Assembly: GCF_963678165.1 (NCBI RefSeq)
Contig: NZ_OY782755.1
Coordinates: 2,728,001 to 2,792,000 of the forward strand
Direction: 5' to 3'
DNA: 64,000 nt
Origin: an uncultured Acetobacteroides sp.
GTDB taxonomy: Bacteria; Bacteroidota; Bacteroidia; Bacteroidales; ZOR0009
The notes under the pieces were generated by a model. The model ran no database searches. It had not been told where the DNA came from and saw only the letters and a list, made by a program, of their open reading frames with translations. The position numbers were made by a program, and so were the translations under genes. This document shows, one piece after another, positions 1 to 64,000 of the stretch (within the stretch, counting starts at the first letter, position 1; each line of letters opens with the position of its first letter).

Positions 1-553
1 TCTTCTAAAAAGTTGTAGTCGCTGCTGGTCATAGTCAATTCGTTAGCCACTACAAAGGTAGCATCTTTTACACCAACGTGCGCAAATTTATACGAAAGAG
101 TATGTACCAACAGCAGCATCTGCGGTAACGACAAGCCGATGACCGTCTTCTGGGGGATGATGGATACTTGGGGCTAATCGACGATACGTTTGGGCACCCA
201 ACCAAGACCAACCACCTCCGAGGCCCAACACTTCATCGATTCATTGCTCGTTCGCTTTTAGGATTTACCCATCGTTGATTATAGGTTTTGTGGACAACCA
301 TTGGGGTGAAATCCATTCATAAACTTGTTCCAAGACGCGAGCATCGCGCCTCTACCAGCCACAATCAGCGTCGCTGGGGTAGAAACGCATTGCATACGTC
401 TCGTTGTAGTAACGAAATTGGATTTAAATCGAAATTTCGGAAGAAAGAAGGGCTGTATCCCCAGAATTTGGTAGAGCCATATCCTTGTCTAGCCAAGCAC
501 CAGCTTCTTTTCTCCGATAGCTGCACATTCCCGAGCTCTGAAAGCTGTTGCTG
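1..553. other. Left-edge region without a convincing gene
   Basis: No reading frame here looks like a recognisable protein. On the minus strand a frame without stops runs from about position 170 to the left edge and could be the end or middle of a gene lying mainly outside the window, but I do not recognise it and it has a stop just upstream. Short minus-strand stretches farther right look protein-like but are broken by stops, so this may be decayed coding sequence. The plus-strand frame at 288-554 has no family features. Confidence 0.3.
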
Positions 554-910
554 ATGCGGCAGAAAGAGTTTTTCGTGCCATCGAAGGAACTTTCGGTGCC
601 AAGGGAGGAGCCTTTCGTGCCAAGAGAGGAGCTTCTCGTGCCAAGAGAGGAGTTATCTGTGCCATCAGAGGAGCCTCCCGTGCCAAGAAAAGAGTTTCCA
701 ATGCCATAGAAAGAGTTTGCCGTGCCATCGGAGGAGTTATCTGTACCAAGGGAGGAGTTTTCCGTGCCAATAGAGGAACTATCCGTGCCGTCGGAGGAGT
801 CTTCTATGCCATGGAAAGAGTTTTCTATGCAGGAAAAGGAGTTACCCGTGCTCTGGTAAGAATTTCCTATGCTGTCGGAGATGCTATCTGTGGCATGGAA
901 GGAGTTGTCT
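554..910. repeat. 21-bp tandem repeat array, about 17 units
   Basis: The motif GTGCC (with variants ATGCC, GTACC) recurs exactly every 21 bases at 575, 596, 617, 638, 659, 680, 701, 722, 743, 764, 785 and onward to about 890, each followed by a purine-rich AGAGGAG-like block. Units diverge toward both ends. Because 21 is a multiple of three, several frames stay open through it. One minus-strand frame reads as a 7-residue repeat (GT-x-NSSL-like) ending at 424, and another as MARxxPP-like units. Neither has a credible start and family, so I treat the array as non-coding. The stretch 911-1081 after it shows nothing further. Confidence 0.85.
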
Positions 911-1081
911 AGGGTAGGTAAAGGGATTATTCACGGAACTGTGTCTGCAAGAAGATAACGATAGCTTTGCAGACCATGGAAGAGAAAGAAACAGCAGCGA
1001 GCTTCAGCTATGGAGAATCCCCAAACCCACCGATACGAACGTTGACGGAGAACAAGCGCTGAAACCCGCAGGACGCGGGGA

Positions 1082-1807
1082 CTAGTGGGCCCCATTCATG
1101 GGAATTTCCACCACCAGCAGCTTCGAATCCCGATGTGCGCGCAGCTCCACCTCCTCCACTGCGCTAACACCAACGGCATCCCTCCTCTCCAGCGTCACAC
1201 CGCCAGCATCGGCCTTCCCCTCGATAAGGAAGAGAAAAACGCCGCTTTTTCGGGGCCTACACAGCTGGTACACCAGCGAGCCTCCCTCGGCTAAATCGAG
1301 CAGGTAGAGCCACGCATCCTGGTTAACCCAAGTCCTCAACGCCTTCCTGTCGGGGCCAGCGATCTGCTGGAGGCGGCCCTGCCGCTGGGCTGGATCGAAC
1401 TCCTGAATGCCGTACCTTGGCTCCAGATCGTTCGCCCGCGGATGTATCCAAAGCTGAAGGATGGCTACTGGCTCGTCGGCGCTCGCGTTATACTCGCTAT
1501 GAAAGATGCCCGTCCCGGCGCTCATCACCTGAACCTCGTTGGCCCCGATGAGCTGCGCATGCCCCAAGCTATCGCGATGCTCGAGCGTGCCCGACAGCGG
1601 AATGGTGACAATCTCCATGTTCAGGTGCGAGTGCATGCCAAACCCCATCGAAGGCTGAATGGTATCGTCGTTAAGCACGCGGAGCGCCCCAAAGCCCATC
1701 CTGTCGGGGTTGTAATAGCTGGCAAAGCTAAAAGAATGGTAGGTGTCGAGCCACCCCTGGTTGGCGTGGCCTCGCTCGTTGGCTGCAAAGTATATAAAAT
1801 TGGCCAT
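1082..1807 (-). CDS. Pirin family protein (bicupin)
   Basis: A 241-residue protein of the pirin/YhhW family, cytoplasmic double-cupin metalloproteins; some members oxidise quercetin, others act in regulation. The N-terminal cupin is clear: the HSHxNMEIVT segment near residue 60 supplies metal ligands, followed by the typical HRDSLG and the MSAGTGIFHSEYN segment near residues 95-107. Length matches the family. The ATG at 1807 is followed directly by MANFIYFAANERG, a normal pirin start. The start codon lies inside a 16-bp perfect inverted repeat, suggesting translational control or coupling to termination of the upstream gene. The specific substrate cannot be told from sequence. Confidence 0.92.
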   Translation of the reverse strand: MANFIYFAANERGHANQGWLDTYHSFSFASYYNPDRMGFGALRVLNDDTIQPSMGFGMHSHLNMEIVTIPLSGTLEHRDSLGHAQLIGANEVQVMSAGTGIFHSEYNASADEPVAILQLWIHPRANDLEPRYGIQEFDPAQRQGRLQQIAGPDRKALRTWVNQDAWLYLLDLAEGGSLVYQLCRPRKSGVFLFLIEGKADAGGVTLERRDAVGVSAVEEVELRAHRDSKLLVVEIPMNGAH

Positions 1808-1843
1808 TGGCTTTTTCTTTTAAGAACAGCCAATGGCCAATTT
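1797..1843 (-). promoter_or_regulatory. Perfect 16-bp inverted repeat covering the pirin start codon
   Basis: Arms at 1797-1812 and 1828-1843 are perfect reverse complements with a 15-base spacer. Read on the minus strand, the second arm contains AGCCAATGGCCAATTT, so the ATG of the pirin gene (1805-1807) is paired in the stem. The same hairpin follows the stop of the small secreted-protein gene at 1868 and is followed by a moderately T-rich stretch. It may therefore act as that gene's terminator, as a translation-blocking hairpin, or both. Confidence 0.7.
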
Positions 1844-1867
1844 GGTTGATAAAAAATACAACCCGCG

Positions 1868-2311
1868 CTAAAACTTGGAGCCAAGCCCCAGTTCAACCGC
1901 TATCTTTTCGAGGGAGTTCTTATCACACTTAAAGTACGACGTTGCAACAACAACCGTAGCATTTACCTTCGACGACAGAATAAAAAGCATTGAAGATGAT
2001 GGTCCACCAACGTAAACCAGCTTAGCATCCTTATAGTCGTAGGGCTTAGAGCCATCGTATCCTTTGGTCGTCTTATAGGTTTCGAACTTTGCCGCAGGTA
2101 GCATCCGCACCCCAACCATCTTGTTGAGCTGCATAAAGGATGCCGTATAATCACCATTTTCCTGATCAGACTCTACAAAGTTGAACCCATTTACCAGCGA
2201 ATGCTTCATCCACGACTTAAAGGTGTCGTAACTAACGCTCAACCCATTCTGAGCGTAAATGGCTCCCGTTGACACAAGCAGGATACCGAAAATTGCCAGT
2301 AGTTTTTTCAT
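1868..2311 (-). CDS. Small secreted protein of unknown function
   Basis: A 147-residue protein with a clear signal peptide: MKKLL, a hydrophobic stretch to about residue 18, and cleavage likely after the IYA-Q region. The mature part of about 125 residues has no domain I recognise; it contains a GGPSSSML segment and one cysteine near the C-terminus. It is transcribed leftward ahead of the pirin gene with a long hairpin between them. Probably periplasmic or extracellular; function unknown. Confidence 0.75.
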   Translation of the reverse strand: MKKLLAIFGILLVSTGAIYAQNGLSVSYDTFKSWMKHSLVNGFNFVESDQENGDYTASFMQLNKMVGVRMLPAAKFETYKTTKGYDGSKPYDYKDAKLVYVGGPSSSMLFILSSKVNATVVVATSYFKCDKNSLEKIAVELGLGSKF

Positions 2312-2443
2312 AGCTTAAAAAGTGATAATCCCGCAGCAATATAGGCATCAATTCCATTTAAACAAAGCATTTATTCACATCCAACCGCTTGCAGGGTAAA
2401 GAGACCTCGACAAAAAACATGCCGATTCCTGTTATTCGCCAAC

Positions 2444-3223
2444 CTATATAAAAAGATGTTCAAGAGTTTGCCTTAATTCTATAGCAGATAGACCCGATTT
2501 AATATCGCCATGCTCGGCAATAGAGATCTTTCCAGTTTCCTCCGATACAATAATTACCACCGAATCGGTATGCTCCGTTATTCCCATTGCCGCCCTATGG
2601 CGCATGCCAAAATGAGCGGGAACCTCAAGTTTTTCAGTGGTTGGAAGTACGCACCGAGCGGCAACAATACGCCCGTTAACGATTATCATTGCACCATCAT
2701 GCATAGGCGTATTTTTAAAGAAGATAGTCTCGATCAAACGACCATCTATAGTAGCATCAATATAATCGCCGGTATCCACGTAAAGTTGAAGGTTAGAACG
2801 GCGCCCAAGCACAATAAGAGCACCAGTCTTGGTATCAGCCATGTTGCGGCAAGCCCTAACCAAGGCATCAACCCCAACAAGAAGCGCTTTATTTTCATCT
2901 TTCGACGAGAAAAGGCGCTCGATAGAAAAGCTTTTATTAGAAAGATACCTTGTTCCGATGTAGAGCAGGAACTTTCGCACCTCCTGCTGAAATACGATAA
3001 TCAAAGCAAGAGCTCCCACTCCTATTATTTGTCCGAGAATGGTGCTCAGCATCTCCATGTTTAGGGCTCTAACCACTAGCCAGATGACGTAAAGCAGGAA
3101 AATGCCAATAAAAATGTTTATTGCAGCCGTTCCCCTTATCATCATGTAAATTTGATAAAAGAGAAGGGCAACCAGGAAGATGTCAAAAACATCTACCAGG
3201 GTAATATGGATGAAGCTAAACAT
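2444..3223 (-). CDS. cdaA: Diadenylate cyclase CdaA
   Basis: A 259-residue membrane-anchored enzyme that condenses two ATP into the second messenger c-di-AMP. Three hydrophobic segments occupy about residues 10-85. The DAC domain follows with its two hallmark motifs: DGA in MHDGAMIIV (near residue 175) and RHR in GMRHRAAMG (near residue 207), which bind and turn over ATP. Length fits CdaA/DacA. It lies 6 bases downstream of folP on the same strand, the usual Bacteroidota arrangement, so the two are very likely cotranscribed. Confidence 0.96.
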   Translation of the reverse strand: MFSFIHITLVDVFDIFLVALLFYQIYMMIRGTAAINIFIGIFLLYVIWLVVRALNMEMLSTILGQIIGVGALALIIVFQQEVRKFLLYIGTRYLSNKSFSIERLFSSKDENKALLVGVDALVRACRNMADTKTGALIVLGRRSNLQLYVDTGDYIDATIDGRLIETIFFKNTPMHDGAMIIVNGRIVAARCVLPTTEKLEVPAHFGMRHRAAMGITEHTDSVVIIVSEETGKISIAEHGDIKSGLSAIELRQTLEHLFI

Positions 3224-3229
3224 GAAAAG

Positions 3230-4102
3230 CTAGGCTATATTCGACGAGTTTACTTTTTCGACTAACGAGACGGCTTCAACAGCCGCCTTTACGTCGTGCA
3301 CCCTAAGGATAGATGCCCCCCGTAGCAAAGCAACCGTATTAAGTACCGATGTTCCATTGAGCGATTCTTCGGGAGTCGAATTAAGATGCTTATATATCAT
3401 CGATTTTCGGGAGAACCCAACCAGTATTGGCAACCCAAAGATCTTGAAATCGTCGAGCATACTTAGAATTTGGTAGTTGTGGTCGATGGTTTTTCCAAAG
3501 CCAAAACCAGGATCAATAATCACCTCGTTTACCCCCAAAAGCCTTAGCTGCTGCAACTTTTTCGAGAAGTAGAGAAAGATTTCGTTTCTGATATCGTGGT
3601 AGCTAGGATTCTGCTGCATGTTGCTAGGTGTGCCCTTCATGTGCATGGCAATGTAAGGCACTTTTAGATGGGCAACGGTTTTAAACATCTTATCGTCCAT
3701 CTCGCCCGCCGAAATATCGTTAACAATAATAGCCCCGCAGTTGCGCACAACAGCGCTTACTACCTCCGAGCGAAAAGTGTCTACAGATATTGGTAACTGA
3801 GGGAATCTCTTTTTTACCAAGCCAACGGCATCGCAAACCCTGCGTATCTCTTCCTCAACAGGCACATCAATGGCGTTAGGGCGCGACGAATACCCACCAA
3901 TATCGATTATTGCACCACCTTGAGATAGAATCTCTTCAGCACGTGCTACTATCGCATCAGCTCCGCTTAACCTACTTGGAGCGTAAAACGAGTCGGCAGT
4001 AACATTTGCAATCCCCATAACCACTGGCGTGCTGAGGTTTATCAGATTACCATCCAAACAAATGGTTCTCTTTTGCGCTAAGAAGCTTATTCCCTTCTCC
4101 AT
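3230..4102 (-). CDS. folP: Dihydropteroate synthase
   Basis: A 290-residue TIM-barrel enzyme of folate biosynthesis that joins p-aminobenzoate to dihydropterin pyrophosphate; the sulfonamide target. Visible motifs are the N-terminal loop GIANVTADSF (near residue 30), DIGGYSSRP (near 68), SVDTFRSEV (near 106), VNDISAG (near 126), IDPGFGFGKT (near 197) and LVGFSRKS (near 228). Most dihydropteroate synthases have Pro in the loop NVTPDSF; here it is Ala. The gene is the likely first gene of a folP-cdaA operon. ATG at 4102 gives a normal length. Confidence 0.96.
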   Translation of the reverse strand: MEKGISFLAQKRTICLDGNLINLSTPVVMGIANVTADSFYAPSRLSGADAIVARAEEILSQGGAIIDIGGYSSRPNAIDVPVEEEIRRVCDAVGLVKKRFPQLPISVDTFRSEVVSAVVRNCGAIIVNDISAGEMDDKMFKTVAHLKVPYIAMHMKGTPSNMQQNPSYHDIRNEIFLYFSKKLQQLRLLGVNEVIIDPGFGFGKTIDHNYQILSMLDDFKIFGLPILVGFSRKSMIYKHLNSTPEESLNGTSVLNTVALLRGASILRVHDVKAAVEAVSLVEKVNSSNIA

Positions 4103-4197
4103 TTTTTATAAATTGCATTGCTTTAGTAGCAAATTTACTAACAATAGTTGGTAAGCTCAACTAAAATTGACAATTGTAAATACGTAATAGCAAAAAC

Positions 4198-4878
4198 ATG
4201 AGTTTTATAGTACTTGAAGGACTAGATGGAGCAGGTAAATCTACCCAAGTGAGAATGTTGCAAGAGCACTTCGAAATGCAAGGAAAGCAAACCCGATTTC
4301 TCCATTTCCCAAGAACCGACGATAGTATTTTTGGCGATCTTATTGCAAAATTTTTACGGGGCGACCTCGGTGCTGTAAATTCTGTAGACCCTTACCTGGT
4401 AGCGCTCATTTACGCCTGCGACAGAAACGATGCAAAAGGCACCATCAAAAAGTGGCTCGACGATGGTATTGTAGTTATCGCCGACAGGTACATATCCTCG
4501 AATATCGCATTCCAATGCGCTAAAATCAACGATTTAGAACAAAGACGCGTTCTCAGAGAGTGGATTATCAACCTCGAATTCGAGTACAACCAACTTCCCA
4601 AACCAAGCATCAACCTTTTCCTCGATGTTCCGTTTAGCTTTACAAAGAAGAAGCTCACCGAACAACGCGATGGCGACGATCGAGATTACCTTCAGGGGAA
4701 AAGCGACATACATGAAAACGACCTAACGTTGCAAGAGAGGGTACGCGAAGTGTATCTTTGGCAATGCTCGATTGATAGCAACATCCGTAGAGTCGAATGT
4801 GAATCGGAATCGGGTCAGATGCTATCGCCAGAGTTCATCAGTAAAAGAGTTATTGAAATTGTTAATAATCATATTTAA
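4198..4878 (+). CDS. tmk: Thymidylate kinase
   Basis: A 226-residue nucleoside monophosphate kinase converting dTMP to dTDP for DNA synthesis. The P-loop is LEGLDGAGKST at residues 7-17, and the DRY motif after VVIAD near residue 97 is the usual substrate-binding site. Length is typical. It is divergent from folP with about 95 bases between, where promoters for both must lie. The next gene starts 4 bases after its stop, so tmk and the DoxX-like gene probably form one operon. Confidence 0.95.
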   Translation: MSFIVLEGLDGAGKSTQVRMLQEHFEMQGKQTRFLHFPRTDDSIFGDLIAKFLRGDLGAVNSVDPYLVALIYACDRNDAKGTIKKWLDDGIVVIADRYISSNIAFQCAKINDLEQRRVLREWIINLEFEYNQLPKPSINLFLDVPFSFTKKKLTEQRDGDDRDYLQGKSDIHENDLTLQERVREVYLWQCSIDSNIRRVECESESGQMLSPEFISKRVIEIVNNHI

Positions 4879-4881
4879 GCC

Positions 4882-6105
4882 ATGTACGTCATTAACCACA
4901 TCTGTAGGCTGCTACTTGGAGCACTTTTTATCTTTTCGGGTTTTGTGAAATCTATAGACCCGCTAGGCACCAGCTATAAGTTATTCGACTACTTCAAGGC
5001 TGGAGGAGCAGCGATTCCTGAAAATATAGCTCTTATTCTCGCAGTCGCCCTTTGTGCTGCCGAACTATTCATTGGTCTTGCCCTTTTCCTTAACATCAAG
5101 GTAAAGTTTGTTTCGTGGCTATCCCTTGCGTTTATGGTATTCTTTACCATTATTACACTCGTACTAGCCCTTACCGACAAGGTTGCTGACTGCGGCTGCT
5201 TTGGTGATGCCTTTAAGCTTACTAACTGGCAAACATTCTGCAAGAATTTAGTGATTCTGCCTTTTGCCATAATGGTATTTTGGCAACGTAAGAAGTACAA
5301 AGAGGAAGTCTCTATTATCACTTCGTGGGTTGCCTTCTCCATGATTCTTATTGCACCCGTAATCCTAAACCTATATTGCCTACGACACCTTCCTCTTATC
5401 AACTACCGCCCTTATAAAATTGGTCAGAACATTTGGTCAGGAATGCAAACTCCACCTAATGCCCCCGCCGATGTGTACGACATTAAGCTGGTTTACCAGA
5501 AAAACGGGGTAAAGAAAGAGTTTAGCGAGCAAAACTACCCTTGGCAGGATACCACATGGACATTTGTTGAGCAAAAAACTACGTTGGTAAAAAAAGGGTA
5601 CGTCGCCCCTATCCATGACTTTTCAATTCTCTCGCCTACAGATGGGGATATTACAGAAAAGATCCTAAGAAAGCAGGGACTAGTTTACCTATTTATTGCG
5701 CCCAACTTAACCGATGCCAATATTGAGAATGCAAAAAAAGCAAACGAAATATACAGCATATGCAAAAGAAGAAATATTCCATTTATTTGCATAAGTTCAA
5801 CTACAGGCAAACGAGTAGAATTGTTTAGATCGAAGACTGGCGCACAATATCCTATTTATGCTAGCGATGAAACCGCATTAAAGACGGCTATGCGCACTAA
5901 TCCTGGACTAATGATGCTTCAAGATGGTACAATTACCGGAATATGGAGCGGCTCCGACATACCAGATCCTGTATTCTTTAAAGGCAATACGACAGGGAAA
6001 CAACTCTTAGCACTAGAAGATGCAAAAGATCAACTATTAGTCAGCGTTCTTATTGGAGTTGTACTACTATTTGGTTTTTCGCTGCTTATTCTAAGAAGAA
6101 ATTAA
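4882..6105 (+). CDS. BT_3928-family (DoxX-like) membrane protein
   Basis: A 407-residue inner-membrane protein. The N-terminal part resembles DoxX/MauE: ICRLLLGALFIFSGFVKSIDP, then three more membrane segments to about residue 160 and a CGCFGD motif near residue 110. The segment at about residues 265-360 looks like a thioredoxin fold (VYLFIAPNL, then an SICKRRNIPFICIS stretch) but lacks a CxxC pair. A last hydrophobic helix lies at about 383-403. This matches the Bacteroidota BT_3928 family. Function is not established; redox or respiratory roles have been suggested for DoxX relatives. It closely follows tmk. Confidence 0.85.
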   Translation: MYVINHICRLLLGALFIFSGFVKSIDPLGTSYKLFDYFKAGGAAIPENIALILAVALCAAELFIGLALFLNIKVKFVSWLSLAFMVFFTIITLVLALTDKVADCGCFGDAFKLTNWQTFCKNLVILPFAIMVFWQRKKYKEEVSIITSWVAFSMILIAPVILNLYCLRHLPLINYRPYKIGQNIWSGMQTPPNAPADVYDIKLVYQKNGVKKEFSEQNYPWQDTTWTFVEQKTTLVKKGYVAPIHDFSILSPTDGDITEKILRKQGLVYLFIAPNLTDANIENAKKANEIYSICKRRNIPFICISSTTGKRVELFRSKTGAQYPIYASDETALKTAMRTNPGLMMLQDGTITGIWSGSDIPDPVFFKGNTTGKQLLALEDAKDQLLVSVLIGVVLLFGFSLLILRRN

Positions 6106-6112
6106 TAAAAGG

Positions 6113-6147
6113 AAGCCCCTTAAGCAATCTGCCTAAGGGGCTTTTAC
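6113..6147. terminator. Bidirectional hairpin terminator between the DoxX-like gene and trxB
   Basis: AAGCCCCTTA at 6113-6122 pairs perfectly with TAAGGGGCTT at 6134-6143, followed by TTT on the plus strand and preceded by AAAAGG, so it can end both the rightward operon and the leftward trxB transcript. Confidence 0.8.
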
Positions 6148-6172
6148 TATATTTAAAAGGCAATTGATTCTT

Positions 6173-7120
6173 CTACTTCGCTACATTCATGCTATAATAA
6201 CGCTCTGCATCGAGAGCAGCAATACATCCCGAACCTGCAGCGGTAATTGCCTGACGATAATGAGGATCTTGAACATCACCAGCAGCAAAAACACCAGGAA
6301 CGTTAGTCTTTGAAGTACCACCATCAGTCTTAATATAGCCAACCTCATCGAGTTCTAGCTGACCATTAAGGAATGCGGTGTTTGGCTGGTGACCAATAGC
6401 CACGAAGAAACCTGTAACATCAATCCTTTTCTCCTCGCCCTTATCGCTTACGAGCAACACCCCGTTAACACCCGACATATCACCTAGCACCTCCTTCGTT
6501 TGATGTCCCCAAAGCACCTCAATGTTTGCCGTGTTGAATACCTTCTCCTGCATTGCCTTCGATGCTCTAAGTTCATGCCTGCGAACGATGAGGTAAACCT
6601 TGCGGCAAAGGGTTGCCAGGTAAGTTGCCTCTTCGGCGGCAGTATCGCCACCACCAACCACGGCAACATCTTGACCACGATAGAAGAATCCATCGCAGGT
6701 AGCACAAGCCGAAACACCTTGACCACGGAACTTTTGCTCCGAATCCAATCCAAGATATTTTGCGGTAGCACCGGTTGCAATAATTAGCGTATCAGCCTCC
6801 ACAATTTTCGACTCGTCGATGGTAACCTTAAATGGTCGCTGCGATAAATCAGCAGAAGTTGCATAGCCAAAGCGAATGTCAGCCTCGAAGCGAAGGGCTT
6901 GGTTTCTGAGGTCTTCCATTAATTTTGGGCCAGGAATACCCTGAGGATAACCTGGAAAATTATCTACCTCGGTTGTGGTAGTTAGCTGCCCTCCTGGCTC
7001 CATTCCCTCGTACATTACGGGCGCCATGTTAGCCCTTGCAGCATATATGGCAGCAGTATAACCGGCAGGACCACTTCCTAGTATTAAGCATTTTACATGC
7101 TCGTTATTTGTTTCGCTCAT
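6173..7120 (-). CDS. trxB: Thioredoxin-disulfide reductase
   Basis: A 315-residue FAD flavoenzyme passing electrons from NADPH to thioredoxin. The FAD-binding GSGPAGYTAA lies at residues 16-25, the redox pair is CATC at residues 139-142, the NADPH-binding GGGDTAAEEA follows, and the C-terminal FAD motif is GVFAAGDVQD. The frame extends 15 codons upstream to 7165, but a good -7 promoter box (7147-7154) lies inside that extension, so the ATG at 7120 is preferred. It is transcribed leftward, next to the tRNA-Pro gene that carries the inserted element. Confidence 0.96.
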   Translation of the reverse strand: MSETNNEHVKCLILGSGPAGYTAAIYAARANMAPVMYEGMEPGGQLTTTTEVDNFPGYPQGIPGPKLMEDLRNQALRFEADIRFGYATSADLSQRPFKVTIDESKIVEADTLIIATGATAKYLGLDSEQKFRGQGVSACATCDGFFYRGQDVAVVGGGDTAAEEATYLATLCRKVYLIVRRHELRASKAMQEKVFNTANIEVLWGHQTKEVLGDMSGVNGVLLVSDKGEEKRIDVTGFFVAIGHQPNTAFLNGQLELDEVGYIKTDGGTSKTNVPGVFAAGDVQDPHYRQAITAAGSGCIAALDAERYYSMNVAK

Positions 7121-7146
7121 TTCTAAGGTGTGAATTTTACTTTGGA

Positions 7147-7154
7147 CAAATATA
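7147..7154 (-). promoter_or_regulatory. trxB promoter -7 box
   Basis: On the minus strand the sequence TATATTTG matches the Bacteroidota -7 consensus TAnnTTTG exactly, with a TTGG-containing stretch about 20 bases upstream. It is 27 bases from the ATG at 7120 and supports that start over the longer frame. Confidence 0.6.
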
Positions 7155-7250
7155 GCCTTTACCAACCAACTAACCCAACAGGAAGCCTATGATACCAAAC
7201 AACAATAAAACTGACAAAAATCAAAAAAAGGATTTTTTGAACTCCATATA

Positions 7251-7281
7251 CTTGCAAGCACACATAAAATTGCTACATTTG
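7251..7281 (+). promoter_or_regulatory. tRNA-Pro promoter
   Basis: CTTG at 7251-7254 and TACATTTG at 7274-7281 are separated by 19 bases, an exact fit to the Bacteroidota -33/-7 promoter pattern. The tRNA starts 15 bases downstream at 7296. Confidence 0.7.
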
Positions 7282-7295
7282 CACCCGCAAAAGCA

Positions 7296-7369
7296 CGGGG
7301 TGTAGCTCAGTTGGTTAGAGTTCTCGTCTGGGGGGCGAGAGGTCGGACGTTCGAGTCGTCTCACCCCGA
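7296..7369 (+). tRNA. tRNA-Pro (anticodon GGG)
   Basis: A 74-base cloverleaf. The acceptor stem CGGGGTG pairs with CACCCCG, with discriminator A at 7369. The anticodon stem CTCGT/GCGAG encloses loop CTGGGGG, giving anticodon GGG (proline). The T arm GGACG-TTCGAGT-CGTCT is intact. CCA is not encoded. Its 3' part, from the anticodon loop onward, is duplicated at 20733-20775, showing that an element used this gene as integration site while keeping it functional. Confidence 0.95.
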
Positions 7370-7370
7370 C
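7328..7370 (+). repeat. Left attachment site (attL) of the element
   Basis: A 43-base sequence from the anticodon loop to the 3' end of tRNA-Pro, identical to 20733-20775. Weaker similarity continues about 14 bases further (CTGAAAGTCAG here, CTGAAAATCAG on the right), as expected for a recombined att core and its arms. Confidence 0.92.
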
Positions 7371-7382
7371 CGCTGAAAGTCA

Positions 7383-7420
7383 GCCACTTACATTAAATAA
7401 TGTAAGTGGCTTTTCTTTTT
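7383..7420 (+). terminator. Rho-independent terminator after tRNA-Pro, inside the element
   Basis: GCCACTTACATTA at 7383-7395 pairs perfectly with TAATGTAAGTGGC at 7398-7410, followed by TTTTCTTTTT. It is element DNA, so the element restores termination to the tRNA gene whose own terminator was moved to 20805. Confidence 0.9.
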
Positions 7421-7510
7421 ACAATTAAACTTCTATTAAACTTCACCCCATACTTAGGAGTAGTAAAATGCGCTTAAACGTCCATTCAAACTAAAAATAT
7501 AACGAACGTA

Positions 7511-7852
7511 CTACTGTCTCCTCTCCTCTTTCAAACGAGCATTTTCCTCTAATAGTTCTATTATACGGTTCCCCTTATCGTTGCATTCGCGATATAGCGC
7601 AGCAAGTTCTTTTATATTGTCAGGGACCTGATCTAGGCTGCTTTGACTGCCCAGTAACATTTCACCCTTACCTGTGATTAGCCAATAAAGGTTTAAATCC
7701 GAATAACACGAGATTATAATCTCACATTTATCAGAACCTACATTCTCCCCTTTATCTAAAAATCCATTTGAAAGTCCGGTTTCTTTGTAAAATTTATACT
7801 TTGAAACACCTTTATTTTCAAGATATTCCAACACTCTTTGTATTGCGCCCAT
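7511..7852 (-). CDS. CI-like phage repressor (HTH)
   Basis: A 113-residue protein resembling small phage repressors of Bacteroidota: an N-terminal helix-turn-helix (IQRVLEYLENKGVSKYKFYKETGLSNGFLDKG, given here as residues 4-34) followed by the typical YWLITGKGEML segment near residue 55, and a charged C-terminal helix. There is no peptidase domain. It is divergent from three rightward genes, with a perfect 24-bp palindrome in the 139-bp intergenic region, so it most likely maintains the integrated state and represses the early genes. The inducing signal is unknown. Confidence 0.8.
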   Translation of the reverse strand: MGAIQRVLEYLENKGVSKYKFYKETGLSNGFLDKGENVGSDKCEIIISCYSDLNLYWLITGKGEMLLGSQSSLDQVPDNIKELAALYRECNDKGNRIIELLEENARLKEERRQ

Positions 7853-7887
7853 AAAACAATAGAAAATATTCTCATTTAAACTTGCAC

Positions 7888-7911
7888 AATAATAGATTAT
7901 ATTCTATTATT
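7888..7911. promoter_or_regulatory. Palindromic operator in the divergent repressor region
   Basis: AATAATAGA at 7888-7896 and TCTATTATT at 7903-7911 are perfect inverted repeats with a 6-base spacer; flanking TGCA on both sides extends the symmetry imperfectly. It lies 36 bases upstream of the repressor start and 81 bases before the first rightward gene. It is a probable binding site for the repressor dimer. Confidence 0.65.
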
Positions 7912-7991
7912 GCATAATCAAACGGTGCATTTTAAACGTAGTTGTTTGATAGAGTTTATTAACCCAATTGTAAATCTACAAAATTAATTCA

Positions 7992-8189
7992 ATGGCTAAG
8001 CAACCTAGAGAACTCCAAAAACTCAAAGAGAAGGTGTTTGGAGACTTTGTCACTACCAAGGCAAAAGAGAAAAAGGAATCAATCGGAGGAGATCCAACTA
8101 AAAAGGCAATTGCAATAGCACTTGCTAAGGATTTAGGATTAGAGGATTACTCCGGCCTTTACCGATTGATTTATAAACTAGATTTCTAA
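7992..8189 (+). CDS. Small basic protein, first early gene of the element
   Basis: A 65-residue protein rich in lysine, especially in its first 40 residues, with a C-terminal LGLEDYSGLYRLIYKL segment. No family recognised. Its position opposite the repressor across the operator suggests an early gene under repressor control, possibly an antirepressor, Cro-like or replication/excision factor, but nothing in the sequence proves this. Confidence 0.6.
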   Translation: MAKQPRELQKLKEKVFGDFVTTKAKEKKESIGGDPTKKAIAIALAKDLGLEDYSGLYRLIYKLDF

Positions 8190-8207
8190 CGCTTAATTGT
8201 CATTGTC

Positions 8208-8630
8208 ATGAAGAAAACTAACCAGAACACCCCAAATCAGAGCCTTTTCTTCTCATGCTTTAAAGGAATTAACAGCATGAATAACGCCAAATCAAACACC
8301 AACTATTCGTTGCATAAGTTGACCAGTATTATTGACGTTAATATTGGCGGGTCATACCTCTTCATCCTGCAGGGTGAAAATATTAGCCAGTGCCATTTCT
8401 ATGTTAAGGTGTACAACAGAGAAATCCTTGGTTTTGCAGTAAAGATGATAGAGTCAAACGACGCCTCTATTGAGAATTTTTGGAGGAAATCATTTAATGG
8501 AATTATATGCAAAGGGTTGGCAAACTCACCATCTGTGTCCCTTCAATATGATAAAATTATTGAGGTTTATTCCCTTTCTGAAAACCAGTCGACATCAGTA
8601 ACAACTCCAAAGACATACACCCATGCCTAG
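8208..8630 (+). CDS. Hypothetical element protein
   Basis: A 140-residue protein without a recognised domain, starting 18 bases after the preceding gene. It may instead start at the internal Met near residue 24 (MNNAKSN). The middle (about residues 40-85) has alternating hydrophobic beta-like stretches. It overlaps the next gene by 8 bases, so the three rightward genes form one operon. Confidence 0.6.
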   Translation: MKKTNQNTPNQSLFFSCFKGINSMNNAKSNTNYSLHKLTSIIDVNIGGSYLFILQGENISQCHFYVKVYNREILGFAVKMIESNDASIENFWRKSFNGIICKGLANSPSVSLQYDKIIEVYSLSENQSTSVTTPKTYTHA

Positions 8631-8952
8631 CTCCGTAACATCAACAGTGAAGACACAACAGCCGCTTACTATTCCAGGCGCAAACGAAGCCACCAACATT
8701 GCTTTACTATCGGCTTTAGAATCGTTTAATGAAAACCTTTTGGATTTAGCGCACAGCCGTATGCTCATAAAGTTGCTGTCTTCCCATGTAAAGGTTACGC
8801 TAAATGACCATAACCTAACCGAGAAAGACAAGGAATTAGCGCTTGTAAATGCCAACGACTACATATCTAACCTTGTTGACTTCCTTAATGAAATACAAGC
8901 CCTTTGCAGTATGCAAAATTTCAGCACTGGAAATGATCGTGAAGCATGCTAG
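8623..8952 (+). CDS. Hypothetical element protein, largely helical
   Basis: A 109-residue protein starting inside the end of the previous gene. After a Ser/Thr-rich first 20 residues it is predicted from its pattern to be mostly helical. No family recognised. A hairpin terminator follows its stop, closing the early operon. Confidence 0.6.
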   Translation: MPSSVTSTVKTQQPLTIPGANEATNIALLSALESFNENLLDLAHSRMLIKLLSSHVKVTLNDHNLTEKDKELALVNANDYISNLVDFLNEIQALCSMQNFSTGNDREAC

Positions 8953-8967
8953 TGGTAGTCAATTAAA

Positions 8968-9002
8968 AAGGGTGCCGGTATAAACGACACCCTTGCTTTT
9001 TC
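8968..9002 (+). terminator. Terminator of the early operon
   Basis: AAGGGTG at 8968-8974 pairs with CACCCTT at 8988-8994, followed by GCTTTTTC. It lies 16 bases after the stop at 8952 and between convergent genes. Confidence 0.8.
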
Positions 9003-9046
9003 TCTCACTTCCTTCAAATTGCCATACCAGAAACAAATTAGTTTTT

Positions 9047-9604
9047 TCAGAAATTGGTTGAATACGTAGTAGAGTTAATTATAACATTCCCCTCCACAAT
9101 CTCAGAATAATGCCTTCTCGGTTCAAAAAGATAGTTATATCGCTCAAAAACCAGAATAGGAATTTCTTTGTATCCTAGCCTTTTAGCAAGTCTAACTCTA
9201 TGTGTACCGTCTATTAGTCTTTTTGAGGTGCTTATTACACGGTTAGTAAATGCGTCGATTAAATGGAATTCTACAAAGATTGGAGGGATAATTTTTTCTC
9301 CTTTAGAAACGAAGTCTATTAGATTAAACATAATTTTTGAATCTTCATAAGCGCATGGATGAAAAATCGGCCCCTCCCATGCTCGATCTTTATCCTTATC
9401 GTCTTCTAAACTAAACGTTTTTTGGAATAGTCCTAAAACAAGGGACGTACTAGGGCTATTCCAATTTCTCAAGGCGTCAAACTTCATATTTTGGATATTA
9501 GTATCCCATTCAATAATTATTTTGCCACTTTCTATTTTGTCGGTATAATCCTGAATTAACTTAAATATTTCAAAGTTTCTAACAAGTCCTTCTGCTTCAA
9601 TCAT
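9047..9604 (-). CDS. ParB-like N-terminal domain protein
   Basis: A 185-residue protein whose second half carries the pattern of ParB/Srx-type domains: LIDGTHRVRLAKRLG at about residues 135-149 followed by KEIPILVFE. The N-terminal 90 residues are not recognised. ParB-like proteins of mobile elements may bind or modify DNA or hydrolyse nucleotides. It is the last gene in the leftward series of the element, which makes an accessory or cargo role as likely as one in packaging or DNA metabolism. Confidence 0.6.
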   Translation of the reverse strand: MIEAEGLVRNFEIFKLIQDYTDKIESGKIIIEWDTNIQNMKFDALRNWNSPSTSLVLGLFQKTFSLEDDKDKDRAWEGPIFHPCAYEDSKIMFNLIDFVSKGEKIIPPIFVEFHLIDAFTNRVISTSKRLIDGTHRVRLAKRLGYKEIPILVFERYNYLFEPRRHYSEIVEGNVIINSTTYSTNF

Positions 9605-9652
9605 TGTGAAAAAATTAATTTGTTTTTGAGTTATAAATTGACCTTATAGAAT

Positions 9653-10123
9653 TTAACGTATGGTAATCCCATACTTCCTGGCAACAGCAGTTAGATCTAC
9701 CTTTAAATCAACAAAGGCTACCTCTGCTTGGCTGGTTATGACGTTGTAGCCCTTGCTTTCAACCTTAGATGCATAATCCTTACCTGCCACGCCCACTAAC
9801 CTCAATCCCTTCCGGGAGCGCCTAGTAAAAAGGCTTCGAAGAATCGACATATTCGCCAACGGCTCTAAGTTATACTTAACGACCTTTTCGTTATGTAAGA
9901 TGTAGTAGCCAATTGAAGAGCGCAAATTAGCAGTTTGATCCTGGTAGTTTCCTTTAGGGAAAACCGACTTATTGACGTGAAGGTTCGTCTTCGCATTTTT
10001 CACAAACTCTTCTCCAACATAGGCCATTACCTCTATTGCTTCAGCAATAAACTGCTTTTTGTGGTTCTCAAACGCTTCAGATATTTGGGCCAACGATCCG
10101 TTTCTATTTTTAAGTTTCAACAT
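9653..10123 (-). CDS. HK97 gp10-like phage head-tail joining protein
   Basis: A 156-residue protein resembling HK97 gp10-type tail completion/neck proteins: an N-terminal helix with FVKNAKTNL (about residues 54-62), a loop LRSSIGYYI, and the late YASKVESKGYNVIT segment (about 119-132) that is characteristic of the family. It lies directly downstream of the tape measure gene, whereas in most phages it precedes the major tail protein. Its neighbours in a normal head-tail module are absent. Confidence 0.65.
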   Translation of the reverse strand: MLKLKNRNGSLAQISEAFENHKKQFIAEAIEVMAYVGEEFVKNAKTNLHVNKSVFPKGNYQDQTANLRSSIGYYILHNEKVVKYNLEPLANMSILRSLFTRRSRKGLRLVGVAGKDYASKVESKGYNVITSQAEVAFVDLKVDLTAVARKYGITIR

Positions 10124-10173
10124 GTGTCTATTGATTTGGGAGGGAGCCTTTATGCCCCCTCTTTGGATTTCTA

Positions 10174-13100
10174 TTACCTTCCTATTGCACGCCTTTCTCC
10201 CAAATTACTTCCACTTCCAATGGCGCCTCTAATTGCAGAAATGTCAGCACCTATCATTGATAGGTTTCTAACCGTTGCCGCCGTATTGGCCTCAATCGCT
10301 CTTTGTATGCTTACCGACTCGTTCATTACGGATAGCTGCTCGCGGATGGTCATGTGCTGCTCGCGGATGTCGTAGCGCATCCCCGTTAGGTTTCCGACAA
10401 TATCGGTTCCTGTTTGCTCGGATAGGTTCTTTACGATGCCAACTGCAGAATTCTCCTTTGATGATGATGATGTTCCAAAAAGGTCTATCCCGGCTCCATT
10501 CATTACAGAATTCATATCATCAAATTTAACCTTGGCATCTGCCGCAATCTTCTCATACATGGCCCGTAGCTGGACCACCTCGTCTGCGGTTAGCTTACCA
10601 TCGCTTTCGCTGGCCAAGGCAAACTGATTATAGAAATCCCGGAGCGGCTTCTCCAACATTTGCATCTTAAGGCTATTCAACACCTGCTTCTTCATTAAAT
10701 CCCCGAACGTATTAGCAAACTCCTCGGCGCTAACAACTCCATCATCAAACGCAGATGCAAGGCTATCAACTACACTATCGTAGGTACTACCAGTAAGGGC
10801 AGTCCTTTGCTTATCCATTAGACTATTTATCTCTTCAGCATACTTCTCATAATCGCTTATAAGATTGTCTAGGACTTCCTTGTTGGTGACATTGATGCCT
10901 TTAGCAAGCATGTCGTCCACCATTTTGTAGATGTTTTTTATTCGATCTCGATTCGCATCGAGCTGCGACTGTACATCACCTAACGACTTAGTGTAATCGA
11001 TTGACTGCAAAGACCAATCTGCCGCTTTCTTCTTGGCATTCCACGTAGCCTCATCGTCAAGTTTGCTCATAGCAATGCCTGCATCAGTCATTAACTTGAT
11101 ATAGCTTTGATAGGTAGAAAAAATATGTGTTTTATTGTTTTCAGACGATTCAAACAGCTTCATAGTATCACCATTCCACTCTCCTCCGTCATTTGTCATC
11201 CCCTTTTTAGTGGTAAGCGCAAATGTTTTGTACTTACCAATAACTCCATCAAGCGAAGTCTTTGCAGACTCAATAGCCTTTGTGTATGCCTCTATCTTAT
11301 CAGTACCATACGCACTATCAATAAGATCTTTCTGCATATCATATAGCTTATTGATAATATCAAGCTGCTTGGCCATGCGGTCGTTGGCCAACTCTTGCTC
11401 CTTTCTTCTCTCGGCTTCTTCTCTTGCTGATTTTTGCGTTATTGAGGTAATTATTGAAGCTGCACCTGAAATAATTGCTCCTGTATAGTTCTGTTGAGCT
11501 AACTGACTAAACGCTCCAGCCAATCCGCTTGCAAGTTGTATTGACTCTCCTAGTCCTTCATTAAATTGTCCTACAATCTGAGCAATGTTCGATAGATGAC
11601 CCGAAACGTTGCTGAAGGTATTGCTAAGAATCTCGCTTTTCTTGGACGTACTCTCATCAATATCCCTTTGAGCCTCTTTTATTTTATTGGCATCACCATT
11701 TGCGGAAGCTATTTTTTTCTTAGCGGCTACAATCCGTTTATCCAACTCTCGCATTGCGGCAAGCGGAGCCTTTTCGGATAGTGCTTGAGTAGTTTCTGAA
11801 AGAGCCTTCTCTAACGCCAACTTCTCATTATCCGTCAGCTTCGTATTCTTTAAATCCTCATTTAGCCTATCTATCCTTGCCTGTAATGCAGCCTTGCCCC
11901 ACTTTTCAATGCTGTCGTATAGGTATGCGAAGTTCTTTAGCTTCTCGCGATTGGATGCCTCAAGTTCATTTACATCGTCATTCATTTGCTTGCGACGAAC
12001 TGCAGCCTGATCTTTTAGGCCTTTGTTTTCAAGAGTGGCTATGTCGAGCATCCCCTGTCCGACAATATCAAGTCGCTTTTGCTCGAATGTTTTGGACGAC
12101 TCCAACAGCGAATCCATTGAGGTATCTATGACTAGCTCGTTGCTGTCGCCCATCATCAACTTTAGCTCCTTTGAATCCCTTACGGTTGCCGCCAGCTGCT
12201 TGAGTCTTTCTATAGCGTCTTGAGCATCCCCGGGAAGCTGCGATAGGTAGCCCTTGTCGCCCTTCTTAAGCCCCTTGCTTTTGTTGTAGGCTTCAAGAAG
12301 AGACTTTTCTTGCTTCTCTATCTCGTTGAGTTTATCGGCATACTCGTTCTTGATGGCCTGCATTTCCTTATCTGTGCCATCCTGCATAAGGGAAAGCTTA
12401 TCCTTGTTGATATCGCTGTAGATCTTATGCAGCTGCTCCTGGTAGGCCTTATCATCCTTTACAGATGCCTTAGGCGTTTTTATCTTTTCGCCTGTAAGCG
12501 TTGCATAGGTCGCCTTCAGCTTGGAGAGGTTATCTTCTTCCTTCTTGATTTCATCTGCCGTAGCCTTTGAATTAGCAGCACGAAGAGACCTGAGGCTGGC
12601 TTCCGACTTCTTTATGTCCTCCAAGGTCTGTTTAGCCTGTGCCGAAACGGTAGGACTTGCAACTTTAGCCTTGGGTAACATATCGGTAGGATCACCAAAA
12701 AGTAGCGCATTTTGCTTCAGTTCAGACTTTAGTATGCTACGAGCCTCACGGATATCCTTTACAATGTCGGCAACTCCATTGGTATATGTAGTTGTAACCA
12801 TGCCTGTCGTTCCGCTCTGGTAGGTGTGCTCCTTTGCAAATGAGTTTATGGCATCTCCCAATTCCTTATTAAATCCTCTCCCCTCCTGTAGGGCTAACCG
12901 CATTTTTGTAAGTAGCTCTGTACCTTTCTTTACACCAAACTTATCGTTTAGATTCTCCTGTAGCGATTCAATTAGAGGCTTAACCGTCTCCTCAAATGCA
13001 GATTGAGCACCAGCAGCACCCTCTGATTGAGCCTTGGCCATAGATGCCTTAATTACCGCCGACGTGATAGTTTCATAAGCCTTTGCCACATTGTTAAGCG

Positions 13101-14844
13101 ACTTGGTTTCTACATCTAAGTTTTCAAGATAGTTCCCGTACTTTGATATGATAGCCTGCTTGGCATCATCGTATGCCTTAGTTCCCTTGGTAAGCCCTTG
13201 CAGCGTTCCAAAAAGCGTATCAACAGCCACCGTCTCAGACATTACAGCAGATTGGTAGTTAGCGGAACTTGTGGCCAGCCTTTTTTGGCTCTCTTCGAGC
13301 AGGCTGGTTTGTGAAGCCAATTTGTAGATGATGTAGGCAAACGCAGCAACAGCGGCAGCAGCAACAGCATAAGGGTTGGCCAGAACAAAACCATGAACCT
13401 TACTCATCACTCCAAGGAGTTTTGTCTTTGCAAGAGTGAGAACACTTGTGGACTCAGCATTTGCCGCCTGAGCAGCAGTATTAACGGCCGTGGTTGCGGT
13501 GTTGGCTTCTTTTGCGGCTGTTTCGACGGCTATTTTTTTTGCGCTAAAATCCTGGGTAGCATTCTTAAATTCTAAGGCTGCGGCTTCTCTGGTCGACGCG
13601 GCAGCAGCAAGCCTGCTCTCTGCTAGTGCAAGCTGCTTTTCTGTTCCTGTTGCCCCTATTGCCATTGCCTCAGCAAGTCTCGCGGCCTCCAACTCCTTAG
13701 TGGCTATATATTCTGCACGTTTAGCCTCTACCGTTTGAGCAGCGGCAGATACTTCAATTCGAGCCTTATCAAGCGTTGATTTAGCAGCAAGCACGTTCGT
13801 TTCTACCTCAGCCTTTACAATATTGGCATACTCAACGGATGTCTTGGCAAGCCCTAGCTTCGATATTTCAGCCTGTTTTTCAGCGCTAACAAGGTTTAGC
13901 AGCGCAGCGGCCTCGTTGGTGCGGTTCATTGTCGCTTTGGTATTCTCCATTGCGGCAACCAGCATAAGGGCTGCTTTATATCCACCGTAAGCAGCGGCTA
14001 CGCCCTTAAGGGTAGTAATGAATACCTCGTAGTTTTCAACTGCGAAGCTGACACCTCCAATAACTCCCTCGATTAGCCCGGCATTGGCCGTACCTATTTT
14101 ATTTAAGGTTTGATCTATAGTATCGCCAAGGTTTGATATCTGCCCGGGAATGGTTTTAGATTGTTCTTGCATGAGGTTGTAGAACTGCCCCCCCGCATTG
14201 GTCATTTTGTTTATAACCTTCTCTACATCCTTAAAGCCAACCTGTCCGCTCTCCACCATCTTATCAATGGCACTATCGGCTACTCCGAACTGCATTGCCA
14301 GCTCGTGAACTAACGGTAACCCCATTTCCATGAATTGGCGCATGTCGTCACCCTGCAGCTTGCCTTTTGCCTTTACCTGTCCGTAGGCTAGAATAACGCG
14401 ATCGAGAGGAACAGAGGCTCCTGATGCTACGTTTCCAAGCCTTACCAGTGTATCATTAACCGTGTCTGCACTCTGTCCATAGGCTAGCAGCCTTTTAGCA
14501 CCATCGGCAACCTGAGTTAATGAGAAAGGCGTACTGGCAGCGGTATTAACCATCTGCTGCATTAGCTGGTTTGCCCGTTCCTTGCTTCCGAGCATGGTGG
14601 TAAAGGCTACCGATAGCTGCTGAAATTCCCCAGTAACCTCTATAATCTGCTCGCCTATGCTTTTAGCGAAATCAAAGGTGAAGTAACCGGCTATTGCGGT
14701 TCCGGCATTCTTGTATAGAGAGTCTATTTTTGATGCTGCAGCCTCATTGGTACGCACGAAATCCTGTACGCTCATTGCTCCGCGTTTCAAATCACGCTCA
14801 AGTTGCTCAAAGTCGAGTGCTGCGTCAAATTGTAACGATGCCAT
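10174..14844 (-). CDS. Phage tail tape measure protein
   Basis: A 1556-residue protein. The N-terminal 280 residues are a typical tape measure domain: FQQLSVAFTTMLGS near residue 93, then PFSLTQVADGAKRLLAYG, DDMRQFMEMGLP and the SGQVGFKDVEKVI segments. A long Ala/Glu-rich coiled-coil region follows (about 300-480), then a hydrophobic stretch near 490-512 and further coiled coil to the end. Tape measures set the length of long non-contractile or contractile tails. No tube, chaperone, distal-tail or baseplate gene accompanies it here, which is very unusual for a complete prophage. Confidence 0.9.
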   Translation of the reverse strand: MASLQFDAALDFEQLERDLKRGAMSVQDFVRTNEAAASKIDSLYKNAGTAIAGYFTFDFAKSIGEQIIEVTGEFQQLSVAFTTMLGSKERANQLMQQMVNTAASTPFSLTQVADGAKRLLAYGQSADTVNDTLVRLGNVASGASVPLDRVILAYGQVKAKGKLQGDDMRQFMEMGLPLVHELAMQFGVADSAIDKMVESGQVGFKDVEKVINKMTNAGGQFYNLMQEQSKTIPGQISNLGDTIDQTLNKIGTANAGLIEGVIGGVSFAVENYEVFITTLKGVAAAYGGYKAALMLVAAMENTKATMNRTNEAAALLNLVSAEKQAEISKLGLAKTSVEYANIVKAEVETNVLAAKSTLDKARIEVSAAAQTVEAKRAEYIATKELEAARLAEAMAIGATGTEKQLALAESRLAAAASTREAAALEFKNATQDFSAKKIAVETAAKEANTATTAVNTAAQAANAESTSVLTLAKTKLLGVMSKVHGFVLANPYAVAAAAVAAFAYIIYKLASQTSLLEESQKRLATSSANYQSAVMSETVAVDTLFGTLQGLTKGTKAYDDAKQAIISKYGNYLENLDVETKSLNNVAKAYETITSAVIKASMAKAQSEGAAGAQSAFEETVKPLIESLQENLNDKFGVKKGTELLTKMRLALQEGRGFNKELGDAINSFAKEHTYQSGTTGMVTTTYTNGVADIVKDIREARSILKSELKQNALLFGDPTDMLPKAKVASPTVSAQAKQTLEDIKKSEASLRSLRAANSKATADEIKKEEDNLSKLKATYATLTGEKIKTPKASVKDDKAYQEQLHKIYSDINKDKLSLMQDGTDKEMQAIKNEYADKLNEIEKQEKSLLEAYNKSKGLKKGDKGYLSQLPGDAQDAIERLKQLAATVRDSKELKLMMGDSNELVIDTSMDSLLESSKTFEQKRLDIVGQGMLDIATLENKGLKDQAAVRRKQMNDDVNELEASNREKLKNFAYLYDSIEKWGKAALQARIDRLNEDLKNTKLTDNEKLALEKALSETTQALSEKAPLAAMRELDKRIVAAKKKIASANGDANKIKEAQRDIDESTSKKSEILSNTFSNVSGHLSNIAQIVGQFNEGLGESIQLASGLAGAFSQLAQQNYTGAIISGAASIITSITQKSAREEAERRKEQELANDRMAKQLDIINKLYDMQKDLIDSAYGTDKIEAYTKAIESAKTSLDGVIGKYKTFALTTKKGMTNDGGEWNGDTMKLFESSENNKTHIFSTYQSYIKLMTDAGIAMSKLDDEATWNAKKKAADWSLQSIDYTKSLGDVQSQLDANRDRIKNIYKMVDDMLAKGINVTNKEVLDNLISDYEKYAEEINSLMDKQRTALTGSTYDSVVDSLASAFDDGVVSAEEFANTFGDLMKKQVLNSLKMQMLEKPLRDFYNQFALASESDGKLTADEVVQLRAMYEKIAADAKVKFDDMNSVMNGAGIDLFGTSSSSKENSAVGIVKNLSEQTGTDIVGNLTGMRYDIREQHMTIREQLSVMNESVSIQRAIEANTAATVRNLSMIGADISAIRGAIGSGSNLGERRAIGR

Positions 14845-15046
14845 ATTCTGTTTTTCTTTAAATTAATCATAATGCACTATAAAACTGCATTTTAACTATT
14901 ACGTTTCCTCACCATACAGTTAATCGTGATTAGTTAGTTTTTTTGAACATCCTTCAATTCATCATTAACCAATTAGTTTTCAACAAATAACATAAACATC
15001 ACAACCTAACAACTGGACTAATACGCCTGATTCTAGATCAGGTATA

Positions 15047-15451
15047 CTAGTTTTTCTCTGTTTGGAATGAATCAAGAGGTGTTACTTTGAATATACTCTC
15101 GGGCATCGACGACATACTTTCGAGCGCATTGATAGTGTAACTCTTTTCGTAGCTAAGTACTTCCTTCGTTATCGGGTGCACCTCAAGGTAAAGGCCGCTA
15201 CCTATGCTTTCGAAGGTACGGTCATTAAGTTCTGGACCTAGTTTGACTACATATTTCACGCGCTTTGGAGAAAGTTCGATATATTGCATCAACACATTAA
15301 GGTCGTGCTCAGAAAGCACTTCAGCATCATGGCACATCACCGCTAATGCAGCAACATTGGCGCGTGCTTGATCCGATGGTACTCCTGAAGAAGCCCGGAG
15401 AGTATCTATGGTCATGCTCAATTGCTGGGCGAGAGTTTTTTTTATTGACAT
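15047..15451 (-). CDS. Hypothetical element protein
   Basis: A 134-residue protein from the ATG at 15451; the frame can be extended to a TTG at 15475 inside a hairpin. No family recognised. The first half is helical; the second half has LYLEVHPITKEVLSYEKSY with a beta-rich look. It lies between the terminase-associated genes and the tape measure gene, where a phage would have head and tail structural genes, so a tail or tail-chaperone-like role is possible but unsupported. Confidence 0.55.
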   Translation of the reverse strand: MSIKKTLAQQLSMTIDTLRASSGVPSDQARANVAALAVMCHDAEVLSEHDLNVLMQYIELSPKRVKYVVKLGPELNDRTFESIGSGLYLEVHPITKEVLSYEKSYTINALESMSSMPESIFKVTPLDSFQTEKN

Positions 15452-15467
15452 TTTTCGGTTGGTTTTT

Positions 15468-15498
15468 ATGACCAACAGCTTAGAATGCTGTTGGTCAT
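15468..15498 (-). promoter_or_regulatory. 12-bp perfect hairpin ahead of the 134-residue gene
   Basis: ATGACCAACAGC at 15468-15479 pairs perfectly with GCTGTTGGTCAT at 15487-15498 across a 7-base loop. It sits 16 bases upstream of the ATG at 15451 and has no T-run after it on the minus strand, so it looks more like a processing or translational control hairpin than a terminator. Confidence 0.6.
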
Positions 15499-15564
15499 TG
15501 AAGGTTATAGTTCGATTTTTCTAAATATTTAGTCGAAAACTCTGTATTTGTGAATTTTCAACTT

Positions 15565-15741
15565 CTAAATATTGAGTTTGGCCACCCCGACAGCATCAGG
15601 TCCCGTGCGCTCTTCTTCATTGAAGAGATTTACCAACGCTTGATGATCGAGTTCGCCTTCTAGGCTCGAGACGTAATCTTGGTTATTGAGATCTGCGATC
15701 AAATTCTTCAGATCATCTTTAGTTTTGACTGTAAATTGCAT
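15565..15741 (-). CDS. Small acidic element protein (58 residues)
   Basis: An ATG at 15741 preceded by AAAAGG opens a 58-codon frame beginning MQFTVKTKDDLKNLI and ending with VGVAKLNI before TAG. It is acidic, probably mostly helical, and fills the gap between the 236- and 134-residue genes on the same strand. No family recognised. The frame, spacing and ribosome-binding site make it a credible gene. Confidence 0.6.
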   Translation of the reverse strand: MQFTVKTKDDLKNLIADLNNQDYVSSLEGELDHQALVNLFNEEERTGPDAVGVAKLNI

Positions 15742-15769
15742 TGTCTTAACCTTTTGGATTATTACTCGT

Positions 15770-16480
15770 TTAACGGCTTCTTGGTTTTACTCCAACATCC
15801 CCAAATGATGAGTAATCAACATAATAATAATTAGAATCATAGTTGTAGGGGATGAGAGGAATGTTGTGGACAGTCTCCAGCGATACAGCGTTATAGGAAA
15901 ACGCCCCTTCGTCGGATAATTTCTTCAGATACGCTTGTAGCTCATTTAAGGCTTTACAAGCCTTCTCGGATAGGTCGAGCACCTTTGTTTTTTCTGGGGT
16001 ATCAGCGTAAATACTTAGTTCAGCTCGTTGTTCTTCAAGAAAAGATTCTGCTAGCACCACTTTCCCATCGTTGGCTATTTCGTAGTTTGAAATGGAAAAT
16101 AGTGGGACAAGGTATTCTGCCTGCCATTTGAGGTGAACTCGGGGGATATTTCGAAGAGTGGCAACAATTTTACCAAGTTTCGAGTCAAGGCTGCTGACGT
16201 ATTGATCCTGCTGAAACTTCAAAAAAGAATCCTTGGGCTCGGGTTGCGATGCTCTCCACTCTTGAACCAGTTCTTGACTTCCTCCTCCGAGCAACTTCAG
16301 CAACTTTTCAATTGATGGCTCTATCCCTAGGCTTCGAAGTTCTCGAAGGGATGCTTCAACCCCGGGTATAAGTTTTTCGTGGAGGGAAATCCTTTTTTTG
16401 TACTCTCCCTCATCGAAGTAAATCACTTTTGTTTCGTTCTTCATTTTAATAAGTATTTGGTTGTTAGTTGTTACGTTCAT
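15770..16480 (-). CDS. Hypothetical protein downstream of small terminase
   Basis: A 236-residue protein, or 224 if it starts at the internal Met at 16444; the longer form overlaps terS by 17 bases. No family recognised. The N-terminal two-thirds are helical and charged; the last 25 residues are rich in Tyr and Asn. In phages the large terminase normally follows the small one; this protein has no Walker A motif or nuclease residues and is far too short to be TerL. Confidence 0.6.
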   Translation of the reverse strand: MNVTTNNQILIKMKNETKVIYFDEGEYKKRISLHEKLIPGVEASLRELRSLGIEPSIEKLLKLLGGGSQELVQEWRASQPEPKDSFLKFQQDQYVSSLDSKLGKIVATLRNIPRVHLKWQAEYLVPLFSISNYEIANDGKVVLAESFLEEQRAELSIYADTPEKTKVLDLSEKACKALNELQAYLKKLSDEGAFSYNAVSLETVHNIPLIPYNYDSNYYYVDYSSFGDVGVKPRSR

Positions 16481-17000
16481 TATATGGCAACACCACGACG
16501 GTCCCGATTTCTGGTTTCCTTTGCTCGTTGTCCTTTTCGTAGCCTCCTAGATGCTTCATAAGTTTTTCGATAGCCTCCAGCTTCGACGTTAACTTGATTG
16601 TTTTCATCATCCCGATAGGGCCATCGACACTCGAAATCTCCATCAGTTTCAATTCGGTGATACACTTGCGAGCAGCCTCTGGCATGTCGCTAAGGTTCTT
16701 TATCGTGCCGTTATCGTTAAATAGATCGACTGGGTCGAGACGCACTATAGCGGCAAGCGTCTGAATGAGTTCGTCGAGTTTAATACGATTCCGTTCTCGC
16801 ACCTCTTCTCTCAGGTTCTTAATGAATGTTTTAATCTCAGGTTTTTTCAGGTTTTCTTGTCCGATTGAACCAGCCGTTCTTTCGCTATAACCCGCCCTTA
16901 TAGCCGCCTGAGTTGCGTTTAGGTCGATAAGATATTCCTCACAGAAGCGACGCTGTTTTGGACTTAACGCTGTCTTCTTCATTTCTTTTTTTGTGTCCAT
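16464..17000 (-). CDS. terS: Phage terminase small subunit
   Basis: A 178-residue protein with the hallmark N-terminal DNA-binding helix-turn-helix of Terminase_2-type small subunits: LSPKQRRFCEEYLIDLNATQ (residues 12-31), AAIRAGYSERTAGSIG and NLKKPEIKTFI. The remainder is an oligomerisation/coiled region. TerS recognises the packaging site and hands DNA to the TerL motor. No terL is present in the element. In phage-inducible chromosomal islands a satellite TerS redirects the helper phage motor to satellite DNA, and that is the inferred role here. Confidence 0.85.
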   Translation of the reverse strand: MDTKKEMKKTALSPKQRRFCEEYLIDLNATQAAIRAGYSERTAGSIGQENLKKPEIKTFIKNLREEVRERNRIKLDELIQTLAAIVRLDPVDLFNDNGTIKNLSDMPEAARKCITELKLMEISSVDGPIGMMKTIKLTSKLEAIEKLMKHLGGYEKDNEQRKPEIGTVVVLPYNERNN

Positions 17001-17010
17001 ATCTTTTTAT

Positions 17011-17937
17011 TTAAAGTGGTTTGCTGTAGTCTTTACCTCCTTGACCAACGCGCTCGCTAGAGTTTCGAGTTTGGACTTGGGCTGCTAAGAATTTTCTGTC
17101 GCATTCCTGAGCTCTCTGCATTATGTGCTTTTGGGTTTCAGATAGTTGTTTTTCATTTGTTGCTCTCTTGGCTTTGGCCTGCATTAGTAAGGTTTCTCGC
17201 TTCTCCCTAAGTTTTGCTGTACTCCGAATATTAAGTTTCCAGAACTCATCGATCTCTAGAAACTCAAAAATGGTTCTCAAATCGTCTTTAGTACATTCTT
17301 CTCTCTGAAGCATTAAGCGAATAGGGGTTATTACTGTCTCGTACTTCGCTTTTTCGAGTGAGGTTGGCTGGATTCCGCTGGAAAGCATATTTTTATAGAA
17401 AAGATCATAGAAGCCTTTCGCTATGTTGTAACTCTCAACATCAGACTCTTCTATGTCTTCGATTTTCACCTCCTTAAACAATATTTTTTTATAATCCTTT
17501 GATGCGAGCGGCTGAAAGCCCTTTTCTATGTTTAAAGGTTTTATGTTTTCAGTTTCTAAGTTTATTGAATGTGGGATGTGCTCTGTTACTTGCGGTGGAT
17601 TTGCGTTGGCAACTGCTTTGGTAAGTGCATTGGTATGTGCTTTGGTAGAATTTACCAGAGCAATTATGTTTGCTTGGTGCTGATTGAATGATTTTTTGAC
17701 GATGGCAATAAATTCATATTCAACCAGTAGATCAAAATTCTTTTTATATGTCTTGTAGGACGATACACCTATTGCTTCACAGCATTCTTTTGGCGTAATA
17801 GAAAACCTCTCTTTCCATCCTAGTCTGTTGGCTACTTCGATAATATAGAAGTATAGCGCAACCAGCGTAGGGTTGTTTTTATCTGGGTTTTCAAAAGCCC
17901 AATCCCAGTACCTCCGACTTAACTCGTATCCGTTCAT
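17011..17937 (-). CDS. Replication initiator / DnaD-like primosomal protein
   Basis: A 308-residue protein beginning MNGYELSRRYWDWAFENPDK, a form common in Bacteroidota phage replication proteins with an N-terminal winged helix: ITPKECCEAIGVSSYKTYKK near residues 47-66 would be the recognition helix region. The middle is poorly conserved and the C-terminal third is basic and helical. It probably brings host helicase to an element origin. It follows the small HTH gene by 18 bases and precedes terS by 10 bases. Confidence 0.65.
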   Translation of the reverse strand: MNGYELSRRYWDWAFENPDKNNPTLVALYFYIIEVANRLGWKERFSITPKECCEAIGVSSYKTYKKNFDLLVEYEFIAIVKKSFNQHQANIIALVNSTKAHTNALTKAVANANPPQVTEHIPHSINLETENIKPLNIEKGFQPLASKDYKKILFKEVKIEDIEESDVESYNIAKGFYDLFYKNMLSSGIQPTSLEKAKYETVITPIRLMLQREECTKDDLRTIFEFLEIDEFWKLNIRSTAKLREKRETLLMQAKAKRATNEKQLSETQKHIMQRAQECDRKFLAAQVQTRNSSERVGQGGKDYSKPL

Positions 17938-17955
17938 CCTTTTTACTTCTTATTC

Positions 17956-18171
17956 TTAGAATCGCCCTCTTTCTATCAGTTCATCAAGTTCTCTTTGCTT
18001 GAAGTACAAGAACTTCCCGAATTTGTAGCCTCCCAAAACACCATTGCATTTTTGATTGTAGAGTGTTTTGACCGCTACATTTAAATAGTTAGCGGCTTCT
18101 TTGGAGGTGAGATATCCCTCCTGCGAATTCGATTCATCGACCTTCAACAAAGATTGATTTCCATGTTTCAT
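17956..18171 (-). CDS. Excisionase-like HTH protein
   Basis: A 71-residue MerR/helix_turn_helix_17-type protein: LTSKEAANYLNVAVKTLYNQ near residues 21-40 is the helix-turn-helix, followed by a wing with KFGKFLYFKQRELDELI. Such proteins serve as recombination directionality factors or AlpA-like activators. It is the first gene of the leftward replication-packaging series and lies downstream of the 290-base palindrome-containing gap. Confidence 0.8.
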   Translation of the reverse strand: MKHGNQSLLKVDESNSQEGYLTSKEAANYLNVAVKTLYNQKCNGVLGGYKFGKFLYFKQRELDELIERGRF

Positions 18172-18352
18172 GTTGACTTTCAGTTTTTTGTTAGTTCGAA
18201 TTTAGTTGTTGCAACTCGATATATCATTTTATTTCCTGTTGATTCCCTCACCGTCCATCGGATGGTGAGCTGATGGCAGATCTTTACCCTTTCCTTTTAG
18301 AGCAACCCACCATACAACTCTATATACCAACATATTTACCACTCACAACAAT

Positions 18353-18399
18353 CCTTAATTAAGGCCAAAAGCATTGCTATACGCCTAATTAATAGGCGT
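18353..18399. promoter_or_regulatory. Two palindromes in a non-coding gap of the element
   Basis: The gap 18172-18462 contains a perfect 12-bp palindrome CCTTAATTAAGG (18353-18364) and the inverted repeat ACGCCTA-ATTAA-TAGGCGT (18381-18399), in a rather AT-rich setting. With HTH genes on both sides and a replication initiator downstream, this is a candidate operator or replication origin. A GGGGGATAG/CTATCCCCC hairpin (about 18448-18472) overlaps the stop of the upstream gene. Confidence 0.5.
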
Positions 18400-18462
18400 T
18401 CACATATTTGCATGAAATTTCAGATTGTCGAGCGGAGATGTTTCCGTGGGGGGATAGGCTTT

Positions 18463-18780
18463 CTATCCCCCGAATTGTGACTTCGTTTTTTTCTTCTTTG
18501 CGGCCCAATCGAGCAGTTCAGGCTCTGAGAACACAACTTTCCTTCCAAACTTGGAGTGAGGAATTTGACGCTTCGATGTCATGTAGTAAAGTGTAGATTT
18601 GGTTAGCTTATAACCATTGTTGTTAAGCATCTCTGCTGCCTCGGCTACAGACATATTTTCTCTCAGTTCCCTTGGTTTTTGAGGCTCTTCCCTCCTGGCT
18701 AGTTCTTTCCGGATGACATCCCTCAATTGCCCTACCGTAAGGAATGCCAACGGAGTATTATCATTTATTTCCATTTCCAT
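18463..18780 (-). CDS. Small HTH DNA-binding protein (second of pair)
   Basis: A 105-residue protein with an N-terminal leader NTPLAFLTVGQ (about residues 8-18) and a C-terminal helix-turn-helix, MSVAEAAEMLNNNGYKLTKS, followed by KRQIPHSKFGRKVVFSEPEL, the wing typical of excisionase-family proteins. It overlaps the upstream paralogue by 20 bases and shares the leader and architecture with it. It is likely a DNA-binding factor for excision or early transcription. Confidence 0.75.
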   Translation of the reverse strand: MEMEINDNTPLAFLTVGQLRDVIRKELARREEPQKPRELRENMSVAEAAEMLNNNGYKLTKSTLYYMTSKRQIPHSKFGRKVVFSEPELLDWAAKKKKTKSQFGG

Positions 18781-19126
18781 GACTTTTTAGATCAAAGTTG
18801 TTCTTGAACTCTTCAATGGTTTCATGCCGATTTGCTAACAACCAACCCTCAATCTCATTTCTTCTGAATAATACCTTTCTACCTCCATGTGCAGGTTTGA
18901 AATAAGGTATTTTGTTCTCACAGACATATCGAGATATCGTCCACACTGAATATCCAGTAAGTTCTGCACACTGTTTTTTGCTAAGAATGTCCGGAAATAC
19001 TCTTTTTACTGCTACATCTTCACTGGCAACAGCACCTCCTTTTGGGGACGCGTTCTCTAATACTTCTAAGAATTGCCCAACTGTCAATGCTGCAAGAGGT
19101 GTGTTTGTTGTTACTTCGGTATACAT
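18761..19126 (-). CDS. Small HTH DNA-binding protein (first of pair)
   Basis: A 121-residue protein with leader NTPLAALTVGQ (about residues 8-18) and a C-terminal helix-turn-helix at about residues 50-69 (LSKKQCAELTGYSVWTISRY), then KIPYFKPAHGGRKVLFRRNEI. It is paralogous to the overlapping downstream gene. It lies about 200 bases downstream of the integrase; the intervening region has the integrase terminator. A role as recombination directionality factor or transcription regulator is inferred from family and position. Confidence 0.75.
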   Translation of the reverse strand: MYTEVTTNTPLAALTVGQFLEVLENASPKGGAVASEDVAVKRVFPDILSKKQCAELTGYSVWTISRYVCENKIPYFKPAHGGRKVLFRRNEIEGWLLANRHETIEEFKNNFDLKSHGNGNK

Positions 19127-19271
19127 ATTCTAACATTTTGTTTACCCAAATTTCGTAACTATTTGCAAGAATATGCTTTTTTTAATCCCCCAGTTATCAA
19201 CAAATCAGCATCGGGAATTAACATGTTTAATTATCAATTACTTAGACACTAATCGAACGATTCATAAAATA

Positions 19272-19307
19272 AGAAGCGCTGGTAAATTTGATTCTGCCAG
19301 CGCTTCT
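19272..19307 (-). terminator. Integrase terminator
   Basis: AGAAGCGCTGG at 19272-19282 pairs with CCAGCGCTTCT at 19297-19307. On the minus strand the stem is followed by TATTTTAT, and it lies 23 bases after the integrase stop. Confidence 0.75.
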
Positions 19308-19329
19308 CCAGTTTTCACAATATTTTAAT

Positions 19330-20583
19330 CTACAACAACTTCCCAGCTTCGTCTATAACATCTGTCGTGAAAGAATCTAAATATATATTGGTTGTTTCCA
19401 TATCGTTATGGCCTAAAGTTTGGCTTATCACCTCTCTTGGTACATTATTGGCTTGCAGCACCATTGCCATAGAGTGCCTGGCAACGTATGAAGTCAACCT
19501 CATATCATTAATATTTAAATCATTAGCAATGGTTCTTAATTTATTTTTATTTACTGTAAATCGATGACGAATATGTTTATACAAGGATTCTCCGCTCAAC
19601 TTTTGCTGGTTAACGATAGGAAGTAAGTAATTATCAATCAATTTAGTATTTATTCGAAACCATTCCATTAACGCATCGATCTCTGAGGTTATCTTAATCT
19701 TTATCTCTCGAACCGCTTTTTGATTTTTGATTTTTTCTCGCTTATACACCAAGTAACGACCTCCATTAAGTTGAACAATATTTGTAGTATTCAACCTAGC
19801 CGCATCCACCCAGCTAATACCGTAACAATAGTATAAGAAAAGAAATAGTTTACGCGCTTCCTCCAATGAAGGGTCGTCGAAAGATGTCTGCTTTATTTGC
19901 TCGAGCCTATCAATCGTTAGATATCGCTTCTTGGTCTCTTCTCCGAGTTTCGACACTTCAAATTTATTCGCCCCGAAAGGATAATCATTAGTAGTAGCAA
20001 TACCGTCCTTTATAGCCCGATTCCATATCGCCCGTAATGTTTTAATGTAATATCTTCTGGTATTACCGGCACAGCCTCTTTTCTCTAGAAATAGATCGAA
20101 ATCTTTCAGGTATCTCACATCTATTTCACCAAACAACCGTTTTTCAACCCTAGAATCGAATATCTCTAATATTTTACGGGTATTTTCATAGCAATTCGCA
20201 TTGCCATAATGCTCGGTATCTCTAAAATCACACACCAACTTATCGATATATTTCAACACGTTCCCTTGAGCACCTTTATTGCTAAATAACTCATCAAATT
20301 GGCTTAGAGTCCAATTTTTACCAATTCGTTCAAAAGACAGAATTATGTCATTTGCTCTGTTCTCGATCTCGTTCAAAAGAATATTATACTTTTCATTGTC
20401 AGGACAAAGACGCTTATCCTTCTTATAGCGCCCGATCTCTTCATTCCATTGCTTTTCAGTAGCTCGAAGATTGCCAATTGTAATGTACTTCAGTTTGCTT
20501 TGCTTAGTAACACGGAGCATTACAGGGAAGGTTCCATTTTTAGCTTGATTGCTTTTGTATAGGAGAATTTTGATTCGTGCCAT
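19330..20583 (-). CDS. int: Tyrosine recombinase / integrase of the element
   Basis: A 417-residue integrase from the ATG at 20583 (MARIKILLYKSNQAKNG); the frame extends 7 codons further. It has the Bacteroidota arrangement: N-terminal Arm/MAP-type domain, a SAM-like core-binding domain (about 100-200), and a C-terminal catalytic domain with ARHS, LGHNDMETTNIYLD containing the nucleophile Tyr. At the first catalytic-Arg region the sequence is YCYGISWVDAARL, where many relatives have Arg before the Gly. Located 150 bases from the right att repeat, it should catalyse insertion into and excision from tRNA-Pro. Confidence 0.93.
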   Translation of the reverse strand: MARIKILLYKSNQAKNGTFPVMLRVTKQSKLKYITIGNLRATEKQWNEEIGRYKKDKRLCPDNEKYNILLNEIENRANDIILSFERIGKNWTLSQFDELFSNKGAQGNVLKYIDKLVCDFRDTEHYGNANCYENTRKILEIFDSRVEKRLFGEIDVRYLKDFDLFLEKRGCAGNTRRYYIKTLRAIWNRAIKDGIATTNDYPFGANKFEVSKLGEETKKRYLTIDRLEQIKQTSFDDPSLEEARKLFLFLYYCYGISWVDAARLNTTNIVQLNGGRYLVYKREKIKNQKAVREIKIKITSEIDALMEWFRINTKLIDNYLLPIVNQQKLSGESLYKHIRHRFTVNKNKLRTIANDLNINDMRLTSYVARHSMAMVLQANNVPREVISQTLGHNDMETTNIYLDSFTTDVIDEAGKLL

Positions 20584-20732
20584 GCCAGAGTAATAATTAA
20601 ACATCTATTAAACTTTACATGCAATTTCATGCAAATTCCGTTGACGGTCATTTTACATATACCATTGAATTTCAATTAAATTTACAAATAAAATCTCTAT
20701 TTTGCAAGTCGTTGCTATACCTATATTCTCAC

Positions 20733-20775
20733 CTGGGGGGCGAGAGGTCGGACGTTCGAGTCGTCTCACCCCGAC
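20733..20775 (+). repeat. Right attachment site (attR) of the element
   Basis: A 43-base copy of the 3' part of tRNA-Pro, identical to 7328-7370 and not preceded by the 5' half of a tRNA. It marks the right end of the element. Confidence 0.92.
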
Positions 20776-20804
20776 TACTGAAAATCAGTGTTTTGCACAA
20801 GAAC

Positions 20805-20835
20805 AAGGGCAATCCTAACGGGTTGCCCTTTTTAT
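20805..20835 (+). terminator. Original terminator of tRNA-Pro, now displaced
   Basis: AAGGGCAA at 20805-20812 pairs with TTGCCCTT at 20823-20830, followed by TTT. It lies just beyond attR and would be the tRNA terminator in an uninserted chromosome. Confidence 0.8.
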
Positions 20836-21208
20836 TTTGGCAGAAATCCTATCTAACCTCAACACATGCCGCACTCCCACCCCTCTAGCATTTGCGAATT
20901 ATTCAGCACAGGCAAACAGCCAATCTTTCAATGTTAAGCCAAGGTTACGCGTCTATAACCTTAAGTTTACCTTCTGGCAGTATCCTTAACGATTTATTCA
21001 AACACCATTAAGCCTACAGTAACGAACGGGCTGTTTCTTTGCTATCAGAAAAAAGGATTTTCGATGGTCGTAAGATTAGCGTAATGTAAGCGTAAAAAAG
21101 AGGAAACAATATATTTCACCAATATCAACATTTAAATAGAACTTACATAAAGCGCTAGTTGTTAGTAAAAAACCAGACTAAGTCCAACAACAAAAATTGA
21201 ATTCCAAA
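20836..21208. other. Intergenic region upstream of pstS
   Basis: No gene is seen in these 370 bases. It must hold the pst promoter and any phosphate-responsive operator. I looked for an E. coli-like Pho box and found none; tandem GCGTAA / GTAAGCGTAA-like words near 21080-21100 are the only repeated motif. Confidence 0.4.
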
Positions 21209-22036
21209 ATGGTGAATATGTACAACCGACTAATACTTGCAGCATCAGCATTGCTGATTTCGGTAGCAGCATTCGGTCAAACCGTAAAGGTTATGGGTAG
21301 CGACACCGCACTCCCACTCACCCAAAAGGAGGCTGAGGCATTCATCAAAACCAATAAGAATGCATCCATAGCCGTAACAGGCGGCGGCAGTGGGGTTGGC
21401 ATTGCTGCCCTTATCGAAGGAACTACCGACATCGCCATGGCATCGCGCCCGCTTAAGTTTTACGAGAAGATCAAGATACAAGCAGCAAAGATCAACTACA
21501 AGCAGGTAGAGATCGCCAAAGATGCACTATCGGTAATCGTTCATCCATCGAATAAGGTATCGAAGTTGAACCGCCAGCAGCTTGAGGATATCTTCACCGG
21601 AAAAATCACCAACTGGAAACAGGTTGGCGGCAGCGACATGCGCATCATTGTTTACACCCGCGAAACCAGCTCGGGCACCTACGAGTTCTTTAAAGACCAC
21701 GTGATGGGCAAGAAGAACTTTGCAAGAACGGCGCTAAGCATGTCGGCCACTGGAGCCGTAATCCAATCCATCAGCCAAACCAAGGGTGCCATTGGGTACG
21801 TAGGACTGGCATACCTCAACAAAAAGGTAAAGCAGATTGCCGTATCATTTAACGGTAAGGGATACGTTGCACCAACCGTTCAGAATGCCCTAAGCGGCAA
21901 ATACCCTATCACCCGACCACTTTACTACTTCTACGATATAAAGCGTGAGAAGGTAGTAATGCCTTTCATCCACTTTGTACTATCGGAAAAGGGGCAGCAG
22001 CTTGTGAAGGAGGATGGATATATTCCGGTAAAATAA
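21209..22036 (+). CDS. pstS: Phosphate ABC transporter substrate-binding protein
   Basis: A 275-residue periplasmic phosphate-binding protein. The ATG at 21209 is used because the longer frame starts at a TTG. A signal peptide ends around AAFGQ. Phosphate-binding signatures are GSDTALPL, TGGGSGVGI and ETSSGTYEFF, and the segment DIFTGKITNWKQVGG lies near residues 127-141. Compared with proteobacterial PstS (about 320-350) it is short, as usual in Bacteroidota. First gene of a pstSCAB-phoU cluster for high-affinity phosphate uptake, probably induced by phosphate starvation. Confidence 0.95.
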   Translation: MVNMYNRLILAASALLISVAAFGQTVKVMGSDTALPLTQKEAEAFIKTNKNASIAVTGGGSGVGIAALIEGTTDIAMASRPLKFYEKIKIQAAKINYKQVEIAKDALSVIVHPSNKVSKLNRQQLEDIFTGKITNWKQVGGSDMRIIVYTRETSSGTYEFFKDHVMGKKNFARTALSMSATGAVIQSISQTKGAIGYVGLAYLNKKVKQIAVSFNGKGYVAPTVQNALSGKYPITRPLYYFYDIKREKVVMPFIHFVLSEKGQQLVKEDGYIPVK

Positions 22037-22082
22037 GATAAGAAACGCGATTAGAGTCAAGATAATTAGAAAATAATTCGCT

Positions 22083-23291
22083 GTGAAAAACACCTTTAAA
22101 AGATTTGTAGAAAGATTTATTGAAGGAATCCTATTCCTAAGCGGAACCATTACCACCATTACGGTTTTGCTTATCGTGGTATTCCTTTTCCGGGAGGGAT
22201 CGGGGCTGTTTAACCGCAGCACCATGGAGAAGGGGTTTGTGCTTGCAGTAAACAAGAGCAACCCGGTAGCAAAGCTTAGTTCGTACGAGATTAAGGAGAT
22301 CTTCGACGGAAAGATTACCAGTTGGAAGCAGGTTGGCGGGAAGAACGAGGAGATTAAGCTATTCCACGTAGAAGACATCACCAACTACTATACCGAAGAG
22401 CAGATTGGCGCCAACTTCGAGAACCTACCCAAGCTACTCAGCAACGTGGTGGACAGCATCCCGAACATCGTGGCATTCGTTCCAGAGATGTACCTTGACA
22501 AGCACTTCAAAGGAAGAGTACTCCCCGAAAAGAAGCTTACGCTTAAGGAGTTCTTCTTCGGAAAGGAGTGGTATCCCACCGCTCAGCCATCAGCACAATT
22601 TGGAGCCTTCTCGCTAATTACCGGAACACTTTGGGTTAGCCTCTGGGCCATCCTCATATCACTGCCGCTGGGACTTTCGGTTGCCATATATATGGCAGAG
22701 ATTGCCAATCCGAAGGTTCGCAGCATCCTGAAACCAGTAATCGAGCTGCTGGCAGGTATTCCTTCGGTGGTTTACGGTTTCTTTGGGCTGATTGTCATTG
22801 TGCCCCTCATTCAAAAGGTTTTCAACCTACCTGTAGGCGAAACGGCACTTGCGGGAAGCCTTATCCTTGCCATTATGGCGCTACCAACCATCATCACCAT
22901 ATCGGAAGATGCAATACGCACTACACCGCGTGCAATGAAGGAGGCTAGCCTTGCGCTGGGGGCCACCCACTGGCAAACCATCTACAAGGTAGTTATCCCC
23001 TACTCCAGCTCGGGTATTGCAGCAGCCGCCATCCTCGGCATTGGCCGTGCCATTGGCGAAACCATGGCGGTGCTGATGGTAACGGGCAACGCAGCCATTA
23101 TACCAACAACGCTGCTGGAGCCGGTGCGAACCATCCCTGCGACCATCGCTGCCGAAATGGGCGAAGCACCACAGGGTGGCATCCACTTCGAGGCGCTGTT
23201 TGCCCTTGGTGCCATCCTCTTTATCATGACGCTTATCATTAACATCGTGGTAGACTACATCTCCAACCGAAAGAAAATTGCAAAACGATAG
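22083..23291 (+). CDS. pstC: Phosphate ABC transporter permease PstC with PstS-like loop domain
   Basis: A 402-residue inner-membrane permease starting at GTG (no ATG precedes the first membrane helix at about 13-36). Residues 178-398 are the normal permease core, with the EAA-type loop EASLALGATHWQTIYKVV. Between helix 1 and the core, about residues 52-165 form an added periplasmic domain that resembles the second lobe of PstS: EIFDGKITSWKQVGG here against DIFTGKITNWKQVGG in PstS, and IVAFVPEMYLDK against IGYVGLAYLNKK. The standard PstC is about 300-320 residues. It presumably interacts with substrate or PstS. Confidence 0.95.
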   Translation: MKNTFKRFVERFIEGILFLSGTITTITVLLIVVFLFREGSGLFNRSTMEKGFVLAVNKSNPVAKLSSYEIKEIFDGKITSWKQVGGKNEEIKLFHVEDITNYYTEEQIGANFENLPKLLSNVVDSIPNIVAFVPEMYLDKHFKGRVLPEKKLTLKEFFFGKEWYPTAQPSAQFGAFSLITGTLWVSLWAILISLPLGLSVAIYMAEIANPKVRSILKPVIELLAGIPSVVYGFFGLIVIVPLIQKVFNLPVGETALAGSLILAIMALPTIITISEDAIRTTPRAMKEASLALGATHWQTIYKVVIPYSSSGIAAAAILGIGRAIGETMAVLMVTGNAAIIPTTLLEPVRTIPATIAAEMGEAPQGGIHFEALFALGAILFIMTLIINIVVDYISNRKKIAKR

Positions 23292-23297
23292 AAAGCC

Positions 23298-24176
23298 ATG
23301 AAGGACAGCAACACAATATACAGTTCCAAGCGAGCAAGCCAAAGCGTAGCCTTTTGGGTATTCCGCTTTTTCAGTCTGCTGGTGGTAGCCATACTGGTAA
23401 CGATCCTCTCCTTTATCATCTACAAGGGAGCAGGCGCCATCAGCTGGGATTTTATCACTAAGATGCCCGAAGATGGCATGACCAAAGGGGGCATCCTCCC
23501 TGCCATTGTAGGAACGCTATGTCTGGTAGGCGGAAGCATCATATTCGCCTTCCCAGTTGGGGTGCTCTCGGGGATATACGTCAACGAGTACGCCAAGAAC
23601 GGCTGGTTTATCCGTTTTGTGCGGATGATGACCAACAACCTAGCGGGTATTCCATCCATCGTATTTGGGATGTTCGGGATGGCGCTCTTTGTGAACTACC
23701 TTAAGTTTGGCACCTCCATCATTGCCGGATCGCTAACGCTCGGGCTGATGGTGCTCCCCATCGTTATCCGCACCACCGAGGAGGCGCTGAAATCCATCGA
23801 CGACTCGTTCCGCCACGGCAGCTTCGCCCTTGGTGCCTCGAAGCTGGAGACGATACGCCGGGTAACGCTACCAATGGCATTCCCCAACATCGTAACAGGA
23901 CTGGTGCTGGCAATCGGTAGGGTATCGGGAGAAACAGCACCTATCCTATTTACCGCAGCAGCCTACTTCCTGCCTAAGCTGCCATCGAGCATCACCGACC
24001 CAGTAATGGCGCTGCCCTACCACCTGTACGTGCTCTCGACAAGCGGCACCGACCTCGAAGCATCGCGCAGCATGGCCTACGGAACGGCCCTAGTGCTGGT
24101 TGTCATGGTTCTTATCGTAAACCTGATAGCCAACGCGCTGCGCAAGTATTTTAGTAAGAAAGTAAAAATGAACTAG
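23298..24176 (+). CDS. pstA: Phosphate ABC transporter permease PstA
   Basis: A 292-residue permease with about six membrane helices; the EAA loop is in [17 protein letters not shown] near residue 182 and the conserved [15 protein letters not shown] lies near 115. It forms the membrane channel with PstC. It starts 6 bases after pstC and ends 4 bases before pstB, so translation of the cluster is likely coupled. Confidence 0.95.
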
Positions 24177-24180
24177 CATC

Positions 24181-24933
24181 ATGTATAAGATTGAGGCAAA
24201 AGACGTCAACCTGCACTACGGCGACTTCCACGCGCTAAAGGGCATCAGCATGAGCATGAAGCCCAACACCGTTACCGCCCTCATTGGGCCATCGGGCTGC
24301 GGTAAGTCCACCTTCCTGCGCTGCATCAACCGTATGAACGACCTGATTGACTCGGTGAAAATCTCGGGCCTTATTGCAGTGGATGGCGAGGACATCTACG
24401 AGAAAAACATAAACGTGGATGAACTCCGTAAGCATGTCGGCATGGTATTCCAGAAGCCCAACCCCTTCCCCAAGTCAATCTTCGAAAACGTGGCCTACGG
24501 CCTACGCGTGAACGGAGAAAATAACAAGAACTTTATCGAAGATAAGGTAAAGGAATCACTGGTACAGGCTGCCCTTTGGAACGAGGTAAAGGATAAGCTT
24601 AAGAAATCGGCGTTCGAGCTCTCGGGTGGACAGCAGCAGCGCCTCTGCATTGCTAGGGCGCTGGCCATATCACCATCGGTGCTGCTGATGGACGAGCCAG
24701 CATCGGCGCTCGACCCCATATCGACCTCAAAGATCGAGGAGTTGATCTACGAGCTGAAGTCTAACTACACCATCGTTATCGTAACGCACAACATGCAGCA
24801 GGCCGGGCGCGTAAGCGACCACACCGCCTTCTTCTACATGGGCGAGCTCATCGAGTACGGCGATACCAAGAAGGTGTTTACCAACCCCGACCATATCCAA
24901 ACCCAGAACTACATCACGGGTAGGTTTGGTTAG
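24181..24933 (+). CDS. pstB: Phosphate ABC transporter ATP-binding protein
   Basis: A 250-residue ABC ATPase that powers phosphate import. Walker A is GPSGCGKST (about residues 36-44), the signature is LSGGQQQRL (about 147-155), Walker B is [13 protein letters not shown], and the H-loop is VTHNMQQA. Length and the [10 protein letters not shown] segment are specific to PstB. Fourth gene of the cluster. Confidence 0.97.
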
Positions 24934-24942
24934 TGGATTGCT

Positions 24943-24972
24943 GTTAGGCGAAGGCTGGAGCCTTCGCCTAAC
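24943..24972. terminator. 30-bp palindromic hairpin after pstB
   Basis: GTTAGGCGAAGGCT at 24943-24956 and its exact complement at 24959-24972 are separated by 2 bases. No T-run follows, so it may be a stabilising or attenuating hairpin rather than a strong terminator. It resembles the AGCGnAGGC hairpins at 36016 and 60899. The remaining bases to 25165 include a CCCCTCCCAAGGAGGGG palindrome and no gene. Confidence 0.6.
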
Positions 24973-25165
24973 AAAGTGAAACGCTTAACCCACCCCTACC
25001 CCTCCCAAGGAGGGGATAAACTGCCATAATTATGCATTGTGCGTTTGAAAACATCCTTAACTAGACAACGATGGACACAGTATCAGCCAAACAACGCAGA
25101 ACATAAGCAATACGCCTACGCCCCAAAACAACCAACATTAGTAACCTTACAAAAACACAACCGCT

Positions 25166-25828
25166 ATGACGCATTTAGATAACGAGCTTCACATGCTAAA
25201 GACCGAGATGGGAAACATGCTCCACACGGTGCTCTTCCAACTCGAGAAGGCCCAAGAGGCCTGCATCAACGGGAATGTCGACCTGGCCCACGAGGTGGTG
25301 GCCCGCGAAAAACGGGTAAATGCCTACGAGCTGAAGATCGACAGCGACTGCGAAAACATCATCGCGCTCTTTAACCCTGTGGCCATCGACCTGCGGATGG
25401 TGCTCTCCACCCTCAAGATTAACTCCGACACCGAGCGCATCGGCGACTTTGCCGAGGGCCTGGCCAAGATATCGCTCAACAACCCCAACGGCTTCGACAA
25501 GGAGCTGGCGCAGGTGGCTAGCCTCGAGGTGATCTTTAAGAATGCCATCGAGATGCTCTCCGACGCCAAGGTGGCCTTCGATAAGGAGAATCCGCAGCTG
25601 GCCTCCTCCATCCTCTCCAAGGATGATATCCTCGACGAGGTGAACCGCAAGGCCAACGCCATCATCGAGGCCTACATCAAGGCGCACCCCGACAACATCA
25701 CCCAGGCGCTCGACATGATTTCGGTGATCCGCAAGATTGAGCGCATTGGCGACCACTGCAGCAACATCGCCGAGGAGATCATCTTCTACATCGAGGCAAA
25801 GGTGCTTAAGCATCAGGATAAAAAGTAG
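25166..25828 (+). CDS. phoU: Phosphate transport regulator PhoU
   Basis: A 220-residue helical protein of two three-helix bundles with metal-binding motifs: ELKIDSDCENIIALF (near residue 55) and SDTERIGDFAEG (near 92) in the first half, RKIERIGDHCSNIAEEIIF (near 190-208) in the second. PhoU modulates PstSCAB and the phosphate-sensing kinase. Codon use is distinctly GC-rich compared with the tmk or phage regions. It lies 230 bases after pstB and may be transcribed with it or on its own. Confidence 0.95.
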   Translation: MTHLDNELHMLKTEMGNMLHTVLFQLEKAQEACINGNVDLAHEVVAREKRVNAYELKIDSDCENIIALFNPVAIDLRMVLSTLKINSDTERIGDFAEGLAKISLNNPNGFDKELAQVASLEVIFKNAIEMLSDAKVAFDKENPQLASSILSKDDILDEVNRKANAIIEAYIKAHPDNITQALDMISVIRKIERIGDHCSNIAEEIIFYIEAKVLKHQDKK

Positions 25829-25970
25829 AGGGAGGGGATTTTAGATTTTAGACGTTAGATTATAATCTCCGCTGGGTGTAGCGAGGAGGCTACACTCGGT
25901 TGGCCTAGGACTATAGCCGAACTCTTCTGAATGAGGCAAAAGCAAGGGCAGCACCTAAAGAGGAAAATGC

Positions 25971-26142
25971 GGATGCCCTCAGCAGAACTCCAGCAAAGCA
26001 ACCCAATGGGGTTGGATGCTTCCAACGGAACTCCGGCGAAGCAATCAAAGGGGGTTGGATACCCTCAACCAAACCCGGGGGAAGCAATCAAAGGGGGTTA
26101 GATGCTTTCAACCAAGTTCCAGTAATGTTATTGGGCCGAAGC
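25971..26142. repeat. 43-bp tandem repeat array, four units
   Basis: The word GGATGC/GGATAC/AGATGC recurs at 25971, 26014, 26057 and 26100, exactly 43 bases apart, each followed by a block like CAACGGAACTCCGGCGAAGC and AATCAAAGGGGGTT. A more degenerate unit may precede. It fills the gap between the convergent phoU and beta-helix genes (25829-26247), which has no gene. The 20-base core at 26023-26042 is identical to that in the array near 39.0 kb. Confidence 0.85.
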
Positions 26143-26247
26143 AAAGCCCCCAGCTAAGCTTCGGCTATAGAATAATCGACATAAAAAGCCCCCAGTTCCA
26201 ATGAAACCGGGGGCTCAAAACCACCAAACTTGGTAAGGACAGCACCT

Positions 26248-29200
26248 CTACTCCCTTACCCACATTATCTTTTGGCTTAGGGCACTCCCCCTGTTCCGCA
26301 GCACAACTACCACAAGTCCCGTTTTAGCATCGAGGTCGAGGCTATGCTTAACCTCGCCGGGAACCTTACGCTGCATCACCTTACGGCCAAGCAAATCGTA
26401 CACCTCAACGTCGGTTTCGCCGCCAACCAATTCGAGGTCGACCACCAGCTTCCGATCGTAGGCATACACCTGGGCAGGCATCTGCACCTTCGAGTCGGGC
26501 TGCACGGGGGCAAAGTGGAGCACGAAGCGGTTGGGCGAATCGCCCTTCGAGGCCCTAAACTGGTAAGGCCGACCTGTGGACAGATCGTGGATGTAGTGCG
26601 TCTGCCGATCCTCCAGCTTCAGGAGGCTAAACCGAAGCAGATCGAAGGCGCTGCTAATGGTGTAGGTACCGCTGGCACCTGCCGTAAACATCACGGGTAC
26701 CGAGGCGTTTTGCTCGGGCGTGGTTAGGTATCGAATCGAGAGGTTTTCCTTCCCGGTGCTCAGGTATAGGCTAGGAGCGGTTTCAACCCTACTGAAAAGC
26801 TTTGTGGCGCCACTGGCATTCTGAGGATGGCCAAAGCGGAGCATCACCTCGTCGACGCCCAGTCCAGCCTCCGATTTAACGGTAAGGCTCACCACATCGC
26901 GCTTCTGTACCTTCGCCTTTAAAAGAGTTGCCGAGGCGTTATGCACGCGCACATCGTTGGTCATCACTAAATTTCCGGTCTGATTCGCCTTTACAAAGAA
27001 TCCCTGACACGAAGCAATATAGCGGCCAACAGAGTTGGTTCCCACGCCATCAGCATCTCCCGAGTTGTACACCCCATAGTTGTTAACGTTCGGATTCCAA
27101 ATCCACACATCGTAGCCGCTGCCAGATGCAACCAAATCACCTCTTGTCCATCCCGTCGCAGCGCACCAGTCGATGGCCGATGGATAAGAGTTACCCACAA
27201 AGTTGAAACCCGCTAAGCTAATATTAGTACTGCTTACGGTAAGTGGACAACTTATAGCACCATTGCCCAAAACACCTATAAAATCATGGGTAAAGTTCTC
27301 CTGATTCTGTAACGAGTATAGGTAGCCCCGTCCGAGAACGCCCGTAACCTCGGGATGCACCATAGGCCAGCTAACCGTTCCTGTATAGTTCAAAAAGTAG
27401 ATCCAGCAATTGGTGGGCTCGTGCCAAACGTACAAGTCGTAACCCGTGCCATTACCGTATGTCCCCATAGGGAACCACTCCCCGGTAAACGTCTGATACT
27501 TGACAGGGGGCGATAGAAAATGCCAAGCCTCCTTACCTCCTGGGATGTAGCGCCTCACAATTGCAGGTACATTGTCGGTATTATGAAGGATTGATGATGT
27601 TCCCGTAGCATCGGACTGAAGCACAAAGCCATCATTTCCACCATTATTGATGACAGTTCCTGTAACAGTCAGCAGCACCCCAGGAGCAACCTTCAGCAGT
27701 TTGCCGCTTTCAACCTGCAGCGTTCCGGTAACGGTGGTAAGCGCGCTACTAGCAAGGGTCACCCCTTCAGCATTCTGGATATGCACGTTTTCGAACGTGG
27801 TGGCGCTGCTTCCGCCAACCGTTTGCGCCGAAGCGCCATCGAGAGCAATGGTGCTGCCCGTAGCCGTAAGGGTTCCGTTATTCGTAAAGTTTCCTCCTAT
27901 CGAATGGCTAAACGCCCCAGTTGTAAAGGAGGCATTTGCACCAATGGTAGTATTTCCACCTATATCAAGAGCCCCGCCAGCAGCTGCCGAGGCGGTTCCC
28001 GAAAGGGTAAAGTTGCCATAGATGCTCATATCCTGGGTGGGCATCGTCTTCGTACTGCTCCCGCTGAGGGTAAGATTCCAGTACCCAGGAGTAAGCCCAT
28101 TGGGATAGATGACCGTTTGGCTCGTGCCGTTGTACTCTATGGTATTAGGTAGGTATGCGGCACGTAGTATTGCATCAGTGCCAAGAGTAATTGCTCCTGC
28201 AATACTCATGTAGTTATTATTTTCTACTGCCACCGAACCACCGCTGGTAATCGCGATATTATAGAAGGTGGTACTACCGCCAATAGTTGCGCTAGCTCCC
28301 GACGATGCATTGGTTAAATCGAAAAGAACCGTACTAGTTCCCGGAATAAACGTTCCAGCACAGTTCCAAGCACCACCGCCTCCTGTTACCGTAAAGGTGG
28401 TAGAACTACGGCCATCAACAATACCACCACTTTGAATTGTTATTCTTTTTACCGATGCTGTTGCCGGCAAAATAGGGTCGTTGGCAGTAGTGCTAGCATT
28501 CGGAATTATAACATCGCTGGTAGATGTAGGCACATTCCCCCCCGACCAATTGCTATTGTTATTCCAGTCGCTACTATAGGATCCCTGCCACACGTAGTCT
28601 GCTGCCGATTTATTAGCCACCCCCCAAGGTCGCCCTACAAAATAGTTGAGTTCCCTATTCGATATAACCACCCAGTTGGCAGTAGAGTCCTGAATGGCCT
28701 TGCCATGCTCTTCTACTTTAGGAATATCGGCATGGTAATCCCAGGTAACCAGCTTGCTTTCGGTATTGCCGTTAAGCTCGCTATCGAGGTAGTACAGCTG
28801 AACTAAGGCCTGTGTATTTCCACCGTTGAGCTGGTTTATCTCGTAGCTGCGCTTCACCGCATCAGTCTTCCACGAGGGAGCCTCACCTATAGCAATCTTA
28901 AAGGTAACCTCGGTGGGCATCACCCCACCTGCCCCAATACCCATCCCGCTATTCCGATGCCCAAACGAATAGGGCACGTTAGGCTGAAAGCTGGTACGCT
29001 TAACCGTTCCGGTAACATCGCCATCGCCAACGGTTGTTGCAGGCTCGCCCATGGTAAGCGTATACGCCCCCATATCTAAGCTCCCCTTGGTAGCCGAAGG
29101 GTTGGCGCTTTGCAGGTTGAGCACACCGTTTACCGTAATATCGCCACCCAAAGTAATACCTGCTCCATTCACCGTAAGGTTGTTTATGCTACCAGAAATA

Positions 29201-32091
29201 AGAGAAGCAGGAAGCGTTACAGCTGCCGAATTGGTAAAAGCCAACGTGGCACCACTACCGCCTGCACTAATGCTGCCGCTGGTACGCGATGGAGGATTAC
29301 TCCCCGGCAGCGTTAGCGTAGCCGCACCAATGGTAAGCGTGCCAGCAGTAAGGGTCAGCCCACCCGATACGGTTAAATCGCCGTTTAGGGTTAGCCCTTG
29401 GCTATTATTTAGGGTTAAGCCGACAACCGAATTGCCCGTAAAAGCCCCGGAAGGGATGCTTTGGGCCATCGAACCAGCGAAGATCACCCCCGAAGAGGCT
29501 GCTAAGGCATCAACCTGAGCACCATTTGTCAAATTAAAATTTCGGTTAATGGTAAGGTTCTTACCATTAATCACCAGCTTCTTCGAGCTTTGCGCATTCG
29601 ATATATCGCCAACTATACGATCTTGATCTAGGACACAATCGTTAGCCGGAGCAGCAGCAAAAACAATATCGGCACCGCTCGGAGGCACCGAGCCATTCGA
29701 CCAGTTAGAGGCTGTACCAAAATCGGTACTGGTACCACCAACCCAAACCCTAAAGTAGCTATCAAAAGCGCCCATGTGCGGTGTTGTAGCCCTACTGGTT
29801 CCGTAGTAGTCGGTAGTAACTCCCGTTCCGCTTATTCCGAGCAAAGAAGTCGACGAATGGTAGTCGGAAACATTTACCCCGCCACGGTTGGTGAAGCCAG
29901 GATCCACATTTAGGCTATTCGCATCTTGCCCAGTTGCCGTTTTCCATGCGGCAAAGCTGGTGATGTTGGCACCATAGTACCCCAACGTAGTTTCGGCAGT
30001 ATAGTAATCGTTGTAGTTAATGGTTAGCGCACCTCCTGCAGTTCTAATGTAGATGGCGTAGTGCGTTCCCTTTTGCGTGCGGGCGTTGTAGAAAATATTG
30101 TTTCGGATATCGCGTGTACTAGAGCTACCATCACAGTAAAAAGCGTAGCTGTTATGCGTGGAAGACATAGGAACACCATGAATGTATACCGTATTAAAGT
30201 ATATTTTGCTGGTAATGCCGGAGATGCCAGGTTCAAAGATTCCGAAGATTATGGTCTTTGAGGTATTATCTATAACAATAATATTGTTGTAAACAGTAGT
30301 ACTCCCCGCCTTTATCTTTATACCATAGGTGTAAGATGTTGCCACAGCCGAAAAAAACAGGCTGTGTATAAAATTTGCAGCAATCACGTTATTCCCGCTG
30401 CTGCTTCCCGAGAAGTAGAGACCTATTATCGAAATGCTATAGCTCCCGCTTGAGCGGGCATTTGATAACCTACAAATGGTATTGCCGGTAACGCTATTCG
30501 CATTATCGGTTCCTGTAAGCAAAATCCCCACCACCGAGGAATTTGCATCTTGTAGGGTATTTCTATTTCGGGTGGATAGATCGCTAACCGTATTACCTGA
30601 AATGGTATTAGTACCGCTAGCAGCAACAATCCCGTTAACCCTTAGGGCAACACCTTCCGAACCACTCTGATCGTTATTCAGGTTCGCTACTGTATTTCCA
30701 CTTATGGTAACAGTACCAGTTCCTTCGGAATATATACCTTGAATAGCATTCGCAACATTTACCTCACCTAACGGCTGTATAGCCCAAATACTATTTGCCG
30801 TACTACTGCTTCCTATTATATTGTCGCTAATTGTAGTGCTCCCAGCACCTGTTTTATAAATTCCCCAAATAGAGCATACCCCCGAACCTCCATCTTCCGA
30901 TTGAATAGAGCCAATAGTGTTATTGCTGCATGCAATAGTTCCAGTACTTGCTATGTACACGCCATATACTTTTCCAATGCCACCATTTCCTCCTCCTGCA
31001 TAGTAGTAAATTGAGCTGGTAGATGAGCTGCTACCTATAGTATTGCCCGAAGTAGTTCCAATATTTACGTTGCCTGCTTCAATAGACATCGCATACCAGG
31101 TAGAGGCGGCTGCATTATTCCACGAAAAGCCCTTTATGGTATTGCCCTGAATGCTACTAGCCGTTGTCGTGCCAACACTTACTCTTATGCCATAAAAGGT
31201 ATTTGTACTACCAGTCTTTGTCCAAGTACCGCTACACGATGCGCTGCTTCCTCCAATATAGTTCCCGCTAACCGTAAACCCATTTCCCGAAGTATTATTG
31301 ATGCTAATGACGGTATAGGTACCCGTACCTGATGCTGTAAACGTTGCCGCTTCGTAGAAGCTATTCCCCGAGATAGTCCAAGTGGTTGTATTGGCTCCTA
31401 GGTTTATTCCATTCGATGCAGCTGCGGCATTCAAAAAGTTGTAGATATTGTTATTGCTGATGGTGTTTCCGCTGTTCTCGAAACCAGAGGTTCCTAAAGA
31501 ATAGATCACGTTGATGGGTCTTCCGGCAGCATCGCTGGTTATATCGTTCCTGTCAATGGTATTGCCATCATTCCCGTTGCCTGACGATGCTGTGGAAAAA
31601 AAGATAACCCCGCCCGATGAATTCAACGAAGCCCCTTTGATGGTACAGAACTGCACCTTATTACTCTCCGCCGACTCCCTGAACCTAATGGTAGAGGCTG
31701 AGGTTCCGGTGCTCGAATTAGAGATTGTCAAGTTCTTTGCTCCTGCCTGGTTAACCCGTCCGTCGATGGTAACATTGTCGGCTCCGTTAAGGTCTATCAA
31801 GGGTGCATTAAGATTACCCGAAATGGTATAACCCGAACCTGTTGGGTAAATGGTTACCGAACCAGTTCTGGCATTTAAAACAGCCGTAGCGGTTTCGGTC
31901 GTGCTGCTGGTTAATCTCAAGACTACATCACCGGTAAGCGTACCTGCATTAATAGCATCGAAGGCAGCCTTTAGGGTTGTGTAGGTTTTGCCTGCACCCA
32001 CTTCTGTTTGTGCACTTGCCCTCGAAGCAGTTAATCCTATGCAAGCGGCAATAGCTACAAGCACAGAAAATAGCCTAAATGTTCTTTTCAT
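26248..32091 (-). CDS. Very large secreted beta-helix protein with type IX sorting domain
   Basis: A 1947-residue surface protein. It starts with a signal peptide (MKRTFRLFSVLVAIAACIG...ASAQ). Residues about 30-760 have the repeated asparagine and short beta-strand pattern (SGNTI, NNNIY) of right-handed parallel beta-helix proteins. Later parts contain two cell-surface beta-sandwich blocks with W-x-G-x-x-S-x-D-W-N patterns, and the last 75 residues (VEVYDLLGRKVMQ ... QKIMWVRE) are a type IX secretion C-terminal sorting domain. Such proteins are exported by T9SS and attached to the surface. It lies 59 bases downstream of the usher gene and may be its operon partner, an adhesin. Confidence 0.9.
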   Translation of the reverse strand: MKRTFRLFSVLVAIAACIGLTASRASAQTEVGAGKTYTTLKAAFDAINAGTLTGDVVLRLTSSTTETATAVLNARTGSVTIYPTGSGYTISGNLNAPLIDLNGADNVTIDGRVNQAGAKNLTISNSSTGTSASTIRFRESAESNKVQFCTIKGASLNSSGGVIFFSTASSGNGNDGNTIDRNDITSDAAGRPINVIYSLGTSGFENSGNTISNNNIYNFLNAAAASNGINLGANTTTWTISGNSFYEAATFTASGTGTYTVISINNTSGNGFTVSGNYIGGSSASCSGTWTKTGSTNTFYGIRVSVGTTTASSIQGNTIKGFSWNNAAASTWYAMSIEAGNVNIGTTSGNTIGSSSSTSSIYYYAGGGNGGIGKVYGVYIASTGTIACSNNTIGSIQSEDGGSGVCSIWGIYKTGAGSTTISDNIIGSSSTANSIWAIQPLGEVNVANAIQGIYSEGTGTVTISGNTVANLNNDQSGSEGVALRVNGIVAASGTNTISGNTVSDLSTRNRNTLQDANSSVVGILLTGTDNANSVTGNTICRLSNARSSGSYSISIIGLYFSGSSSGNNVIAANFIHSLFFSAVATSYTYGIKIKAGSTTVYNNIIVIDNTSKTIIFGIFEPGISGITSKIYFNTVYIHGVPMSSTHNSYAFYCDGSSSTRDIRNNIFYNARTQKGTHYAIYIRTAGGALTINYNDYYTAETTLGYYGANITSFAAWKTATGQDANSLNVDPGFTNRGGVNVSDYHSSTSLLGISGTGVTTDYYGTSRATTPHMGAFDSYFRVWVGGTSTDFGTASNWSNGSVPPSGADIVFAAAPANDCVLDQDRIVGDISNAQSSKKLVINGKNLTINRNFNLTNGAQVDALAASSGVIFAGSMAQSIPSGAFTGNSVVGLTLNNSQGLTLNGDLTVSGGLTLTAGTLTIGAATLTLPGSNPPSRTSGSISAGGSGATLAFTNSAAVTLPASLISGSINNLTVNGAGITLGGDITVNGVLNLQSANPSATKGSLDMGAYTLTMGEPATTVGDGDVTGTVKRTSFQPNVPYSFGHRNSGMGIGAGGVMPTEVTFKIAIGEAPSWKTDAVKRSYEINQLNGGNTQALVQLYYLDSELNGNTESKLVTWDYHADIPKVEEHGKAIQDSTANWVVISNRELNYFVGRPWGVANKSAADYVWQGSYSSDWNNNSNWSGGNVPTSTSDVIIPNASTTANDPILPATASVKRITIQSGGIVDGRSSTTFTVTGGGGAWNCAGTFIPGTSTVLFDLTNASSGASATIGGSTTFYNIAITSGGSVAVENNNYMSIAGAITLGTDAILRAAYLPNTIEYNGTSQTVIYPNGLTPGYWNLTLSGSSTKTMPTQDMSIYGNFTLSGTASAAAGGALDIGGNTTIGANASFTTGAFSHSIGGNFTNNGTLTATGSTIALDGASAQTVGGSSATTFENVHIQNAEGVTLASSALTTVTGTLQVESGKLLKVAPGVLLTVTGTVINNGGNDGFVLQSDATGTSSILHNTDNVPAIVRRYIPGGKEAWHFLSPPVKYQTFTGEWFPMGTYGNGTGYDLYVWHEPTNCWIYFLNYTGTVSWPMVHPEVTGVLGRGYLYSLQNQENFTHDFIGVLGNGAISCPLTVSSTNISLAGFNFVGNSYPSAIDWCAATGWTRGDLVASGSGYDVWIWNPNVNNYGVYNSGDADGVGTNSVGRYIASCQGFFVKANQTGNLVMTNDVRVHNASATLLKAKVQKRDVVSLTVKSEAGLGVDEVMLRFGHPQNASGATKLFSRVETAPSLYLSTGKENLSIRYLTTPEQNASVPVMFTAGASGTYTISSAFDLLRFSLLKLEDRQTHYIHDLSTGRPYQFRASKGDSPNRFVLHFAPVQPDSKVQMPAQVYAYDRKLVVDLELVGGETDVEVYDLLGRKVMQRKVPGEVKHSLDLDAKTGLVVVVLRNRGSALSQKIMWVRE

Positions 32092-32150
32092 GATCTTTGG
32101 TGGTTTGTTCTATATCCTTAATTCATCCCTCCTATTCCTCACTTCGTTCG

Positions 32151-35100
32151 CTATACTCCGTTAATCTTTCTTTTTACGATTAGTGGTTCATCTAATGAGT
32201 CTTTTACGGAGACCATTCTTTTTATGGACGAGGCGCATTTTTTTGAGGGAATGCACCCAACCCTCACCTTGTAGAATCCGCGGTGCAGAATCACACCCAC
32301 ACTCATCTCTTTTTCCTTCTTAAGGGTCTTTGCATACCTCATTGCGTTACTTTCTATCCTAAATGAGCCACATTGCACGCAGTAGTTTCCACCTTGGGCA
32401 CAAACTTCACCCCACAGCAGTTTTGCAGCTACATTTTTCTTAGTGCTAACTCGTGGGGCTTGAGATCTCGAAGACGCATATAACTTGCCCTTAGCCTCAA
32501 TACCTATTCCATCACCATAAACACCCGTTGTGCTGTTCTTGGCGCCTTCTGCTTTTATGCTGGAAGGCTGCTCCATTGGCGCACTTGTAAGAGGTAAACC
32601 TGATGAGGAATTCGAAGAACTTTTATCGGAAGCCTTTTCTACCAACGTATTCTCATCATTTTTTTTGCTTAGGGTAAAGTTGAGGATGCTCACAACATCG
32701 CCCTCCTCTAATGCCTTTATGGTAAACGAAATTTGTCGAGGAGTTGAGGCATAGTCGAGCCGTTGCAGCTGCGTAGAATCAACGCAAGCCACATAATCGC
32801 CCTGAGCCAACCCAACGTAGCTGATGTACCCATCCGACTCCGAGAGCATTTCGGCAACAGGTTTACCTCCACCCTTGCGGTATATCTTTACCAGTATCCG
32901 CCCTAATCCCTTAAGATTGTTATTGCTGTTTAGCGAAACCATACCATTAGCCTCGCCTACCACAATAATCGGCACATCCACCCGCTTAAACTGGTTAGGG
33001 TCTACAAGAACCTTGTACGTTTTATGCTTAAAGCGCCACGAGATGTTATCCAGCTCGCTATCGTCAAACTCCATCATGTAGTCTACAAACGGGTTTAGCT
33101 CCGTAATACGAACAATGGAGTCCTTCTTGCTGAAGATGACTTTCCCTCCAGGTATCTTAACCGAGGTAAGCTTTACCATGCGCTCGCCCTTATCGAATAC
33201 GCCATTTTGGTTTAGGTCGAGGAATGGATATACAACTAGTCCTCCCTTACCTACCGAAGGGTTGTTGCTGGTATACACATACCCATTACCGCCACCAAAG
33301 GCTAAGCTACCCTGCGCGCTTTGCGAGGTGTAGTAAGAGCCCTGACTACGCGATGCCGTAAGGTTGGTTCGTGCAAAGCTTAGGTCGTACTTAAAGCTTA
33401 AGCTGATATAGTCGTTACTACTAGCAACATTTCGCTCGTACGTTGCAGTTAAGTATCCTTTAGAGAAATTCTTCTCGATATCTGTTCGCCATGATATTAG
33501 CTTGCCATCGGTTATATTACCATAAGCCGATGGTCTTATCATTACTCCATTCCTCAACCGATAGGACAGCGCAAGATTAGAGGTTGCATATACCCGGCTC
33601 CCCTCAATCCAATTAAGCATGGTTGACGAGTTTGCGCTAAACTGCCTATAGTAAAGCGAAAGCATTACGTTTGCCTGATTGTAGCTAACGGAGCTATACA
33701 CTAGCTGGTTGTAGTCGATCCGAGAATTAAATGAAATATTCCTCAACCTGAAAGGAACCGATAGCCTCACCTTCCGTTCCTCGAGCGCATTGAAGAGCGT
33801 TGCCTTTTGCCCTTCTTTAAACTTTGCATAGTCTAGCTCTATAAGCGCATCCTTCCAAAAATAGTAGCTGAGCAAGCCCTGAGCCTTAACGTCGTGGTCG
33901 TACTCTCCGCTAATAATCATCTTAGTTAACGGCTGTACGGTTGCCTTTGCAAAAGGTATGTAGGCTCCACTAGTAATGGAGGAAAGGTACTCTACCCCAC
34001 CTCCTACCGTAAGGAACCTGCTTACGCCGTAGTTAAACTCTGCCCTACCGTAACGGCTATTGGTGCTATCCTGAAGAACACCACCCGACAGTCCGTACTC
34101 AAACTCACCTACTGGCATAACCGTGTAAGGCATATTCATGGTGCGCTCCTCGGTGCGCTCTTCGCCAAGTGGTCCGTAGAATTTTAGCTTCAGCGTGGTG
34201 TAGCCGTACACTATGGGAACCTTAAAGGTGTATGCCCCCGATGCATCCGTCTTGGTATAGTCAACCAGTACGTTGTTTATGTAGAGTTCCACCGTCCAGT
34301 TTGGTTCGGCAACCTCGTTTATGGTGTAGTACCCCTTTGCCTTTCGTACCGTTGTAGGGGTATTGCGTACTGCTACACCAACAATAGGTGCGTTTATAAA
34401 GGCTATTGTTTGATTTGATATCCGCCCAACCTGCGCCTGCCTAATCAGCGTTTTATCGTTATCCACCCAGCGCCAGAGATAGTAAAGATTCCTATCGCTA
34501 AACTTATACCTATCGTTATAGTATGCCGAAACATTTGCCTCGCCATACAGCAGCTCGGTACCAACCCCTAAGCCAAAGCTGTTGGTTGTTTCTCCTTTCC
34601 ACTTCTGGTACGAGGCAACCGACCAGTCTACCATACCGGGCTTAAAGAGGTGGTAGCTCCGCGAAACAACCGTATCGGCAACAACCTCGCCTTTTACCTT
34701 GGCAATGTTCTTCCGCATTGCCTCCAGCTGCTGCTGCTTAAATATGGGAAGCTCGAAATTCGGCTTCACCTTTAGGATTAGGCTTCGGAAGTTAAAGGTC
34801 ATGTCCAACCCAAACGTTCCTCCAAAAAGCGAAGACTCCATGTACAGCATGCCGCTATAGCTTACAAGCCCGCCCCTAAAGCTATACTCCTTACCTCCTA
34901 CGCTTACACGCTGCCTGCTATAATCTATTAGGTAGGGTTGTCGTTTAGCACCAATATAGCCGCTAATGCTATCGCCTTTGGCGCTAACGATGTAGGGTAT
35001 TCCGAGCGGACCAAACAGCCCTTCGATGCTGACGTAAAGGCGATCGTTGCTAGAGTAGAGGGCTTCAGCATAAAACTCGCTTAATCGATCGACCGTAACC

Positions 35101-35297
35101 AGCACCGATACCTCGTCGTAGGTGATGGGCATTTCTACCGTTTCGTCGGTAAACTTGTCCTGTGCCATTAGGCATACCGATGGGAAAAGCCAAAGCAGCA
35201 GCAATAGAAGAACACCTTGCGATTGGGACTTGAGCTTACTCAACCACACCCCCGCAAGATGCACTACAAGCTGTGCCTTATGATACCCATCCCCCAT
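32151..35297 (-). CDS. Usher-like outer-membrane protein with C-terminal SPOR domain
   Basis: A 1048-residue outer-membrane protein. After a signal-like region (LLLLLLWLFPSVCLMAQ, ending near residue 46) comes a periplasmic part, then about residues 230-790 with alternating strands typical of a beta barrel. Within it, INEVAEPNWTVELYINN, TDASGAYTFKVPIVYG and VMPVGEFEYGLSGG (about 350-430) resemble the plug/middle region of fimbrial ushers such as FimD. A carboxypeptidase-regulatory-like domain lies near 800-900, and the last 75 residues are a SPOR domain (CVQCGSF ... GFYKVRVG). It starts 3 bases after a DUF4402 gene. It is inferred to export DUF4402 subunits. Confidence 0.75.
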   Translation of the reverse strand: MGDGYHKAQLVVHLAGVWLSKLKSQSQGVLLLLLLWLFPSVCLMAQDKFTDETVEMPITYDEVSVLVTVDRLSEFYAEALYSSNDRLYVSIEGLFGPLGIPYIVSAKGDSISGYIGAKRQPYLIDYSRQRVSVGGKEYSFRGGLVSYSGMLYMESSLFGGTFGLDMTFNFRSLILKVKPNFELPIFKQQQLEAMRKNIAKVKGEVVADTVVSRSYHLFKPGMVDWSVASYQKWKGETTNSFGLGVGTELLYGEANVSAYYNDRYKFSDRNLYYLWRWVDNDKTLIRQAQVGRISNQTIAFINAPIVGVAVRNTPTTVRKAKGYYTINEVAEPNWTVELYINNVLVDYTKTDASGAYTFKVPIVYGYTTLKLKFYGPLGEERTEERTMNMPYTVMPVGEFEYGLSGGVLQDSTNSRYGRAEFNYGVSRFLTVGGGVEYLSSITSGAYIPFAKATVQPLTKMIISGEYDHDVKAQGLLSYYFWKDALIELDYAKFKEGQKATLFNALEERKVRLSVPFRLRNISFNSRIDYNQLVYSSVSYNQANVMLSLYYRQFSANSSTMLNWIEGSRVYATSNLALSYRLRNGVMIRPSAYGNITDGKLISWRTDIEKNFSKGYLTATYERNVASSNDYISLSFKYDLSFARTNLTASRSQGSYYTSQSAQGSLAFGGGNGYVYTSNNPSVGKGGLVVYPFLDLNQNGVFDKGERMVKLTSVKIPGGKVIFSKKDSIVRITELNPFVDYMMEFDDSELDNISWRFKHKTYKVLVDPNQFKRVDVPIIVVGEANGMVSLNSNNNLKGLGRILVKIYRKGGGKPVAEMLSESDGYISYVGLAQGDYVACVDSTQLQRLDYASTPRQISFTIKALEEGDVVSILNFTLSKKNDENTLVEKASDKSSSNSSSGLPLTSAPMEQPSSIKAEGAKNSTTGVYGDGIGIEAKGKLYASSRSQAPRVSTKKNVAAKLLWGEVCAQGGNYCVQCGSFRIESNAMRYAKTLKKEKEMSVGVILHRGFYKVRVGCIPSKKCASSIKRMVSVKDSLDEPLIVKRKINGV

Positions 35298-35300
35298 CAG

Positions 35301-35816
35301 CTACTCCCTATTAAATGTTATGGAAAAGGTTCCCTCGTAGGTTCCAGAAGTTGCACCTGCCGGAACATGCAGCGTGCCCCCTACCCGAATAGGAGTAACA
35401 AAATTGCAATCGGCAGTAGTGGTAAAGGTAGAACCGCTTGGTCCCTTTTCGGTTGGTCCAATATCCATGGTAAGCGTACCTCCGCTACTTCCTGTTAGGA
35501 TAGCAGTAGCATCGTAGGTTATTACAACATTACGACCCGGACAAATCTTAACCTCAAAGATGGCAGGTTGTGCCGTTGGCGACGCTGAAATAAGCGATAC
35601 CCCACCCGTTGCAGTTCTGGTTCCATCGTACCCTACAACCACGGTACCTCCCGAACCCGATACGCAAAAGGTGCCAAAGTGCAGCAGCTGGATTGCCGTT
35701 ACGGTTATGGTGCGCTGGGGTAAATCGGGCTGGGCAAAAGAAGGTACCGCACAAAACAGCATAACCACCGCAAGCAGCAGCATACGAAAATTCAGAATCG
35801 CTTTTAATGGTTTCAT
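35301..35816 (-). CDS. DUF4402 protein, putative pilin subunit
   Basis: A 171-residue secreted protein with a signal peptide ending near PSFAQ and a single DUF4402-type beta-sandwich (RTITVTAIQLLHFGTFC at the start of the mature part, FEVKICPGRNVVITYD in the middle, GGTLHVPAGATSGTYEGTFSITF at the C-terminus). The final strand with alternating hydrophobic residues is what a donor-strand subunit would need. It is located between the chaperone and usher genes, so a structural subunit is the natural inference. Confidence 0.75.
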   Translation of the reverse strand: MKPLKAILNFRMLLLAVVMLFCAVPSFAQPDLPQRTITVTAIQLLHFGTFCVSGSGGTVVVGYDGTRTATGGVSLISASPTAQPAIFEVKICPGRNVVITYDATAILTGSSGGTLTMDIGPTEKGPSGSTFTTTADCNFVTPIRVGGTLHVPAGATSGTYEGTFSITFNRE

Positions 35817-36175
35817 GAGCGTATTCTTTTCCTGGCATTCGCCAACTGTTTTTATTTTACCTCCGAGTGGTTGGGAAGCTTATATCTTTCCGGTTCTTGC
35901 AGCGCACATTCGGATGCACAAACACCTAATAGCAATACTTTATCCCTATACTCGGCTGAGGCTGTGCCCATAGCCGTCAAGCTAAGGCTTAATTCAACAG
36001 ATCAACGCCACTGCTAAGCGTAGGCTCTGCCTACGCTTTTTCCCCTTTTGGCCTCTGGCCGTATTCTAAAGGCTAGAAGCCTTGGTTACTCGAGCGCAGC
36101 GAGGACGCTACGCTCAGCGTGGGGGATAAGCTGCATATATTTTGCGTTCTGCATTATTCATATCCTTACGACTTG
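35817..36175. other. Intergenic region between chaperone and second pilin-like gene
   Basis: No gene is seen in these 359 bases. A perfect hairpin AAGCGTAGGC-TCT-GCCTACGCTT at 36016-36038 is followed by TTT on the plus strand, and a GAGCGCAGCGAGGACGCTACGCTC hairpin lies near 36091. Both belong to short palindrome families seen elsewhere in the window. The gap suggests the pilin-usher part may have its own promoter. Confidence 0.6.
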
Positions 36176-37000
36176 CTAAATATCCAACTCCCCTTCGGCA
36201 TACACGTTGTGCTTGCCCTCCTCGGCGCACACGTACTGCACCTTTAGCTTGCCATCCTTTAGCACCCTTTTCTCCTTATCCTTTAGCGGTAGCGTAATAA
36301 ACCTTCTATTGGTGGTGGTGTACACCCCAATACCTCGCACCAAGACAACCTCGTAGGGTTTACCTTGCTTGGGTATAAACTCTACCCTAATATCCCCGTA
36401 GGTAGATATATTGCCTGTTCGATTTATGGTAAAGGCAAGGTTTTGTACGGTATCCTTAACTTGGGCTAACCGCAGGTCGCTGAATTTAACAGATACAGAA
36501 ATTAGGCCTGAACGAATAATAACTGGTATACATAACCCGAATATAGGAACTAGACTAACACTAATACTTGAATCTTTTGATGGATTTTTAATCCCAAGAG
36601 GGGCATAGTTTCTTTCCGAACGGAAATAGAGATGCGAACGGTACTCTCCTGAACCCATTTTAGCAGTTCGCCTGCGCTGCAACATTATGGTCTGAGACTC
36701 ACCTGGTGCCAAAGTTATCCTACGTGGGAATACTCGCAAATAAGGAGCAGCGATCATAAACGAAGAGTCTGGTTTATCTATTTCTAAAAAGCCTCCATTC
36801 TCATTCATGGCATACTCCAAAAAAGAGACTGAATAGGTTACAGTATCCTTATCTGTGTTAACTAAACATAGATTTTCTTTCTGAACTTTGCCTTCAAAAA
36901 TGACACGCGTTGGTGTTACAAGCAAATTTCCTTGTGCACTAGCAGAAATAGCAACACTCTGAAAAATAATAAAAAACAAAATCGTAAAAATTCTGTTCAT
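36176..37000 (-). CDS. PapD-like periplasmic fimbrial chaperone
   Basis: A 274-residue periplasmic protein with a signal peptide ending near SASAQ. The N-terminal domain has the PapD pattern: LLVTPTRVIFEGKVQKENLCLVNTD (residues 25-49), RVFPRRITLAPGESQTIMLQRR near 88-109, and GEYRSHLYFRS near 117. The second half (about 145-270) is a further beta-sandwich. Chaperones of this type fold pilins by donor-strand complementation and deliver them to an usher. Two DUF4402 proteins and an usher-like barrel flank it, supporting the assignment. Confidence 0.82.
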   Translation of the reverse strand: MNRIFTILFFIIFQSVAISASAQGNLLVTPTRVIFEGKVQKENLCLVNTDKDTVTYSVSFLEYAMNENGGFLEIDKPDSSFMIAAPYLRVFPRRITLAPGESQTIMLQRRRTAKMGSGEYRSHLYFRSERNYAPLGIKNPSKDSSISVSLVPIFGLCIPVIIRSGLISVSVKFSDLRLAQVKDTVQNLAFTINRTGNISTYGDIRVEFIPKQGKPYEVVLVRGIGVYTTTNRRFITLPLKDKEKRVLKDGKLKVQYVCAEEGKHNVYAEGELDI

Positions 37001-37098
37001 GTTCCAGTTTCTTGATGGTTATTCGATAAGCAACTACAAGCCTGACAATGTTTCAATAGGGGGAGCAAATGCCTCCCCCTATTGTTTGTTAATAGGTT

Positions 37099-37698
37099 CT
37101 AATTATAAAGTACGCTAACTGTAAAAGTTTTGGTGTAAATACCAGGTAGCTGATGAGCACTAACATTCAATGTACCTCCAATAAAAAGGTATGATGTTGT
37201 ACTTGATAAAGTATTATCGAAACGATACCCGGCATTAGTAGGTAAAAGAACATCTGAAACAGATGGTCCATCCAAACCAATATTTAAAATTAAATTATTA
37301 ACAGACATTGTCTTGTTTGTATAAGTTCCGCTTAAATCCTCACTATTAGTTAATGTAAGAGTATTAGCCGCATCAAGGCTACCTAATTGAACATAGTAAT
37401 CCATATTAGGATAAGCTGTAGTAATTTTAAAAGCAGCAGCAGTAGGTTTTGAAGTCAATAAAGTTAAATTCGAAGAAGGAGTAGCAACACTAGCCGTAGA
37501 CAGAGTTACTGTTCCAATATTTGCTTCATTAGCAACTATATAATTACCAAAATACATATCGCTTTGCTTTTCATTCTGCAGTGCCGTTACAATAGAGGCA
37601 CTAGCATTTACATTTACAGGTGTATCCTGCCCCATAACCGTACCCGAAAAACCGACCATCAGCGCGATGGCTCCAAGAAGCATTAATGATCTTTTCAT
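37099..37698 (-). CDS. DUF4402 protein, putative major pilin subunit
   Basis: A 199-residue secreted protein; signal peptide MKRSLMLLGAIALMVG to about residue 23. The mature part is a beta-sandwich beginning VNVNASASIVTALQNEKQSDMYFG and ending PGIYTKTFTVSVLYN, the usual DUF4402 layout. It is very Ser/Thr-rich. As first gene in the leftward cluster, with the AAACAAAAAAAATG leader, it may be the most expressed subunit. The upstream 314 bases (37699-38012) hold a terminator and otherwise no gene. Confidence 0.78.
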   Translation of the reverse strand: MKRSLMLLGAIALMVGFSGTVMGQDTPVNVNASASIVTALQNEKQSDMYFGNYIVANEANIGTVTLSTASVATPSSNLTLLTSKPTAAAFKITTAYPNMDYYVQLGSLDAANTLTLTNSEDLSGTYTNKTMSVNNLILNIGLDGPSVSDVLLPTNAGYRFDNTLSSTTSYLFIGGTLNVSAHQLPGIYTKTFTVSVLYN

Positions 37699-37957
37699 TT
37701 TTTTTGTTTTAAAAGATTAAACACATTCAAAACGTTAATGGGTGGTGCTACCTAGGAATGCCCATCGCCATCAAGCAATTTTGTTTTTCCTCCCCCTCAA
37801 CACTCCTAGCAAATCAGCTTGTTCCAGCAGCTGGTGCTGGTTTGATAACTCTACAACAGCATGTTTTCGGAAAGTGTTTACAAGCGCACGGACTTTAACC
37901 TTTTAAACACTGTGTGCTAAGCAATCATTACGGGGAGATGGCGCTGCTCTAGGGCAT

Positions 37958-37990
37958 AAAAAAGCCAGGCGCTACGGCCTGGCTTTTTTT
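37958..37990. terminator. Bidirectional terminator between pilin cluster and DUF6261-like gene
   Basis: AAAAAAGCCAGGC (37958-37970) pairs perfectly with GCCTGGCTTTTTT (37977-37989) with a 6-base loop. It lies 22 bases after the stop at 38013 on the minus strand. Confidence 0.9.
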
Positions 37991-38012
37991 ATTGGTAACC
38001 CCAACGAACGGG

Positions 38013-38780
38013 CTACTGGTTGCCCGTGGGCTTATCCTTGGGCTTATCTTTCTCCTTCTCCTTTTCGTTCTTGCTGCGGGTTTCCCTGGAGTCTATCAGC
38101 TTCACCTTGGCCTCGATGAGCGGGTTGAGCTGCGAGATAATCTGGTTGTACTCGGGCTTGCTCGATATCTGGGCGAAGGCGTTGATGCGGTTGGCCAACT
38201 TGAGATACTGGTCGCGCGCCTGGCGGCCGGTCTGTACGGGCGATTCGGGATCCTTGGTTCCATAGGCCTGCGTGCGGGCGTTCTGTACGGCTAGAAACTT
38301 AGCTCGGGTGGCCATCACATCGTCCCAAAATGTCTTTACGCCCAGTTTGGCAAGCGCGCTAACGAGCTCGGGCTTGGAGGTAAAGAGGGCATCGATCTTG
38401 CTGATGGTGGTTACCTCGGCATCGTACGACATCTCCTCGATATCCCACCCCTGCTCCTCGACGGCGCGAACGATAGCTAGCGCAGGCACTCGAATCTCGT
38501 CCTTGGGGTTGCGCGAGTACGACTTTACTAGCCCCTTGAAGCTGCCCACGTAGCCGTCGAGCTCGCCATCGAGCTTTACCATCTCCTCGGTCTTCTCCTT
38601 TTCGGTGATTACGGTAGAGGTGCTCTCGAAGCGGTTGGTGCGGCGCTCGAGTTCGGACAGTTCGGCCTCCAGCTCCAGCGTTTTCACATCGAACGACTTC
38701 AGTACGGCAATCATCTGGCGTAGTAGGCCAATTTGTTCGTCAACGTGCAGTCGACTCATGAATGTTCCTTTTAATTTCAT
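38013..38780 (-). CDS. DUF6261-like protein, coiled coil with charged tail
   Basis: A 255-residue protein, predicted almost entirely helical, without signal peptide. Its layout, with RVPALAIVRAVEEQGWDIEEMSYDAEV in the first half, fits DUF6261-like proteins of Bacteroidota, whose function is unknown. The C-terminal 20 residues are a Lys/Glu/Pro-rich tail (KEKEKDKPKDKP). The start at 38780 has MKLKGTF before MSRLHVDEQ; the second Met at 38759 is also possible. Confidence 0.65.
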   Translation of the reverse strand: MKLKGTFMSRLHVDEQIGLLRQMIAVLKSFDVKTLELEAELSELERRTNRFESTSTVITEKEKTEEMVKLDGELDGYVGSFKGLVKSYSRNPKDEIRVPALAIVRAVEEQGWDIEEMSYDAEVTTISKIDALFTSKPELVSALAKLGVKTFWDDVMATRAKFLAVQNARTQAYGTKDPESPVQTGRQARDQYLKLANRINAFAQISSKPEYNQIISQLNPLIEAKVKLIDSRETRSKNEKEKEKDKPKDKPTGNQ

Positions 38781-38944
38781 AATCCTTATGTGTTAAATTT
38801 TTCCAATTATATAAAATATGCACAAACAACCAATATCCATTAAGCATGTTATAAAACATCCAATTCGGCAAAGGTGCCATGTTTTCTCCGTACAAGCAGC
38901 CACAAGCACGTCAAGTCACCCAATCAAAAAAATAGGGAATTAGG

Positions 38945-39172
38945 GCTTTGTACCATATACAAAAGCACCAACGGAACTCCGGTGACCCCTTTGTATATGG
39001 TACAAGACCCCCAACGGAACTCCGGCGAAGCCTTTGTATATGGTACAAAGCACCCAACGGAACTCCGGCGAAGCCTTTGTATATGGTACAAAGCACCCAA
39101 CGGAACTCCGGTGGAGCCTTTGTATATGGTACAAAGCACCCAACGAAGTTCTGGCGAGCCTTCTGTACCTGT
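38945..39172. repeat. 43-bp tandem repeat array, five units
   Basis: The word AACGGAAC (last copy AACGAAGT) occurs at 38970, 39013, 39056, 39099 and 39142, exactly 43 bases apart. Each unit contains CAACGGAACTCCGGCGAAGC or a close variant, then CTTTGTATATGGTACAAAG, which is itself an inverted repeat (CTTTGTA/TACAAAG). Since 43 is not a multiple of three, frames change with each unit and the short open frames on both strands here are not genes. It fills the gap upstream of the DUF6261-like gene. Confidence 0.88.
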
Positions 39173-39193
39173 AAAGTCCATCGGCAAGAGGTT

Positions 39194-40579
39194 CTACCGC
39201 ATAAACCACCGTGCCAGCTTCAGCTTAGCCGAGGTGTAGGGTGGAAAAAAGAACGAAAGGTTTACCAGAGTCGACGTGCTGAGGATGCTCTTGTGGTGCG
39301 AGAAGGCCTCGAAGCTGCGGCGGCCATGGTAGCTGCCCGTACCGCTGGCCATCACCCCGCCAAAGGGCACCTTGGGGCTCACCAGGTGCAGCAGCGCGTT
39401 GTTGATGGCGCCGCCGCCAAACTCCACCTGCTCCACAAAGAAGCGCTCCACCCGCTTGCTCTGGGTGAAGAGGTACAGCGCCAGCGGGTAGCGGTTGCGG
39501 CGAACGATGGCTAGCGCCTCGTCGAGGCTATCGTAGACGATGATGGGGAGGATGGGGCCGAAGATCTCCTCCTGCATGATGGGCGCCTCGAGCGAGACAT
39601 TCTCCAATAGAGTCGGCTCGATGTAGAGTTTTTCGGGGTTGCTGCGCCCGCCGTGCGCGATGCGGCCATCGGCCAGGTAGCCCATCAGCGTATCGAAGCG
39701 GCGTCGGTTGACGATGCGGGTAAGGTCGGCACACCGTTCGGGATCATCACCATAAAACTCCCTGATGCACCCTTTAGCCAGCTCCACCACCTCGTCCTTT
39801 ACGCTGTGGTGCACCAGCAGGTAGTCGGGTGCCACGCACGTTTGCCCGGCGTTGAAGAACTTGGCCCACACCAGCCGCCTTACCGATACCCGGAGGTTGG
39901 CATCGGCATGAACGATAGCCGGACTCTTGCCGCCCAGCTCCAGCGTCACGGGGGTGAGGTGCTTGGCAGCCATCCCCATCACCTGCCGCCCTACCTTGGG
40001 GCTACCCGTAAAGAAGATATGGTTGAAAGGGAATCCTTCAATGAGCATGGGGCCCAGCTGCGCCCCCGATCCCGGAGCGACGCTAACGTAGCAGGAGTCG
40101 AAGGTTTCGCCCACCAGCTTAGCAACAACGGCAGCCGTATGCGGGGCCATATCGCTTGGCAGCAGCACGGCGCAGCAGCCGGCAGCAATAGCGCCGACGA
40201 GCGGAGCGATGAGCAGCTGAAAGGGGTAGTTCCAAGGCCCAATGATGAGCACCACCCCGCGCGGCTCGGCCACAATCCGCGAGCGCGAGGGCTGAAGCAT
40301 CAGCGACGTACCTACCCGCTGGGGCCTCATCCACCGCTTCAGATGGCTGATGGCGTAGTCGATCTCCTCGTACAGGATGCCCACCTCGCTGGAGAACGCC
40401 TCGTAGACCGGCTTGCACATGTCGGCATGTAGGGCGGTAAGGATTTCGTCCTCGCGCCGCTTGATGGCCGCTTTAAGTTTCGCGAGCTGCGCCACCCTAA
40501 AGGCGTAACTGCGGGTGCTGCCTCCGTCAAAGAAAGCGCGTTTGGCGCTATAGGCCTGCTCGATGTCTTGCTCCTGCAT
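39194..40579 (-). CDS. Aldehyde dehydrogenase (ALDH3-like)
   Basis: A 461-residue NAD(P)-dependent aldehyde dehydrogenase. The cofactor-binding segment IIGPWNYPFQ lies near residue 112, the general-base Glu is in VTLELGGKSP near 208, and the catalytic Cys in FNAGQTCVAPD near 240. It has a hydrophobic/aromatic C-terminal tail (LVNLSFFFPPYTS) as in ALDH3-type fatty aldehyde dehydrogenases, and the length (about 460) matches those rather than the 490-500-residue ALDH1/2 group. Substrate is probably a medium or long-chain aldehyde. Confidence 0.93.
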   Translation of the reverse strand: MQEQDIEQAYSAKRAFFDGGSTRSYAFRVAQLAKLKAAIKRREDEILTALHADMCKPVYEAFSSEVGILYEEIDYAISHLKRWMRPQRVGTSLMLQPSRSRIVAEPRGVVLIIGPWNYPFQLLIAPLVGAIAAGCCAVLLPSDMAPHTAAVVAKLVGETFDSCYVSVAPGSGAQLGPMLIEGFPFNHIFFTGSPKVGRQVMGMAAKHLTPVTLELGGKSPAIVHADANLRVSVRRLVWAKFFNAGQTCVAPDYLLVHHSVKDEVVELAKGCIREFYGDDPERCADLTRIVNRRRFDTLMGYLADGRIAHGGRSNPEKLYIEPTLLENVSLEAPIMQEEIFGPILPIIVYDSLDEALAIVRRNRYPLALYLFTQSKRVERFFVEQVEFGGGAINNALLHLVSPKVPFGGVMASGTGSYHGRRSFEAFSHHKSILSTSTLVNLSFFFPPYTSAKLKLARWFMR

Positions 40580-40744
40580 GTCGGTAGTGTTTTAAATTGA
40601 AATCAATCCAAGATCAGCAAAGATAGCAATCCCCCCTCTGTTAAAATCGGAAAAGAAGCCGCTGCCGCACCATATAATTCGAAATTTATCGTTATCCTAG
40701 CAGCCCCTTACCGCATCCGAAACCCATTTTGACTACGCAAACAG

Positions 40745-42073
40745 ATGAAACACCCCTTCTGCAAAACAGCGCTCGCCACGCTCACCCTGCTCCTTTTTCA
40801 GCTGGCCGCCATGGCGCAAGGCGATGCTACGCCCGACAGCGCCAGCTACGCCAACCTCATCCACGCTCCCGTAGCTCGCATCTTTAGCGCAAGAAATGGG
40901 ACGAGGTGGATTATCGCTGGCAAGGACAGCAGCCTGCTGTACCGGGTAACACACAAGGGCGTCGTCATCAACATGAGGGATACCGCCGGGCTCCCCTGCG
41001 ATACCCGATTCAGCGATGTGCTCATCATCCGAAACAACCGCGTGCTTGTTGGAACTAAGAACCGGTACGTATTCAGCTTCAACGGCGATAAGGCCAAATG
41101 GATCAACAGCAGCTACGGGCTTACCGATAGCACCATCGACCACTTCGAGTGGGATAAAAGGCAGAAGCTCCTCTTTGTCGAAACGGCCAACTCTCGTTTT
41201 CTGGTGAAGCACCACAACAAGCTCATCAACATCCGCTTCTCCGAGGTTAAGGACACGCTCACCACCTTCGACGAGATCCGCCACTTCATAAAGAGCAACT
41301 TCCGATGGAGCATCCAGAAGGGCATCTGCGAGGTGTGCGCCGATATCGACTTCAGCTTCCGCGCCGAGAAGTTCGTCAGCGAGGAAGACCTCCAGCACAT
41401 TAAGGACACCCTTCGCCCGGGCGACATCATCGTAAAGCGCAACGACGAGCAGCTCTCCAACGTGGGCATCCCCGGCTTTTGGACCCATTCGGGAATATAC
41501 GTAGGCTCCCTGGCGCAGCTCGACAGCTGCTTTAGCGGCATTGCCATGCTCGGCGGGCAAAAACCTTCGGCCTACATTCAGGAAAGCTACCGCGAGGTTT
41601 ACGAAAGGCTAGCCGATAAACAGGGTTTAATTATTGAAGCAATTGGAAAGGGGGTGGTCATAAATCCGGTGGAGCATATTGCCAAGGTAGACTACCTGGC
41701 AGCGCTAAGGACAAACCTCGACAAAGCCGACATCTTTAAGTCGCTTCTCACGGCCTTCGAGTACCTCGGCACGCCCTACGACTACCTGTTCGACTTCAGC
41801 AACGACAACGAGCTGGTGTGTAGCGAGCTCGTTTACCTCTCGTTCCGACCATCGCCAAACAAGACGGGAATTAACTTTATCATGGGAGAACTTGATGGAG
41901 AAACCTTCCTTTCGCCCAACGACATCGCCAAGCAGTACAGCCTAGAATGGAAGCAGCCCTCGCCGCAGCTAAAGCTGGTATTCTTCTACGATGCCAAGCG
42001 GCGACAGCGCAAGTCGGAAAGGCGCAACGAGGCGGCATTCGCCAAGTCGTGGAGGCGGAAGAGCCTCTACTAG
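40745..42073 (+). CDS. YiiX-like permuted NlpC/P60 amidase
   Basis: A 442-residue secreted or lipoprotein-like protein with a signal peptide (CKTALATLTLLLFQLAAMAQ). The first half contains beta-propeller-like strands. The second half is a YiiX-type permuted papain-fold domain: GDIIVKRNDEQ and FWTHSGIYVGS (about residues 240-263, catalytic His), then CSELVYLSFRP (about 360, catalytic Cys). It likely cleaves an amide bond in peptidoglycan or another cell-envelope substrate. It ends 4 bases before the convergent rsmE. Confidence 0.75.
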   Translation: MKHPFCKTALATLTLLLFQLAAMAQGDATPDSASYANLIHAPVARIFSARNGTRWIIAGKDSSLLYRVTHKGVVINMRDTAGLPCDTRFSDVLIIRNNRVLVGTKNRYVFSFNGDKAKWINSSYGLTDSTIDHFEWDKRQKLLFVETANSRFLVKHHNKLINIRFSEVKDTLTTFDEIRHFIKSNFRWSIQKGICEVCADIDFSFRAEKFVSEEDLQHIKDTLRPGDIIVKRNDEQLSNVGIPGFWTHSGIYVGSLAQLDSCFSGIAMLGGQKPSAYIQESYREVYERLADKQGLIIEAIGKGVVINPVEHIAKVDYLAALRTNLDKADIFKSLLTAFEYLGTPYDYLFDFSNDNELVCSELVYLSFRPSPNKTGINFIMGELDGETFLSPNDIAKQYSLEWKQPSPQLKLVFFYDAKRRQRKSERRNEAAFAKSWRRKSLY

Positions 42074-42077
42074 GAAT

Positions 42078-42779
42078 CTACTGGTTAACGAAACAAACGG
42101 TACTGCAGGCAATAACCCCAGCCGTCTCTGTGCGCAGGCGGCTTTCGCCCAGCGATATTTCAACGAAGCCATGCTGCTTAGCCAGTTCCACCTCCTCGAT
42201 GCTGAAATCACCTTCGGGACCAATAAGAATAAGGGCATTCTCGCCGGGATCAACGGCATGCTTTAGCAGCACCTTTTCGCCCTCGTTGCAGTGGGCAATA
42301 AGCTTCTTACCCTCGAATGGAAGTTTTACCAGTTCCTTAAACGGCGTAATCTCGTTCACCTTTGGATGGTAAGCCTTCAGCGATTGCTTAACGGCTGCCG
42401 TCACCACCTTCTCCGAGCGCTCCTGCTTAACGGTTCTACGTTCGGAGTGAAATGACTCCAGCGGCGTAATCTCGTCGATGCCGATTTCGGTTACCTTTTC
42501 CAGGAACCACTCGTAGCGGTCGATTAGCTTAGTAGGCCCAATGGCTACATGAAGGTAGTAGGGACGCTTGCCGTAGCACTCTTGCTTTTCTACCACCTCT
42601 ACCCTACACCGCTTCGGATTGGCATCCGCAACCTTGGCAACGTAAAATCCGCCAACGCCATCAACAAGGTAGATTTGCTCGCCAACCTCCATGCGCAGCA
42701 CGCGCACGCAGTGCTTCGACTCCTCCTCGCTTAAGGTGTACGACGATCCGGCAATATCAGGGGTATAGAAAATATTCAT
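42078..42779 (-). CDS. rsmE: 16S rRNA m3U1498 methyltransferase
   Basis: A 233-residue SPOUT-class enzyme methylating U1498 of 16S rRNA with SAM. The N-terminal PUA-like region has EESKHCVRVLRMEVGE (about 18-33); the C-terminal knot has LIGPEGDFSIEEVELAKQ (about 187-204), LGESRLRTETA (about 211-221) and CSTVCFV. Length fits. Convergent with the amidase gene, divergent from the TsaC-like gene. Confidence 0.95.
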   Translation of the reverse strand: MNIFYTPDIAGSSYTLSEEESKHCVRVLRMEVGEQIYLVDGVGGFYVAKVADANPKRCRVEVVEKQECYGKRPYYLHVAIGPTKLIDRYEWFLEKVTEIGIDEITPLESFHSERRTVKQERSEKVVTAAVKQSLKAYHPKVNEITPFKELVKLPFEGKKLIAHCNEGEKVLLKHAVDPGENALILIGPEGDFSIEEVELAKQHGFVEISLGESRLRTETAGVIACSTVCFVNQ

Positions 42780-42893
42780 GCCGCGAAGATAGCAAAAATC
42801 AGCCGAGCCGATAATTCACTCCTGATTCTTAAAGGATATATGAACAATCAGCCAACAAATTCGCTTAATTTACATGACCATTCAAAAAACAGT

Positions 42894-43505
42894 ATGTTAG
42901 TCAAAATTTATCCCGAAAATCCGAACGAGCGCCAAATTAACGAGGTGGTACGAGTACTCGAAAACGATGGTGTTATCATCTACCCCACCGACTCCGTTTA
43001 TGCGCTTGGCTGCAGCCTTAAAAGCAAGAAGGGGCTCGAACGCATCCTTAAAATAAAGGGGCTAAAGCAAAAAGATGTCGACTTCTCCATAATCTGCACC
43101 GATTTAAGCAACCTCTCGCAGTTTGCAAAGGTCGACAACGCCACCTTTAAGCTGATGAAGAAAAACCTGCCAGGACCTTTTACCTTTATTTTACCCGCAT
43201 CCAACAAGATTCCCGACATATTTTTGGACAAAAAAAAGACCATCGGCATTCGTATCCCCGACAATCCAATCCCAATAGCCATAACCGCAGCGCTTGGGCA
43301 CCCGCTTATCACCACATCCATCAAGGATGATGATCAGATAATTGAATACACAACCGATCCAGAGCTAATACACGAACGATTCGAGCACCTAGTAGATCTT
43401 ACCATTGATGGTGGGTACGGAGGAAATATAGGAACCACTGTCGTTGATTGTACTACCCCAGAATTCGAGATTGTAAGGGAAGGGAAAGGTGAACTTATAG
43501 AATAA
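42894..43505 (+). CDS. Sua5/YciO/TsaC-family threonylcarbamoyl-AMP synthase-like protein
   Basis: A 203-residue protein from the ATG at 42894 (MLVKIYPENPNER); the frame extends 18 codons upstream to 42840 but family members begin with MLxKIY. Motifs: VIIYPTDSVYALGCSL (near residue 25), KSKKGLERILKIKGL, PGPFTFILPAS (near 90) and IGIRIPDNPI. Such proteins make threonylcarbamoyl-AMP for tRNA t6A37; the family member here is of the shorter YciO/Sua5 type, so the paralogue role is possible. Confidence 0.85.
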   Translation: MLVKIYPENPNERQINEVVRVLENDGVIIYPTDSVYALGCSLKSKKGLERILKIKGLKQKDVDFSIICTDLSNLSQFAKVDNATFKLMKKNLPGPFTFILPASNKIPDIFLDKKKTIGIRIPDNPIPIAITAALGHPLITTSIKDDDQIIEYTTDPELIHERFEHLVDLTIDGGYGGNIGTTVVDCTTPEFEIVREGKGELIE

Positions 43506-43524
43506 GTTCAAAATTGCAGATACA

Positions 43525-43557
43525 AAAAAAGGTCGTTCAAATTGAACGACCTTTTCT
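43525..43557. terminator. Bidirectional terminator after the TsaC-like gene
   Basis: AAAAGGTCGTTCAA (from 43527) pairs with TTGAACGACCTTTT (to 43554), with A- and T-runs outside both arms, serving the convergent TsaC-like and RRM genes. Confidence 0.9.
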
Positions 43558-43576
43558 TTATCGTAGAAGAAACTTA

Positions 43577-43891
43577 CTAGTAGCGATTAGTTCTTGGGCC
43601 ACGGTTTCCACCGCCTCTGTTACCACCGAAAGAACCTCTTGGCTTGTCTTCTCTTGGCTTAGCTTCAGATACAGAAATTGTTCTGCCATCGTACTCAACT
43701 TGGTTAAGTTCTTCGATAGCACGATTTGCTTCCTCGTCAGAAGCCATTTCAACAAAACCAAAACCTCTTGAGCGGCCGGTTACTTTGTCAGTAATTACTT
43801 TTGCAGAGCTAACTTGTCCGTACTCTTCAAAAAGTTGTGCTAGGTCATCATCATTGACTCTAAAACTCAAGTTCGAAATAAAAATGTTCAT
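43577..43891 (-). CDS. RRM RNA-binding protein
   Basis: A 104-residue protein with one RRM: RNP2 is MNIFISNLSF (residues 1-10) and RNP1 is SRGFGFVEM (about 41-49). A Gly/Arg-rich tail (GSFGGNRGGGNRG) follows. This is the small RRM type common in Bacteroidota and cyanobacteria; relatives bind single-stranded RNA and are often cold-induced. The long 5' leader region (43892-44246) is AT-rich and could contain control elements. Confidence 0.93.
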   Translation of the reverse strand: MNIFISNLSFRVNDDDLAQLFEEYGQVSSAKVITDKVTGRSRGFGFVEMASDEEANRAIEELNQVEYDGRTISVSEAKPREDKPRGSFGGNRGGGNRGPRTNRY

Positions 43892-44135
43892 TTGTCTAAA
43901 AAAATTAAAGCTTTTATCCTTTGTTTTCGGTGAGTCTTTTAGATGGAGTCGACGATGACTTTTCTGAAATTTGATCTAGTTATTAGAATAACTTTCAAAA
44001 ATTTTTATCTGACAAACTAACTAGAAACTCAGACGGCAACAAATTCAATGACAAATATCGTCTCTTTTTTCAAATAATCAAGAGTCCGCACTACTTTTTT
44101 ACAAAAAAAACACAATATTCCTTAAGACAGATATA

Positions 44136-44207
44136 CTAATTAAACCATTTTAGCCTTTTCTGGGCCTCATCATTAGGATGAATACCTTTTACAAGCCAAA
44201 TTTTCAT
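44136..44207 (-). other. Possible 23-residue small ORF
   Basis: ATG at 44207 opens MKIWLVKGIHPNDEAQKRLKWFN, ending in TAG. It lies in the 355-base gap between the RRM and radical SAM genes. The composition looks protein-like, but there is no clear ribosome-binding site and no family, so it may be a remnant or chance frame. Confidence 0.2.
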
Positions 44208-44246
44208 AGACAATCGCGCGACGACCTTACTTAAAGAGTCTTTCGC

Positions 44247-46409
44247 TTACACGACAACAAGCCCATTTTTCCGCGCCGTTTTCCAAACTTTAGAGGACGA
44301 AATCACCGCTACTCCACCTGGCAAATGATTTTTTGCCAAACTTATCACCAAATCTACCGCTACAAAATTCGAATGCTCATCGAGAAGAAGGAAGAAATTC
44401 TCCCAAAAGGCAATTTCCTCTAGGCGAAATATCACCTCGACCATTTTGCTTTGGGTAAAGATATGCAGCTTGGGGCGGCGGCTATCGGTTAGCAGCAGCT
44501 GGTAGCCATCGGCGAGCCACACCAGGGTTCCGCTATCTGGGAAGCTATCGTTCTTTACGGTCACGAGGCAGCCGGCAATGAGCGTTGGGGCCACCTTCGC
44601 CTGTGGGACTCTGTCATCAAACCAGGTTGCGACGCTCTTTTCTAAGCCCAGGTTGTGCATGTAGTTGTAGGTCGCCTTTCGCAGCCCTTCGCCCAGCATT
44701 TCGAGGTCGGTATCGGTGCTATCGGTAAAGAATATTTCGTTGTTGGCGAACGGATTTTTCTTGCTCGACAGCGGCTTTGCCCCATACCTTTCGGGGTTGC
44801 ATCCTGCGGGGCTATGCACCGTCATGGCAAAGCGGTGCCAGAAGGCCGATTGGATGAGCTTCTGCTCGAAGAGCTGGCGTACGACCTCGAGGGAGTCGAT
44901 GGTTTCCTGCGTGGTTTCGGAGGGGAAACCGTACATCAGGTAGGCGTGCACCAGGATGCCCGCCGAGGAGAGGGCGCTGGTAACCTTTGCCGTTTGCTTG
45001 ATGTCTACACCTTTACTCATTAGGGCAAGCAAGCGGTCGGAGGCCACCTCGAGCCCGCCGGATACGGCAATGCAGCCGGCCCGCGCCATCAGCAGGCAGA
45101 GTTCGCGGGTGAAGCTGCGCTCGAACCGCACGTTGGCCCACCAGCTAACGGTTAGCCCACGACGGATGATTTCGAGCGATATCTTCTTGAGCAGCGCGGG
45201 AGGGGCAGCCTCGTCGACAAAGTGGAAGCCCGACTGCCCGGTTTGCGCCATTACGTCCTCCATCATATCCACAATGGCCGAGGCGTCGTAGGGTTCGAAG
45301 CGCTTGATGTAGTCGAGCGTGACGTCGCAGAAGGCACACTTGGCCCAGTAGCAGCCGTGCGCTAGGATGAGCTTATTCCAGCGGCCATCGCTCCAGAGCT
45401 TAAGCATGGGGTTGGGGGTTTCCAGCATGTCGAGGTACTTGCCAATGGGCAGCTGGCTGTACAGGGGGGCTGGCCGCTCGCTGCCCGCCACATCTAGGTG
45501 CGCATTGCCTACGTTGGTCAGCTTGCCATCCTTTAGGAAGGAGGTTCGCACGAGGGTATCCTCGCTCCTCTTGCCCTGCATGTGCTCCAAAAGGCGGAGG
45601 ATGGAGATCTCGCCATCATCGTAAAGAAGGTAGTCGATGTACCCGAAAAGGCGCGGGTCGGAGAGGTCGCGTAGCTCAGTGCTCACGTATCCACCGCCCA
45701 TCAGCACCTTTACGTTGGGACGATTTTGCTTCAGCCAGCTAGCGCAGATCAGCGCGGCATAAAGGTTCCCAGGGAAGGGTACCGTAAAGCCAACCACATC
45801 GGGCTTTACTTCATCAAAATAAGCTGAAAAGGTATCAATAATTAGGCGATCGATCAGGCTGGGCTCGCCATCGACCGCAGCCTTTAGGCTATCGAAGGTG
45901 GGCAGGGCAACGCAGAGCGACTCGGCGTAGCGGATGAGTTCGAAGTGGGGCGATACGTTGCGACGGATGAAGTCGCTGATATCCTCGATGTAGAGCGTGG
46001 CCAGGTGCTTAGCCCGATCCAGAACGCCCAAATCGCCAAAGAGGAACTCGAGGTCGGCCAGGTGCCTGAAACGCTCACCCTCGGGCAGGAATCCGCGCGT
46101 GCCGATGCGGTTGGCCAGCGTAGCATCGCCACCGCGTAGAAAGCGGATCACCGAATCGATGGTGGCTATGTAGCGATGGCGCAGAGCTAGCATCTTGGCA
46201 TCTGCATGGCTGGTAGCGCCGGCATCGTCAACCGAGTCGAATACTTCAGCCAGCATCGCTGCCGTAAAAATCCGGTCAATGAGCTCGATGCCCAGATCTT
46301 GCTGGTAAACCTCAACTCCCTGCTTCGAGAGGTAGCCGGCCAGGTAGGGCGTGGCTGGATATGGGGTGTTGAGCTGCGTTAGCGGCGGAGTGACAAGTAG
46401 GATGCGCAT
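44247..46409 (-). CDS. B12-binding-domain radical SAM protein
   Basis: A 720-residue enzyme. The ATG at 46409 (MRILLVTPPLTQLN) starts the B12-binding domain; the frame goes 33 codons further but that part is Pro/Phe-rich and unconserved. The cobalamin domain covers about residues 1-300 (VGFTVPFPGNLYAAL, VLMGGGYVS). The radical SAM cluster motif is GCYWAKCAFCD at residues 352-362, with Cys353, 358 and 361: a Cx4Cx2C spacing rather than Cx3Cx2C. It has no obvious partner genes, so the substrate (methylation or a rearrangement) is unknown. Confidence 0.85.
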   Translation of the reverse strand: MRILLVTPPLTQLNTPYPATPYLAGYLSKQGVEVYQQDLGIELIDRIFTAAMLAEVFDSVDDAGATSHADAKMLALRHRYIATIDSVIRFLRGGDATLANRIGTRGFLPEGERFRHLADLEFLFGDLGVLDRAKHLATLYIEDISDFIRRNVSPHFELIRYAESLCVALPTFDSLKAAVDGEPSLIDRLIIDTFSAYFDEVKPDVVGFTVPFPGNLYAALICASWLKQNRPNVKVLMGGGYVSTELRDLSDPRLFGYIDYLLYDDGEISILRLLEHMQGKRSEDTLVRTSFLKDGKLTNVGNAHLDVAGSERPAPLYSQLPIGKYLDMLETPNPMLKLWSDGRWNKLILAHGCYWAKCAFCDVTLDYIKRFEPYDASAIVDMMEDVMAQTGQSGFHFVDEAAPPALLKKISLEIIRRGLTVSWWANVRFERSFTRELCLLMARAGCIAVSGGLEVASDRLLALMSKGVDIKQTAKVTSALSSAGILVHAYLMYGFPSETTQETIDSLEVVRQLFEQKLIQSAFWHRFAMTVHSPAGCNPERYGAKPLSSKKNPFANNEIFFTDSTDTDLEMLGEGLRKATYNYMHNLGLEKSVATWFDDRVPQAKVAPTLIAGCLVTVKNDSFPDSGTLVWLADGYQLLLTDSRRPKLHIFTQSKMVEVIFRLEEIAFWENFFLLLDEHSNFVAVDLVISLAKNHLPGGVAVISSSKVWKTARKNGLVVV

Positions 46410-46553
46410 TGCGTAGGATCTCTTCGGTAAATAATGGCCAAAGATACTAGAAAAGGGGAACGGAACATCGGAAAAAGGGCGTGGTGGGGGCCGCTTGGCG
46501 GTAAACAAATTGCGGCGGCAGCTGTTTAGGTCGGTAAAACAAATCGAACTAGC

Positions 46554-47132
46554 ATGAAAAATTTAGCAGCAGCACTTTTACTTCTTGCCTCGGCATCGGC
46601 CTTTGGGCAGCAGAAATGGGCGGTAGACCCATCGCACTCGGGCGTAAAGTTTTCGGTAACGCACATGATGGTATCGGAGGTGGATGGCCGCTTCACCAAG
46701 TTTAACGGAACCATAGACTCGGCATCGCCCGACTTCATCAATGCCAAGATCAGCTTTACGGTTGACGTGAACAGCATCAGCACCGACAACGAGATGCGCG
46801 ACAAGCATCTGAAATCCGACGATTTCTTTAACGCGGAAAAGTTTCCTAGCATGACCTTTACCAGCACTTCGTTTAAGCGCGTGAAGGGCAACAAGTACCT
46901 TCTAGAGGGCAACCTCACCATTAGGGATGTTACCAAGAAGGTGAAGTTCAGCACCACCTTCATGGGCAAGGCAAAATCGAAGCAGGGAATGCTGGCCGCC
47001 TTTAAGGCCACCGCGGTTATTGACCGTTTGGCCTTTGGGCTGAAGTGGAATGCACTTACCGAGGCTGGTGGCGCCATGGTGGGAAAGGACGTGACCATTA
47101 ACCTGAACCTGGAGTTTGGAGAAGCAAAGTAA
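46554..47132 (+). CDS. YceI family periplasmic protein
   Basis: A 192-residue protein with a signal peptide (MKNLAAALLLLASASAFGQ) and the YceI lipocalin-like fold: WAVDPSHSGVKFSVTHMMVSEVDG, FTVDVNSISTDNEMRDKHL and FEGNLTIRDVTKKV-like strands. YceI proteins bind isoprenoid-type lipids in the periplasm; the ligand here is not known. Divergent from the radical SAM gene; a strong hairpin follows its stop. Confidence 0.92.
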   Translation: MKNLAAALLLLASASAFGQQKWAVDPSHSGVKFSVTHMMVSEVDGRFTKFNGTIDSASPDFINAKISFTVDVNSISTDNEMRDKHLKSDDFFNAEKFPSMTFTSTSFKRVKGNKYLLEGNLTIRDVTKKVKFSTTFMGKAKSKQGMLAAFKATAVIDRLAFGLKWNALTEAGGAMVGKDVTINLNLEFGEAK

Positions 47133-47183
47133 CCATTAAGCGCAGATGGGGAGCCCCACGCGCTCTTCCTGTTAGATTCTATG

Positions 47184-47227
47184 CATTGGGCCATCCTCCT
47201 AGCTTAGGAGGATGGCCCAATGTATTT
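47184..47227 (+). terminator. 18-bp perfect hairpin after the YceI gene
   Basis: CATTGGGCCATCCTCCTA at 47184-47201 and its exact complement at 47205-47222 are separated by 3 bases, followed by TATTTT. It separates the YceI gene from a 41-bp repeat array. Confidence 0.8.
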
Positions 47228-47230
47228 TGA

Positions 47231-47462
47231 GAAAATTTGTCGGCTGACAATTGTCCAAAAATCTTTTTTTGAAGGATTTGTTGGCAGGCAAATGGGTCAA
47301 AACTTTTTTTTGAAGGATTTATTGGCTGACAAATAGCCCAAAAACTTTTTTTGAAGGATTTGTCGACTGACAAATGAACCAAAAATTTTTTTTAAGGGAT
47401 TTGCCGACGAACAAATGGGCAAAAAACTTTCTTGGGAAGATTTGTCGGCTGACAAATGGGTT
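47231..47462. repeat. 41-bp tandem repeat array, six units
   Basis: The motif ATTTG/ATTTAT recurs at 47235, 47276, 47317, 47358, 47399 and 47440, exactly 41 bases apart. A unit reads roughly GAAGGATTTGTCGGCTGACA-AATGGGCCAAAAAC-TTTTTT. It lies between convergent genes (YceI and META lipoprotein) and is non-coding because the unit is not a multiple of three. Confidence 0.9.
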
Positions 47463-47499
47463 TAAAGCCATTACCAACCCTCGGTTGCGTGCTTAAACG

Positions 47500-47973
47500 C
47501 TACTTCGCCACCTTTCCCGCCTTAAAGGTTATCGTTCCTTGATCCGACTTCAGCACCAGCGTCGATTCGTCGACCGTTGCTGCTAGCGGAGCGGCGAGCA
47601 GGCGGCGGTAGAGGCGCTCGACGTCGCCGATAGCGCCCGTGCAGAGCATCTTGGTTGCCCCAACCCTATCGAACGTAACCACGTTGCCCCGCAGCGTAAA
47701 CGCGCCGAAGTAGCGGTTGCAGCAGGTGCCGTGGATGCGGGATGTTTGTGGATCGAAAACCAGCGTGGCCTCCTCGCCGGCAGGCACGTCGATGCTCCGA
47801 TCGCCGCTTTCGATCCTAACCATATTCCAGGTTTTGGCGTAGAGCAGCGCGGTGTCGAGATGGAGGGTGTCGACCACAGCAGCGGCTTCAGGACGACTCG
47901 TAGAGCCCCCCTTAAACGAGGCGCAGCCGCCAAGAGCAGCGACCAGCGCTAAAAGGGTAACGATTGCTTTCAT
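47500..47973 (-). CDS. META domain lipoprotein (HslJ-like)
   Basis: A 157-residue lipoprotein: signal MKAIVTLLALVAALGGC with lipobox AALGGC, then a META-type domain (WNMVRIESGD near residue 49, LVFDPQTSRIHGTCCNRYFG near 72-91, FDRVGATKMLC near 100). META/HslJ proteins are envelope proteins of poorly known function, some linked to heat or drug resistance. The conserved G-C-N-x-Y segment is visible as GTCCNRYFG. Confidence 0.88.
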   Translation of the reverse strand: MKAIVTLLALVAALGGCASFKGGSTSRPEAAAVVDTLHLDTALLYAKTWNMVRIESGDRSIDVPAGEEATLVFDPQTSRIHGTCCNRYFGAFTLRGNVVTFDRVGATKMLCTGAIGDVERLYRRLLAAPLAATVDESTLVLKSDQGTITFKAGKVAK

Positions 47974-48101
47974 ACAATAAGAGCATTAAGGTATCCTTTG
48001 GAGCGAACATTTCACTTTTAAGCTTGCCAGAGCCGAATGCAACTTAGTATATCCTAAAAGCGAAATCACTACTACCCTACCGCCCTTTATACGGGGCAGG
48101 G

Positions 48102-48914
48102 CTACTTTCGGTTGAGGAAGTGGGTAACCGCCTCCGAGAAGCCCGAGCTGGCAGCATCGCCCACCACATGGTGCTGCAGCCTCAGCGGCTCCGCAGCGTT
48201 AGCCACCACGTAGCTGTGCGGCGTATAGTCGAGCATATCCACATCGTTAAAGTCGTTTCCGACAACCATAACGTCGCTACGCAAGACGTTAAGCTTAGAG
48301 GCCAACATCTCCAGCGCATGCCCCTTCGAAACGTTCTTATCGAACACCTCTACCCACATATTCTCGCCATTGATGGGCGATGTCGTACGGATAACCTTAT
48401 AATCGGAAAGGCTAGCGGCAATCCGGTCAAAGCGGTCCAAGTCTGGCTCCATAAACGCCAGCGCCTGGCACGATTCGGGGTACTCATCCATCCTCAGCGG
48501 AAAGCAGTAGTCGGGGTAGTGCCGCATCCGCTCGTGGAAGTCGGATATGGGATGCTCCGTCGCCGAGTAGTAGAAGTGGTGCGTATCGGGCACCGGCTTG
48601 TGCAGCATAAAGTCGAGGTGGTGGCGCGTCAGCTCCTTCACCAGGTATTTAACCCGGCTTGAGGATAGCTGGGCGCTAAAGATGATCTCCCCGGTTCGCC
48701 AGTCCATCACCCCAACGCCTGTCGAAAAGATAAGGTAGTCGATGGGGAACGTACGCGGGATGTTGCGCAGGATGGCGTAGAACGACCGCCCCGTGGCGAG
48801 CACCCGCACCACCCCCTGGTTGCCCAGCATCCGAAGGGTATCCAAATCCCTATTCGACACCTTCCCGCCATGCGGCAGCAGCGTTCCATCGAGGTCGGTT
48901 GCAACAATTTTCAT
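48102..48914 (-). CDS. Cof-type HAD hydrolase
   Basis: A 270-residue haloacid dehalogenase-type phosphatase. Motif I is ATDLDGTLLP (residues 5-14), motif II ATGRSF (near 40), motif III Lys in SKGHALEML (near 195) and motif IV VVGNDFNDVDML (near 216-227). The IIB cap between motifs II and III identifies the Cof subfamily, acting on sugar phosphates, pyridoxal phosphate or flavin nucleotides. Specific substrate unknown. Confidence 0.92.
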   Translation of the reverse strand: MKIVATDLDGTLLPHGGKVSNRDLDTLRMLGNQGVVRVLATGRSFYAILRNIPRTFPIDYLIFSTGVGVMDWRTGEIIFSAQLSSSRVKYLVKELTRHHLDFMLHKPVPDTHHFYYSATEHPISDFHERMRHYPDYCFPLRMDEYPESCQALAFMEPDLDRFDRIAASLSDYKVIRTTSPINGENMWVEVFDKNVSKGHALEMLASKLNVLRSDVMVVGNDFNDVDMLDYTPHSYVVANAAEPLRLQHHVVGDAASSGFSEAVTHFLNRK

Positions 48915-49041
48915 CGACTAATAGATTTTAGATTTTAGACGTTAGATTTTAGATTTTAGATTACATGTTATACTGGGTGATATTAGATTCTCGTCTAAAG
49001 CCTAATATCTCACGTCTAGCATCTATTTTTAAACAAAAAAT

Positions 49042-49100
49042 CCAAAAGGATTGCCTGCAACTTACCAGCTTTTACCGGCAAAAACAAGCAACCCTTTTGG
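49042..49100 (-). terminator. dnaN terminator
   Basis: On the minus strand CCAAAAGGGTTG pairs with CAATCCTTTTGG around a long loop, followed by ATTTTTTG. It lies 28 bases past the dnaN stop. Between it and the HAD gene are short tandem GATTTTA units (48924-48965), also present near 25840. Confidence 0.65.
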
Positions 49101-49127
49101 ATGTAAGGTTATCGTACGATGCTACGC

Positions 49128-50257
49128 CTAGGCGTTAATCATCATTGGCATGAGCAGCATCAGCGTATCGTCGAATTCGCCGACCTGGGTGGTAGGCAGC
49201 ACAAGCCCTGCGCGTGATGGATCTGCTAGTTCGAGTACCACCTCTTCGCTTTCGATATTCGAAAGAATTTCTGAAAGGAAGGTAGACTTAAAACCAATCT
49301 CCATGTTATCGCCCTCGTACTGGCAGCTAAGACGCTCGATAGCCGAAATCGAGAAGTCGAGGTCCTGCGCCGAAACGGTGAGCTGGTTGCCGTCAATCTT
49401 AAGCTTGATAAGGTTGCTGGCCTGATTCGAGCAAACCGACACGCGGCGAACGCAGTTAAGCAGCTCGGCCCTATCAATGGTAAGCCTATTGGGGTTGTTG
49501 GTTGGGATTACCGAGTTGTAGGCAGGGTAGGTTCCCTCCACCAAGCGGCAAACCAGCTTAAAGTTGGTAAGGGTAAACGAGGCGTTCTTCGAGTCGAATG
49601 CCATGGCAACATCGTTCGCTTCCTTAGCCAAAAGCGCCTTAAGCAGGTTGGCTGGCTTCTTAGGAAGGATAAACGATGCAGCACCCGAAGGATGAACATC
49701 GGAACGCTTGTAGCGAACCAGCTTGTGGGCATCCGAAGCCACAAAGATGGCTGATTCGGTATCGAAGTCGATGTTGATACCATTCATTACCGGACGAAGT
49801 TCGTCGTCGGCAGTGGCAAATACAGTTTTGGTGATGCCATCAAGAAGGGCATCGGGGTTGATGTCAACCTCAAATTTCGACTCTTCCTTGATAAGGGCAC
49901 TGCGGGAAAATCCTCGGCGCTTGCACCAGGGATGTTGAACTTACCCTTTTCCCAGCTAATCTCGACATCGAGATTCTCGGGATTTACAATAAAGGTAAGT
50001 GGCTGCTCTGGAAACTCCTTCAAGGTGTCGGTTAACAGCTTTGCAGGAATAGCAATATCCCCATCTTCCACCACATTCTCGATATGAAGGGTGGTTTCCA
50101 TGGTGGATTCCAGATCGGAAGCAGTAACCTTTAGCTCGTTGTTGTGGAGCTTAAACAAGAAATTGTCCAAAATAGGAAGCGTATTCTTGCTGTTAATCAC
50201 CCTGCTGATAAGCTGTAGGTGGCTCAAGAGTTCGGTGCTGGATACTACGAATTTCAT
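49128..50257 (-). pseudogene. dnaN: DNA polymerase III beta clamp, interrupted by one frameshift
   Basis: Two adjacent frames together make a full sliding clamp of about 376 residues. The first (50257 to about 49895) has MKFVVSSTELLSHLQ, NTLPILDNF and ENLDVEISWEKGKFNIPG. After FPAVP the frame shifts and continues as LIKEESKFEVDINPDALLDG in the frame ending at 49128 with TLMLLMPM. Restoring one C in the CCC run at 49895-49897 would give an uninterrupted protein. The clamp is essential and gldG and gldF lie upstream as in many Bacteroidota, so this is the normal locus and the shift is probably a sequence error; programmed frameshifting is a remote alternative. Confidence 0.9.
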
Positions 50258-50349
50258 TCCTTAATTATTTAATTTTCAAAAGTATTTTCTTTTGCTGTTC
50301 AGGATTCAAGTATACAAAAAAAAGGGGGAGGAATTACCCCTTCGTCCAT

Positions 50350-51339
50350 TTAGTTATTAACAAAGAAATGAACATCCCTCAGAAGTATATCGTAATCCAC
50401 CCATTTGGCCACCACAACCTGCTTATCTCCATCGAAAACGACATAAAGCTTATCGCGGTCGTACTTAAGCGGACGCCCATAGGCATCGTAATCGTCGCCA
50501 ATAGGCATTAGATATAGCTTAAAGACTTCGGTTTTACCATCAACCGACGAGATGGTAATCATCGCCTCGGGCTCGGAAAGCACCAAGGTACGCAACTCAA
50601 AGTCGTTCATTTTAAGCAGCTGCTTAAACCCAAGCTCACCATAAAGGGAGAGGTAGAAATCGATCTGCTCTGCGCTAAGGTCCGAGACCTCCTGCTGCTT
50701 ATAAATATCGTAGAGGTGGAAGTTGCCATCAGTCCCCCTAAACAGTTTGAAGCTGCACTGGGGCTTAGCCATATTGTCTACCATAATGGATACGATATCG
50801 CTAGGCATAAGCGAGAGCAGCAAGTTCTGGTGCCAATCAACAGGATCGGCCGAAAGTGTTGATGCAGGGCTGTAGTTGGAACCAGGGATCTGAAGCAGAT
50901 ACATCTTCGTTTTGCCATCTAGTACACCAATTGTTCCAATGTTGGAGTTTGGGAACTCCGCAACGGTAAACTTGGTTGCCACCACTCCGTTGGCTTCAGC
51001 CGTAATGGTGTACCCCTCCTCGTCTAGCGCTTTGGCAGCAACGACTTGCACCTTTCGGGGCAGCGGCATCTTTACCTCAACATTTTCGAGGAAGTAGAGC
51101 AACCGCTGAATCATCATTGGCCTTACCTCGCCCTTACCGTTTACCACCCAAACGCCCTTGTGTTTTTCGAGAACAACGGTAGCCGTATCCTTTTCGATTA
51201 CGATACGCGTAAGCGCCTTCGCATCCTTAACCGCAAAATTCTTAGAACTGTTAATGATATCGGTGTAGTAGTAAACCGACAATAAGGAAACTACCACCAT
51301 TACTACTGCACTTGCTATCCAGACTATCTTTTTCGACAT
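50350..51339 (-). CDS. DUF4340 domain protein
   Basis: A 329-residue protein with an N-terminal membrane helix (about residues 4-26, VWIASAVVMVVVSLLSVYYY) and a large periplasmic part. Features typical of DUF4340 are VVLEKHKGVWVVNG (near 54), NVEVKMPLPRKVQVVAA (near 88), IGVLDGKTKMYLLQIPG and SVDGKTEVFKLYLM. Such proteins accompany GldFG-type ABC transporters, and here the gene lies 36 bases downstream of gldG. It probably works with that complex. Confidence 0.82.
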   Translation of the reverse strand: MSKKIVWIASAVVMVVVSLLSVYYYTDIINSSKNFAVKDAKALTRIVIEKDTATVVLEKHKGVWVVNGKGEVRPMMIQRLLYFLENVEVKMPLPRKVQVVAAKALDEEGYTITAEANGVVATKFTVAEFPNSNIGTIGVLDGKTKMYLLQIPGSNYSPASTLSADPVDWHQNLLLSLMPSDIVSIMVDNMAKPQCSFKLFRGTDGNFHLYDIYKQQEVSDLSAEQIDFYLSLYGELGFKQLLKMNDFELRTLVLSEPEAMITISSVDGKTEVFKLYLMPIGDDYDAYGRPLKYDRDKLYVVFDGDKQVVVAKWVDYDILLRDVHFFVNN

Positions 51340-51375
51340 GAATGAGTGTAAAAAGTATTCTATCTATGCTATCTC

Positions 51376-53097
51376 CTATCGTGCATACTTGCGCTTACGC
51401 AGCCAGATAAACACAATGCTAAAGGCAACCAGCAACAGCAGCGGTATTGCCGTATTGATGAACACCCACATGGTACGCTGGGTGTAGATCTTATTCTTAT
51501 CGAGCATGCGCACCACAAGCTCGCGGTTGCGGATCTGCATTAGCCCGGTGTCGTCGTTTAGGTAGCTAATGGCGTTAAGCAGGAAGTCCTTGTTGCCAAA
51601 CTGCTGGTTCATGTACTTATCGAAGCCAAGCGGATAGGGCATAACGCCACTAGCACTGCGCTGCACATCGTTACGAATAATATCGCCATCGGCAACTACC
51701 ACCATCTTGGTAGGCTTGCTCCTATTTACCAAGGGCTTTCCATCGCCAACAACGCCGGGAATCATCCGGTTCTGAAACGCCGATGCGAATTGCCCCTCGA
51801 GCAGCATAGCCACCGGAGCCCACGCACGGTTGAAATCGCCGGGCTTAAACTTACGGGTAACCTGCGCAAGGCTTACCATAACGGGAGCCTGAATCTCGCG
51901 GGCATACTGCGAGGTGCTAAGCAGCACCGTCTTCTTTATGTTATGCCCTACCCCAACGGTATCTATACTCGAAGGATACTTGGAGTATACCACATTAAGG
52001 TTTTTGGTGATGATGTTATCGTTAGGTGCGTTGAGCAGCGGATAGTAGTACCAAGGCGATGGCACAAACTGAGGCTGCGCCCCAGGTACAGCCATATTCA
52101 CGGGGATGAGCACGCTTTGTGCATCCTGCAACACCGTTGGGTTGATGCGCACGCCATACTTAAAGAGCTGGTCGTCGAGGTTGTGCTCGTTCACAAGCCC
52201 AAAGGTAACCTCACCCGAGGCTAGGCTATCGTCGTTGACGGTAATGGCATCAATAAACCAGGCAACCTTGCCTCCATGCATGATGTACTGGTCGAGTACC
52301 AGCTTATCAGCCTCGCTCCACTTCTTAAGCGGTTTGGCAATGATTGCGGTGGAGAAGCCATCGAGCGCCCCCATGCGTCCGCGAATGGATATCGAGTCGA
52401 TGTTGAAGCGCTCCGAAAGCAGCTGAAGGGCACCCTGCGCATGCATGGCATCCAGCTCGTCGTGCCCCTGAATGAAGGCAATCTTGGGGAGCTCCTTCTT
52501 CATAATCATGTCGATTGCCGACACGAGGTTGTACTCCAGATTCTGCGCACCAATATTAATGGACTCCTCGGGGGTAACCCTAGAGTTGCTCGTCAGCAGA
52601 TTAATCCCTATCTCGTAGCCGTTGTAGCTAACAATAGCGCCGGGGAATAGGGTTCGCTGGTTTATGCCACCCTCGGCATTCTTCTCCTGAACGTTTACCG
52701 GACGAAGCCCCTTCTTATATAGATCTTCGTAGAGGGCATTCTGCTTCTTTCCGCTTTCGGCGGCAGGGTTAACGAACTCGTACTGCACGTTGCCGCCGCT
52801 GTAGGCTGCAAACTCGTCGAGCATCTCCTTAACGGAGCGCTTCATCTTCTTAAAGGCAATGGGCATATCGCCATCGAGGTACACCTTAACGTATACCACA
52901 TCCTTTACCCCCTTAAGCTTATCCTTGGTTACCTGCGAGAGCGTAAAGCGCTTGTCGGAGGTAAGGTCGAGGCGGAAGAATAGGAACGATGCCGCCACGT
53001 TAACAACCAGTACGGCGCCTAGGAATAGGGCAAGCGTCTTAAGCGACTTGGCTTTTTGCCCGCTTGGCTTTTTGAATATCTTCTTTATGATCTCCAT
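51376..53097 (-). CDS. gldG: Gliding-associated ABC transporter component GldG
   Basis: A 573-residue membrane protein. The ATG at 53097 follows an AGGAG ribosome-binding site and gives MEIIKKIFKKPSGQK; the longer frame to 53175 overlaps gldF. One helix near residues 18-40 is followed by a large periplasmic region (LTSDKRFTLSQVTKDKLKGV, PKIAFIQGHDELDAMHAQG, GKVAWFIDAI), and a C-terminal helix near 540-562. GldG partners GldF and GldA, needed for gliding and type IX-linked motility in flavobacteria; in non-gliders it is often retained. It overlaps no neighbour and starts 10 bases after gldF. Confidence 0.93.
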   Translation of the reverse strand: MEIIKKIFKKPSGQKAKSLKTLALFLGAVLVVNVAASFLFFRLDLTSDKRFTLSQVTKDKLKGVKDVVYVKVYLDGDMPIAFKKMKRSVKEMLDEFAAYSGGNVQYEFVNPAAESGKKQNALYEDLYKKGLRPVNVQEKNAEGGINQRTLFPGAIVSYNGYEIGINLLTSNSRVTPEESINIGAQNLEYNLVSAIDMIMKKELPKIAFIQGHDELDAMHAQGALQLLSERFNIDSISIRGRMGALDGFSTAIIAKPLKKWSEADKLVLDQYIMHGGKVAWFIDAITVNDDSLASGEVTFGLVNEHNLDDQLFKYGVRINPTVLQDAQSVLIPVNMAVPGAQPQFVPSPWYYYPLLNAPNDNIITKNLNVVYSKYPSSIDTVGVGHNIKKTVLLSTSQYAREIQAPVMVSLAQVTRKFKPGDFNRAWAPVAMLLEGQFASAFQNRMIPGVVGDGKPLVNRSKPTKMVVVADGDIIRNDVQRSASGVMPYPLGFDKYMNQQFGNKDFLLNAISYLNDDTGLMQIRNRELVVRMLDKNKIYTQRTMWVFINTAIPLLLLVAFSIVFIWLRKRKYAR

Positions 53098-53107
53098 GGC
53101 TCCTTCC

Positions 53108-53842
53108 CTATTTCCAGTTTCGTGATTGTATCTTAAGCATCGTGGCGTAGATGAACACCGCAATGGCGCTAACAAAGTAGATGAGATCGCGCGAGTCGAT
53201 CACCCCCTTGCTCATCGACTTGTAGTGCTCGTTGATCCCCAAGCTTACGATAAAGCTGTCAGCCGATTTTAGGAAGGGGAACGAAGCCAGCGAATCGAAG
53301 CCGATGTACATAAACAGGCAGAGCACTGCCGCCAGAATAAACGACACGATTTGGTTGTCGGTAAGCGACGATGAGAATACGCCTATAGCAGCGTACACCG
53401 CAGCCAAGAAGAACAGCCCAATAAACGATCCCCACATGGCTCCCATATCGACATTGCCAACGGGGTTAGCCAGCAGGTACACCGAAAGAAGGTAGATAAG
53501 CGTTGGGATAAGCGCCATGAGCACCAGCACTACCGCGCCAAGAAACTTTCCCCCGACCAGTTGCAGGTCGGTAAGCGGACGGGTAAGCAGCAGCTCCACC
53601 GTTCCTGTTTTCTTCTCCTCGGCAAACGAGCGCATGGTGGCGGCAGGAACAAGTAGCAGAAATACCCAAGGGGCTATAAAGAATAGCGTATCGAGCGAGG
53701 CCAACCCGCCATCGATAACGTTGTACTCGCCGGGCGAGATCCACATAAACCAGCTGGTGATGACCAGGAATATACCTACGGCCACGTATCCGGTAATGGT
53801 AGAGAAAAACGTGCTAATCTCTTTAAAAAGAATACTACGCAT
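53108..53842 (-). CDS. gldF: Gliding-associated ABC permease GldF
   Basis: A 244-residue ABC-2 type permease with six membrane helices (FFSTITGYVAVGIFLVIT, PWVFLLLVPAATM and others) and the EEKKTGTVELLLTRPLTDLQLVGGKF segment (about residues 75-100) typical of ABC-2 permeases. With GldG and an ATPase (GldA, not in this window) it forms a transporter of unknown substrate. First gene of gldF-gldG-DUF4340-dnaN. Confidence 0.93.
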   Translation of the reverse strand: MRSILFKEISTFFSTITGYVAVGIFLVITSWFMWISPGEYNVIDGGLASLDTLFFIAPWVFLLLVPAATMRSFAEEKKTGTVELLLTRPLTDLQLVGGKFLGAVVLVLMALIPTLIYLLSVYLLANPVGNVDMGAMWGSFIGLFFLAAVYAAIGVFSSSLTDNQIVSFILAAVLCLFMYIGFDSLASFPFLKSADSFIVSLGINEHYKSMSKGVIDSRDLIYFVSAIAVFIYATMLKIQSRNWK

Positions 53843-53966
53843 TACTTTTAAATATTTTGCCTACAAAAGTAGCATCTTATCGCTATACGATGGGGCATTA
53901 TCTTTTAATAATGGATAAAAAGTAGGCCAGCAAAGGGCACAAGCATCCCCTATCCACGAGTAGGCG

Positions 53967-55034
53967 CTACCGCTTTACGCCATTAGGCTCGTTACCGCTA
54001 CCGGCAACCTCCTCGGGAATTGCCGGCGTTGAGCATCTGGCCAGTTTAACTTCGCCTGCATCGGGAACCACGTCGAAGATGAGGTAAGCCGTAGCACCTA
54101 CACGAGCTACGCGGGTGGCAACATCCCGCTTACCCTGTGTGACCTTGGCCGAAGGCCAGCCCTGAGGCATGGGACGCCGCAAGGTTATCGGGTAGCAGTA
54201 GATGGAATCGGGAAGGGTGTCGGTAACCTGCAGCTTAATGGCCTTCTTTGATGCCGATATCTCGGAGACCTTGACGGCATCGCGCTCCTTGCTGTACAGC
54301 GTGGCGTTGGCAAATGTGGTCACCCAAAACGTACCCTTACGCTCGCTCAGATACGCCAGGCTCCTGCGCAGCTCGGCCGATGCGATGGGCGAGTATCCCC
54401 CATCGTTATCGACACCGTGTAGGAGAAAGACGCACCAGCCATTGGCGGCAGCGGCCTTATCGAAGTTCACCTTAAAATCGTCGAACACCTTAACGCCGGC
54501 AAGGCTACCGCAGGGCACCGAGCTGACGTTTAGGTACGACCCCGGTGTCTTGGGCTCTATGAAGCCCTGGCATCCGCGAGCCGAGATGTACCGCTGCCGG
54601 CATACGCTATCGATGCCGGGAGCACAAAACGGGTAGGCAATGGTTAGGCATCGGATGCCCGATATATGGCTTTCGATTGTGCTTTTTGAATTCTGCAGCT
54701 CTACAATTTGCTGCTGAAGCGGAATGTTCGCCAGGTTGGGATGCGAAACCGTATGGCTGGCCACCTCGTGCCCGTTGGCGGCAACTGCCTGTAGCTCGGT
54801 CCAGCTGGTAACCCAGCTGGAAACCATAAACAGGGTGGCCTTAAAGCCAAACTCGTCGAACATGGGGATGGCCACCTTAAATTGGTTGGGGCAGCCATCG
54901 TCGAAGGTGTAGCTGATGGCGGCCTGCCTAAAGCTGGGCCAGGTAGCCACCTCGTATGGTGGCTGAGCATTCTGCGAAAGGGCTGTTTGGCTAAGCATCA
55001 CCAAAGCAGCGAAGGTAAGGAGTAATCTTTTCAT
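53967..55034 (-). CDS. Secreted polysaccharide deacetylase family protein
   Basis: A 355-residue protein from the ATG at 55034 (signal peptide MKRLLLTFAALVMLSQ). A NodB-type domain covers about residues 35-210: AISYTFDDGCPNQF with the catalytic and metal Asp pair, then ASHTVSHPN supplying the two metal-binding His. A C-terminal beta domain (about 250-345) follows. It likely removes N- or O-acetyl groups from an extracellular polysaccharide or peptidoglycan. The frame to 55130 lacks features. Confidence 0.87.
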   Translation of the reverse strand: MKRLLLTFAALVMLSQTALSQNAQPPYEVATWPSFRQAAISYTFDDGCPNQFKVAIPMFDEFGFKATLFMVSSWVTSWTELQAVAANGHEVASHTVSHPNLANIPLQQQIVELQNSKSTIESHISGIRCLTIAYPFCAPGIDSVCRQRYISARGCQGFIEPKTPGSYLNVSSVPCGSLAGVKVFDDFKVNFDKAAAANGWCVFLLHGVDNDGGYSPIASAELRRSLAYLSERKGTFWVTTFANATLYSKERDAVKVSEISASKKAIKLQVTDTLPDSIYCYPITLRRPMPQGWPSAKVTQGKRDVATRVARVGATAYLIFDVVPDAGEVKLARCSTPAIPEEVAGSGNEPNGVKR

Positions 55035-55236
55035 GATACGATTGCGTCTATTTAAGCTGGTTGCCTGCGGCCAGCGGATCTCTTCATTTCTGCCCACAAA
55101 AATGCGAACAAAATGCGGTCTTCCAAGCACACCTCAACAATTGGGGAGGGATATCGCTTTTAAAAAAACATCGATCATGATGGAGGTAGACGTAAAGGAA
55201 TCAACAAGTCGTAGCACAAAGCGTATCCCCTTTGGA

Positions 55237-55413
55237 GGCAGGGCTGTTAAGTTCTGCTTATTTCTTCTTGTCATTCCGGCGCAGGCCGGAATCTCCTAAG
55301 AATTTGCACTAACGTTTCCCTATTAGATCGGCTTCTGCTAACCATCAGGAGATCCCGTGCCGAGCACGGGATGACAGCGCTGATTAACAATATCAGAACT
55401 TAACAGCCCTGCC
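55237..55413 (+). mobile_element. 177-bp MITE-like element, copy 1
   Basis: Ends are 20-bp perfect inverted repeats (GGCAGGGCTGTTAAGTTCTG and its complement). It is flanked by 7-bp direct repeats CTTTGGA (55230-55236 and 55414-55420). Inside are two hairpins (ATTCCGGCGCAGGCCGGAAT and ATCCCGTGCCGAGCACGGGA). It encodes nothing. It inserted into a G-rich GGAGGGG stretch. A second copy in opposite orientation lies at 56662. Confidence 0.92.
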
Positions 55414-55801
55414 CTTTGGAGGGGGAAGGGGGAGGAAAATAGACGTTAGGGGTAAAAACTTGATGCCAATGATAGCTATACACTTCTAAAAATCCACCCC
55501 CTACCCCCCCCGGCGGGGGATATCCTTCGAATATAGAGTAGTGTAAATCCTAAAGGCGAAATCCCTGAACAATTGGGCGGCTGGATGAAGTTCTCGCTAT
55601 ATAGGGGGGGGCGAAGCAACCTCTCAAGGTTCTGAAGAGGCTGCTCGGGCAGGAAATTGGGCTTATCAACATTTTCACTTCACGTAGCATTCCGCCCCCT
55701 CCCGCCTAAGCGGAAGGGATAAGCAGCGTCAATCGACCACTGGTGCTTAGCAGCTATCCATCCTACAAAGCCGAATTCTTCGCATTCGCTTCGGGCGAGG
55801 G
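55414..55801. other. Intergenic region with G/C-rich palindromes
   Basis: No gene is seen. It contains GGGGGAAGGGGGAGG near 55421 and an inverted CCACCCCCTACCCC/CGGCGGGGGATA block near 55495, similar to a CCCCTCCCAAGGAGGGG block near 25000. The end (55680-55801) lies just downstream of the XRE gene stop and has no clear terminator. Confidence 0.4.
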
Positions 55802-56155
55802 CTACCGCTTCGTCCGCTCGAGGATGAAGCGCTCCACCTCCTCCATCTGCTCCAGCGGCAGGTTTTCCACCAGCGTAACCAGCCCAATGGCGGCGTCCTT
55901 GCGGCGGATGGCGTGCAGCGCGTGGCTGATGGGCATGTCGCTGTCGTCCTTGGAGGGGGTCCACTCCAGCAGGTCGTTGGGCGTGCAGTTGAGCCGCTTG
56001 CACAGGAACTCCAGGTCGTCGAACTCGACGGTGCTCTTCTTGTCGTTAATCAGGTTGAAGGCCTTGGTGCGCTTGTAGCCCAGCTTGCGCATGTAGGCGG
56101 TGGCATCGTCGATGCCCTTTAGTTTGAATACCCGCTGTAGGTTTAGCGTTAGCAT
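55802..56155 (-). CDS. XRE-type transcriptional regulator
   Basis: A 117-residue protein with a Cro/CI-like helix-turn-helix in its first 65 residues (RKLGYKRTKAFNLINDKKSTVEFDDLEFLCKRLNCTPNDLLEW corresponds to residues 23-65). The C-terminal half is helical (LVENLPLEQMEEVERFILER). Small Bacteroidota regulators of this kind are common; target unknown. It sits alone among repeats and MITE copies. Confidence 0.8.
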   Translation of the reverse strand: MLTLNLQRVFKLKGIDDATAYMRKLGYKRTKAFNLINDKKSTVEFDDLEFLCKRLNCTPNDLLEWTPSKDDSDMPISHALHAIRRKDAAIGLVTLVENLPLEQMEEVERFILERTKR

Positions 56156-56332
56156 AGCGTCGTATTTTTGAATGGTTTACGCCTCCTAATTTAGCGCTTA
56201 TTCCGGCTGCAGGTGCTGCCAGACCCCCAAGTTCTTGCAAATTCCGACAATAATGGGCGCTCCGCTAGCCGAAATCACCGCTCGCGGCAGCGCCCAGCCG
56301 CCATTTAGCGCCCTCGCTGTCTTGCACCAAAG

Positions 56333-56520
56333 CTCCAAGTCGACTAGACAAGACGCTACAACTTACACCAAGGCTCCAAGTTGACTTGACAAGCCGCTCC
56401 GTCCTACATCGAGGCTCCAAGTCACCTTTATGAAGCATACAATCCCACTCTAAGGCTACAAGTAACCTTCTTAAGGCCGCACACATTACGCTGAAGCAAC
56501 CAACCACCTTGGCAAGGCCA
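56333..56520. repeat. 41-bp tandem repeat array, about five units
   Basis: CTCCAAGT or CTACAAGT occurs at 56333, 56374, 56415 and 56456, 41 bases apart, and a more degenerate GCAACCAACC unit follows at about 56497. Units differ by many substitutions, so the array looks old. The gap between the XRE gene and 56892 has no gene; it holds this array and a MITE copy. Confidence 0.8.
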
Positions 56521-56661
56521 ATCATCTTGTCTTGCAGCATTAAAACCGCACGGTAATTCACCCTCCTTATCGGCAAGCCTCCTGGCCCACTTGCGGGTTT
56601 ACCATGCGAGTTGCATGTGACCATAAGTAACAATTACGTGTACATGAAACCCCTGCCGCTC

Positions 56662-56838
56662 GGCAGGGCTGTTAAGTTCTGATGTTATTAATCAGCGCTG
56701 TCATCCCGTGCTTGCCACGGGATCTCCTAATGGTTAGCAGAAGCCTATCTAATAGGAAAAAACCAGTGCAAATTCTTAGGAGATTCCGGCCTGCGCCGGA
56801 ATGACAAGAAGAAATAAGCAGAACTTAACAGCCCTGCC
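56662..56838 (-). mobile_element. 177-bp MITE-like element, copy 2 (inverted)
   Basis: The same 20-bp terminal inverted repeats as the copy at 55237, same 177-bp length, and opposite orientation; internal sequence is nearly identical with a handful of substitutions. Flanking 7-bp direct repeats are GCCGCTC (56655-56661 and 56839-56845). Confidence 0.93.
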
Positions 56839-56892
56839 GCCGCTCGGTGGGGCAAAGCAAAAAATCAGGAGAAAATTATCCGATACGGCCCG

Positions 56893-57663
56893 CTAAGGCT
56901 CGTCGCAGCCTAGGTTTTTCGTTTTTATGAAGAGTCTCATAAACTCGCGCGTTCGTCGGTTGTAGTCAAACTTCTCCTCCGAGCGCTCAATGTGGACTAG
57001 AGCACGGTTCCACCACCCGAACGTGGTAATGTAAACCCGCGCGTAGGCCATCCAGCTGTCCGAGCTGCGCTGCGCATCAAACTCCGCCCACAACCGCTCG
57101 GGGCAGCAGTTTTTTGCGGCCTGCATGGCCACCACGCTGCGCCAGCCGGCCAGCAGGCTATCGCCACCCGCCACTAGGGCATCCACATGCTTGTGCAAAC
57201 AGGTATCCTGGTAAAACCACTGCTTAAGGAGGCTTGGGTTGGTGTACCCCTGCATGGCAACCCTCGACAGCTGGTAAAGCTGGTTGAGCTCGGCAACCTT
57301 CGATTGCCGTAAGCTGGTCCAGTACGCCGCCTTGGGCAAATCGAGCGACACCAGCCGCTTAAGCGCTTGGAGGTACTCCTGGTCGAGCGCCTCAATGCTC
57401 AGCTTATCGATATCGCTCGGCTTAAACACCGATGGCGTATGGCTTAGCATCAAGCCTGTGTTGTACGATAGCCAGTAGCAATCGTTCATCTGCTGGGCGG
57501 TGTACTTACGGGTGTCGTAGGTGCCGGCATACTCGCACAGCACGTCACTCCACTTATACACCGCCCGTTGGGCAAAGGTGCCAGTCGCCGATAGGGCCAA
57601 TAGCATTACCAGCACGCCCCTCATGGCCCTACTCCTACTCCTGTTCCTGTTCGTCTCAATCAT
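56893..57663 (-). CDS. Secreted protein of unknown function
   Basis: A 256-residue protein from the ATG at 57663; a Met at 57624 (MRGVLVMLLALSATGTFAQ) is equally possible and directly starts the signal peptide. The mature part is helical with several Trp/Tyr and conserved-looking CCPERLWAEF (near the middle of the second half). No domain recognised. It is next to the YdeI-like gene, which ends 37 bases upstream of its start. Confidence 0.65.
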   Translation of the reverse strand: MIETNRNRSRSRAMRGVLVMLLALSATGTFAQRAVYKWSDVLCEYAGTYDTRKYTAQQMNDCYWLSYNTGLMLSHTPSVFKPSDIDKLSIEALDQEYLQALKRLVSLDLPKAAYWTSLRQSKVAELNQLYQLSRVAMQGYTNPSLLKQWFYQDTCLHKHVDALVAGGDSLLAGWRSVVAMQAAKNCCPERLWAEFDAQRSSDSWMAYARVYITTFGWWNRALVHIERSEEKFDYNRRTREFMRLFIKTKNLGCDEP

Positions 57664-57700
57664 TCTGAAGCGCATATAGCAGTTGCTTGTAGCTGGTATT

Positions 57701-58276
57701 TTAGTAGTACTTGCCAATTCCGCCAAATCCTGTAATCAACTTACCATCCCTTGTTTTGCGGATAAAATTCGAAAGCCGCTTCTCAAATTCGTCTGGTCGG
57801 TTTCGTGCAGCCTCAATGTAGCCAATACGAATCCGCTTGTAGGGATCGGAAAACCGCTGATAGTTATCCCAAACCATGCTATCCTGCTGCAATCGGCCAA
57901 TAATATCCCGAGGAAAAACAAACTCCTCGCGTACAGCTGCCTCAATATCCGGCTTTACCTTAGGATGAATTAGGCCTCGGTCCAAAAGCCACCGTAGCCT
58001 CTCCTTATTTGCCTGAGAGTAGTAGTTCTTGTTCTTCCGTGGCAGAAACCACTGGATCTTATGCTTGCTATCGAGACTTTTTACGGTGCTATCAATCCAA
58101 CCAAAGCAGAGGGCCTCTTCGACGGCATCGTTGTAGAGCAGGCACGGCTTAGCTGTCGACTTATTCGGAAAGACAAGCCACACCTCGGGCTCCGCTTCAA
58201 AATGCTCCTCCAACCATTCTCGCCACTCCGCGCGGTTGCTAACGTACAATGTTTTTATGCTGTCTTGCCCCTTCAT
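57701..58276 (-). CDS. YdeI/OmpD-associated family protein
   Basis: A 191-residue cytoplasmic protein of the YdeI family: EWREWLEEHFEAEPEVWLVF near residue 14, VEEALCFGWIDSTVKSLD near 52, WFLPRKNKNYYSQANKERLRWLLDRGLI near 75-102, and GYIEAARNRPDEFEKRL near the C-terminus. Related proteins are linked to resistance to cationic peptides in Salmonella and to bacteriocin protection; the molecular action is not well known. Confidence 0.88.
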   Translation of the reverse strand: MKGQDSIKTLYVSNRAEWREWLEEHFEAEPEVWLVFPNKSTAKPCLLYNDAVEEALCFGWIDSTVKSLDSKHKIQWFLPRKNKNYYSQANKERLRWLLDRGLIHPKVKPDIEAAVREEFVFPRDIIGRLQQDSMVWDNYQRFSDPYKRIRIGYIEAARNRPDEFEKRLSNFIRKTRDGKLITGFGGIGKYY

Positions 58277-58353
58277 TTTATCTAATCATCCTTATAGTCT
58301 GTGCAGCTCAGCGTTGGCGCTTATCAAGAGGCTTACTTGCTTGCTGCCATCCC

Positions 58354-60765
58354 CTACTCTGCCTTAATAGCAACAGTAACGGCGTCCATTCCCGGGGTGC
58401 TTACGGTAAGGTTGATATCGCCCCCCTCATGGGTGCTGCGTACCACCACCAGCGCACGCCCATGCCACGCCTTGCGCGATGTTCCTACGTATGGGTCAAC
58501 ATCCTTAATGTCGGCATTACCAACGCCGACGATTACACCAGGGCCAGAGATGCTAAAGTGCAGCAGGTTGTTGGCGTTGGGCTGAAACACCCCATCTTTA
58601 TCGGTTAGCTCGATGGTTACAAAAGATAGATCCTGCCCATCGGCCGCTATGCTCGTGCGATCGGCCTTTAGCGTAAACTTCGATGCGCTATCGGCGGTTT
58701 TCAGAATAGATGTTTCCACCTCGCTGCCGTTGCTAACCCCTACGGCCTTTAGCTGGCCAGCCGCATAGGGTACGCTAAATGTGGCCTTAAACTGCTGCTC
58801 TTGGCCGGTGGCCTGTTCGCCAATAAGCCTATCGTTCAGGTAAAGGCGCACCTTGGGGTACTTCGAGTAAACCTCAACTTGTATATTTTTTCCTTCGAAG
58901 CCAGGCCAAGTCCAGCTCTCCCAGGTTGGCCATACGGCCCACATGGTTTCCTTAATCTCCAAAGGCTCGGGGGCAGGCTCACGAACGGCCATGTAGAGCT
59001 TCTCCGTGCCGTTGTACAGCATGCTGCGGTAGTGCGATATTGGTTTTCGCCACCCGGTTAGGTCGATATCGCCGCAGTAGGCACCGTGCCAGGGGAAAAG
59101 CTCCCGCTCCCAGTGCTCGCCAGGCGCATCGCCAGAGTAGAACCAGCGGCCAATGCCCGATTCGCCCAGATAGTCGAGGGCCGTCCACACAAAATCGCCA
59201 ACCACGTAGCTGTTATTCTGCACCAGCTGCCAGTTTGCAAAGGCATCGCGGGGGTACGACTCGGTTTGGACAATAACCCGCGAGGGAACCCTTTGGTGAT
59301 CGGAGGCTGCCCTATGCAGCTGGTAGTTGTAGCCGCACACATCGTGGGCCGCCATCAGCGGATCGAACACATCCCAGTCGCTATCCCAGGTGGTCATGGC
59401 CGAGGTTACCGGGCGAGTTGGATCGGCCTTGCGTACCGCACCCGCCAGCTGCTTGGCAATAACCACCGCTTCGGGGCTCTTGCGCTCGATGACCTCGTTA
59501 CCGATGCTCCACATGATGATGGAGGGATGGTTGCGGTCGCGCAGCACCATTGCGTCGATGTCGCGCTGCCACCAATCACCGAATAGCACGGAGTAGTCGT
59601 AGGGGTTCTTCTGCGCCTTCCATCCGTCAAAGGCCTCGTCGATTACCATCAGCCCCAGCTTATCGCACATGTTTAGGAATGCCTCGGAAGGTATGTTGTG
59701 CGAGGTGCGTACCGCGTTAAATCCGGCGTCCTTAAGCAGCTGCACGCGGCGCTCCTCTGCCCGATCAAAGGCAGCAGCGCCCAGGCAACCGTTATCGTGG
59801 TGCACGCAGCCGCCGTTCAGCTTCACCGTTTTTCCGTTGAGCTGAAACCCGTTTTCGGGGGTGAACTTTATGGAACGCACGCCAAACGATACCTGCGCTT
59901 CGTCCATCATCACCTTTTTACCAACCACCTGCAGCTGGGCCTTGTAGAGATGGGGCGCATCGGGACTCCACAGCTGCGGCTTAGCCATGCGAATGGCCTG
60001 TACCACCTCCTGCTCGCTATTAGCGGCCAGCACTACCGACGCTTGGCCTCGGCCCACCGCCCTGTTGGCGGCATCCAGCAGCTGTACGTTGACAACAACC
60101 GCCTGCGGCTGCGCAGTTTCGTTCTTCACGCGTGCCCGCACCTGCGCTGTGGCCTCCTTGGCCGACACCTGAGGCGTTGTAACGGCCACACCCCAGTGGG
60201 CTACGTGCACCAGATGGGTAACCATCATCCACACGTGGCGGTAAATACCCGAGCCGCTATACCAGCGGCAGTTCTTTTGCTTAGAGTTGTCGACCCTAAC
60301 GGAGATCACGTTCTCCTTGCCGAGCTCGAGATACGGCGTTAGGTTATAGCTGAACGACGAGTAGCCGTAGGGGTACACCCCCAACGACTTGCCGTTAACG
60401 AATACCTCAGAATTCATGTAAACCCCTTCGAAGTAGATGGAGATGCTTTTGCCCTTCCAATCGGTGGGCGCCATAAAGGTTTTTCGGTACCACCCGATAC
60501 CTGCTGGTAGGTAACCGCCATCGCGCCCCATCGGGTTGTGGGGGCTTAGCTTCCCTTCGATGCTCCAGTCGTGCGGAAGGTCGAGCGTTCGCCAGCGGCC
60601 ATCGTCGAACTGCCGCTGGCTGGCGGCCGATGTATCGCCTAAGTAGAACTTCCAGCCGCTGTCGAAGAGCTGCTTACGTTGGTTATTGGCCTGCGCATGG
60701 GCTACCGGCTCGGCACCTAGCAGAAAGGCGACCGCCAGCAGTAGTACACTCGATACCTTTAGCAT
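58354..60765 (-). CDS. Beta-galactosidase / glycoside hydrolase family 2
   Basis: An 803-residue secreted enzyme (signal peptide to about residue 25). Domains: GH2 sugar-binding (about 35-185), immunoglobulin-like (190-295), TIM barrel (300-600) and C-terminal beta domains. The acid/base is Glu424 in WSIGNEV, and the nucleophile is Glu502 in VQTESYPR. The active-site W-F-G / NHPS motif (RNHPSIIMW) is present. Likely releases beta-galactose or a related beta-linked sugar from glycans. The SusC/SusD genes common near such enzymes are absent. Confidence 0.93.
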   Translation of the reverse strand: MLKVSSVLLLAVAFLLGAEPVAHAQANNQRKQLFDSGWKFYLGDTSAASQRQFDDGRWRTLDLPHDWSIEGKLSPHNPMGRDGGYLPAGIGWYRKTFMAPTDWKGKSISIYFEGVYMNSEVFVNGKSLGVYPYGYSSFSYNLTPYLELGKENVISVRVDNSKQKNCRWYSGSGIYRHVWMMVTHLVHVAHWGVAVTTPQVSAKEATAQVRARVKNETAQPQAVVVNVQLLDAANRAVGRGQASVVLAANSEQEVVQAIRMAKPQLWSPDAPHLYKAQLQVVGKKVMMDEAQVSFGVRSIKFTPENGFQLNGKTVKLNGGCVHHDNGCLGAAAFDRAEERRVQLLKDAGFNAVRTSHNIPSEAFLNMCDKLGLMVIDEAFDGWKAQKNPYDYSVLFGDWWQRDIDAMVLRDRNHPSIIMWSIGNEVIERKSPEAVVIAKQLAGAVRKADPTRPVTSAMTTWDSDWDVFDPLMAAHDVCGYNYQLHRAASDHQRVPSRVIVQTESYPRDAFANWQLVQNNSYVVGDFVWTALDYLGESGIGRWFYSGDAPGEHWERELFPWHGAYCGDIDLTGWRKPISHYRSMLYNGTEKLYMAVREPAPEPLEIKETMWAVWPTWESWTWPGFEGKNIQVEVYSKYPKVRLYLNDRLIGEQATGQEQQFKATFSVPYAAGQLKAVGVSNGSEVETSILKTADSASKFTLKADRTSIAADGQDLSFVTIELTDKDGVFQPNANNLLHFSISGPGVIVGVGNADIKDVDPYVGTSRKAWHGRALVVVRSTHEGGDINLTVSTPGMDAVTVAIKAE

Positions 60766-60898
60766 ATTCCTTCGTTTGATTATGGCGGGAAATTAGCGCA
60801 TTTTTTCGATGCGATGCAACAGGGCATCAGGCTTTCAGAGGGAATATGCCGTAGAATGGGATCAGCGGTCAGCCAAGATACTGTAGGCTTTTTTTGGG

Positions 60899-60922
60899 AG
60901 CGCAGGCGATGCCTGCGCTTTT
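60899..60922 (+). terminator. AGCGCAGGC hairpin upstream of the GH2 gene
   Basis: AGCGCAGGC at 60899-60907 and GCCTGCGCT at 60911-60919, spacer GAT, then TTT. It lies between the GH2 start and the esterase stop. It shares the AGCGnAGGC/GCCTnCGCT plan with 36016-36038. Confidence 0.55.
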
Positions 60923-60967
60923 GGTTGTTACAGCCTATGGCTTAACAGAAGCATCCGCCCCCCCACC

Positions 60968-61771
60968 TCACCTCCTATTCGCAAAGATGCTACCAAGCTC
61001 CCTGACAAATTCCTTTTCCCACTTCAGACGCTCGTGCCCTCCGTTATAGACTATGGCCGTGTAACTGTACTTCTCCTTTTTAAGCTTCTTTAGCAGCGCC
61101 AAGTACTTATCAAAAGCAAAATCCTCGTTGCTGCCATAGGCAATATGCAGCGTTGGCGAAACACCAGACCTCCACCTTATGCTTTTTACCTCCTCGCCTA
61201 AGGGCGAAAAGCAGATAAGCTCCGAGAAGAGTTCGGGATGCAGCTTGCTCAGCGTGATCCCAAAGCCAGCCCCGTTGGAGACACCGTAAAAGAATCGGCT
61301 GCCCCGCTCCTTCGAAATCGAGTAGCGCGCTTCGATATACGGAATCAGCTCCTTCGTAAAAAAGCCAATATGGTTCACGAGCAAATCCTTCAGCTTTGGA
61401 TCTGCCGATTTCAGTGTCTCCACGTACTCATAATTTCTGTAAGATAAGTTAACAGGTACAGGCTTATCATTCGAGTAAGCACCTGCTAGAATAACGGGCG
61501 GAATGATTTTTCGGTCGATCATCGAATCGAGCAGCGCCCTATAGTGGCCATCGGCAATTATTTGCCCGTCGGTGGCAAATACGACCGGATACTGAACCGA
61601 ATCGGAATAATCTTTCGGGAGGTAAATGCAGATGACGCGGGGTTCGTTCATGTAGCGGCTTTGTAGGGTATCGATAAGGAACTTCGATCCACCCTTAATG
61701 CCTTGCGCGTTGCCAGCCGATGCGAGTAGCGCAGTAGCGGCCAGTAGTAATAGGAACTTCAATTTTTTCAT
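60968..61771 (-). CDS. Esterase, alpha/beta-hydrolase (EsteraseD-like)
   Basis: A 267-residue secreted hydrolase from the ATG at 61771 (signal peptide MKKLKFLLLLAATALLASAGNAQG). The nucleophile elbow is GVSNGAG (Ser near residue 163) and the segment YPVVFATDGQ ... PPVILAGAYSND is typical of the esterase D / ferric-enterobactin-esterase group. The C-terminal catalytic His is in YNGGHERLKW. The longer frame (to 61942) lacks a signal peptide at its start. Substrate could be an acetylated sugar or a siderophore. Confidence 0.85.
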   Translation of the reverse strand: MKKLKFLLLLAATALLASAGNAQGIKGGSKFLIDTLQSRYMNEPRVICIYLPKDYSDSVQYPVVFATDGQIIADGHYRALLDSMIDRKIIPPVILAGAYSNDKPVPVNLSYRNYEYVETLKSADPKLKDLLVNHIGFFTKELIPYIEARYSISKERGSRFFYGVSNGAGFGITLSKLHPELFSELICFSPLGEEVKSIRWRSGVSPTLHIAYGSNEDFAFDKYLALLKKLKKEKYSYTAIVYNGGHERLKWEKEFVRELGSIFANRR

Positions 61772-61970
61772 AGTATAGTGCTTGTAGAATTTTCGGATTT
61801 TAGCGGCATAAAGATAATTCGCTAAGCGTAGATGTGCTCTTGTCTGGCAAAGATTGTTGCCTTCGTCAACGCTATCGTGCAGTATAGGCTGCAGTATAAA
61901 TTCGGCTGCGACTATAACTTCAGCCAAACATGACTGATACAAAACTTGCCAACCCTCTAAAATTCATATC

Positions 61971-62186
61971 CTAATATAAGGCGTTGTTAGCTGCCGCCTT
62001 ATTCTGTGTTGCTATGCCTTCTTCCGATTTTAAGAAGCCTCCACAAGTACACTTCTTATTAAACATCAAGTCCATGATGATAAGCAACGACCATTTGTCG
62101 CCAAATACATCAAGTGAGCAACTTAAATGGGCCGTCAGATCTTTTTTCAGCTGTAGCCATAAAACAACCCAACAAACCGCTTGCAT
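61971..62186 (-). pseudogene. Truncated HxlR-type transcription regulator
   Basis: The frame contains the first part of a winged-helix HxlR regulator (CSLDVFGDKWSLLIIMDLMF, then KCTCGGFLKSEEGIATQ) but stops 14 residues later, so the wing and dimerisation helix are missing; a normal member has about 100-120 residues. Its start is also poor: the frame opens with TTG and the ATG at 62186 is unlikely to be original. It is divergent from the oxidoreductase gene, the usual position for a regulator of such flavin reductases, so this is probably a decayed regulator. Confidence 0.7.
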
Positions 62187-62209
62187 TTTAAAAGTTGTTT
62201 CTATATTTG
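62180..62209 (+). promoter_or_regulatory. Promoter of the flavin oxidoreductase gene
   Basis: CTTG at 62180-62183 and TATATTTG at 62202-62209, 18 bases apart, match the Bacteroidota promoter pattern. The -7 box lies inside the 5' extension of the reading frame, so translation starts at the ATG at 62277. The region overlaps the 5' part of the decayed HxlR gene. Confidence 0.65.
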
Positions 62210-62276
62210 CACTTGCAAAAAGCAAGCAAATTTATTGGGCTATTTCAATAAGGCCAAAACAAAAAAGAAGAAAGAC

Positions 62277-63467
62277 ATGAAAAAGGTATTTGAACCGATT
62301 AAGCTAGCAGGAATCGTATTTCCGAATCGAATTATCAGATCGGCAACTTATGAAGGCATGAGCGATAAAGATGGCAAACCGACAGAACAGCTGCTAAAAA
62401 AATACACTGCACTGGCTAAAGGAGGTGTTGGTGGAATTATTACTGGCTTTATTGGAGTGAATCAGCAAGGGATGAGTACGGGCTATTACATGTCGCAGAT
62501 TAATAATGCCGAGAGTGCAAAAGGTTATAAAGTAATAACCGGAAAAATGCATGAGCTGGGAACTCCCATTATTGCACAACTCAATCACTGTGGCGGTCAG
62601 ACAAAAGAAGAAGCTACAGGTATGCCAGCTATAGCACCTTCGAAAATAGCAGACTATAAGGCCAGAGAAATGACTAAAGCTGAGATTTTAGAAGTAATAG
62701 AAGCATTTGTTCAAGGAATAAAAAAGGCAAAAGAGGTGGGGTTTGATGGCGTGCAAATTCATATGGCACATGGATACCTACTTTCAGAATTCGTATCACC
62801 CAGAATGAACAGAAGAACAGATGAGTGGGGCGGAAGTACGGAAAACAGATTCAGAATTGTTAAAACGATATATGAAAAAGCCAGAAAAGAAGTAGGCAAC
62901 TATCCGATAATTGTAAAAATGAACGGCTATGAAACATTGAAAAATGGGATGACCATTGAGGAGGCGGTAAAAATTGCCAAGCTACTAGAGCAGGCAGGGT
63001 GCGATGGGATTGAAGTATCTAACGGAACAGTAAAAGCGGGACTGGCGACAATGCGAGGGAGTGTGCCCTGGGAAATGATGGTGGCACAAAATAAGAGGTT
63101 GAACAAAATGCCAAAATTCATAAAAAGATTAATTGGGATAGCTGCAACGAAAACGTTTCCGCAACCTCAACCCAAGAGCTTATACAATTTAGATGCCGCA
63201 TCATCGATCAAGCAAGCGGTAAATATTCCGGTGATTGTGGTAGGCGGTATAACGAACTTAGCTGACATAGAAGACATCATTAATACTGAAAAATGTGATG
63301 CCGTTTCCATGTCACGACCATTTATAATGGAATCGGACCTAGTAAACAAGTTCAAAGCGGGAAAGCAGACGCAGTCTAAATGCATTCAGTGCAATTTCTG
63401 CATAATTGGCTCCGAAAATGGGCCGCTTAGATGTTACTATGGAAAGCTGCCGGCAAGGCTGTCTTAG
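62277..63467 (+). CDS. NADH:flavin oxidoreductase (old yellow enzyme family)
   Basis: A 396-residue FMN-dependent TIM-barrel enzyme. Motifs: LAGIVFPNRIIRSATYEGMSD (about residues 10-30), IAQLNHCGGQ near 100, VQIHMAHGYLLSEFVSPRMNRRTDEWGGS (about 160-188) and VVGGITNLADIE near 320. A C-terminal CIQCNFCIIG with closely spaced Cys is visible; in FadH-like members such a region would hold an iron-sulfur cluster, but no long NADPH domain follows. It reduces activated C=C bonds or related substrates. Upstream of the SDR gene by 45 bases, forming a probable operon. Confidence 0.93.
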   Translation: MKKVFEPIKLAGIVFPNRIIRSATYEGMSDKDGKPTEQLLKKYTALAKGGVGGIITGFIGVNQQGMSTGYYMSQINNAESAKGYKVITGKMHELGTPIIAQLNHCGGQTKEEATGMPAIAPSKIADYKAREMTKAEILEVIEAFVQGIKKAKEVGFDGVQIHMAHGYLLSEFVSPRMNRRTDEWGGSTENRFRIVKTIYEKARKEVGNYPIIVKMNGYETLKNGMTIEEAVKIAKLLEQAGCDGIEVSNGTVKAGLATMRGSVPWEMMVAQNKRLNKMPKFIKRLIGIAATKTFPQPQPKSLYNLDAASSIKQAVNIPVIVVGGITNLADIEDIINTEKCDAVSMSRPFIMESDLVNKFKAGKQTQSKCIQCNFCIIGSENGPLRCYYGKLPARLS

Positions 63468-63512
63468 CGCTTTCCGTACAATCATGTTTAACATTCGCTA
63501 ATACAAGTAACA

Positions 63513-64000
63513 ATGGAGCTAAAAGGAAAAACCGTACTGATTACAGGAGGTACCGCAGGCATAGGGCTGGAGGCCGCAAAGCAGTTCCTAGCGGCCGGAT
63601 CAAAAGTGATAATCACAGGCAGAGACCAACTAAAGCTGGACAGAGCCCAGAAGCTGCACCCCGAGCTGATTGCCATAAAAAGTGACGTGGCAAATGAAGA
63701 AGATGCCAAATCGCTTTACAACCAAATTAAGACGCTTGGGGGAATTGATATTTTATACAACAACGCTGGTGTCTTAAGCATATCAGCGAATATGGGAGCG
63801 CCAAGCGACAGACATTTAACAGAGGCGGAATATGAGATGAGCATCAACTATTTCGGAGTCATCCGTCTTAACAATCTTTTCATGGACATCTTGGCATCAA
63901 GGAAAGAAGGTGCAATTATCAACACAACGTCACTTCTTGCCTATGTCCCTTCAGCAGCTGAAGCAACATATTCCGCATCTAAAGTGGCCCTGCGCTTTTA
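63513..64000 (+). CDS. SDR family oxidoreductase, partial
   Basis: The start codon at 63513 opens MELKGKTVLITGGTAGIGLEA, the NAD(P)-binding TGGTAGIG motif of short-chain dehydrogenases, followed by YNNAGVLS near residue 83 and INTTSLLAYVPSAAEATYSASK, which contains the catalytic Ser and the YxxxK pair (about 139-157). It resembles DltE-type SDRs. The gene continues beyond the right edge. Confidence 0.93.
   Translation, partial: MELKGKTVLITGGTAGIGLEAAKQFLAAGSKVIITGRDQLKLDRAQKLHPELIAIKSDVANEEDAKSLYNQIKTLGGIDILYNNAGVLSISANMGAPSDRHLTEAEYEMSINYFGVIRLNNLFMDILASRKEGAIINTTSLLAYVPSAAEATYSASKVALRF

Follow-up and report, generated by a model that had tools for sequence, protein, structure and literature searches.

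In a 64,000-nucleotide stretch of DNA from an uncultured Acetobacteroides sp. (hereafter the window), an element integrated at a tRNA-Pro gene is probably a phage satellite that is packaged by a helper phage and that brings a tape measure protein (TMP) and a gp10-like protein of its own with which to build a chimeric tail. The integration unit, the gene content, an empty integration site, a family of relatives, and mosaic TMPs within that family are features of the sequences themselves; from these we infer helper use, packaging, and the chimeric tail.

An intact integration unit with packaging and tail genes

A repeat search of the window showed that the tRNA-integrated element spans 13,405 bp between two exact copies of a 43-bp direct repeat, attL (7328–7370), which lies within the 3' half of tRNA-Pro, and attR (20733–20775). 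The tRNA-Pro(ggg) gene itself (7296–7371, plus strand) is intact at the left integrated end, as identified by ARAGORN and by an Rfam tRNA match (1.8e-10); the att repeats that a preliminary description of this DNA had traced to tRNA-Pro were therefore confirmed. A 24-nt repeat in the left inner flank (7423–7446) is 92% identical to a partner in the right inner flank (20595–20618), and these terminal repeats are possible arm sites for the integrase. The element has a GC content of 0.41, against 0.50 across the remaining window, and a coding fraction of 0.89. All 16 ORFs of the element, terS and the TMP gene included, are open, as previously described. A tRNA-Ser called by ARAGORN at 15447–15530 is without Rfam support and is probably spurious. 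The corresponding site is empty in one of the two other genomes of the genus (G002), where the order is trxB-tRNA-Pro-pstS and about 0.4 kb separates the tRNA match from the pstS match; in the other genome (G001), pstS found no match in the 5 kb examined.

The genes for integration, regulation, and replication lie on the minus strand. The tyrosine integrase (19330–20604; PF13102, 1.5e-19; PF00589, 3.7e-11; PF17293, 8.2e-10) is accompanied by three HTH_17 regulator/excisionase-like proteins (17956–18171, PF12728, 2.2e-10; 18463–18780, PF12728, 7.2e-9; 18761–19126, PF12728, 2.9e-7 and phrog_66, 6.6e-9), and together they would control integration and excision. The replication initiator named in the preliminary description is a DnaD-like protein (17011–17937; phrog_2514, 5.2e-11) that may start replication of the element. 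The repressor switch proposed in the same description stands less firmly, given that its candidate, a possible repressor of 113 aa (7511–7852, minus strand), matches phrog_8 only marginally (E = 0.0043). Further ORFs encode unknown proteins: those of 65 aa (7992–8189, plus strand) and 140 aa (8208–8630, plus strand) belong to no family in Pfam or PHROGs; those of 109 aa (8623–8952, plus strand; Pfam/PHROGs) and 142 aa (15047–15475, minus strand, directly upstream of the TMP gene) gave no match above the cut-off; and one of 58 aa (15565–15741, minus strand) weakly matches phrog_10910 (0.0096). A 185-aa protein (9047–9604, minus strand) contains a weak ParB-like segment (phrog_26377, E = 0.0022).

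Strong matches in Pfam and PHROGs bore out the integrase, the terminase small subunit (TerS; 16464–17000, minus strand; PF03592, 2.8e-39; phrog_51, 9.4e-43), and the TMP of 1556 aa (10174–14844, minus strand; phrog_9959, 3.6e-230; PF20155, 4.4e-32), for which a role as tail ruler is predicted from its strong match to TMP families. Downstream of the TMP gene lies a gene for an HK97-gp10-like neck/tail-completion protein (9653–10123, minus strand). This assignment holds against PHROGs (phrog_5377, 8.5e-28), whereas the match to Pfam HK97-gp10_like (0.079) is under the family cut-off; the protein is 48% identical to the copy in prophage L074. Among the 16 element proteins, Pfam and PHROGs detected no family for terL, portal, capsid, tube, or lysis, in agreement with the absences listed in the preliminary description. 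Weak exceptions, to a holin model (7.6e-4) and to the TerS model phrog_57 (0.031), fall on stretches of the TMP and an HTH protein. The same results contained no capsid-redirecting family name, and no convincing match to TerL was found anywhere in the host genome.

Because none of these parts was detected in the element, a helper siphophage would have to provide the capsid, portal, large terminase, and tail tube. The TerS of the element may steer the packaging motor of this helper onto element DNA. Possession of its own TMP and gp10-like neck protein in turn suggests a chimeric tail in the satellite particle, in which the helper's tube and tip would assemble around the satellite's own ruler.

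A family of related elements

ORF 15770 (15770–16480, minus strand) encodes a 236-aa protein common to the satellite family (hhalign to eight relatives, 98.6%, E = 1.2e-15), with no match to a phage family or to a solved structure. Among 163 TMP loci, counted prior to merging duplicates, 20 have an ORF 15770 homologue and lack all eight head/tail markers, while 114 carry head/tail markers and are of phage type, with a homologue in none of them. Merging duplicates left 15 marker-free elements with a TMP and ORF 15770, plus L288 and G217; at least 17 elements besides that in the window pair a TMP with an ORF 15770 homologue. L288 in addition encodes portal and tail-tip proteins. Capsid profiles found no match in the 16 merged ORF 15770 loci. 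In L092, one protein weakly matches a major-head PHROG (9e-4).

The search for the same gene set elsewhere, suggested in the preliminary description, yielded related elements with a TMP and an integrase, without capsid or tail-tube genes, in other genera and at other att sites. The element has relatives in several Bacteroidota lineages, and cultured carriers of related elements include Prolixibacter denitrificans DSM 27267 and Epilithonimonas tenax DSM 16811. A literature search agreed with the earlier remark that such gene sets are little described in Bacteroidota. The TMPs of satellite relatives show dN/dS values of 0.17–0.20, that is, purifying selection. Two ORF 15770 elements (L314 and L316) have no detected TMP, hence the TMP is not essential across the whole ORF 15770 family. 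Moreover, one contig (G068, L317) with a phage connector marker bears a broken ORF 15770-like piece, so the restriction of ORF 15770 to satellites may not be strict.

Exchange of tape measure genes with phages

The TMP tree contains 13 changes between satellite and phage labels, at least 10 of which are forced by well-supported branches. In four satellite lineages, both ends of a segment comprising the TMP gene and the next gene share 88–98% DNA identity with those of a phage. The phage-shared DNA begins and ends near gene boundaries and covers almost exactly two genes; the middle of the ruler differs from that of the matching phage. Three of the four mosaic rulers are 102–117 aa shorter than their phage counterparts, and the close pair L107-L238 is near-equal in TMP length with a different middle. 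More broadly, comparison with the nearest complete phage ruler shows 13 of 17 satellite rulers to be shorter (the other four are longer by 1–15 aa). Of the satellite-phage TMP pairs with both ends >=91% identical, a cut chosen after the fact, 7 of 7 differ in the middle. Phage-phage pairs at lower similarity also diverge in the middle (for example L106-L209, 88/41/86).

It looks, from these alignments, as if some relatives' rulers were partly copied from phages that they probably exploit. The evidence of mosaic TMPs and of selection comes from relatives; the TMP in the window has no close phage counterpart, its best complete phage TMP being 32% identical (L187), and no phage match to a portion of its first 330 aa exceeds 59%. 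Ruler ends of relatives match a phage of the same habitat type or host group and would fit its tail parts, while the differing middle would set tail length or mark the satellite ruler off from the helper's. A more specific version, which we hold only tentatively and think rather improbable, is that the TMP ends and the next tail gene of a helper are copied by recombination and a distinct middle is retained as a tag. The middle would then distinguish satellite from helper tails, either by making them shorter or by escaping a satellite-made anti-TMP factor, and ORF 15770 would be a candidate for this factor or for a chaperone in the loading of this private ruler. For uncultured satellites, the mosaic TMPs point to probable helpers, with phages like L236, L247, L249, L278, and L238 as candidates beside elements of the L109, L220, L255, and L107 type. 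Rulers whose main difference is in the middle allow a test of how a satellite benefits from its own.

Alternative explanations and known satellites

The TMP, gp10, and TerS each descend from phages, and the host genome holds no detected second copy of the TMP or TerS, both as expected if a prophage had been stripped of its genes for head, tube, and lysis and the TMP and TerS were what remained. We nevertheless regard such a remnant as unlikely, with little probability left to it, because at least 17 other elements join a TMP with ORF 15770, which is absent from the 114 phage-type loci. The att repeats are intact and the 16 ORFs open. The gp10 gene lies 3' of the TMP gene, whereas it lies upstream in all eight prophage loci in which both were mapped, and deletion alone is insufficient to explain this swapped order. 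Neither a phage-collinear order interrupted only by gaps nor decaying genes, the marks of a defective prophage, were seen. Recurrence of similar gene sets with a common non-phage protein across genera and att sites, selection on relatives' TMPs, and the empty site likewise favor a satellite over the deletion derivative that the preliminary description had named as its main alternative.

Other explanations accept a satellite and assign its TMP another task. The protein might serve DNA delivery instead of length, exiting with the DNA and needing a host inner-membrane partner, so that the satellite version suits its own hosts. A role of the HK97 TMP in genome injection is reportedly established, and the L107-L238 pair, with nearly equal lengths and different middles, fits this idea, which we consider improbable; against it, the phage-shared part is the ends and not the middle, and three of the four close pairs alter length. 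We consider it similarly doubtful that the TMP is a weapon that competes for the helper's tube and tip proteins and spoils helper tails, with satellite DNA traveling in unmodified helper particles. Near-identical ends would make a good competitor, and tail assembly is already a target of satellite defences, namely Tai in PICIs (PMC11364771) and Rta in PLE11 (PMC12987554). Yet deletion of the PLE tmp reduces satellite transfer (PMC12987554). Selection also keeps the rulers full-length, with ends and middle intact, and the gp10, portal, minor head, or tail-tip genes that some relatives carry suit particle building.

The preferred reading, a helper-packaged satellite with a chimeric tail, has precedents. 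PICIs and SaPIs are islands of 10–17 kb with a tyrosine integrase, regulators, a replication gene, TerS, and att repeats, typically without lysis or capsid genes. The element resembles them in its size, att repeats, tyrosine integrase, regulators, DnaD-like protein, and TerS, and in that no capsid, portal, terL, or lysis gene was detected; unlike them, it carries a TMP and other virion parts and resides in another host phylum. Putative tmp genes have been reported for some cf-PICIs (Extended Data Fig. 10 legend, PMC12987554), but cf-PICIs are defined by their own capsid genes, and no capsid family was found in the window element.

Chimeric-tail assembly has been shown for the PLE satellites of V. 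cholerae, and a predicted tmp also occurs in PLE-like elements (PMC12987554). PLE virions contain the PLE TMP, and transduction falls when its gene is deleted; PLE11 and ICP1 have TMPs that differ by 95 aa in length and share 20%, and the tails of PLEs are shorter by about 10 nm (PMC12987554). This use of an own TMP was absent from the preliminary description. Like PLE1, PLE4, and PLE11, the element encodes its own TMP (here phrog_9959, PF20155), and it would carry a partial tail kit with the remainder from the helper. The window family differs from PLEs in phylum, in its tyrosine integrase at a tRNA gene, and in its siphophage-type TMPs (phrog_9959); TAC, BhuB, and Rta were not identified, and, in contrast to the 20% shared by PLE11 and ICP1, relatives' TMP ends share 88–98% DNA identity with phages. 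The family is apparently unrelated to PLEs and suggests that the chimeric-tail strategy known from PLEs also exists in Bacteroidota.

Bacteroides phage Versailles and related Bacteroidota siphophages represent the probable helper type. Unlike the satellites, Versailles is a full phage with annotated portal, major head, tail, and endolysin. A 170-aa gene comes after its TMP gene, an arrangement found also in satellites L109, L107, L220, and L255, and its TMP is 55% identical to that of L109.

Structure of the element and its integration site

An exact 43-bp repeat bounds the element at 7328–20775 and overlaps the 3' half of an intact tRNA-Pro(ggg) gene, and all 16 ORFs between the two copies are open, as the preliminary description had stated. 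A 24-nt repeat lies directly inside each end. The coding fraction is 0.89, and the GC content is 0.41 as compared with 0.50 elsewhere in the window. Pfam and PHROG matches bore out most of the gene set originally proposed, namely an integrase, a DnaD-like replication protein, a small terminase (TerS), a tape measure protein (TMP, the tail ruler) and a gp10-like neck protein, but the repressor was only marginal. Read inward from the right end, the minus strand encodes the integrase, three HTH_17 proteins, the DnaD-like protein, TerS, the 236-aa product of ORF 15770 (15770..16480), unknown proteins of 58 and 142 aa, TMP (1556 aa), the gp10-like protein and a weakly ParB-like protein; beyond the latter are three small plus-strand genes and then the marginal repressor on the minus strand. 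Weak matches aside, the 16 proteins include no capsid, portal, large terminase (TerL), tail tube or lysis family, in agreement with the first reading.

The host genome is a single 4.30-Mb contig with one TMP match and one TerS match. Searching it with phrog_2 (TerL) gave a single weak match in ordinary chromosomal surroundings, hence no resident helper is evident. Two further genomes from the genus were compared: in G002, trxB, tRNA-Pro and pstS are consecutive and the element is absent; in G001, the left flank and the tRNA were matched, with no pstS found in the 5 kb examined.

The element, probably a phage satellite, would be best explained as one that builds a chimeric tail. What is shown for the window itself is confined to its anatomy and the empty site in G002; the evidence for mosaicism and selection comes from relatives. 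The PLE satellites of Vibrio cholerae are a direct precedent: as described in PMC12987554, PLE11 virions hold the PLE TMP and not that of the helper phage ICP1, PLE11 tails are 10 nm shorter, deletion of tmp reduces PLE transduction, and PLEs are termed the first family known to build chimeric tails. A figure legend in the same paper lists putative tmp genes for PLE-like elements and capsid-forming PICIs (PMC12987554). Such gene sets had been thought not well described in Bacteroidota, and we indeed found no account of such satellites in the accessible portions of the open-licence PMC literature.

Relatives of the TMP and of ORF 15770

Of the 393 genomes searched in the order, 40, with the host counted, have a match to the window TMP. 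Among 18 stretches examined around the best of these matches, most have the TMP among consecutive head and tail genes, as in a prophage, with gp10 upstream of TMP in all eight prophage-like stretches that have a gp10 match. A second island, in G025 (L078, identical in location to L111), ends at a tRNA-Leu and carries integrase, TMP, a phrog_15125 protein in place of TerS, a homologue of ORF 15770, DnaD-like and DnaC-like proteins, and an HTH gene.

TMP-profile scans used the best 80 of 89 relatives from genome contigs and the best 80 of 341 from viral contigs, and loci were typed by eight head/tail profiles (markers) built on a single prophage (L074/L075), together with a profile for ORF 15770 built on the same loci. 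Twenty of the 163 TMP loci (window included) had ORF 15770 and no marker, several being the same place twice; 114 had a marker other than the tail tip, none of them with ORF 15770; and 29 had neither ORF 15770 nor such a marker, the tail-tip marker alone being present in seven. With duplicates merged, later loci added and the window excluded, the 175 loci fell into three sets: 15 have ORF 15770 but lack any marker, 134 have a marker (tail tip alone in seven) and 26 have neither. One marker locus, L288, has ORF 15770, integrase, and TerS-like and DnaD-like proteins. Beside its TMP (L288:3226-9961) lie a portal (phrog_64, 6.7e-59) and a protein resembling a tail tip, giving this satellite a larger share of the connector-tail axis. 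The TerL profile matched 6 and the portal profile 33 of the 134 marker loci; both say little on the loci because those genes sit far from TMP, and the absence of TerL and portal from satellites refers to PHROG scans of selected larger unassigned ORFs, a subset of ORFs.

Counting the window, 18 elements combine ORF 15770 and TMP. G217 (L315) has integrase, ORF 15770, TerS (phrog_51, 3.4e-24), gp10 and TMP; L141, with two ORF 15770 matches near 1e-5, is a probable 19th element. L096 (Chryseobacterium) has integrase and TMP, with marker and ORF 15770 match both absent. Among the named hosts are Marinilabilia salmonicolor, Prolixibacter denitrificans, Kaistella, Epilithonimonas tenax and Chryseobacterium carnipullorum, and L148 (contig JAGALE010000270.1), a Bacteroidota-type satellite on a Lachnospiraceae-labelled MAG contig, is perhaps misbinned. 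Att-like repeats were found at tRNA-Lys in L134 (48 bp, copies 14,265 bp apart), tRNA-Arg in L092 (15 bp, 15,825 bp apart) and tRNA-Glu in L098 (15 bp, 16,608 bp apart), the two 15-bp repeats being short and assigned by their position at the tRNA; a search in several other relatives found no clear att repeat.

ORF 15770 relatives share 13–21% identity with the window copy. By hhalign, the window copy matched a profile of eight relatives at 98.6% (E 1.2e-15) and two Flavobacteriales copies matched the same profile at 94.3% (E 1e-7), the Kaistella copy being the weakest (1.1e-5). Judged by such comparisons, the homology is weak by identity and clear by profile. An independent scan of viral contigs with six copies returned five loci, two of them new (L254 and L255), each with integrase and TMP and without a marker. 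Across the 393 genomes of the order, the profile had nine matches with E<=0.001. Four of these (G025, the window, G282 and G217) reached 1.5e-8 or better; the other five, at 6e-5 to 7.2e-4, were left out of the count. Across 395 genomes of the phylum, it matched the window and G675 (2.5e-6). G282 and G675 have integrase and ORF 15770, with TMP not detected. One of the five weak matches, in G068 (L317; 1117-1371, 10587-10925), is a broken ORF-15770-like piece with an internal stop, and its contig also bears a phage connector marker. This piece may be a remnant on a phage, or the phage may have taken up or kept such a gene; the absence of ORF 15770 from phages may not be strict. ORF 15770 thus marks a broader family of satellites, many but not all of which have a TMP. 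Among 50,697 phage records, none matched the L109 copy at E<=0.01, and the window copy falls into no PHROG family. AlphaFold models the ORF 15770 product as mostly helical (pLDDT 77), with no convincing structure match found. Islands with integrase and ORF 15770, and no TMP detected, lie at tRNA-Gln (L314) and tRNA-Met (L316), the former with two large unknown proteins of 569 and 670 aa.

Exchange of rulers between satellites and phages

On a FastTree tree built from 135 N-terminal TMP regions, 111 of them different, the satellite and phage labels require 13 changes, and branches supported at 95% force at least 10 of these. When the labels were shuffled, 19.8 changes were needed on average, and none of 500 shuffles needed as few as 13, hence the satellite/phage label is also clustered on the tree.

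At the DNA level, satellite L109 (TMP 9983-15037, next gene ending at 15554) shares two stretches of 96.6% identity with phage contig L249, 9982-11754 and 12549-15559. Two end blocks were likewise found for L220 and L236 (89.6% and 98.1%), L107 and L238 (96.5% and 88.1%), and L255 and L278 (88.0% and 89.8%). In each pair, matching starts at most 17 bp from the TMP start codon and stops at most 5 bp from the next gene's end, with no DNA match in the TMP middle of the four pairs at E<=1e-10. In the sequence compared, which for L236 and L249 is a partial phage contig, no further DNA match links the pairs save a 454-bp, 68% stretch in L255–L278.

From 147 TMP protein pairs passing a first filter (65% over 400 aa), we took as close those with length >=1400 and with the first 550 and last 700 aa both >=91% identical. 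The middle was 42–55% identical in all seven close satellite–phage pairs, 74–99% in close phage–phage pairs (17, nine of them non-identical) and 99% in the sole close satellite–satellite pair. A divergent middle thus separates satellite–phage (7/7) from phage–phage pairs (0/9; Fisher p 9e-5), the 91% cut having been chosen after sight of the pair list and the seven pairs representing four satellite lineages; by lineage, against about seven phage groups, p is 0.003. At lower similarity, phage pairs also diverge mid-TMP (L106–L209, 88/41/86), and satellite L269 is intermediate with L276 (92/64/84). Phages L247 and L249 (95% DNA identity) align across TMP as one block.

Between satellites, dN/dS was 0.17–0.20 for the whole TMP; it was 0.09–0.16 for the TMP ends common to satellites and phages, and 0.17–0.27 for ORF 15770. 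The nearest relative of L109 is L220 by ORF 15770 (dS 0.10) and L245 by TMP (dS 0.085), hence the ruler moves between satellite backbones as a module.

Ruler length and other carried genes

Compared with the phage that has the same TMP ends, the satellite TMP is shorter by 115 aa in L109, 117 in L220, 102 in L255 and 10 in L107. When each was set against the best-scoring complete phage TMP, many such pairs being only 30–60% identical, 13 of 17 satellite TMPs were shorter by 10–260 aa (the extreme being L148, in which the ORF is missing some 166 N-terminal residues found in relatives) and four were longer by 1–15 aa (L103, L146, L096, and L255 versus L246). Among the 36 complete TMPs of one clade, six of nine satellites (L288 taken as a satellite) have a middle of 255–270 aa and three of 26 phages one of 258–266 aa; in the remaining TMPs it spans 354–385 aa, with one row unclassified (Fisher p 0.003; hand-collapsed 5/8 versus 2/16, p 0.02). 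Shortening of the satellite ruler is a tendency, not a rule. Tails measure 0.15 nm per TMP residue; at this value, 115 aa equals about 17 nm of tail. Phage loci L239, L243 and L246 have a TMP middle of the short type common in satellites.

The satellites pick single virion genes, TMP being the commonest among the elements collected, partly by design because most were found through TMP. The gp10-like protein is present in the window, L092, L148, L141 and L315. L092 also encodes a member of a protein family (hhalign 100%, 2.1e-39) whose gene in prophage L074 lies between those for scaffold and capsid, and L134 (P. denitrificans) a 387-aa head-morphogenesis-like protein (phrog_7625, 6.3e-46), which two ORF 15770 copies flank (L134:13269-16215). 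Scans found a phrog_10156 protein in L109 and L098, and blast clustering placed one in L107, L148, L220 and L245 as well. The TMP of Bacteroides phage Versailles is likewise followed by a 170-aa gene.

Five satellites carry a secreted-looking lipoprotein (299–334 aa) after the TMP region, e.g. L109:15708-16655 and L107:17189-18088, which is possibly cargo. Satellite L220 encodes, at 1452-2840, a protein that matches an ADP-ribosylglycohydrolase-like family (phrog_6572, 1.8e-70). Lastly, OQ791282.1, a record named Shigella phage Henu10, has a TMP match score identical to that of Riemerella phages, and its host label may be wrong.
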